From assembly GCA_016209155.1 (NCBI GenBank), contig JACQWU010000121.1:1-10390 (forward strand): DNA of 10,390 nt, written 5' to 3'. Every line of letters begins with the position of its first letter. The stretch's first letter is position 1. Below, in pieces: positions 1 through 10,390 of this stretch. Source of the DNA: Candidatus Desantisiibacteriota bacterium. Lineage in GTDB: Bacteria; JACRDZ01. The notes beneath the pieces are model-generated. The model saw only the letters and a program-made list of their open reading frames with translations. It was not told where the DNA came from and did not search any database. The translations under genes were made by a program, and so were the position numbers.

Positions 1-1
1 A

Positions 2-127
2 GGAGGACAATCTGTATGGATAGATGATCTTCATATTGCAACTGAATGCGTTGTTCCTGAACCGGCATCACTTATGCTTCTTGGATGCGGGCTTATTGGA
101 ATAGCAGTTTTAAGAAAAAGAAAATAA
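2..127 (+). CDS. PEP-CTERM sorting-domain protein, C-terminal end only
   Basis: Only the last 41 codons are present, running in from the left edge. The tail shows the classic PEP-CTERM layout: the VPEPAS motif, a hydrophobic stretch (LMLLGCGLIGIAVL), then a basic end (RKRK) and TAA at 125-127. In known systems such tails are recognised by an exosortase (EpsH/XrtA family), which removes the tail and passes the protein on for export or surface display. Just before the motif is a WIDDLHIA segment, the kind of beta-strand that often ends beta-sandwich or carbohydrate-binding domains in PEP-CTERM proteins, but too little is left to name the domain. A strong terminator follows immediately, so this is the last gene of its transcript. 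The sorting tail is clear; the function of the protein is unknown. Confidence 0.88.
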   Translation, partial: GGQSVWIDDLHIATECVVPEPASLMLLGCGLIGIAVLRKRK

Positions 128-144
128 TAAATATTAGACATTTT

Positions 145-193
145 AAAAGACACTTATTTTATCAGCTTTGCTATAAAATAAGTGTCTTTTTTT
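145..193 (+). terminator. Strong rho-independent terminator
   Basis: A perfect 18-bp stem pairs 145-162 (AAAAGACACTTATTTTAT) with 173-190. The 10-base loop can itself form a short AGC/GCT mini-stem. The right arm runs into a T tract at 187-193. It lies 17 bases after the stop of the PEP-CTERM gene and separates it from the folD-like gene. The opposite strand lacks an equally good T tract, so it acts mainly on plus-strand transcripts. Confidence 0.93.
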
Positions 194-223
194 GCGTTTA
201 TTTATTCGTCGTTTATTTTTATA

Positions 224-252
224 TCGACAATTGATGAAATAATGTGTAAAAT
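224..252 (+). promoter_or_regulatory. Sigma-70-like promoter for the folD-like gene
   Basis: A -35 box TCGACA (224-229) and a -10 box TAAAAT (247-252) are 17 bp apart, and each matches the consensus at five of six bases. Transcription would start near 259, giving a leader of about 40 bases. The site lies just past the terminator of the preceding gene, where a new promoter is expected. The region is AT-rich, so chance matches are possible. Confidence 0.55.
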
Positions 253-264
253 ATCCCCCACATG

Positions 265-284
265 AATAAAATAATTATTTTATT
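265..284. repeat. Perfect 20-bp AT palindrome in the folD-like leader
   Basis: AATAAAATAA is followed directly by its exact reverse complement TTATTTTATT. It lies between the predicted transcription start and the Shine-Dalgarno site (AGGAGGA, 288-294). It could be an operator or simply AT-rich low complexity; it has no loop, so it is a poor RNA hairpin. Confidence 0.4.
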
Positions 285-298
285 AATAGGAGGATTAT

Positions 299-1645
299 AT
301 GGCATACAGAGAATATAGTGATCGTATTGGCGGTATAAACCACTGGCTATTTGCTCAAAAAGAATTTAATCATTTAATATCAAGGTCATTTAGAGATGAA
401 AATTACTCAAAGGTTATTAATGGTTCAGGACTTATAAAAGACCAGCAGAAATATCCAAAGGGATACCAGGAAATGATAATTCCTGAACTTAAAAAAAGAG
501 CTGATTTTTTTAAGGAAATTCCTGCTCTTAAGGATATCAATCCTGCGTCTTCCAGGGTACTTACAGTTTTAGTCGGAGATAAAGATGATCCTAAAGTTGC
601 GGCATCACGAAGCTATGTCGGGATGAAATCAGCAACAACAAAACTCTCCGGATTATCCAGTATGGTCGAAGAGTTTCCTTCAACTATATCCCAATCAGAA
701 CTTTATGAAAAATTAAATAAATGGAATAATGATAATTCCATTTCCATATTAATGTTTCAACTGCCGTTTGGCGGTAAAGCCGGAGAGATAATAGATACAA
801 CGATGTTGTGTAACCGCATTAATATTACTAAAGACGGAGACGGGCTTAATCAGGTTACTCTTGGACTTATGTCGCTTGGCGCTGACCGTTATTTTGACTG
901 CTGTACACCAAGCGGAATGCTGGATCTTGCCAGTGTATTTTTGGTCAGGGAAAGAGGTTCTAGACTCCGGCCTGACGGAATAGCAAGCTTTGCCGGACTT
1001 GAGGTACTGGTCGCAGGCAGAAGCGAAATAGTAGGTGAACCTCTATTCAATATTTTAAAACGTTTTGATGCTACAACTTTAGGGCCGCTGCATACAAAAT
1101 CAGGTTCAGGCGGAAAAGCAGATAAAGAAACTCAGCTTAAAATTTATACGGAACTTTCAAAACGCGCTGATATAATTTTTTCCTGTATGGGTTTTCATCC
1201 ATATAATATTCACACCGGCACAGAATATTTCTTTACATCCGATATGATAAAAGAAGAATGCTTAATAATTGACGCATCAACATCTTTTAGAAAAGACGGA
1301 CAAAAACCATACGGAGATTTTGACCCGTCTACGCGCGCAAAAGCAGCAGCCTATACGCTTGAAACAGGCGGGGTAGGCCCTGCTACCGTAACAAGACTGG
1401 TACATCAGGGATGGCGCGGTATGCTTTATCAAAATATTGATAAAGTAAGAAAAGCGCTTATTAATAATAAATCGTCCGTTATATCAACTTTTACCGGACT
1501 TCTGGCATCTTATGCCAAAGCAAGTGAAGCTGATGCAAAAGATAATGCCCTTAAGCTTTATGAAAGAGCAATAAACCATGACAGCCACCCTGTACATGCT
1601 GTTGATGCATTAGAAGCTGTTTTCCCGAGGCTTATGGAATATTAA
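299..1645 (+). CDS. folD: FolD-type methylene-THF dehydrogenase/cyclohydrolase, extended form
   Basis: Related to bifunctional FolD, which interconverts 5,10-methylene-THF and 10-formyl-THF in the cytoplasm using NAD(P). Catalytic-domain signatures are kept: S103-x2-Y106-x3-K110 (the FolD Tyr/Lys pair), Q154-L-P, and KDGDG at 178-182 with both Asp of the usual KDVDG. CTPSG (202-206) follows, then the nucleotide-binding GRSEIVGEP (240-248), ADIIFSCMG (290-298), D325 and GGVGP (357-361). At 448 aa it is far longer than the usual roughly 280-300. There are about 37 extra N-terminal residues, an insertion rich in Gly/Lys near 266-282, and about 60 extra C-terminal residues. The start is fixed by AGGAGGA four bases upstream. 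It stands alone after a terminator with its own promoter. All key residues are present, so I expect an active enzyme. Whether it does both reactions is an inference, and the extensions are unexplained. Confidence 0.82.
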   Translation: MAYREYSDRIGGINHWLFAQKEFNHLISRSFRDENYSKVINGSGLIKDQQKYPKGYQEMIIPELKKRADFFKEIPALKDINPASSRVLTVLVGDKDDPKVAASRSYVGMKSATTKLSGLSSMVEEFPSTISQSELYEKLNKWNNDNSISILMFQLPFGGKAGEIIDTTMLCNRINITKDGDGLNQVTLGLMSLGADRYFDCCTPSGMLDLASVFLVRERGSRLRPDGIASFAGLEVLVAGRSEIVGEPLFNILKRFDATTLGPLHTKSGSGGKADKETQLKIYTELSKRADIIFSCMGFHPYNIHTGTEYFFTSDMIKEECLIIDASTSFRKDGQKPYGDFDPSTRAKAAAYTLETGGVGPATVTRLVHQGWRGMLYQNIDKVRKALINNKSSVISTFTGLLASYAKASEADAKDNALKLYERAINHDSHPVHAVDALEAVFPRLMEY

Positions 1646-1656
1646 CTTCAGGTGGA

Positions 1657-1736
1657 TAGACTGAAGAATTTTAGACTGAAGGATAAAAATTTTAATAAAT
1701 TAATATCCTTCTTTATCCTTCAGCCTTCAGTCTAAA
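1657..1736. repeat. Cluster of short direct and inverted repeats with alternative hairpins
   Basis: TAGACTGAAG occurs at 1657-1666 and 1672-1681, and its inverse CTTCAGTCTA at 1725-1734. A 13-bp stem can form between 1670-1682 and 1724-1736. An alternative 12-bp stem pairs 1676-1687 with 1712-1723, and AAGGATA (1679-1685) can also pair with TATCCTT (1704-1710). Read on the minus strand, the right side is a run of near-copies of a 6-7 base unit of the CTGAAGG/AGAAGGATA type. No T tract follows, so it is not a standard terminator. It may protect the folD-like mRNA or attenuate read-through into the SYLF gene. Confidence 0.6.
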
Positions 1737-1756
1737 CACATTAAAAAGGTGAAAAA

Positions 1757-2329
1757 TTGAAACTAAAAACTATTTTTCCGATTTTATTAATCTTATTGAT
1801 TTTCTTTATTCCTTTTTCTATCTATGCACGCTGGTATTCGTTAAAGGACTTTAATCCTCTAAGAAAAAAAAATGAAAAAACCAATAAAGAGACTGTTCAG
1901 CAAACCATTAAAAAATTTAAGGAAATAGACCCATATATCATTAAATTTTTTGATAAATCCGCAGGATATGCTGTTTTTCCGTCTATCGGTAAAGGAGGGA
2001 TGGGAATCGGCGGTGCTTATGGTAAAGGGGAGGTATTTGAAAAGGGCAGACTGATCGGTGAAGCAAGCTTAACTCAGTTATCTATAGGTTACCAGCTTGG
2101 AGGACAGGTCTACAGCGAAATCATTTTTTTTAAAGAAGATGAGGACTTAAAAAAATTCAAATCCGGCAATTATGAATTTGGCGCACAGGTTTCCGCTGTT
2201 ATATTAAAAAAAGGTATCAGCACTGAAGCAAATTTTGATAATGGGATCGCTGTTTTCATTTTCATAAAAAAAGGTATAATGTACCAGCTAACGGTTGGCG
2301 GCCAAAAATTTTCATTTAAAGCAAGATAG
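1757..2329 (+). CDS. Secreted SYLF/Ysc84-family (lipid-binding) protein
   Basis: The N-terminus (residues 1-24, MKLKT followed by a long Ile/Leu/Phe core ending SIYA) is a signal peptide, so the product should act in the periplasm or outer envelope. From about residue 44 the sequence fits the SYLF (DUF500/Ysc84) domain: FDKSAGYAVFPSIGKGG (65-81), GGAYGKGEV (85-93), Leu-Ser-Ile-Gly-Tyr-Gln-Leu-Gly-Gly (108-116), a YSEIIFF strand, and a repeating beta-strand C-terminus. Eukaryotic SYLF proteins bind phosphoinositides; bacterial members are exported proteins of unclear function. The start is TTG (1757), chosen because AAGGTGA (1746-1752) sits just upstream and no ATG or GTG precedes the signal peptide in frame. 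There is no obvious promoter, so read-through from the folD-like gene is possible. It ends one base short of the stop of the convergent viaA-like gene. Confidence 0.8.
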   Translation: MKLKTIFPILLILLIFFIPFSIYARWYSLKDFNPLRKKNEKTNKETVQQTIKKFKEIDPYIIKFFDKSAGYAVFPSIGKGGMGIGGAYGKGEVFEKGRLIGEASLTQLSIGYQLGGQVYSEIIFFKEDEDLKKFKSGNYEFGAQVSAVILKKGISTEANFDNGIAVFIFIKKGIMYQLTVGGQKFSFKAR

Positions 2330-2330
2330 G

Positions 2331-3881
2331 TTAATTTTTATTCTCTTTAGAACTTATTTTTCTGAAAAGATTTTCAGCCATATGTTCGGTAAAAATATGA
2401 TAATTCATAACTTCATCACAGAATCTTTTTAAAGTTGCGGGTTCCTGCGATTTTGGCCCAATCAAAACACCATAAGTCCGGAAATTTTTTTTCCTTTTAA
2501 AGTCATAATATGTTTTTAAAAAACTTTCACTTATATTGCAGATATCATCAGTTATAAAAACTATATCCGCATCCTTGTAAACGGTTTCTTTTTCTAAAAA
2601 AGCAAGCGCAGTATTAATAGGTGTTTCAAAGTCTGTCCCGCCGCCAATAAATCCCACAATAAATTCAATAAGCCCTGCGGAAAAGTTCAAAACATCCTTT
2701 TTCTTATCCGGAATTTCTATTTCAATTTCATTTTTTTTAAACGCAAAACTTTTTACACGTCCCTTCTGCCCGAAAATAATCGCAATAAAGTTTCTATCAT
2801 CAACTCTGGCTATTTCAAGAAGTCCGAGTGCAACAGCTTTAGACATTATTTCCGGTTTACCGGACATTGAACCGCTTGTATCAATACATGCAATAATACT
2901 TCCATGACTTTCGGGCTCTTTCCCTTTCAGCTCATATTGAATCAATTTTTTATATGCTAAACGCTGATAAAAATCATACTGGAAGCTGGGGTGTGACAAA
3001 TAAGTAATTTCAAGCGGATGCATTTTCATCAGATCATCACCCATTACTATATTATATATTTCATATGGCATTTCATGAATTTTGGAATACCTTACGGTAA
3101 GAGACATCTGCCTGAGGCGGCCTATTATTTCAGCAAATTCTTTTAAACGGGGATTATTTTTTAATTGCACAGTCAATTTCATTTTTTCTTCATAGCTTAA
3201 TTCTTCTATTCCCTGTTCAATATCCCATCCCTGGCATATTTCCACGACATTTTTCACATTATCTATCTCCTGTAATACTTCTTTTGAGCTAACAAGAGTA
3301 ACCGAAGACATTTTCTTTTTCAATTTACCTATATACTTATCTTTTTTATTATTTTTGTCTTTATTCAATACAGGTGAAAAAAACCGGCTTAAAAAAGAAC
3401 CCTTTTTCTTTTCCTTATTATTTTTATCCACTTCTTCTTCATCATTTAAACTGATAATATCCTTAAGATATTTTTTAGTGAATTTTCGTATCCTTTTTTT
3501 CCATCTTAATCTGGATAAATAACTGATCAACCTTTCTGCAAACATTTCTGTTGCCCATATTGAAGTAATACTGCTGAAACAGGTTTTATTTCTTATCTCG
3601 ATATAGGAATCACTTAATAAAAATCCTTCAAGAATGGTCATGTTAATTAAATATTGGGGATCAATTTCTTCACCTTGTTTAAGTTCAGGATGTCCTTCAT
3701 AGAGACTGCAAAAAATATCACATAAAAGATAGGAGAAAGTCGGCAAAAAGGTATTACCTTTTTTTTCTTTTTCAACTAATGTTTTTGATGATTGATATAA
3801 TTGATAATATTTTTTGCGTATTGATGAGGTGGAATTGAGAACATAAACTGATTTATTTTTTGAAGAATTTAATTTTGTCAT
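2331..3881 (-). CDS. viaA: ViaA-like VWA-domain protein (partner of RavA/MoxR ATPase)
   Basis: The C-terminal half is a von Willebrand A domain (about 327-505) with an intact MIDAS metal site: D334-T-S336-G-S338, T416 within GGGTDFETP, and D445-D446 in VFITDD. The segment before it (about 215-320), including GWDIEQG and LKEFAEIIGRLRQ, resembles the ViaA N-terminal region. Residues 142-195 are a Lys/Asn/Glu-rich low-complexity linker not expected in E. coli ViaA. At 516 aa it is slightly longer than ViaA, which is about 480. In E. coli ViaA stimulates the RavA ATPase, and the pair acts at the inner membrane on respiratory complexes; the same role here is inferred. It is the last gene of the minus-strand operon, 35 bases after the RavA lid/C-terminal frame. 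Its Shine-Dalgarno (AAGGA, 3884-3888) is only two bases from the ATG. No terminator separates it from the convergent SYLF gene. Confidence 0.8.
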   Translation of the reverse strand: MTKLNSSKNKSVYVLNSTSSIRKKYYQLYQSSKTLVEKEKKGNTFLPTFSYLLCDIFCSLYEGHPELKQGEEIDPQYLINMTILEGFLLSDSYIEIRNKTCFSSITSIWATEMFAERLISYLSRLRWKKRIRKFTKKYLKDIISLNDEEEVDKNNKEKKKGSFLSRFFSPVLNKDKNNKKDKYIGKLKKKMSSVTLVSSKEVLQEIDNVKNVVEICQGWDIEQGIEELSYEEKMKLTVQLKNNPRLKEFAEIIGRLRQMSLTVRYSKIHEMPYEIYNIVMGDDLMKMHPLEITYLSHPSFQYDFYQRLAYKKLIQYELKGKEPESHGSIIACIDTSGSMSGKPEIMSKAVALGLLEIARVDDRNFIAIIFGQKGRVKSFAFKKNEIEIEIPDKKKDVLNFSAGLIEFIVGFIGGGTDFETPINTALAFLEKETVYKDADIVFITDDICNISESFLKTYYDFKRKKNFRTYGVLIGPKSQEPATLKRFCDEVMNYHIFTEHMAENLFRKISSKENKN

Positions 3882-3916
3882 AATCCTTCGTTATGGAATT
3901 TATATCCTAATATATT

Positions 3917-4507
3917 CTAAAAGAGTTTTTCACCCCAGAACTGACGAAAAGCAGCCACATTTTGTTTTGACAGTAATTTTTGATGCATACTTTCCGTTTG
4001 CTGGATATAATTTTCTATTACGGCTTTCCCTGATTCAAGCGCGCATGATTTCATTAAAGCTTTGAGCTCTTTCATCATAGATATCATTTGTTGTTCAATT
4101 TCCCTTACCTGACTTGATAATTGTTCAAATTCCTTACGTTCTTTTTCACGGGTCATATTTTTCTGAGATGCCATATCTATTGCCTGAACAGCATCCTGAT
4201 ATAATTTCTGCAGCTGATGGTATAACTCTGTGACCTGAACAACTTCTTTGTTCCCGATACATTTATAAACAACTTTTTGAATATTTTCGCGTTCTATCCT
4301 GTCTCTTGTCTGCCAGTATATATGTTCCAAAATAGAAAGGTCTTCAATCCGAACTTCTCCGGTATGATGATTCAAATATGAAAATGCTTTTAAAACTTTT
4401 ATGGATTCTTTATAACGCCTGTCAGAAGGTTGAATATTATAATGTATTTTAAGATCTGATCTTATATTATTGATTAATTTATATATATTATTTGGAATTT
4501 TTACCAT
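3917..4507 (-). CDS. ravA: RavA-like ATPase, separated lid and C-terminal part
   Basis: Residues 1-66 match the part of RavA that follows the AAA+ core: VKIPNNIYKLI, then SDRRYKESIKVLKA (28-41), where the sensor-2/lid arginines lie, then the EVRIEDLSILEHIYW helix pair. Residues about 93-185 are rich in Gln/Glu/Lys/Met and look like a coiled coil. The reading frame is open upstream of this ATG, back to 4585, and encodes LSEITLDELYILQNEVG, which also matches the RavA linker end. The natural start is therefore probably in the preceding gene. The ATG at 4507 has only a poor AGGG two bases away. The C-terminal half is shorter and different from E. coli RavA, which ends in LARA and helical domains. 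Read with the 4540-5115 frame, this is one ATPase in two pieces. Whether it is made as a separate protein is unknown. Confidence 0.72.
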   Translation of the reverse strand: MVKIPNNIYKLINNIRSDLKIHYNIQPSDRRYKESIKVLKAFSYLNHHTGEVRIEDLSILEHIYWQTRDRIERENIQKVVYKCIGNKEVVQVTELYHQLQKLYQDAVQAIDMASQKNMTREKERKEFEQLSSQVREIEQQMISMMKELKALMKSCALESGKAVIENYIQQTESMHQKLLSKQNVAAFRQFWGEKLF

Positions 4508-4539
4508 CCCTACTTCATTTTGGAGAATATAAAGTTCAT

Positions 4540-5115
4540 CTAAAGTAATTTCAGATAATCTATTATATAACGCAATAGAAAACGGTCATTTAAAGCCATA
4601 AGTTCTTCCTGTTCCTTCCCCGGAAGTTCATTGCTGGCTCCAATCATTGTAATAAGTGGAGAATCTAATTCTTCACCAGGATTAATGGTGCATTTACGTT
4701 CATTGATCAGTCTTAAAAGAGCATTAAGCGTAACCGCACTGCATTTAAATATTTCATCAAGGAAGGCTATGTGGGACTGCGGTAATTTTTTTTCAGAGCG
4801 ATTAATAAACTTTATTAATTTCCCCTGCTGCTGCATTTCTTCTTCTACCATAACTTCGCTTACCAGAAGATCTTTATCAGTGGTAAATTTAGTTAAAAGG
4901 TGAAAAAAATATTTTATTCCTGCAATGCTTTTGCATAATGTTTCGGCTAAATTGGTTTTAGCTGTACCGGGCGGACCTATCAATAGAATATGATGACGGG
5001 ATAAAAGAGCGGTCAAGGCGCCGTCTACAACTTCTTCCCTTTCTTTAAAATATTCTTTTAATTCTGATCGAAGCTTTTGAAACCGTTCGTAGATACTTAT
5101 ATCTATTAAACTCAT
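4540..5115 (-). CDS. ravA: RavA-like MoxR AAA+ ATPase, core domain only (gene split)
   Basis: MoxR-class AAA+ core with Walker A GPPGTAKT (47-54), Walker B IAFLDE (116-121), sensor-1 Asn in ASNELP (N162), and an arginine-finger segment DRFLLR (177-182). The leading ERFQKLRSELKEYFKERE and the ALLSRHHILLIGPPG layout resemble RavA more than classical MoxR. RavA in E. coli is about 500 aa; this frame stops at 191 aa with TAG (4540-4542) right after DRFLLRYIIDYL. The lid continues in another frame (open 4585 to 3917), so the two frames overlap by 46 bases. The start is backed by AGAGG (5121-5125) five bases upstream. It follows the parvulin gene by 27 bases and so is almost surely in the same operon. 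The gene is either a recent pseudogene, a sequence error, or a natural two-piece ATPase. Confidence 0.8.
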   Translation of the reverse strand: MSLIDISIYERFQKLRSELKEYFKEREEVVDGALTALLSRHHILLIGPPGTAKTNLAETLCKSIAGIKYFFHLLTKFTTDKDLLVSEVMVEEEMQQQGKLIKFINRSEKKLPQSHIAFLDEIFKCSAVTLNALLRLINERKCTINPGEELDSPLITMIGASNELPGKEQEELMALNDRFLLRYIIDYLKLL

Positions 5116-5142
5116 AATTACCTCTTTATTCTATACCATGGC

Positions 5143-6600
5143 TTAACCGGCGGCTTTTTGAGATTTTTTATCAATATTAATCAGGATTTCAATTTTCGCA
5201 CTGTTTTTCAACTGCTCATAAAAACTTGTGATTATTTTATTTTGTTTTTCATCCTTTAATGTCTCTTTAAGACGATCGTAATCTTCCTTCAATTTATTTT
5301 TATCAACCGGCGGTTTGGCAATAATCTTAATTACATATAATCCACGGGCTGATTGAAGCGGTTCGCTTATTTCCGCTACTTTTAATTCAAAAGCTTTTGC
5401 AGACATATCTTTTTCATACCCTATTCCGGGTATTGAAACATTCCGGGTAAATACTCCTGTAGTATTAAATTCCAATCCCGCTTTTTTAGCTTCTTTTTCA
5501 AATCCGTTAATTTTTGCTTTTGCAGCAAACTCACCGGCTTTATTTTTTGCAAGTTCTTTTTCCCTGGCAGTTACAATTTTACTTCGAATCTGAATTTCCA
5601 CTTCATTAAACGATTTCAGATATTCTTCCTTGATGGATTCAAGTTTAATTATGTGATAACCGAATGATGTAGATATAGGAGGACTTACTTCACCTTCTTT
5701 TAGTTTAATAAGCGCATCCTCGAAATTTTTATCCATTGTGCCGAGAGTAAAATAACCGAGATCCCCGCCGTTTGTTTTGGTCGCTGTGTCTTCTGAATGT
5801 TCTAAAGCAAGCTTTAAAAAATTAGTTCCTTTTTTGACTTCCTTATAAATATTTTCACATTTTTCACGGGCTTTTTGTTTATCCGCATCACTGCCTTGCT
5901 GATTTATTTTTACAAGTATATGCCGCGCTTTGTATTGTTTTTTAGACATAAATTCCTGTTTATGTTCATCATAATATTTTTTAGGATCTTTTTTTTCTAC
6001 AAATGCATCCGGACTAAAATGTACATAAGAAATATTCACATTTTCATTTTTCTGCATGAAAAAATCATATACTTCATCACTTGCAACCTTTACACTGTCT
6101 TTTATTATCCTCTCCAGTTTTTCTACATACAGGTCTTTACGTATATTTTCCTCAATTGTTATCCAGTCTGCACGTGAATTCTTTACAGCACTGTTCCATT
6201 TACGCGGATCAAATTGTCCTTCAGTTTGAAATACAGGATAATTTTTAACTTTTTCTATTATTTCTTCATCCCTGACATTAATATCCATTTCTTTAGCTTT
6301 TTGTACAAGAAGAGTATCACGTATTAACTGATTTATTGACATTTCTTCAATTGGAAAAAGCTTTCGAGCCATTTCGTAATTATCATTATAAAACTGACGG
6401 TAAAAATCCGCATAGCGGTTGTAATAGTTATAGTACTGGGACATAGGAATTTCTTCACCATTAATAATTACCGCTGCACCGGTTTCAGATTTTTTACCCG
6501 TGAAAGAACTCATCCCGAATAAAATGATTGTTCCTATCATAAAAGCCAGTACCAAAATCCATATAATTGTTTTCATATTATATCTTAAAGTTTTTAACAT
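5143..6600 (-). CDS. ppiD: PpiD/SurA-like membrane-anchored peptidyl-prolyl isomerase
   Basis: Residues 1-30 form a single N-terminal membrane anchor (MLKTLRYNMK then a hydrophobic stretch to LFGM), as in PpiD, which opens with a short basic cytoplasmic tail. Residues about 42-190 are the SurA/PpiD-type helical chaperone region (VIINGEEIPMSQYYNYY, then a QLIRDTLLVQKA helix). A parvulin domain at about 222-322 shows KQYKARHILVKI, NGGDLGYFTLGTM, FEDALIKLKEGEVS and FGYHIIKLE. A second, degenerate parvulin-like segment may lie at about 365-430. At 485 aa it is shorter than E. coli PpiD (about 620). The role is folding of exported proteins at the outer face of the inner membrane. AAGGAG (6609-6614) is eight bases before the ATG. 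It is the first gene of the operon with the RavA- and ViaA-like genes. The fold is certain; the PpiD versus SurA or PrsA name is less so. Confidence 0.85.
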   Translation of the reverse strand: MLKTLRYNMKTIIWILVLAFMIGTIILFGMSSFTGKKSETGAAVIINGEEIPMSQYYNYYNRYADFYRQFYNDNYEMARKLFPIEEMSINQLIRDTLLVQKAKEMDINVRDEEIIEKVKNYPVFQTEGQFDPRKWNSAVKNSRADWITIEENIRKDLYVEKLERIIKDSVKVASDEVYDFFMQKNENVNISYVHFSPDAFVEKKDPKKYYDEHKQEFMSKKQYKARHILVKINQQGSDADKQKAREKCENIYKEVKKGTNFLKLALEHSEDTATKTNGGDLGYFTLGTMDKNFEDALIKLKEGEVSPPISTSFGYHIIKLESIKEEYLKSFNEVEIQIRSKIVTAREKELAKNKAGEFAAKAKINGFEKEAKKAGLEFNTTGVFTRNVSIPGIGYEKDMSAKAFELKVAEISEPLQSARGLYVIKIIAKPPVDKNKLKEDYDRLKETLKDEKQNKIITSFYEQLKNSAKIEILINIDKKSQKAAG

Positions 6601-6632
6601 TTTTCAAACTCCTTTTATTTATATTATTTATT

Positions 6633-6692
6633 AGTACAATTTCTCATAATTCACAATGTTGTACTGTAGCATAAAACATATGGTAACGTCAA
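6633..6692 (-). promoter_or_regulatory. Possible promoter and operator of the ppiD-ravA-viaA operon
   Basis: On the minus strand a -35 box TTGACG (6687-6692) and a weak -10 box TACAGT (6663-6668) are 18 bp apart. An inverted repeat AGTACAA (6633-6639) / TTGTACT (6659-6665) overlaps the -10 and could be an operator. The gene start is 63 bases beyond the -10. No better promoter was seen in the 254-base divergent gap. Confidence 0.4.
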
Positions 6693-6754
6693 GCAGAGGA
6701 AATTAAAAAATGCTTTTACACTGCTAAATGGAATGCCGGAGGCGGTAAATGGTA

Positions 6755-6760
6755 TATAAT
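6755..6760 (+). promoter_or_regulatory. Isolated -10 box (TATAAT) before the methyltransferase gene
   Basis: A perfect TATAAT lies 94 bases before the methyltransferase start, but there is no recognisable -35 at 16-18 bp and no TGn extension. It is a weak candidate promoter. A TTGCAA at about 6788 with poor -10 partners is an alternative. Confidence 0.2.
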
Positions 6761-6854
6761 GAAAAGTAAGCTGAACAAAGTAAAATTTTGCAACTAAATT
6801 ATATATCATATTGTATAGATAAGAGCTTATCCGAATATCAATTAAGGAATAGAA

Positions 6855-7835
6855 ATGCTAAAAATTTTAAAAAATATTTTTATTTTAATTTTATTATTCA
6901 CTATTGTTCCGGTCAAAGGCAGTGATTATAAATTAGATGAGAGAAGGATACAAAGAGATACTATGCGCGCAAAAGTTGAATGTTCAGATAAATTTTTTGA
7001 ACTCCTGGCAATAAAACCTGAGATGGTTATTCTTGATATAGGAACAGGAATCGGTTATCATGCCTGTCTTTTTGCTGAAAAATTAAAAGGAACAGGAAAA
7101 GTTTTTGCAACCGAAACAGATATTGATTGTGTAAAGCATGTGGAAACTGAAGTATATAAAAAAAAGCTTACAAATCTTTATCCTGTTCTGGTTAGGGAAG
7201 AAGGATTGGATGAATTTTACAGTAAACAAAAATATGATTTAATTACGCTTATTCATGTCGAAATAGAGGATGTTAATTATTTTAAAAAATTAAAAGAATT
7301 TTTAAAAGAAGACGGACGCATCATTTACGTATATCATATTTCTATGACTTTATTTAATCCATATGATTTTACGGGAAATTTTAAGGAGTTTATTAGGGAA
7401 TTGTCCATGGAGCCTGCGGATAGCCCATTTTCTAAATATTTAAGCGAGGCAACGCGTGAGTTAATAAAACAAAATTCTGAAATTTCCAATAACGAAGTTT
7501 TATTAAATGCTATTATTAATGATTTCAATATGATGATAAGTAATAAAAATTTTTCTAATGATTTCATTAATGGAACGGTTTTTAAAAATGTGAACTTCCT
7601 TAAAGAAGAAGCGTATTTTGCAGAATGGTCAATGTTATGGGAATCAAAAAATAGAACAAATAAATTACTTATTTTTCAAAGATTTAGAAATTACTTTAAT
7701 AAGGACAAAATTTTTACATATAATCTTGGATTAACCTACAAAAAAAAATTTGAAGAAGCCGGTTATAAATTTAAAAAAGAATATAAAGGAGATATTATCC
7801 CATTTCAAGGTATTTTAATTTTTACTGCTAAATGA
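6855..7835 (+). CDS. Exported class I SAM-dependent methyltransferase
   Basis: Rossmann-fold methyltransferase with motif I VILDIGTGIGYH (58-69), an acidic residue at the end of strand 2 (E87 in FATETD), and a motif-IV-like YDLITLIHVEIEDV (127-140). Strand 5 is GRIIYVYHI (154-162). Residues 1-22 (MLKILKN, an Ile/Leu/Phe core, then VPVKG) look like a cleavable signal peptide. A DERRIQRDTMRA segment precedes the core, similar to the RD-x-W-type lead-in of exported methyltransferases known from several Gram-negative groups. The second half (about 170-326) is Asn/Lys/Phe-rich and unrecognised; it ends in a final strand GILIFTAK. The substrate is unknown. The start is supported by AAGGAA (6844-6849). 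It is divergent from the parvulin gene and overlaps the convergent radical SAM gene by 21 bp. How an exported enzyme would obtain SAM is an open question, so the N-terminus might instead be a membrane anchor. Confidence 0.72.
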   Translation: MLKILKNIFILILLFTIVPVKGSDYKLDERRIQRDTMRAKVECSDKFFELLAIKPEMVILDIGTGIGYHACLFAEKLKGTGKVFATETDIDCVKHVETEVYKKKLTNLYPVLVREEGLDEFYSKQKYDLITLIHVEIEDVNYFKKLKEFLKEDGRIIYVYHISMTLFNPYDFTGNFKEFIRELSMEPADSPFSKYLSEATRELIKQNSEISNNEVLLNAIINDFNMMISNKNFSNDFINGTVFKNVNFLKEEAYFAEWSMLWESKNRTNKLLIFQRFRNYFNKDKIFTYNLGLTYKKKFEEAGYKFKKEYKGDIIPFQGILIFTAK

Positions 7836-8822
7836 ATACCCCTGTGGAATTATAGAGCTGGCTATAAGATTTGCGCGCGCAACAGTCTTAAGCAAATCAT
7901 CTTTCGGTTTATATCGATCTTTTTTATATATAATAAAATTATTCTCGTCTTTACCTGGAGTACCATCATGCAAAGTTACAACATTGGCTCCTGCCATAAG
8001 TCCGAGATATTGTCCGTCTTTAATCACTAATTCCAGCGAGCTTGTGGTTGGGATGAGCATAAAAGGACACATAATTCTTAAAATAGCCATGAAATTAAGC
8101 GTTGTATGAATATCTCCCGGGGGATAATTTGCATAAATTGACATATCATTTGGTATAAAAACAGAAGTGCTTCCCATTGGAATATCAAGTTTCTTTAATA
8201 ATAAAAGGTCATTAATAAGGCTATCCGGAGTCTGTCCCGGCAGACCTGTAATATTACCGGAACTAACCATAAAACCGTATTTTTTCAAAATTTTTATATG
8301 AGCCAATTTATTTTTCAAACTGGAAGAGGGTTTTGCCTTTTTATAAAGTTTTGAATTTGATGTCTCAAATTTAAGTAAATATCTCTCAATTCCAATATCT
8401 CTTAATTTTTTATATTTATGTTCGGACAGACACCCAAAACTGCAAACGAGACTTAGGTCTGTATATTTATTTTTTATATTCCTAAGTAACTCATATAATC
8501 TATTAAAATAAACATCAGAATGAAACTCTCCGGTTTGAATCATTATTACTCTCCGGCCAATACTATAAAGTTTGTCAATATGTTTCAGTAATTCATCATC
8601 ACTTAAAATATATCTTTTCAATTTTGAAAACCTATTCATCCCGCAATAATTACATGCCTGCCCGCATATATTTGAATATTCGATAACGCTTCGGACTTCA
8701 ACTTGTTTTGAAAAAACTTCATCCCTTATTTTTTGCGCATATTCAAATAAACTTTTTTGTTCATTATTACGAAACAGCAAACCTTTTGCAATATTTTCTT
8801 TCCTATTGAAATCAAGAAACAT
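7815..8822 (-). CDS. HydE/BioB-family radical SAM enzyme
   Basis: The radical SAM cluster motif C53-x3-C57-x2-C60 (CGQACNYCGM) should bind the [4Fe-4S] cluster that cleaves SAM. Features closer to HydE than to BioB are SNICGQACNYCG, IQTGE (95-99), ERYLLKFETS (146-155), GLPGQT (193-198), the IPTTSSLEL segment (257-265) and AGANVV (277-282). HydE helps build the H-cluster dithiomethylamine bridge of [FeFe]-hydrogenase, while BioB and PylB are relatives with other substrates. No hydrogenase, HydF, HydG, biotin or pyrrolysine gene is in the window, so the substrate is not settled. The length (335 aa) is normal for the family. AGGAG (8830-8834) is seven bases before the ATG. It stands alone on the minus strand and overlaps the methyltransferase gene tail to tail. 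Confidence 0.75.
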   Translation of the reverse strand: MFLDFNRKENIAKGLLFRNNEQKSLFEYAQKIRDEVFSKQVEVRSVIEYSNICGQACNYCGMNRFSKLKRYILSDDELLKHIDKLYSIGRRVIMIQTGEFHSDVYFNRLYELLRNIKNKYTDLSLVCSFGCLSEHKYKKLRDIGIERYLLKFETSNSKLYKKAKPSSSLKNKLAHIKILKKYGFMVSSGNITGLPGQTPDSLINDLLLLKKLDIPMGSTSVFIPNDMSIYANYPPGDIHTTLNFMAILRIMCPFMLIPTTSSLELVIKDGQYLGLMAGANVVTLHDGTPGKDENNFIIYKKDRYKPKDDLLKTVARANLIASSIIPQGYSFSSKN

Positions 8823-8872
8823 ATTTTAACTCCTGAGTATAAAAAGTCTATTTTTGAAACTTTGTATGTCAT

Positions 8873-8919
8873 ATTGATGTATTATCAATTGATTTCATAT
8901 AAATCATGTTATAATCAAT
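8873..8919. promoter_or_regulatory. Cluster of ATTGAT/ATCAAT half-sites and a plus-strand promoter
   Basis: ATTGAT (8873-8878), then ATCAATTGAT (8884-8893, a perfect 10-bp palindrome), then ATCAAT (8914-8919) lie between the divergent radical SAM and EamA genes. A sigma-70-like pair TTGATT (8889-8894) / TATAAT (8910-8915) with a short 15-bp spacer overlaps them and points toward the EamA gene. The same half-sites recur at 9758-9771 before amt. AT-richness makes chance a real alternative. Confidence 0.35.
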
Positions 8920-8972
8920 ATATACATGCTCTATTTAGGTTTACCATTTGAAAACAAAAATGTTTCTTTAAA

Positions 8973-9012
8973 ATAATTGTAGAAACGCAAAATCTTGCGT
9001 TTCTACAATTAT
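8973..9012. repeat. Perfect palindromic repeat element (18-bp stem, AATC loop)
   Basis: ATAATTGTAGAAACGCAA (8973-8990) pairs perfectly with 8995-9012 across a four-base loop. The core GTAGAAACGCAA...TTGCGTTTCTAC resembles GTAGAGACG/CGTCTCTAC palindromic repeats that I recall as dispersed in many bacterial genomes; this is from memory. There is no real T tract on the plus strand, so it is a poor terminator for plus-strand transcripts. Its last two bases are the A and T of the EamA start codon at 9011, and no Shine-Dalgarno lies in front of that codon. Confidence 0.85.
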
Positions 9013-9649
9013 GATTAAATTACATTTCATTTATGGAATTTTAGGCGGCTTAGCTGCTCTTTTGTCAGCCGCAGCATGGGCGTTTGGTTCTATTTTATTC
9101 CAGAAGCTGGGAGATGAGGTTTCTCCAACCGGTATGAATCTCGGGAAAGGTATAATCGGGATTTTATATCTGGGGATAGCCCTTTTGCTGATTGAGGTAG
9201 AACCTGTTGATTACCACACATTTATTTTTATTGGCATTAGCGGTTTATTGGGAATTGCTTTAGGTGATACATTTTTTTTTAAAGCTTTGATGGATTTAGG
9301 AGCAAAAACAACACTGCTGCTCGGAACACTTGGGCCTGTATTTACAGTTGTTTTATCGGTTATATTTCTTCATGAAAAACCGTCTATATCCGGATGGCTT
9401 GGAATTTCACTTACTGTCGGGGGAGTAACATGGGTGATGAGTAAAAATTCTCCCGTAGAAAGAATGAAAAAAAATTGGACTTCCGGTATCAAATATTCAT
9501 TATTATCTTCTTTATGCATTTCAATAGGAATAATTTTTGCCAAAGCGGGGATATCATCAATTTCAGCAATGCAGGCGGCATTAATCCGCTTCCTATTTAG
9601 TGTTATAGGACTTGCTATATATGGGATGGCAAATCATCAGCTTAGCTAA
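9011..9649 (+). CDS. EamA/DMT-family transporter, 3'-truncated, probably decayed
   Basis: An inner-membrane drug/metabolite transporter of the EamA type. Membrane segments are seen at about 8-30, 46-62, 70-92, 99-119, 126-143, 158-178 and 184-205. The first EamA repeat is complete and ends in the typical LHEKPSISGWLGISLTVGGVT-like stretch (120-140). The second repeat stops after two helices, so about 80-90 residues and three helices of the normal ten-helix form are missing. The DNA after TAA (9647-9649) shows no continuation in any plus frame. The only in-frame ATG lies inside a palindromic hairpin and has no Shine-Dalgarno; the upstream frame is closed by TAA at 8969-8971. A break at both ends suggests a pseudogene, although the coding part has no internal stop. 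Its former substrate cannot be told. Confidence 0.75.
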   Translation: MIKLHFIYGILGGLAALLSAAAWAFGSILFQKLGDEVSPTGMNLGKGIIGILYLGIALLLIEVEPVDYHTFIFIGISGLLGIALGDTFFFKALMDLGAKTTLLLGTLGPVFTVVLSVIFLHEKPSISGWLGISLTVGGVTWVMSKNSPVERMKKNWTSGIKYSLLSSLCISIGIIFAKAGISSISAMQAALIRFLFSVIGLAIYGMANHQLS

Positions 9650-9757
9650 TACATTTTTGTACATCTATAAACTTTTTTGTGTCCCATAAAAATATACAAT
9701 TCCTGAAATCATGATTAATAAATTAATAAATCCCCTTATTTCACATATGATTACTCT

Positions 9758-9771
9758 ATTGATAAATCAAT
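9758..9771. promoter_or_regulatory. Palindromic ATTGAT-AA-ATCAAT site upstream of the amt promoter
   Basis: Two 6-bp inverted half-sites two bases apart, about 20 bases before the sigma-54 -24 element. It may be a binding site for a regulator, but it is closer than usual sigma-54 enhancer sites and does not look like an NtrC site. Confidence 0.25.
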
Positions 9772-9790
9772 GGAATATTTATTTGTTAGT

Positions 9791-9807
9791 TTGGCATTGA
9801 AGTTGCA
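9791..9807 (+). promoter_or_regulatory. Sigma-54 (RpoN) promoter of amt
   Basis: TTGGCATT (9791-9798), four bases, then TTGCA (9803-9807) fits the sigma-54 pattern YTGGCACG-N4-TTGCW. The invariant GG (9793-9794) and GC (9805-9806) have the required 10 bases between them. Transcription would start near 9817, about 37 bases before the amt ATG. Ammonium transporters are classic nitrogen-limitation (NtrC/RpoN) targets, so position and gene agree. Confidence 0.75.
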
Positions 9808-9853
9808 ATATTAAATCTAATTAAATTAGATAAAATAAGGAGATAATTATAAA

Positions 9854-10390
9854 ATGATTAACAGCGGTGATACAGCATTTATTTTAGCTGCAACAGGTTT
9901 AGTTATGTTAATGACACCCGGGCTTGCTTTTTTTTACGGTGGAATGGTAAGGCGTAAAAATGTTTTGGGAATTTTGATGCAATGTTTTACTATTATGTGC
10001 ATAATAACTATTCAGTGGGTACTTATCGGATATAGTTTCTCTTTTGCCCCGGTAACAGGTTTTATCGGTGACCTTCGGTGGTTTGGTTTAAATGGAGTGG
10101 GACTGGAACCTTATACAGATTATGCTGCAACTATTCCTCATCAGGCTTTTATGATTTATCAGGCAATGTTTGCTGTAATTACCACTGCTTTAATTCTTGG
10201 CGCATTTGCAGAAAGAATAAAATTTTCTTCATTTATAATTTTTTCATTATTATGGACAACTTTTGTTTATGACCCGATATGTCACTGGACATGGGCAATC
10301 GGCGGATGGATCAGAGATTTAGGTGCTCTTGATTTTGCCGGAGGAACAGTAGTACATATAAGTGCAGGTGCAGCAGCTATTATGTGCGCG
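9854..10390 (+). CDS. amt: Ammonium transporter Amt, N-terminal part
   Basis: The first 179 codons of an Amt/MEP/Rh family channel run off the right edge. Family signatures are TGLVMLMTPGLAFFYGGMVR (14-33), IPHQAFMIYQAMFAVIT (94-110) with a periplasmic-gate Phe region, GAFAER (116-121), HWTW (144-147), and LDFAGGTVVHISAG (159-172). D160 and H168 match the conserved Asp and pore His of E. coli AmtB. There is no long signal peptide; the N-terminus leads straight into helix 1, unlike E. coli AmtB. The protein takes up ammonium across the inner membrane and is usually controlled by the PII protein GlnK, whose gene often follows amt but is outside this window. The start is ATG at 9854 with AAGGAGA (9837-9843) upstream. 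The preceding sigma-54 promoter suggests nitrogen-dependent expression. Confidence 0.95.
   Translation, partial: MINSGDTAFILAATGLVMLMTPGLAFFYGGMVRRKNVLGILMQCFTIMCIITIQWVLIGYSFSFAPVTGFIGDLRWFGLNGVGLEPYTDYAATIPHQAFMIYQAMFAVITTALILGAFAERIKFSSFIIFSLLWTTFVYDPICHWTWAIGGWIRDLGALDFAGGTVVHISAGAAAIMCA

Follow-up and report, generated by a model that had tools for sequence, protein, structure and literature searches.

Does this locus encode a RavA-like ATPase whose AAA+ core and lid are made as separate chains, or is one gene interrupted only in the sequence as assembled? In the window, by which we mean the whole stretch of 10,390 nucleotides analysed here, the two domains lie in overlapping open reading frames upstream of a ViaA-like gene. 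The second answer is very probably right: the break is an artefact of assembly in an ordinary RavA/ViaA-like pair, and not a true biological feature. The features on which the argument turns are as follows.

4540..5115, minus strand: AAA+ core (RavA-like, bpMoxR), an ORF of 191 aa with Walker A and B, sensor 1 and arginine finger
3917..4585, minus strand, -1 frame: second part of this one gene, an AAA_lid_8 lid containing SDRR (sensor 2) and a helical C-terminal region
4540..4585, minus strand: overlap of both open frames, 46 bases, without an X_XXY_YYZ slippery heptamer
4549..4556, minus strand: approximate junction, at which 70 bases are absent that correspond to a 24-residue linker (SINNN..KPQTT) in relatives
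2331..3881, minus strand: intact ViaA-like VWA protein of 516 aa, next gene downstream (NF008230, 94.9 bits; VWA_2, 28.4 bits)

In the core ORF, Walker A is GPPGTAKT, Walker B AFLDEI, sensor 1 GASNE and the arginine finger NDRFLLR; its C-terminal end reads DRFLLRYIIDYLKLL before the stop, the last three residues (KLL) lying beyond the break. The lid frame, at -1 relative to the core frame, has 222 open codons from 4585 to 3917 (196 aa from its first ATG, at 4507) and includes QPSDRRYK. Neither half has an internal stop. A preliminary description of this DNA had placed all four core motifs in a 191-aa frame, the lid with SDRR in another frame open from 4585, and a 46-base overlap (4540-4585) between frames related by -1; we recovered the same coordinates, and every detail of the observation that could be checked proved right.

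Both halves belong to the bpMoxR/RavA-like group of MoxR AAA+ proteins, the core by its motifs and its score against Pfam bpMoxR (PF20030; 123.6 bits, cut-off 27), and the lid, in the second frame, by its sensor 2 arginine (SDRR) and its score against AAA_lid_8 (PF17868; 51.1 bits, cut-off 22.8). On the NCBIfam RavA model (NF010054) the core aligns to positions 7-179 of the profile and the lid to 206-401, with the ~26 positions between them absent. The two pieces score 87.2 and 35.5 bits and intact relatives 128-130, against an equivalog cut-off of 681, and by this measure the window gene is not RavA sensu stricto. Similarly, the best NCBIfam match of the 2331-3881 product is ViaA (NF008230), below the cut-off of 500, which makes it a ViaA homologue and not an equivalog. 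As this ViaA-like VWA gene lies right downstream, the locus is a ravA-viaA-like pair, and the gene itself is of the ordinary RavA/ViaA-like kind.

Relatives from the same phylum (G001, G002 and G003, the last being MAG STD1_102, JAQUKH010000001.1) show what the gene looks like when whole. Homologues in a single intact frame are found in G003 (420 aa; core 87% identical to the window) and G001 (424 aa; 84%), with core and lid on one polypeptide, whereas in the window they are not, a failure that we attribute to assembly. A single intact homologue spans both window pieces, at 87% and 50% identity, and the two pieces are therefore one gene and not a chance pairing. In DNA alignments to G003 and G001, one gap of 70 nt in the window re-aligns both sides; since 70 is not a multiple of three, one gene shows as two overlapping ORFs. 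The missing bases are the codons for SINNN(D/E)(D/N)SPFVSMISNEVLKPQTT, less two bases. The linker would be ~8 residues long in a fused reading of the window, against ~30 in the relatives. These values agree with the preliminary expectation of a fused linker of 5-10 residues against ~30 in E. coli RavA, which does have a linker at this place, and with a frame-breaking deletion of ~60-75 bases in preference to a base error. The alignment of close relatives proposed there as a check found linker and frame whole in both genomes. The loss of bases stands; its site, which the letters alone could not show, is most likely the assembly, for reasons given below (rpoB and tyrS are broken alike).

Identity to the relatives is 87% for the core, 66-68% for the lid domain and 51-55% for the viaA-like gene. 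Both halves are conserved in step with an intact partner and are free of stops, as would be expected of a live gene that is whole in the cell; in pairwise dN/dS comparisons, synonymous sites were saturated. In G001 the viaA-like gene has a frame break of its own, a 1-nt difference in a stretch of nine T (L033 1089-1173), which is an independent lesion, an error or slippage. A survey covered 98 genomes; among the homologues it listed, no other is split and only the window frame is short (196 aa), the others being about 290-297 aa or more. The window and the rest of the genome were also searched for a second intact copy of the gene and for the missing linker, and neither was found. A weak match on contig C269 was rejected, as it sits within unrelated genes. 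A scan of genome contigs with the window core gave no match; repeated with the intact pair, it returned the G003 record and a single distant MoxR.

The genome of the window (G000) is a draft of 352 contigs and 3.08 Mb, 79% complete, with the window on contig C200. ORFs from 1.2 Mb of G003 were compared with 528 kb of this draft and with 230 kb of G001, and other genes of the draft proved to be broken:

C85, 5185-6757 (L139): V-type ATP synthase A, frame-breaking loss of ~155 nt against G003 or G001
CapD/PseB-like gene: clean frame-breaking loss of ~134 nt against G003 or G001
MgtA-like transporter: loss of ~140 nt, found with G001 queries
RadC: clean frame-breaking loss of ~103 nt against G003 or G001
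C345, 11767-12878 (L189): tyrS (tyrosyl-tRNA synthetase), loss of ~91-94 nt
C276, 271-3964: rpoB, single copy, in two frames
C332, 9636-11893: alaS, in two frames

Contigs C20 (L053) and C3 (L170) are among those carrying the CapD/PseB-like, MgtA-like and RadC genes. The rpoB pieces cover 3694 nt against 3744, leaving the gene ~50 nt short, and it is an intact single frame of 1293-1297 aa in G001, G002 and G003. No further copy of tyrS was found in the window genome; valS is whole. One survey candidate, a gap in amtB, was rejected because it is a run of Ns and no frameshift. In the control, G003 proteins against G001, there were two 1-nt breaks only, and none of 95 genes had lost 50-155 nt. 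The gene-level excess (5/105 in the window genome vs 0/95, P = 0.06) is on its own suggestive, and a somewhat higher number of real indels is to be expected because G000 stands at a greater distance from G003 than does G001. What decides the matter is which genes are broken, not how many. The only rpoB and the only tyrS are broken in the same manner, and a cell is not viable without RpoB and TyrRS, which argues that the losses arise in assembly.

The draft also contains faulty joins of another sort. There are 15 internal N-runs in the 528 kb, several of which have identical ends of 7-18 nt on both sides; these joins were therefore given wrong gap sizes, and the ends should have been merged. 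The run of 22 Ns that closes the window at 10390 (C200:10391-10412, within amtB) has the same 13 bases, TATTATGTGCGCG, on both sides, and so the gap is spurious. A literature search for assembly errors of exactly the kind met in these genes returned nothing specific. Elsewhere in the window, an EamA-type transporter (9011-9649) lacks about its last 85 residues relative to G003 (298 aa). It is followed by an amtB-glnB pair in which glnB (C200:11211-11471, L049 822-1082) is short too, at 86 aa, and the DNA past glnB looks, by eye, like the stretch right after EamA in G003. This is either another wrong join or a real insertion that damaged both ends; two truncated genes on the same contig could mark a real rearrangement, which counts against blaming the assembly.

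Of the other explanations, the one with most to recommend it is a recent, real 70-bp deletion that inactivated the ravA-like gene in this strain. A clean gap between halves that are both still conserved is what a young lesion looks like, and RavA-ViaA is non-essential in E. coli. However, rpoB and tyrS, each the sole copy in the genome, show the same type of loss yet must work in a living cell, and the viaA-like partner is intact. We consider a young pseudogene unlikely. A natural two-subunit ATPase, with core and lid as separate chains, had been offered in the preliminary description as the alternative, and overlapping ORFs with a break between two domains would suit it. It does not survive comparison: no relative in the survey is split, the linker is absent altogether and not just divided, and the lid's first ATG (4507) comes ~40 nt after the point where conservation of the lid region begins, without a clear Shine-Dalgarno sequence at the normal distance. 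We regard separate subunits as exceedingly improbable, and it is just as hard to credit that this lineage alone has dispensed with the linker and makes core and lid as separate chains. A split two-subunit AAA+ ATPase would be notable if true, but nothing supports one.

Programmed -1 frameshifting could in principle join the two frames, given the -1 position of the lid frame and the presence of a TTTAAAT heptamer at 4594-4588. However, that heptamer precedes the -1 frame's own stop (TGA, read as F-K-stop), and slippage there would therefore terminate immediately. No other slippery heptamer occurs close to where the core ORF ends, and none was found in the usable overlap of the two frames, where a gene of this kind would carry one. 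The fused product would still be short of ~22 linker residues, and the relatives do without any frameshift; the chance that recoding explains the locus is minimal.

An assembly fault in one ordinary gene is by far the most probable reading. On this reading the window holds a gene for a RavA-like MoxR AAA+ ATPase and, after it, one for the ViaA-like VWA partner; the 70 bases for the core-lid linker have been dropped from the first in the assembled sequence. This most likely happened when short metagenomic reads were assembled or scaffolded and contigs or read blocks were wrongly joined; placing two blocks end to end without the bases between them would leave exactly such a lesion. The cell itself probably has the gene as one frame of ~420 codons. 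The fault is systematic in this draft, which loses ~50-155 bases at scattered sites, many within genes, and reads are needed before split genes, truncations or 'pseudogenes' on its contigs are taken for biology.

The closest known system is E. coli RavA, a MoxR AAA+ ATPase (PDB 3nbx, 6sza and 6q7l), with which the locus has in common the core, the lid with SDRR, an adjoining ViaA-like gene and, in its intact relatives, a core-lid linker of ~26-32 residues at the corresponding position. The profile match to 3nbx (E = 3.5e-27) runs across 292 residues and stops after the lid. The differences from E. coli RavA are that even the intact relatives score far under the NCBIfam cut-off, and that the window assembly is without the linker. 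In domain terms, the gene corresponds to bpMoxR (PF20030) with AAA_lid_8 (PF17868), both above their curated cut-offs and split across two frames in this assembly only. The RavA-like proteins of MAG STD1_102 and G001 are nearest, with cores 84-87% identical and a ViaA-like downstream neighbour likewise, but they are encoded in one intact frame that includes the 24-residue linker. They also differ in what lies upstream, which is a SurA/PpiD-like gene in the window (5143-6600) and a glycosyltransferase, heptosyltransferase-like as judged from sequence only, in G001 and G003 (L003 2068-3267, L004 2091-3095).
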